Positions 1-10,146 of a DNA stretch of 10,146 bases are shown in pieces. Origin of the DNA: an archaeon (GTDB lineage: Archaea > Nanobdellota > Nanobdellia > Woesearchaeales > JAGVOV01). How positions within the stretch are numbered: position 1 is the first letter of the stretch; each line of letters opens with the position of its first letter. The DNA is taken from assembly GCA_020052545.1 (NCBI GenBank), contig JAGVOV010000006.1:1-10146 (forward strand), read 5' to 3'. The notes beneath the pieces are model-generated. The model was not told the origin of the DNA, did no database searches, and saw only the letters and a list, made by a program, of their open reading frames with translations. The position numbers and the translations under genes were made by a program.

Positions 1-256
1 CTGCCAGACAGCATTCAGAATTGCAGAAGTCTATCCAGTGCTGTGGATAATAATCATCTGTCTCTGTGCCTGGCGGGTTTGGACCATCCTGGGTCAGCAG
101 TACCGATTCACATGAATCTTGTGTCGGCGGTAATGTGTCTATAGTTATCTTGGAATTCGTGCATGTGGCTGGATTATCTGTCCTGGGGAGCACCGCATTC
201 ACAGCAAAAGCTAGTACAAACAGCATCAATACCGCTAAAATAATCTTACTTCGCAT
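1..256 (-). CDS. Secreted cysteine-rich protein B', N-terminal part (runs off left edge)
   Basis: Only the first 85 codons are in the window. The product begins MRSKIILAVLMLFVLAFAVNA, a clear Sec-type signal peptide (basic start, about 15 hydrophobic residues, AxA-like cleavage near residue 21), so it is exported. The mature part has the motif YYPQHWIDFC...CC around residues 66-83. This matches YYPNSWYDYC...CC at residues 59-76 of the 844-aa protein encoded at 734-3268, so the two are paralogues at least at the N terminus. The ATG at 254-256 lies inside the end of the upstream gene (11-bp overlap) and has no convincing Shine-Dalgarno site, so translation probably depends on coupling to that gene. 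It is the fourth gene of the A-B-A'-B' operon. Function unknown; likely an extracellular disulfide-bonded surface protein. Confidence 0.78.
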   Translation of the reverse strand, partial: MRSKIILAVLMLFVLAFAVNAVLPRTDNPATCTNSKITIDTLPPTQDSCESVLLTQDGPNPPGTETDDYYPQHWIDFCNSECCLA

Positions 257-737
257 TTTGCTGGCAAAAATCTTTCAGTTCCTGATTTGATATAGACAAG
301 CAGAGATTTGCATCTTTTGTAGACATCGCTGTCGACACCAAGATTTCGTCCCTACAGCTGTTCCTTATATCCATTGTCACGATTGAATTGCACTTGGCTA
401 TGTCATTCTTCACGATTGCCTCACTCTTCGTCAATTCATCATTGCACGTTTGTGGGTTCTTTGCTGAAGCGCATGCAGATTCATCTCTTGTTGTGATGGC
501 CTTGTTCGTGCTCGCTTCCTGAAGGCATCTTGACTTCTCAGGCTCCGACAAAGAATTGCAATCTACTGTGTTTGTCAATAAAGGTTGGACTGTTGTGGTG
601 ACCTTGACAGTTGTCGGAGTGGTTGTTGTTGTGGCTGGTCCCTTCTGGCCTGGTGACAAAGACAATACTAAGTAAACAGCTATGATGACAACCAACACTA
701 TGCCCAATATCGCCAGGCCTGACAACGCTTTTTTCAT
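246..737 (-). CDS. Membrane-anchored four-cysteine-pair repeat protein A'
   Basis: This 163-aa protein starts MKKALSGLAILGIVLVV, giving one N-terminal membrane segment (about residues 6-27) that anchors it with the rest outside. A threonine-rich linker follows (about 36-50, TTTTTPTTVKVTTT). Then come four cysteine pairs at residues 60/71, 89/98, 116/128 and 146/158, each pair spanning 10-13 residues and recurring every 27-30 residues, with motifs such as IRNSCRDE and KDANLC. The same helical-looking repeat occurs in the first gene of the operon (3265-3873). An ATG six bases further upstream (743) would put the AGGTGG site directly against the start. The ATG at 735-737 is preferred because it forms an ATGA overlap with the stop of the 844-aa gene and leaves normal spacing to AGGTGG. 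I do not recognise a named family. Probable role: surface partner or anchor of the cysteine-rich B proteins (inference from operon order). Confidence 0.82.
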   Translation of the reverse strand: MKKALSGLAILGIVLVVIIAVYLVLSLSPGQKGPATTTTTPTTVKVTTTVQPLLTNTVDCNSLSEPEKSRCLQEASTNKAITTRDESACASAKNPQTCNDELTKSEAIVKNDIAKCNSIVTMDIRNSCRDEILVSTAMSTKDANLCLSISNQELKDFCQQNAK

Positions 738-3268
738 GTGCATCCACCTATAACTGAATTATCCTGTTTTATCTTGCTGTATGGGACATCGCAATCGTAG
801 CCGGCAGCCTGGCTGACGCAGTCCTTTGTTGCTATGGAAGCGGAGCTAGGGCAATTGTCTGCATCTTTTGCTGTTGGTGGATTTGGATATGATGACAGAG
901 GGCTGCCTGATTTAGCCGAAGTTGGGTATGCCTGGATGCAGTTTCCGCTGAGTGGCGGATTATCTGACTCATAATCCGGTGTTCTGCAGTCGCACTGCAG
1001 CGTTGCCGGATTGCATGATCCTGATTCATAATTTGTCGATGATGTTTTATACAGGCCGCAGTCTGCCACCAAAGCATCATTGTCGACTGTCGCTGCTAAA
1101 CCATCATCATCTGCACACGCTCCAGAGCTACATGTAAAATTCTGCGTGAAGACTTGTGTGTCTGGGCATGATCCTAAAGTGCATGATGCCTGAACTGTGT
1201 CATGCGTGTTTGTTGGTCTGACCTGGCCACCTGTCGTGCAGTAATTGGAACTAGTGCCGCATGTATTGCCACTGTTGGCAGCTGCATAACTTGCATCAGT
1301 CCCTGCGCATGAAAGCTGCCTGCATGATGTGTCAAAGCCTGAATTCTCAAGTGTTGTGTCGCAGTTCCCTGAGCAGCATATGCCGCTAGTGCATGCAGTC
1401 AAGTCTGTGACTGCTGACAGGCCGCATACTGTCGCGCTCTGGTCTGTCGCATGCTCGGCTGTCAGCGGACAGGTCACATCGCCGCAGGCGCCGTATGTGT
1501 CCGGGCAGGTCTTCACGACTGAGTAGCCTGTCCCAAATGAATCGCATTTCCTGTATTCAATCGTGCCAGTTGACGAGGCTTTTTCGCAGAAATATTGGTT
1601 TGGTGTGCAGACTGCTGCTACGCATTGAGAGCCGTCCCATGTCTGGCCGGCAGAACATGATTTGCATGCGCCATTCTGGCAGTAGTTAATGGTGCCGAAA
1701 GCGCCGCAAGTTGCAAGAGTTGCTTCTTCAACACCTGCAGGATTTGCTGCCGGAATCTGCCACTGTCTCACATAATAGTAATCAACGCCGCCGGAATTGG
1801 CAGTATAACATACATCATTATAATCTGTTGCCGAAGTAGCGCATGATCCCGTGGTGCATGAGGTGAAATCTGTGACTTTCTCCGCAGCAAATTTGTTCGG
1901 CGTAGCTCCATAAGTCTTTGTGCTGGCCTTCAATGTGCAGTCCTCATAAGAGCAGCTTATGCCGCATGTCGCATCTGCATAAAGGTTTACTTCGCAGCCA
2001 TTTGACCTCAAGTTGCCGTCACAATTGTCATAGCCTGTGCTGCATGATGTTTTTGCACAGCTGCCAGAGACGCATGAGCCCCCGACAATATTGCTTGTGC
2101 TGCATGCCCATCCTGAGCCGCAGCCGCCGCAGTTGTTGGGGTAAGCGGTATTGATATTTGTCTCACAGCCGTCTGAGCGTTTGTTGCCATTGCAATCGCC
2201 GTAACCTGTACTGCATGCTCCAGATTCACACGAGCCCAAAGAGCATGCCCTTGCTATGTTGCTTGTGCTGCAGGCTGCGCCGCAGCCGCCGCAGTTGTCG
2301 ACATCTGACGGGAGGTAAGATTCACAGCCGTCTCTTGCTGTGTTTTCTACGTTACAGCTTGCATAGTCTGTGTTGCAGTTGACATAGCATACACCTGAAG
2401 AGCATGTTGTTTGAACTGTGTTTGCAGTGCCGCATGCTGCGCCGCAGGCGCCGCAGTTGCTGATTTCAGTCTGATAATTTGCTGTGAGCGTTGCGGTGCA
2501 TATTGGCGGCTGTGACGGATCTATCGCGTCGTTGCAGGTGACGTCGCCGCATGCGCCGTATGTGTCTGCGCATGAACTGGAATAATCCCATGTTGAGTCT
2601 AAGCAATAGTATATATCGATAGCATCTGGTGATGAGGGGGCGGCGCAGCCAAATTCATACTGGACCCCCGAAGTCCCAGCCTTGCCGCAGACAGCGCTTG
2701 AAGAGCTGCAATAGCTAAATCCATCTGGCCCTGGCCTGCAGAAGTGGCCAGTGATGCAATCTAAGTCCACAGAACATGCGATGCCATCATTAGATTTGCA
2801 GGCGCTTGAACTACATGTTTGAGTGACAGTGCATACATTCAAGCAGGCGCCGCAGTTGCTGTTGTCTGTGGTCAAGTCCTTGCATATTCCGCCGCAGTTA
2901 GTGTTTGGTGAGCATGAACATGCGCTTGTTTGGCAAGTTGCTCCGCCGGTGCATACTGTGCCGCAGGCGCCGCAGTTGCTGCTGTCTATCTGCAAGTTTG
3001 TGCAGAAAGATGTTCCGCTATCTGGACACACACTATATGAGCAGCATCTGTTGTCTGCCTGGGGATAACAATAATCATACCAGGAATTAGGGTAATATAG
3101 TGGTGATTGGCCGTTATTGTAGCCGTAATTGTCCATTATTGATGTACAACTTGTCGTAGCCCCATCAACATAAAACCCAAAACTTGAGCATCCGGTATTC
3201 CATGCGACAACAGAACCCGAAAAAACTATAGCGAAGAGCAATGAAGCTAAAAGAAATTTAATTTTCAT
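734..3268 (-). CDS. Secreted 844-aa cysteine-rich repeat protein B
   Basis: The protein has a signal peptide (MKIKFLLASLLFAIVFSGSVVA, cleavage near residue 22) and no later membrane segment, so it should be secreted. I count about 94 cysteines (11%), implying heavy disulfide bonding. Visible modules are: a YYPNSWYDYC...CC N-terminal module (59-76); five NCGACGxxC or NCGGCG elements at about 99, 139, 272, 326 and 380; two longer repeats with GYxxCxGNxRSxGCExN (about 355-372 and 412-429); two DTYGACGDVTC modules (235-245 and 590-600); and a C-terminal module with DCVSQAAGYDCDVPY (816-830). NCGxCGxxC repeats of this kind occur in secreted proteins of several bacterial groups and DPANN archaea; no enzymatic motif is seen. 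The start overlaps the upstream stop as ATGA and is preceded by GGAAAGGA. Its 3' end makes another ATGA overlap with A'. Likely an adhesin, surface-coat or host-contact protein; function not established. Confidence 0.88.
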   Translation of the reverse strand: MKIKFLLASLLFAIVFSGSVVAWNTGCSSFGFYVDGATTSCTSIMDNYGYNNGQSPLYYPNSWYDYCYPQADNRCCSYSVCPDSGTSFCTNLQIDSSNCGACGTVCTGGATCQTSACSCSPNTNCGGICKDLTTDNSNCGACLNVCTVTQTCSSSACKSNDGIACSVDLDCITGHFCRPGPDGFSYCSSSSAVCGKAGTSGVQYEFGCAAPSSPDAIDIYYCLDSTWDYSSSCADTYGACGDVTCNDAIDPSQPPICTATLTANYQTEISNCGACGAACGTANTVQTTCSSGVCYVNCNTDYASCNVENTARDGCESYLPSDVDNCGGCGAACSTSNIARACSLGSCESGACSTGYGDCNGNKRSDGCETNINTAYPNNCGGCGSGWACSTSNIVGGSCVSGSCAKTSCSTGYDNCDGNLRSNGCEVNLYADATCGISCSYEDCTLKASTKTYGATPNKFAAEKVTDFTSCTTGSCATSATDYNDVCYTANSGGVDYYYVRQWQIPAANPAGVEEATLATCGAFGTINYCQNGACKSCSAGQTWDGSQCVAAVCTPNQYFCEKASSTGTIEYRKCDSFGTGYSVVKTCPDTYGACGDVTCPLTAEHATDQSATVCGLSAVTDLTACTSGICCSGNCDTTLENSGFDTSCRQLSCAGTDASYAAANSGNTCGTSSNYCTTGGQVRPTNTHDTVQASCTLGSCPDTQVFTQNFTCSSGACADDDGLAATVDNDALVADCGLYKTSSTNYESGSCNPATLQCDCRTPDYESDNPPLSGNCIQAYPTSAKSGSPLSSYPNPPTAKDADNCPSSASIATKDCVSQAAGYDCDVPYSKIKQDNSVIGGCT

Positions 3269-3873
3269 GCTGTCCTTTCCTTGCAGCTGCTCGCCATAAT
3301 AGGATTAGAGATCTCAATGCAGAGCTTTGAGTCTTTCTTTCCCAGCGCCTCTGACATTATGAGATTATCACGGCAGCTGCTCTTTATCATAGGATTCGAG
3401 ATCTTGTCACAGGACAGTATGTCTGATGTCGAGAAAGCTATTGCCATGACAACATTGTCGCGGCATGAGTCCACGCTATTGGTGTCCTTGCATTTAGATA
3501 TGTCCTTCTGCAATATCGCCTGGTTGAAATTGACCTCTTTGAGGCAGCCGCCTTGCTGGTCTTTTGGCATATCGTAGCAGCCTGCAGCATCAATCTTTGG
3601 TATCAAGACATTTGGCGTCTCCTGGCTCTGCCTGCCGCTCCTCACAACCAAAAGTATTATGACAAAGACCAAGGCCAAGACAATAGCTGCGATGCCGAGC
3701 TTTGACAGAAGGCCTTTCTTCTTGTAATGGGATACATGGCGATCGACGAAATCGTAAGAATGCCCAGAATCATGCAGCTTTTCCTTTATCTGGTCCATGG
3801 TGAAGCCCTTGTCCAGCTGAGCCTCTATATAATTAAGCATCTCCCTTGAAATGTGCTCCTCTTTTTTGGCCAT
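3265..3873 (-). CDS. Membrane protein A with cytoplasmic helical domain and four extracellular cysteine pairs
   Basis: First gene of the operon, 202 aa. Residues 1-55 are cytoplasmic and contain YIEAQLDKGFTMDQIKEKLHD, a small helical motif of the 'KGxxxxQIKxxLxxxG' type found at the N terminus of many DPANN membrane proteins. A single transmembrane helix follows at about 59-77 (LGIAAIVLALVFVIILLVV). The outer part has four cysteine pairs (99/110, 128/137, 155/167, 185/197) within repeats such as SNPMIKSSCRDN and SNPIMASSCKER. These match the repeats of A' (246-737) in number and spacing, so A and A' are paralogues; A' lacks the cytoplasmic domain and has a Thr-rich linker instead. The ATG at 3873 has GGGGAG five bases upstream and a TATA box at 3901-3910. 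The cytoplasmic domain could bind a partner or signal inward, which is speculative. Confidence 0.85.
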   Translation of the reverse strand: MAKKEEHISREMLNYIEAQLDKGFTMDQIKEKLHDSGHSYDFVDRHVSHYKKKGLLSKLGIAAIVLALVFVIILLVVRSGRQSQETPNVLIPKIDAAGCYDMPKDQQGGCLKEVNFNQAILQKDISKCKDTNSVDSCRDNVVMAIAFSTSDILSCDKISNPMIKSSCRDNLIMSEALGKKDSKLCIEISNPIMASSCKERTA

Positions 3874-3874
3874 T

Positions 3875-3910
3875 CTCCCCTTTACGTTTTAAAAACGTAT
3901 TTATATATAA
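3875..3910 (-). promoter_or_regulatory. Promoter, palindrome and RBS of the A-B-A'-B' operon
   Basis: Reading the minus strand, a TATA box (TTATATATAA, 3901-3910) lies about 26 nt upstream of the expected start of transcription near 3879-3882. A perfect 7-bp inverted repeat with a one-base centre (ACGTTTT-A-AAAACGT on the plus strand, 3884-3898) sits between the TATA box and that point, where a bound repressor would block initiation. GGGGAG (3875-3880) is the ribosome binding site, so the leader is only a few bases long. TATA placement is standard for archaea; the operator role is inferred from position and symmetry. Confidence 0.6.
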
Positions 3911-3944
3911 GTTTTACTGATTTTCAAGAGAAAACTTGCTTCTT

Positions 3945-4342
3945 TTAAAGGAGTGACAGAAAATCCTTTGGTTTCGCTATTTTGATGCCTTTGATACTTC
4001 CAAGCCTCAGTAAGTGCTTGTCGTAAGTTATGAGATAGTCTGCTTTCCCATCCATAGCGCAGGCAATGATATTATTATCGGCTAAATCTTCTGGAATAGC
4101 ATCGACAATCGTCTCTGGCTCTATGATGTTCAATAAATTAGATATCATGACCAAATATTTCTTAATCTCATCATGACTAAAACCAAAATCCCTCGATAAG
4201 ACGTTAGAATATTCATCCAAAATAAAGGTGGAAGACAGAAAAATCTCCTTTTTTCAATCAGCCTGGGCAAGAGTTTCTGTGACTCGCTGCCTTGCCAAAG
4301 TGTGGCAGAAACCAGGAAATTAGTGTCTAAAACCACCCTCAT
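3945..4342 (-). pseudogene. PIN-domain toxin (VapC-like), split by a one-base frameshift
   Basis: The first half reads MRVVLDTNFLVSATLWQGS (conserved N-terminal Asp of the PIN active site in DTN) up to RLIEK. The second half, in the -1 frame, reads EIFLSSTFILDEYSNVL, then SHDEIKKYL, DLADNNIIACAMDGKADYLI and LITYDKHLL, the usual PIN end with acidic residues in place. The halves join perfectly if one base is added in the six-A run at 4249-4254 (plus strand TTTTTT), giving about 132 aa, a normal length for this family of Mg-dependent RNases. As written, translation from the ATG at 4342 ends soon after the run. GAGGAGAAGG precedes the start, and the gene overlaps the antitoxin gene by 23 bp. Possible explanations are a real inactivating deletion, a homopolymer error in the assembly, or -1 slippage on the A run. 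Confidence 0.85.
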
Positions 4343-4598
4343 CAAGCCTTCTCCTCTGTACGATGTTTGGGATGTCCCCTTCTTTGATCCCTTGGCTTAA
4401 TAAGCGTTGCTTGCCTTCAACCGCAATCCTTTCGAGCTCTTTGAAAAGCGTCTCTTTTGATGGTAAATTTATCCTTTTAAGGATTATAGTATCTTCCGAA
4501 CCTTCGACAGCAAAGACTGTTCCTTCATCTGCCTTCAGCTTTTCTCTTAGCTCTTGAGGAATCACAATCTGGCCTCTTGACGACATTTTTGTTATCAT
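4320..4598 (-). CDS. AbrB/SpoVT-type antitoxin of the PIN toxin (VapB-like)
   Basis: This 92-aa protein begins MITKMSSRGQIVIPQELREKL, the classic swapped-hairpin AbrB DNA-binding fold ('SSxGQxxIPxxxR'), followed by EGSEDTIILKRI. The C-terminal half (about 45-92) is charged and helical and would wrap the PIN toxin. In this family the antitoxin neutralises the toxin and represses its own promoter. It lies directly upstream of the PIN gene with a 23-bp overlap. The start at 4598 is chosen because a TATA box lies about 28 nt upstream, giving an essentially leaderless mRNA. An alternative is the ATG four codons later at 4586. Confidence 0.9.
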   Translation of the reverse strand: MITKMSSRGQIVIPQELREKLKADEGTVFAVEGSEDTIILKRINLPSKETLFKELERIAVEGKQRLLSQGIKEGDIPNIVQRRRLDEGGFRH

Positions 4599-4631
4599 AT
4601 TATCTTATTATAAGATAATCTTATATTTATA
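4599..4631 (-). promoter_or_regulatory. VapBC-like promoter with overlapping palindromic operator
   Basis: A perfect 10-bp inverted repeat with one central base (ATTATCTTAT-T-ATAAGATAAT, 4599-4619) abuts the antitoxin ATG. It shares its right arm with a second palindrome, ATAAGAT-A-ATCTTAT (4610-4624). Three alternating 7-bp half-sites therefore lie 8 bp apart (4602-4608, 4610-4616, 4618-4624). The minus-strand TATA box is CTATAAATATAAG (4620-4632 region), about 28 nt from the ATG. An AbrB dimer or a toxin-antitoxin complex bound here would cover both the TATA box and the start of transcription; the autoregulation itself is inferred from family behaviour. Confidence 0.7.
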
Positions 4632-4646
4632 GTTTTCTATGATTCT

Positions 4647-4663
4647 AAGCAGAAAAATTGCTT
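4647..4663 (-). terminator. Possible weak hairpin terminator after the nucleotidyltransferase cassette
   Basis: On the minus strand AAGCA and TGCTT form a 5-bp stem around a loop containing five T residues, 14 bp after the stop of the 56-aa gene. Archaeal termination relies mainly on T runs, so this is plausible but weak. Confidence 0.25.
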
Positions 4664-4676
4664 CTGGGGTGATAAC

Positions 4677-4847
4677 CTACCCTTTCATCTTAAGGAACTG
4701 TTCCTTTGTCATCTTCGTCTTGAGGCAAGAATTGATGATTTTGTTCTGCTGCCTGCTCCAAGTCTTGTCATCATGCTCTAGGACGTATTTCGACCATCTG
4801 TCTATGAATTCCAGCCTTTCCTTCTGGTTTTCCTCAGTAAATTTCAT
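4677..4847 (-). CDS. Small 56-aa partner of the nucleotidyltransferase
   Basis: The product starts MKFTEENQKERLEFIDRW and continues through SKYVLEHDDKTWSRQQNKI to the end KEQFLKMKG. It is charged, soluble and probably all helical, with a distinctive WSRQQN stretch. The ATG at 4845-4847 lies within the last codons of the upstream nucleotidyltransferase gene (14-bp overlap in the +1 frame), so the two are co-transcribed and probably coupled. I do not recognise the family with certainty. The tight overlap with an AbiEii-like nucleotidyltransferase suggests the second half of a two-gene toxin-antitoxin style cassette, although in most such pairs the small gene comes first. Confidence 0.6.
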   Translation of the reverse strand: MKFTEENQKERLEFIDRWSKYVLEHDDKTWSRQQNKIINSCLKTKMTKEQFLKMKG

Positions 4848-5409
4848 CCAGCATCGCCTTGTATCTTTTGATGAGCTTTATGTTTAGGCCCTTTTTCACG
4901 TTCCTCAAGTGCCGTGCATCCTCCATGTCTTTTTGTGACTTTAAGACCGCCTCCTTGAACGCTATCTCCAGCTCAATGTTTGAGATTTTCAGCTTTTCCT
5001 TGCCCAAATCCACAGTTATTTTTGTGCTAAGAGCTATCTTATCGGCTTTTGTTTTTGCCCACTTCAGCTCAATGTTGGGGATTGCCGTCCTTTTTTCAGC
5101 GAACCGGATCGCAAACTTGCTTTCCCAATAGCTGAATATTTCCTTGTCAGTCTCTGCGTTGAGGCAATAAAACCCTTTCTTCTTCAAATCTTTCAAAATC
5201 TTCTTAAAAACATTGAAGCTTATTTTTGGGATTATTATATCGACATCTTCGCTTGCCCTTGATCTTCCTAACAGAATCGCGACATAACCGCTTACTATGA
5301 CATAGTCTACATGCTTGCTCAGGATCCTGACAAATTTCAGCGTGAATTTATCGAGGTCTGAAAGCTGCCTATCGACAGCTATAATGTTTTTATAAAATTT
5401 CATGTTCAT
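4834..5409 (-). CDS. Nucleotidyltransferase of the AbiEii/AbiGii-like group
   Basis: The 191-aa protein contains YVIVSGYVAILLGRSRASED (about 36-55) followed by VDIII. This is the motif G(G/Y)xAxxxxGRxRxSxDxDI of the pol-beta superfamily proteins related to AbiEii-type toxins, with D55 and D57 as the metal-binding pair. A helical C-terminal half follows, including IELEIAFKEAVLKSQKDMED and ARHLRNV, where related proteins have 'K...SxKDxxD' motifs. Some members transfer nucleotides to tRNA or proteins as toxins; others have unknown substrates. ATG codons at 5409 and 5403 are both possible. Neither has a strong ribosome site, and a TATA box lies at 5445-5451. The gene overlaps the 56-aa gene downstream. 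Confidence 0.72.
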   Translation of the reverse strand: MNMKFYKNIIAVDRQLSDLDKFTLKFVRILSKHVDYVIVSGYVAILLGRSRASEDVDIIIPKISFNVFKKILKDLKKKGFYCLNAETDKEIFSYWESKFAIRFAEKRTAIPNIELKWAKTKADKIALSTKITVDLGKEKLKISNIELEIAFKEAVLKSQKDMEDARHLRNVKKGLNIKLIKRYKAMLDEIY

Positions 5410-5444
5410 GAATAACGCACCATGATTTTTAATGTTTTTGCTAG

Positions 5445-5451
5445 AATATAA
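5445..5451 (-). promoter_or_regulatory. TATA box of the nucleotidyltransferase cassette
   Basis: TTATATT on the minus strand, about 39 nt before the ATG at 5409. This predicts a transcript start near 5422 and a leader of about 13 nt. A weak GGTG at about 5418-5421 could serve as the ribosome site. The preceding 30 bp after the MazF-like stop hold no other clear signal. Confidence 0.45.
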
Positions 5452-5482
5452 GCCTGGCGATGGTTTGTCCTGTGTATCCGAC

Positions 5483-5806
5483 TTAACTGAAAAGTCCTGC
5501 GATTCTTTCCTGTATTGTTTCGATCTTCTCTTTTTTTATTGAACCGAGCCTGTAAGCTATTATTGATTTATCCGCCGTGAATATCTTGGTTATCCTGACA
5601 TAACTCATCAGATTGAGCTTGCCCTGCGACAATTCGCTGCCTGAGATTTCCACTGAATCCTCTTTTGGCTGGCTTGTGATCTGGCACAGTATCAGGTCAT
5701 CTCCTCCAGGAGCTGCTGCCACATAGGCCGGCCTCTTTTTGGAGCTGCTAAGGTCTGAAAATGGGAATGGCAGCACGACAATGTCGCCCTTCACAAATCC
5801 TTCCAT
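5483..5806 (-). CDS. mazF: MazF/PemK-family endoribonuclease toxin
   Basis: This intact 107-aa protein begins MEGFVKGDIVVLPFPFSDL, followed by SSSKKRPAYV. That is the PemK/MazF signature GDIVxxPFPFxDxxxxKxRPxxV, including the conserved Arg-Pro. LILCQITSQ, SYVRITKIFTADKS and LGSIKKEKI follow, matching the rest of the SH3-like fold. Members are ribosome-independent mRNA interferases that cut at short single-stranded sequences. The ATG at 5806 has a strong GAGGAGG site, and the gene overlaps its antitoxin gene by 16 bp. Among the three toxins of this island with a recognisable RNase fold (PIN, MazF, HEPN), this is the only one that is complete. Confidence 0.9.
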   Translation of the reverse strand: MEGFVKGDIVVLPFPFSDLSSSKKRPAYVAAAPGGDDLILCQITSQPKEDSVEISGSELSQGKLNLMSYVRITKIFTADKSIIAYRLGSIKKEKIETIQERIAGLFS

Positions 5807-6039
5807 GCTTCATCCTCCTCTTTTGTGCTCCATTCTTTCGCAAGAGACTCCTCGCTGGCCAAAGCAGTGGCAAACCTGTCGCTGATCTGATCCAGAGGCC
5901 TGAGCTCTATACGGTCATTAAAAGAGATTAATGCGATCTTGGTGCCTTCCTCAAAGCCTTTTAATTTCCTTGCCTCTTTGGGGATCGCTATCTGGCCCTT
6001 CTCTGTTATTGTTGCAGTCCTTATTCCAATTAATGACAT
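5791..6039 (-). CDS. mazE: AbrB-type antitoxin of the MazF toxin (MazE-like)
   Basis: The 82-aa protein has an AbrB DNA-binding domain at residues 7-50: TATITEKGQIAIPKEARKL, then GTKIALISFNDRIELRPL. An acidic helical tail follows (about 52-82, SEESLAKEWSTKEEDEAW), which in such antitoxins occupies the toxin groove. An in-frame ATG lies 20 codons upstream (6099), but the ATG at 6037-6039 is preferred: AAGGTGA lies five bases before it and the TATA box at 6072-6081 falls inside the longer version. It overlaps mazF by 16 bp. Expected to bind MazF and to repress its own promoter through the palindrome at 6052-6065. Confidence 0.87.
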   Translation of the reverse strand: MSLIGIRTATITEKGQIAIPKEARKLKGFEEGTKIALISFNDRIELRPLDQISDRFATALASEESLAKEWSTKEEDEAWKDL

Positions 6040-6043
6040 ATAT

Positions 6044-6081
6044 TCACCTTGTCTTACTTGTAAGATGCTGTTATATTTAAA
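6044..6081 (-). promoter_or_regulatory. MazEF-like promoter with TCTTAC/GTAAGA operator and RBS
   Basis: A TATA box (TTTAAATATA, 6072-6081) predicts transcription starting near 6050, right at the AAGGTGA ribosome site (6044-6050). A perfect inverted repeat TCTTAC-TT-GTAAGA (6052-6065) lies between the TATA box and the start, an ideal place for autorepression by the AbrB antitoxin. The same half-sites recur at 6206-6211 and 6237-6242. Confidence 0.62.
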
Positions 6082-6205
6082 CTTGTCGGCTTGGTCCATA
6101 TAGAACCTAGGGTCTTTTGGGTTAATAAGTGTTCTCGGTCTTTTTCCGTATTATTTTCGGTAAATCTTCCCCTTGCCAAAGTGTGCACATCTTCTTTCAT
6201 ACTAG

Positions 6206-6242
6206 GTAAGAAACAAGGACTAAAAAGTCTTATTTTTCTTAC
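6206..6242. repeat. Inverted repeat GTAAGAAA/TTTCTTAC enclosing a small hairpin
   Basis: The 6100-6316 interval between the mazE promoter and the end of the MNT gene has no convincing gene. It holds an 8-bp perfect inverted repeat: GTAAGAAA at 6206-6213 and TTTCTTAC at 6235-6242. Inside it is GACT-AAAA-AGTC (6218-6229). The outer arms contain the same GTAAGA/TCTTAC half-sites as the mazE operator. It may be an upstream operator for the antitoxin or a structured 3' end of the HEPN-MNT transcript. Confidence 0.45.
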
Positions 6243-6259
6243 TTGGTAGAAAATATGGT

Positions 6260-6285
6260 GGTCTTGTTATCCATGCTTCAAGACC
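6260..6285 (-). terminator. Stem-loop after the HEPN-MNT cassette
   Basis: GGTCTTG (6260-6266) and CAAGACC (6279-6285) form a perfect 7-bp stem with a 12-nt loop, 32 bp downstream of the MNT stop. On the minus strand it is followed by T-rich stretches (ATATTTTC, then ACTTTTTAG). This fits a transcription end, but a regulatory hairpin is equally possible. Confidence 0.35.
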
Positions 6286-6316
6286 CTTGCCACTAACAAT
6301 AATTAAGCTATAAAGC

Positions 6317-6868
6317 CTAAATAAACTCTTCTTTCCTCACTATCGGGAAAAGCTCAAATTCCCTTGATTCATAATAGATCTTCCAGGTGTTAAGCAAATC
6401 GATGAACTCGTTTTTCATCTCAATCGGGATTAACACAGCTGCCCTTGTCAGTACCTCTCCTTTATTCTTGAGTAAGTTTTTGATCCCGCGTGAAAACTGG
6501 ACTTTCTGCACAGGATTTAGGCCTTTAAGCGAATACTTGAACAAAACGACGGGTTTAATATTATATAAATCGTGGAGAAACAAATTTTTTCTGACGCTGA
6601 AACCTTCCTTTATCAATGTCGGCCAGAGGGTCGAATATATTGATTCAGCTGCTAGCAACGTGATGTCGGCATTCTCTATTTTTTCCTTTATCCTGCTTTT
6701 TAGTCCGGCAGTATTGGGACTTTTGGAGATCACAGCTATGTCTACATCATTCGCATTGCCCCCTTTGGCCAGAGAGCCGAAGATGATGAAGTCTGCGACT
6801 TCGTCACTTAATAGCACGCTTAACTCTTTCTGACAATCCTGCAGATTCCGCAATTTTCTTGACTGCAT
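6317..6868 (-). CDS. MNT-type nucleotidyltransferase, partner of the HEPN protein (MntA-like)
   Basis: The 183-aa protein carries the minimal nucleotidyltransferase motif FIIFGSLAKGGNANDVDIAV at about residues 27-46. G31-S32 and the acidic pair D41/D43 are clear, and ENADITLL supplies a third acid near D68. The C-terminal half (about 95-183) is longer than in minimal MNT proteins and is mostly helical, with RGIKNLLKNKGEVLTRAAVL. Known MntA partners of HepT toxins neutralise them by AMPylating a tyrosine near the HEPN active site, which is the likely role here. The ATG at 6868 is supported by AAGGTGA four to five bases upstream. It lies 65 bp inside the 3' end of the restored HEPN gene, a longer overlap than usual. 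Confidence 0.83.
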   Translation of the reverse strand: MQSRKLRNLQDCQKELSVLLSDEVADFIIFGSLAKGGNANDVDIAVISKSPNTAGLKSRIKEKIENADITLLAAESIYSTLWPTLIKEGFSVRKNLFLHDLYNIKPVVLFKYSLKGLNPVQKVQFSRGIKNLLKNKGEVLTRAAVLIPIEMKNEFIDLLNTWKIYYESREFELFPIVRKEEFI

Positions 6869-7165
6869 CTTTCACCTTTTCGCATGTTTCTTTTAAGACT
6901 GGTTTTGAATAAGCATCCGTATAGTGAGAGAATATCTCATCGACAATCCCATAAATGCTGGTGAAATCTGCTCTAAAATCCTAAACCTTTCAGTGTGGTT
7001 TTTTGGCAGGTGCCTAAGGCTTTGAAATATCATTATGTCACAAAGCGCAAATACTGCCTTAGACAGGAGGATTGTTGCATTCTTGTAGTGCTGCTTGTTC
7101 AGCTGCTCAATACCCCCTTCATATTCTTCGATGAAAGTTTCCTCTAAATCGTCTAAGGTTGCCAT
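6804..7165 (-). pseudogene. HEPN-domain toxin (HepT-like), split by a one-base frameshift
   Basis: The start reads MATLDDLEETFIEEYEGGIE, then HYKNATILLSKAVFALCDI and LRHLPKNHTERFRIL. It contains R-H-L-P-K-N-H, fitting the Rx4-6H catalytic motif of HEPN ribonucleases. In the deposited frame it then degenerates and stops at 6893. In the -1 frame the domain continues naturally: RADFTSIYGIVDEIFSHYTD, AYSKPVLKETCEKVKDAV, KKIAESAGLSERVKRAIK, stopping at 6804. Adding one base between about 6960 and 6980 (for example in the AAAA at 6975-6978) restores a 120-aa protein. Unlike the PIN gene there is no long homopolymer and no good slippery site. Its stop lies inside the MNT coding region, as expected for a coupled HEPN-MNT pair. 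A TATA box 26 nt upstream makes the mRNA leaderless. Confidence 0.83.
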
Positions 7166-7187
7166 TTTGCCATATTTGTTGTTTTTC

Positions 7188-7195
7188 TTTATAAA
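7188..7195 (-). promoter_or_regulatory. TATA box of the HEPN-MNT cassette
   Basis: TTTATAAA centred about 26.5 nt upstream of the ATG at 7165, so transcription should begin at or next to the start codon and the message is probably leaderless. Confidence 0.6.
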
Positions 7196-7199
7196 TGTT

Positions 7200-7311
7200 T
7201 GTTTTTTAATAACAGCAAGTTATGGTTTGTTTCTTTTTGTTAACATAAAACAGAAAATTGTTTTTTATTAACTAATAAGGATTAATAATAGTCTTTTGTT
7301 AATAAAAAACA
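7200..7311. repeat. Two tandem copies of a 53-bp inverted-repeat unit (59-bp period)
   Basis: Copy 1 is 7200-7252 and copy 2 is 7259-7311. Each has a left arm TGTTTTTTAWTAAC, a 25-bp spacer and a right arm in opposite orientation. In copy 2 the arms (7259-7272 and 7298-7311) are a perfect 14-bp inverted repeat. In copy 1 the arms are TGTTTTTTAATAAC (7200-7213) and GTTAACATAAAACA (7239-7252), each close to the same consensus. The spacers are equal in length but differ in sequence, so the conserved parts are the arms. The element fills most of the divergent region between the HEPN gene and the 752-aa gene and looks like a paired binding site for a dimeric or tetrameric regulator. Confidence 0.7.
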
Positions 7312-7327
7312 TTTACTTGTATTATTT

Positions 7328-7347
7328 TTACCACACCATAGTGGTAA
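7328..7347. promoter_or_regulatory. Perfect 7-bp inverted repeat upstream of the BRE
   Basis: TTACCAC-ACCATA-GTGGTAA ends seven bases before the BRE of the 752-aa gene. Its position suits an activator or repressor site acting on that promoter. It is more GC-rich than its surroundings. Confidence 0.45.
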
Positions 7348-7353
7348 TTAAAT

Positions 7354-7368
7354 CGAAAGATTTAAATA
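7354..7368 (+). promoter_or_regulatory. Canonical archaeal BRE/TATA promoter of the 752-aa protein
   Basis: CGAAAGA (7354-7360) followed by TTTAAATA (7361-7368) is a near-ideal TFB recognition element plus TATA box. The TATA centre is about 27 nt from the ATG at 7392, predicting a leaderless transcript. This is the strongest single sign in the window that the host is an archaeon, and it shows that the bacterial-looking gene is driven by an archaeal promoter. Confidence 0.8.
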
Positions 7369-7391
7369 GTAGAAAGTCTATGAAAGAGGCT

Positions 7392-9650
7392 ATGGAGCTT
7401 GATTTGGTAGGCAAGGCTAGGGAAGCCTTCAGGAAGCTGAGATTTGAGCTTGATGTAAGGAAAGAGTTCTATCTAGGTGGCGTTACATTCAAAGATGTTG
7501 TCAAAGGCTTGGGAGCTGCTGCTCCTATGCTTGTTCCTGGAATGGCGGTTGCTTACGAGCCTTTACCAAGCACAGTTTACGAAAGGCATATTGATGATTT
7601 GGGCATTGAAGCTACAAAATTAGAGAAGAATGCTGCCGGCAATATAACAAGCATAACAGGAAAAATTAAAGACAATGCAGGGAATCCTCTTGCAGCAAAA
7701 TTTGTCGACATCTTCTATACTGACACGAGCGCCGTGCATCTTAAGGACACTACAAAAGTTGATGGGAGCTTCTTTGTGAAGAGGTCAACAACTGGGGTTG
7801 AGCAGATTGTTAGTGCTATACCTGACGGATTCGCCCTGACAAACAATTATCCTAATCCTTTCAACCCTTCAACAAATATTGAATTTTCAATCCCTTCAGG
7901 GTCGCATGTGACACTGAAAGTGTTTGACCTGCTCGGAAGAGAAGTGGGGACTTTTGCCGACGGCGATTTCAATTCTGGAAAGTACAAGGCGACTTTAGAA
8001 CTGAACGGCCTTGCAAACGGCGTCTATTTTGCCGTGTTCCATGCAGAGGAGAAAAATACTGCTGACGGAAAAAACCAGGCGTTTGATAAGGTCCAGAAGC
8101 TGCTGCTCCTTTATGGAAGCCAGCATAACACTAATCCTGTCCATGAAGCTGTAAAGGTTGGTGAGGTGGGTAATGTAAGTCATAATTCAAATCTTCAATC
8201 CACGAGTCCTGGTGCATCAGATTACCAGCATCTTTCAAAGTCAGCAACAACAAAGATTGACAGCATAATTGTTTCTGGAACAGGGATAACAAGGACAAAG
8301 CTTGTCAATATCCCTGTCTCATCCGATTCAATCGACTTGGGAAACCTGGTTGTCAACTCGGCTCCGAAACAGACTGTTGCAATTCCGAGCCAGGTGTTGA
8401 GGGAAGTTCTGGATAGCTTGGATATTGACTTAAACCAGTTCGTCTCTAATGACAATGCTACGCAATATGCTTCCCAGAATCCAAAAATCCTCATTGTCGG
8501 CAGCCATGCGAAGTTCAGGCCCGATTCTTCCGATATATCTGGAAATTATACTGTCCGCGCTTTTGATTTGGCAGACACTTCATTGTTCGTCAATCTTGTC
8601 ATTCCTGTCAATGTCCAGCATCCGAACAAGCTGATTGTCGGGCCGGTCTATGATTTATTTACTAAGTTCGCAGGAAAAGTTCCGATACAAGGCATGAAGG
8701 TATATCTTGGAAGCGATGCTTCTAACAGCGCTTTGACTGACGCCAACGGAATGGCCACATTGAAGACCTGGAAGACAGGCAAAGATTCTATCTATGTCGT
8801 GGGCGCGACTCCGGCAGACACGGCATTCTATTTCTGGCATAAAGGGGTTTTTTCATCGTGGAACGGCGGCGGCGAGTTTGATAAGTTTTACATCAAACAG
8901 GGAGACAATATCGTGAAAGCTTTTGGTGACACCACTGGCATCCCGACTTGGCAAAGAAAAAATTATAGGCAGGTTAGTGCATATAAACAGACTAATGGCG
9001 GTAATTTGACCGGAAATCCTGGAGACACGGTCAGCATAGACCTGCTCGATTGGCTGATAAAGATGGAATACACAAGTAACAGTGGCGCCATTGTGACGCC
9101 CGTCACATATTTCGCGAATGATTCTGTCTACATCAATACAAAGCCCAGGATAAGAGATGAAGATATGCCGGCAAAAGTCTGGCTTAACAGGAGCAAAGAT
9201 CCGACTGGCGGCTGGTATGCTGATTCGGCCTGGGCTGGTATAAAAGGACAGGAGAATGAAAGGCTGAAATTTATTGAAGTTACAGACAGCACGAGCGCGA
9301 TTGTGAGGGTATTTTATACAAATGGTAATGTTGCTAACAATGTATATATGAATATTGGAAGAGATGCTAATGGGCCTTATCTAAGTGATTGGCATATTAA
9401 TATAAGAGGACCGCCCGGAAGCCAGATATTGCTAGCAGATAGCATTGTATCTTATACCTTAGCGCATGAGGTTGGCCATATGATTAAAACTGTTGGATCG
9501 TTGAGTTCATTTCCTGAAGATATAATGTTTGACCCCGAAGGGCATTTCAACTTGGGGTATAAAACATTTAGGAGCAATAAGGAAGACAAGACATTCAGGA
9601 TAAAATATCTTCTTGAGAGGAATCCTAAGTTGCTTAATTATTTTAAATAA
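7392..9650 (+). CDS. Secreted 752-aa protein with internal T9SS-type sorting-like domain and C-terminal metzincin-like domain
   Basis: The start at 7392 (MELDLVGKAREAF) is chosen because the BRE/TATA box predicts transcription at 7391. In-frame ATGs at 7296 and 7380 lie upstream of it, and 7296 lies before the promoter. Numbering is from 7392. Residues 1-54 look like a long export signal: a charged region with VRKEFYLGG (22-30), then a hydrophobic stretch ending MAVA (51-54); the RK and layout resemble a Tat signal but lack the second Arg. About 84-133 is a carboxypeptidase-regulatory-like beta-sandwich (ITGKIKDNAGNPL...DGSFFV). Residues 147-243 read as a complete T9SS type A sorting domain: FALTNNYPNPFNPSTNIEF, TLKVFDLLGREV, LANGVYFAVF, KVQKLLLLYG. 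A second regulatory-like repeat is at about 426-470 (IQGMKVYLGS...TDANGMATLKT). From about 586 the protein resembles a metzincin: PAKVWLNRS, ERLKFIEVTDSTSAIVRVF, then TLAHEVGHMIKTVG (HEVGH 692-696) and a Met-turn-like EDIMF (M712). The normal third zinc ligand (HxxGxxH) is replaced by HxxKxxG. Probably an extracellular or surface protease or protease-like adhesin. Confidence 0.8.
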   Translation: MELDLVGKAREAFRKLRFELDVRKEFYLGGVTFKDVVKGLGAAAPMLVPGMAVAYEPLPSTVYERHIDDLGIEATKLEKNAAGNITSITGKIKDNAGNPLAAKFVDIFYTDTSAVHLKDTTKVDGSFFVKRSTTGVEQIVSAIPDGFALTNNYPNPFNPSTNIEFSIPSGSHVTLKVFDLLGREVGTFADGDFNSGKYKATLELNGLANGVYFAVFHAEEKNTADGKNQAFDKVQKLLLLYGSQHNTNPVHEAVKVGEVGNVSHNSNLQSTSPGASDYQHLSKSATTKIDSIIVSGTGITRTKLVNIPVSSDSIDLGNLVVNSAPKQTVAIPSQVLREVLDSLDIDLNQFVSNDNATQYASQNPKILIVGSHAKFRPDSSDISGNYTVRAFDLADTSLFVNLVIPVNVQHPNKLIVGPVYDLFTKFAGKVPIQGMKVYLGSDASNSALTDANGMATLKTWKTGKDSIYVVGATPADTAFYFWHKGVFSSWNGGGEFDKFYIKQGDNIVKAFGDTTGIPTWQRKNYRQVSAYKQTNGGNLTGNPGDTVSIDLLDWLIKMEYTSNSGAIVTPVTYFANDSVYINTKPRIRDEDMPAKVWLNRSKDPTGGWYADSAWAGIKGQENERLKFIEVTDSTSAIVRVFYTNGNVANNVYMNIGRDANGPYLSDWHINIRGPPGSQILLADSIVSYTLAHEVGHMIKTVGSLSSFPEDIMFDPEGHFNLGYKTFRSNKEDKTFRIKYLLERNPKLLNYFK

Positions 9651-9652
9651 TA

Positions 9653-10146
9653 TTATGCTGGTACTGTGGTTGTTGTTATGGCCTTGTACCTTGGATCTCC
9701 TAAAGTTTTCTTTCCAGGAGCACTGCCACCTGTAACATATGGCATAAGGCAGCCTGCGCCGATGGCGCCTGCTTGGTCTATACAGTTCCTGTATGTGCTT
9801 GTTCCATAAGGCGGGCAATAGTTTGAAGGGTCTGCACATGGTGCTTGTGGACTATCTTCACAATAACCCCCTGTATTCCAAGTCTGCCCTTGCTGGCAGC
9901 AATTCGCTGAGGCGCATTGCATATTTTGCATCCCATTATAAGCGCTCAAATAACTGCCGCAAGTAGTTCCATCTGCTGATGGCGGGGCAGCGCAAGTCGG
10001 AGTTGCTCCAGTGCCGGAACAGGTGACTGTCCCGCAGACGCCTAGGGTGTCGGGGCATGTCGCGACAGTTGTCCAGGTAAATCCATTTCCTGTACATTGC
10101 TCATAATTGATTGCGCCGGCAGCGCTTGCCGCTGAGCATCGGTATA
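9653..10146 (-). CDS. Secreted cysteine-rich protein B'', C-terminal part (runs off right edge)
   Basis: The reading frame is open from the right edge (it begins ...YRCSAASAAGAINYEQC) to a TAA at 9653, about 164 codons, with no start in the window. It contains ATCPDTLGVCGTVTC, the same module as DTYGACGDVTC seen twice in the 844-aa protein (including the preceding INYEQC / IEYRKC and Trp/Val residues). It also has a C-terminal module STYRNCIDQAGAIGAGCLMP, then Y, matching TKDCVSQAAGYDCDVPY of the 844-aa protein. It ends KAITTTTVPA. It is therefore a third B-type protein, with the signal peptide presumably beyond the edge. Its stop is two bases from the stop of the 752-aa gene, which converges on it. 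Confidence 0.85.
   Translation of the reverse strand, partial: YRCSAASAAGAINYEQCTGNGFTWTTVATCPDTLGVCGTVTCSGTGATPTCAAPPSADGTTCGSYLSAYNGMQNMQCASANCCQQGQTWNTGGYCEDSPQAPCADPSNYCPPYGTSTYRNCIDQAGAIGAGCLMPYVTGGSAPGKKTLGDPRYKAITTTTVPA

Follow-up and report, generated by a model that had tools for sequence, protein, structure and literature searches.

A type IX sorting domain in mid-chain of a woesearchaeal protein, and its recurrence in archaea without a detected translocon

Introduction

The type IX secretion system (T9SS) is a two-membrane secretion machine, and bacteria use a sorting domain as its address tag. The bacterial type A C-terminal domain (CTD) of this kind is a seven-stranded beta-sandwich. 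What is such a domain doing in the middle of an archaeal protein? The question is raised by a 10,146-nucleotide stretch of DNA (hereafter called the window), which is the entire contig C167 of bin G000 (1.1 Mb, 87% complete). An initial annotation, made from the letters alone, placed the domain inside an archaeal secreted protein and proposed horizontal transfer followed by reuse. We find that the striking fact is a broader one: the domain recurs, often at the C-terminus, in archaea in which the T9SS parts sought were not detected.

The accessible portion of PMC4737851 calls TIGR04183, a model of this domain, exclusive to the FCB superphylum. As far as the accessible portions of the open-access literature go, we found no report of the domain or of a T9SS in DPANN, Woesearchaeota or Nanoarchaeota.

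Results

A sorting domain in mid-chain

Both models of the family match the window protein in hmmscan, and both do so above their curated cut-offs. Por_Secre_tail (PF18962) scores 39.3 bits against a cut-off of 27 (E 8.2e-10, profile positions 2–69 of 75), and TIGR04183 scores 32.5 bits against 23 (E 6.3e-8, positions 2–63 of 72). The resemblance is thus more than chance. The match falls inside 7815–8117, where the domain had been placed by eye (Table 1), and the model search that the initial annotation proposed is significant. FlgD_ig (PF13860) is not listed for this domain, and a PDB sequence search with it gave 8glj_D as best match, at E 0.12 only.

The position in mid-chain was also correctly described: about 510 residues follow the domain. 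A functional T9SS cargo has its sorting domain at the extreme C-terminus and ends in lysine. The window domain is not at the end, and the chain runs on from it as KLLLLYGSQH. Thus, the window copy resembles the type A CTD in sequence family, and differs from it in being internal, in an archaeon and in a genome where neither SprA nor Omp85 was found.

Table 1. Features of the window protein and of one neighbouring gene, in positions of the window
Feature	Position	Strand	Basis
Gene of the window protein	7380–9650	+	Open frame from 7296; start ambiguous
BRE/TATA-like candidate, cgaaaga tttaaata	7354–7368	+	By eye
Hydrophobic stretch near the N-terminus; may be an export signal or anchor	7497–7553	+	By eye from the translation
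CarboxypepD_reg-like beta domain	7650–7793	+	PF13620, E 0.013, under the cut-off in the window
T9SS type A sorting domain (Por_Secre_tail)	7848–8060 (genome searches: 7848–8057, 7848–8060)	+	hmmscan and profile search
KLLLLYGSQH linker and downstream region	8097–8414	+	Alignments with Woesearchaeota UBA12459 and bacterial L003/L004
Second carboxypeptidase-regulatory-like region	8634–8849	+	Alignment to P0005 (PF13715 38.0, cut-off 32.2)
Zincin-like C-terminal region	9111–9647	+	Family P0002–P0006, G111, G143; motif table
HEVGH zinc motif	9465–9479	+	Motif table; HExxH present
Conserved end ERNPKLLxYxK	9615–9647	+	Relatives P0002–P0006, G111, G143
202-residue membrane protein	3265–3873	-	Homologous to L155 2361–2984 (G144), phmmer 2e-8

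The gene could start at ATG 7380 (756 residues) or at ATG 7392 (752 residues), and the centre of the candidate TATA element lies 16 nt upstream of the first and 28 nt upstream of the second. Signal-like starts are also visible by eye in P0002, L003 and L004. The first regulatory-like domain passes the PF13620 cut-off in two relatives of the window protein, P0005 and the G111 protein; the second has no Pfam match in the window protein itself.

The C-terminal part is zincin-like, and no peptidase family in Pfam or NCBIfam matches it. Relatives P0004–P0006 share the motif HExxHxxxxxG[EN]HS. The window protein retains HEVGH and has GSLS instead of G[EN]HS, so that the third zinc ligand is not found; HExxH is absent altogether from P0002 and P0003. 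On these motifs, we doubt that the window protein is catalytically active. Across the zincin family the PNPFNP motif of the sorting domain is eroded and the domain region is retained. PF18962 gives 23.4 bits in P0003, 23.3 in P0005 and 20.8 in P0006 (all below 27), and 27.2 in the G111 protein.

Archaeal context

The bin is archaeal and falls in the order of Woesearchaeota UBA12459 (Woesearchaeales); this rests on G345, a genome of that order whose matches coincide with the coordinates of L005, a UBA12459 contig. Ribosomal protein S27e is present in it; an archaeal 16S gene was not found there. The rest of the window contig had been proposed as the place to look for archaeal genes, and this check succeeded only in part, there being no marker gene on the contig itself and S27e lying elsewhere in the bin. 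A complete 10-kb contig without markers might be a bacterial one misplaced by binning, and contamination is real in the genome set, as the bacterial-looking neighbours at L151 (G344), L153 (G023) and L175/L176 (G358) attest. However, proteins homologous to the window protein occur in a named genome, Woesearchaeota UBA12459; the zincin-like part has relatives in G143, in P0002–P0006 and, on a contig of 203 kb, in G111; and the neighbouring 202-residue protein is shared with G144, where its homologue lies close to a gene with an internal sorting domain, on a contig that carries aEF-2. We consider a binning error very improbable, and the archaeal host named by the initial annotation stands.

A phage origin of the window protein was rejected, since tblastn with the protein in a phage collection gave no match.

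Other genes of the window, on the minus strand, were noted in passing. A Cys-rich protein of 844 residues with a signal-like start is flanked by proteins of 165 and 202 residues (246–3873), both of which match L155 2361–2984. A toxin-antitoxin-like run follows at 3945–6099, with Pfam matches to PIN_3, to a MazE-like protein and to a PemK/MazF-like protein with a MazE-like one. At 6317–7165 a nucleotidyltransferase-domain gene stands beside a small gene without a Pfam match, a pair that we presume may be of NTase-HEPN type.

Recurrence across archaea

The window domain is not a one-off. At E ≤1e-5, PF18962 picks up 30 genomes among the 352 of the order, and 15 among the 180 of high quality. In a phylum sample of 371 genomes it picks up 33, with 20 among the 243 of high quality; at least one of the 33 is due to contamination. 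Flanks were examined for 30 of these 33 genomes (G176, G148 and G496 were left out). Judging the neighbours by eye, we put G358 down to contamination, along with G344 and G023 from the order set; G394 (L184) is uncertain. The bacterial-looking contigs within these archaeal bins are G344:C9, G023:C24, and G358:C4 and C22.

As a general explanation, contamination can be rejected. G010 is a single contig of 1.30 Mb with 100% completeness, and its sorting-domain gene adjoins an operon of archaeal ribosomal proteins that also encodes RNA polymerase subunit D. In G054, G066, G502, G514 and G436 an archaeal hallmark gene lies within the same stretch. The hallmark proteins chosen near sorting-domain genes number 10, from 8 genomes: RpoD, eS8, Rrp41, RadA, Dph5, GatE, TFIIB, uS7, the RFC small subunit and aEF-2. 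NCBIfam placed Rrp41 and TFIIB under their curated cut-offs and the remaining eight above. The aEF-2 contig bears the internal version of the domain, and the other hallmark stretches bear the C-terminal version.

A module shared with bacteria

Where did the domain come from? A tblastn scan of named genomes kept at least 79 loci. Nearly all their titles are of Ignavibacteria/Bacteroidota-type bacteria, with one Woesearchaeota among the matches listed. Alignment shows that the window protein, UBA12459 and the bacterial proteins L003 and L004 have an N-terminal module in common over about residues 85–340, made up of the regulatory-like domain, the sorting domain, the YGSQH linker and the region that follows. 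UBA12459 has three tandem genes with the architecture of the window protein (L005 1539–6679), with HE[IL]xSG replacing HExxH; the one of them that was scanned scores 23.1 bits with PF18962, under the cut-off. The bacterial L003 and L004 score 37.7 and 39.2 bits, and L004 stands amid genes that look by eye like ordinary bacterial ones, in a genome with SprA.

This picture is extended by a linker-region profile, which matches in 8 of the 284 genomes of the class of our Ignavibacteriales control, G352 (itself counted). All eight proteins come from frames of 423–759 residues and have their sorting domain within residues 79–194; an internal placement is therefore found in these bacteria as well. 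The presence of the same N-terminal module in this class means that the module was probably transferred ready-made. This speaks against the mid-chain position having been invented in archaea, and that position, which the initial annotation had read as a sign of archaeal reuse, is not one by itself. Proteins of the Ignavibacteria class and of Bacteroidota that have an internal domain (L003, L004, L233–L240) keep the order of regulatory-like domain, sorting domain and YGSQH-type linker. It is the C-terminal parts that differ: Fib_succ_major in L003 and L004, a thioredoxin-like part in L003 and other parts, assigned by eye, in the rest, against a zincin-like part in the archaeal proteins.

A horizontal origin is supported by this sharing and by the domain phylogeny that the initial annotation suggested. 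The window domain groups with those of UBA12459, L003 and L004 with support of 86/98, just under the level that the program stars. The tree has 38 archaeal and 77 bacterial rows. It has 88 columns and a bootstrap that had not settled, and its bacterial rows were picked for their closeness to the window and cut down to a single row for each locus, so that it does not fix the direction and is a weak guide to the donor. One could therefore suppose that the module arose in archaea and passed to Ignavibacteria. We find this hardly plausible: bacterial relatives of the sorting domain are many (at least 533 confirmed in the scan of named genomes), G352 possesses the translocon, and fitting the archaeal rows to the tree takes nine changes of label, two or more of them forced.

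Search for the secretion machine

The machine parts covered by our search were SprA, Omp85 and C25 peptidases. SprA was found in none of 30 archaeal genomes, all from the order and with the window's own (87% complete) among them. The same search gave 1081 bits in G352 and nothing in 14 named control genomes, so that G352 is the sole positive control for SprA. Omp85 was found in none of 31 archaeal genomes, again including the window's own, and was detected in G352 (five matches) and in 7 of the 14 named genomes. C25 peptidases, a group broader than PorU, occur in 4 of 30 archaeal genomes, and are absent from the window's own. As far as these searches go, then, the domain cannot serve the archaeon as a T9SS signal, as the initial annotation had argued on general grounds. 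Since the machine parts looked for were not found in the genome, the domain looks borrowed and reused.

C-terminal tails and constraint

Among the archaeal relatives we could follow the version that lies at the very end of its protein. Our own profile places the domain within four residues of the stop at 29 loci in 21 archaeal genomes. Lys or Arg is the last residue in 26 of these 29 loci, and stands at position -6 in 83% and at -7 in 62%. The corresponding values for 135 bacterial proteins are 99%, 92% and 81%. As background, 31% of 402 other proteins encoded in the stretches have Lys or Arg as their last residue. The count covers loci with fetched flanks, after removal of four contaminant loci, six re-fetched duplicates, L179 (a second copy of L178, in G435) and L184. 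C-terminal rows lacking fetched flanks, among them those of G084, G206, G275, G071, G046, G247, G228 and G148, were left out because contamination was not ruled out there. PF18962 finds two further C-terminal domains that our profile missed: L146 in G010, which ends in Lys, and L154 in G293, which ends in Glu.

The accessible part of PMC10994853 describes an almost invariant lysine near the bacterial C-terminus as functionally important, and the other motifs as setting the fold. According to this cryo-EM paper, what the conserved type A motifs determine is the fold, and not contacts with the translocon, which suits reuse of the domain as a fold.

Not every C-terminal archaeal domain need be a sorting domain. 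FlgD_ig overlaps and outscores Por_Secre_tail in the C-terminal-domain protein of the window's own genome that we call gene C below (46.3 against 32.4 bits) and in L145 of G010 (46.2 against 37.5), and is weak or absent in the other three of the five C-terminal archaeal proteins scanned. With the C-terminal domain of L148 as query, PDB yielded unrelated-looking matches; the strongest was a repeat protein, at a whole-sequence E value of 0.003, and none of its stretches passed by itself.

The domain in these relatives is under purifying selection. Its dN and dS are 0.32 and saturated for L170/L173, 0.26 and 1.97 for L171/L174, 0.68 and 1.32 for L156/L202, 0.54 and 1.21 for L156/L158, and 0.60 and 1.85 for L177/L181; with dS large or saturated for most pairs, the ratios are rough. 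Paralogues in G054 have dN 0.10 and dS 0.49 within the domain, and 0.85 and 1.02 outside it. Compared with the rest of the protein, the domain is more tightly constrained in three of six pairs and somewhat more loosely in the other three.

Two of the C-terminal-domain proteins, L177 2879–4744 and L181 5274–6767, also show by eye dockerin/EF-hand-like loops (GDVNLDGKV, GDVNHDGRTD).

A gene cluster with the C-terminal version

In seven genomes, the window's own included, the C-terminal version is encoded within a same-strand cluster, B-C-D (L148, L156, L158, L202, L170, L173, L159). The order is A-B-C-D in G054, G432 and G436, B-C-D on C45 of the window's own genome and D-C-B-A in G041, G108 and G196. 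Gene C encodes 232–316 residues with a C-terminal sorting-type domain. On L148, D occupies 7911–9221 and C 9243–9968. Gene B (500–615 residues) has regulatory-like and Ig/CARDB-type domains; it has 428 residues in the own genome, where the contig starts inside the gene. Pieces of gene B lie at two contig ends of that genome (G000:C171:9–374 and G000:C45:1–687), and may be one split gene. Gene D (356–530 residues) has no family match over the cut-off, and PDB offers nothing better than E 0.61 for it. Gene A is not a single family; its copies form two groups and one singleton. The B proteins from the nine loci compared are all homologous, and D forms two groups that are weakly tied.

This arrangement raises a different possibility. 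The domain might be a working sorting or anchoring signal that needs no T9SS, by which C docks on an exported partner, D, together with a surface protein, B; the window copy would then be a derived use of the same binding fold that does not sort. Several observations point this way. The same-strand cluster is conserved, and B and D occur together without C in two more genomes. Of 371 genomes, nine have a full-length-type B (E ≤1.6e-46), with D beside it in all nine and C in seven; as seven of these very loci went into the B model, this co-occurrence is partly circular and not an independent test. (Another 102 genomes have local B matches, at E ≥1.7e-15, which among the matches listed fall mostly on the Ig-like part.) The terminal Lys/Arg, far above background, fits as well. 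The accessible part of PMC9143113 describes a bacterial parallel, in which PorP-like barrels of Bacteroidota bind type B CTD proteins and sprF adjoins sprB. Like the archaeal C and D, the SprB–SprF and PG1035–PorP pairs described there set a CTD gene next to the gene of its exported partner; they differ from them in that the archaeal C is type A-like, D has no family match and Omp85 was not found.

Other observations tell against docking. D lacks a convincing PDB match as well as a family, and Omp85 was not found. The two genomes with B and D and no C, G371 and G438, are single contigs each, and the Lys tail could be an inheritance from recent transfers. The two FlgD_ig-leaning proteins, gene C of the own genome among them, need not carry sorting domains at all. 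We also suspected, from C-terminal aromatics in some copies, that D is an outer-membrane barrel; this was not supported, there being no Omp85 and no PDB match. The number of amphipathic strands per 100 residues is 3.0–6.0 in D, 3.8–4.9 in four barrel controls and 2.7–4.8 in five soluble ones, so the index does not separate the controls. On balance we think a docking signal possible but unlikely. A fuller version, in which DPANN archaea would run a T9SS-independent surface display from captured bacterial sorting domains, C docking on D through its Lys tail, with B, and the window protein forming a mid-chain branch, strikes us as decidedly unlikely.

Discussion

We favour another explanation, and with reasonable confidence: the window carries a genuine type A CTD that came in a ready-made module from an Ignavibacteria/Bacteroidota-type donor and was reused as a spacer or docking fold, with no T9SS address. 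Transfer with reuse is probable; the function is what we infer. The donor would have been a bacterium of that type and the recipient a DPANN archaeon, and what arrived would have been the export signal, the carboxypeptidase-regulatory-like domain, the sorting domain and the YGSQH linker together. The protein would probably be exported by Sec over a single membrane to the surface, where the sandwich may work as a spacer or docking domain. The zincin-like domain at its C-terminus may be losing catalysis or be already without it. The sorting domain itself would not act as a T9SS address in the archaeon.

Transfer and reuse are favoured by the occurrence of the module in UBA12459, L003, L004 and the 8 of 284 class genomes, by the grouping of the window domain with those of the first three, by the purifying selection on the domain in relatives, by the survival of the domain region in the zincin family after its PNPFNP motif eroded, and by the failure to find SprA or Omp85. 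Against them stand the archaeal relatives with the domain at the C-terminus, which retain the bacterial Lys tail that a mere spacer does not obviously need, the UBA12459 gene that falls under the PF18962 cut-off, and the C25 peptidases of 4 of 30 archaeal genomes. The initial interpretation is thus supported in its archaeal host, its horizontal origin and, as far as our searches of the machine parts go, its denial of a T9SS role. The domain is not a singular case, however, and its place in the chain does not by itself show archaeal reuse.

The recurrence of the domain in archaea without detected SprA or Omp85 is a natural experiment that sets what the fold does by itself against what the machine requires. 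The terminal lysine is often retained in these archaea, and in seven genomes the domain belongs to a conserved gene cluster. If a DPANN display system did exist, recognition of a sorting domain would need neither the T9SS translocon nor an outer membrane. The recurrence also counsels caution over automatic annotation of such proteins as 'T9SS cargo'.

Archaea have C-terminal surface signals of another kind. An archaeosortase signal consists of a short motif and a transmembrane helix, unlike a folded sandwich. It resembles the archaeal sorting domains in being a C-terminal signal for surface sorting in archaea, and is named in the accessible part of PMC12617251. In G010, a genome with C-terminal sorting domains, two proteins (L145 14686–17395 and L143 11818–12375) end, as judged by eye, in [IV]PE[IM], a hydrophobic stretch and Lys/Arg, in the manner of an archaeosortase signal.
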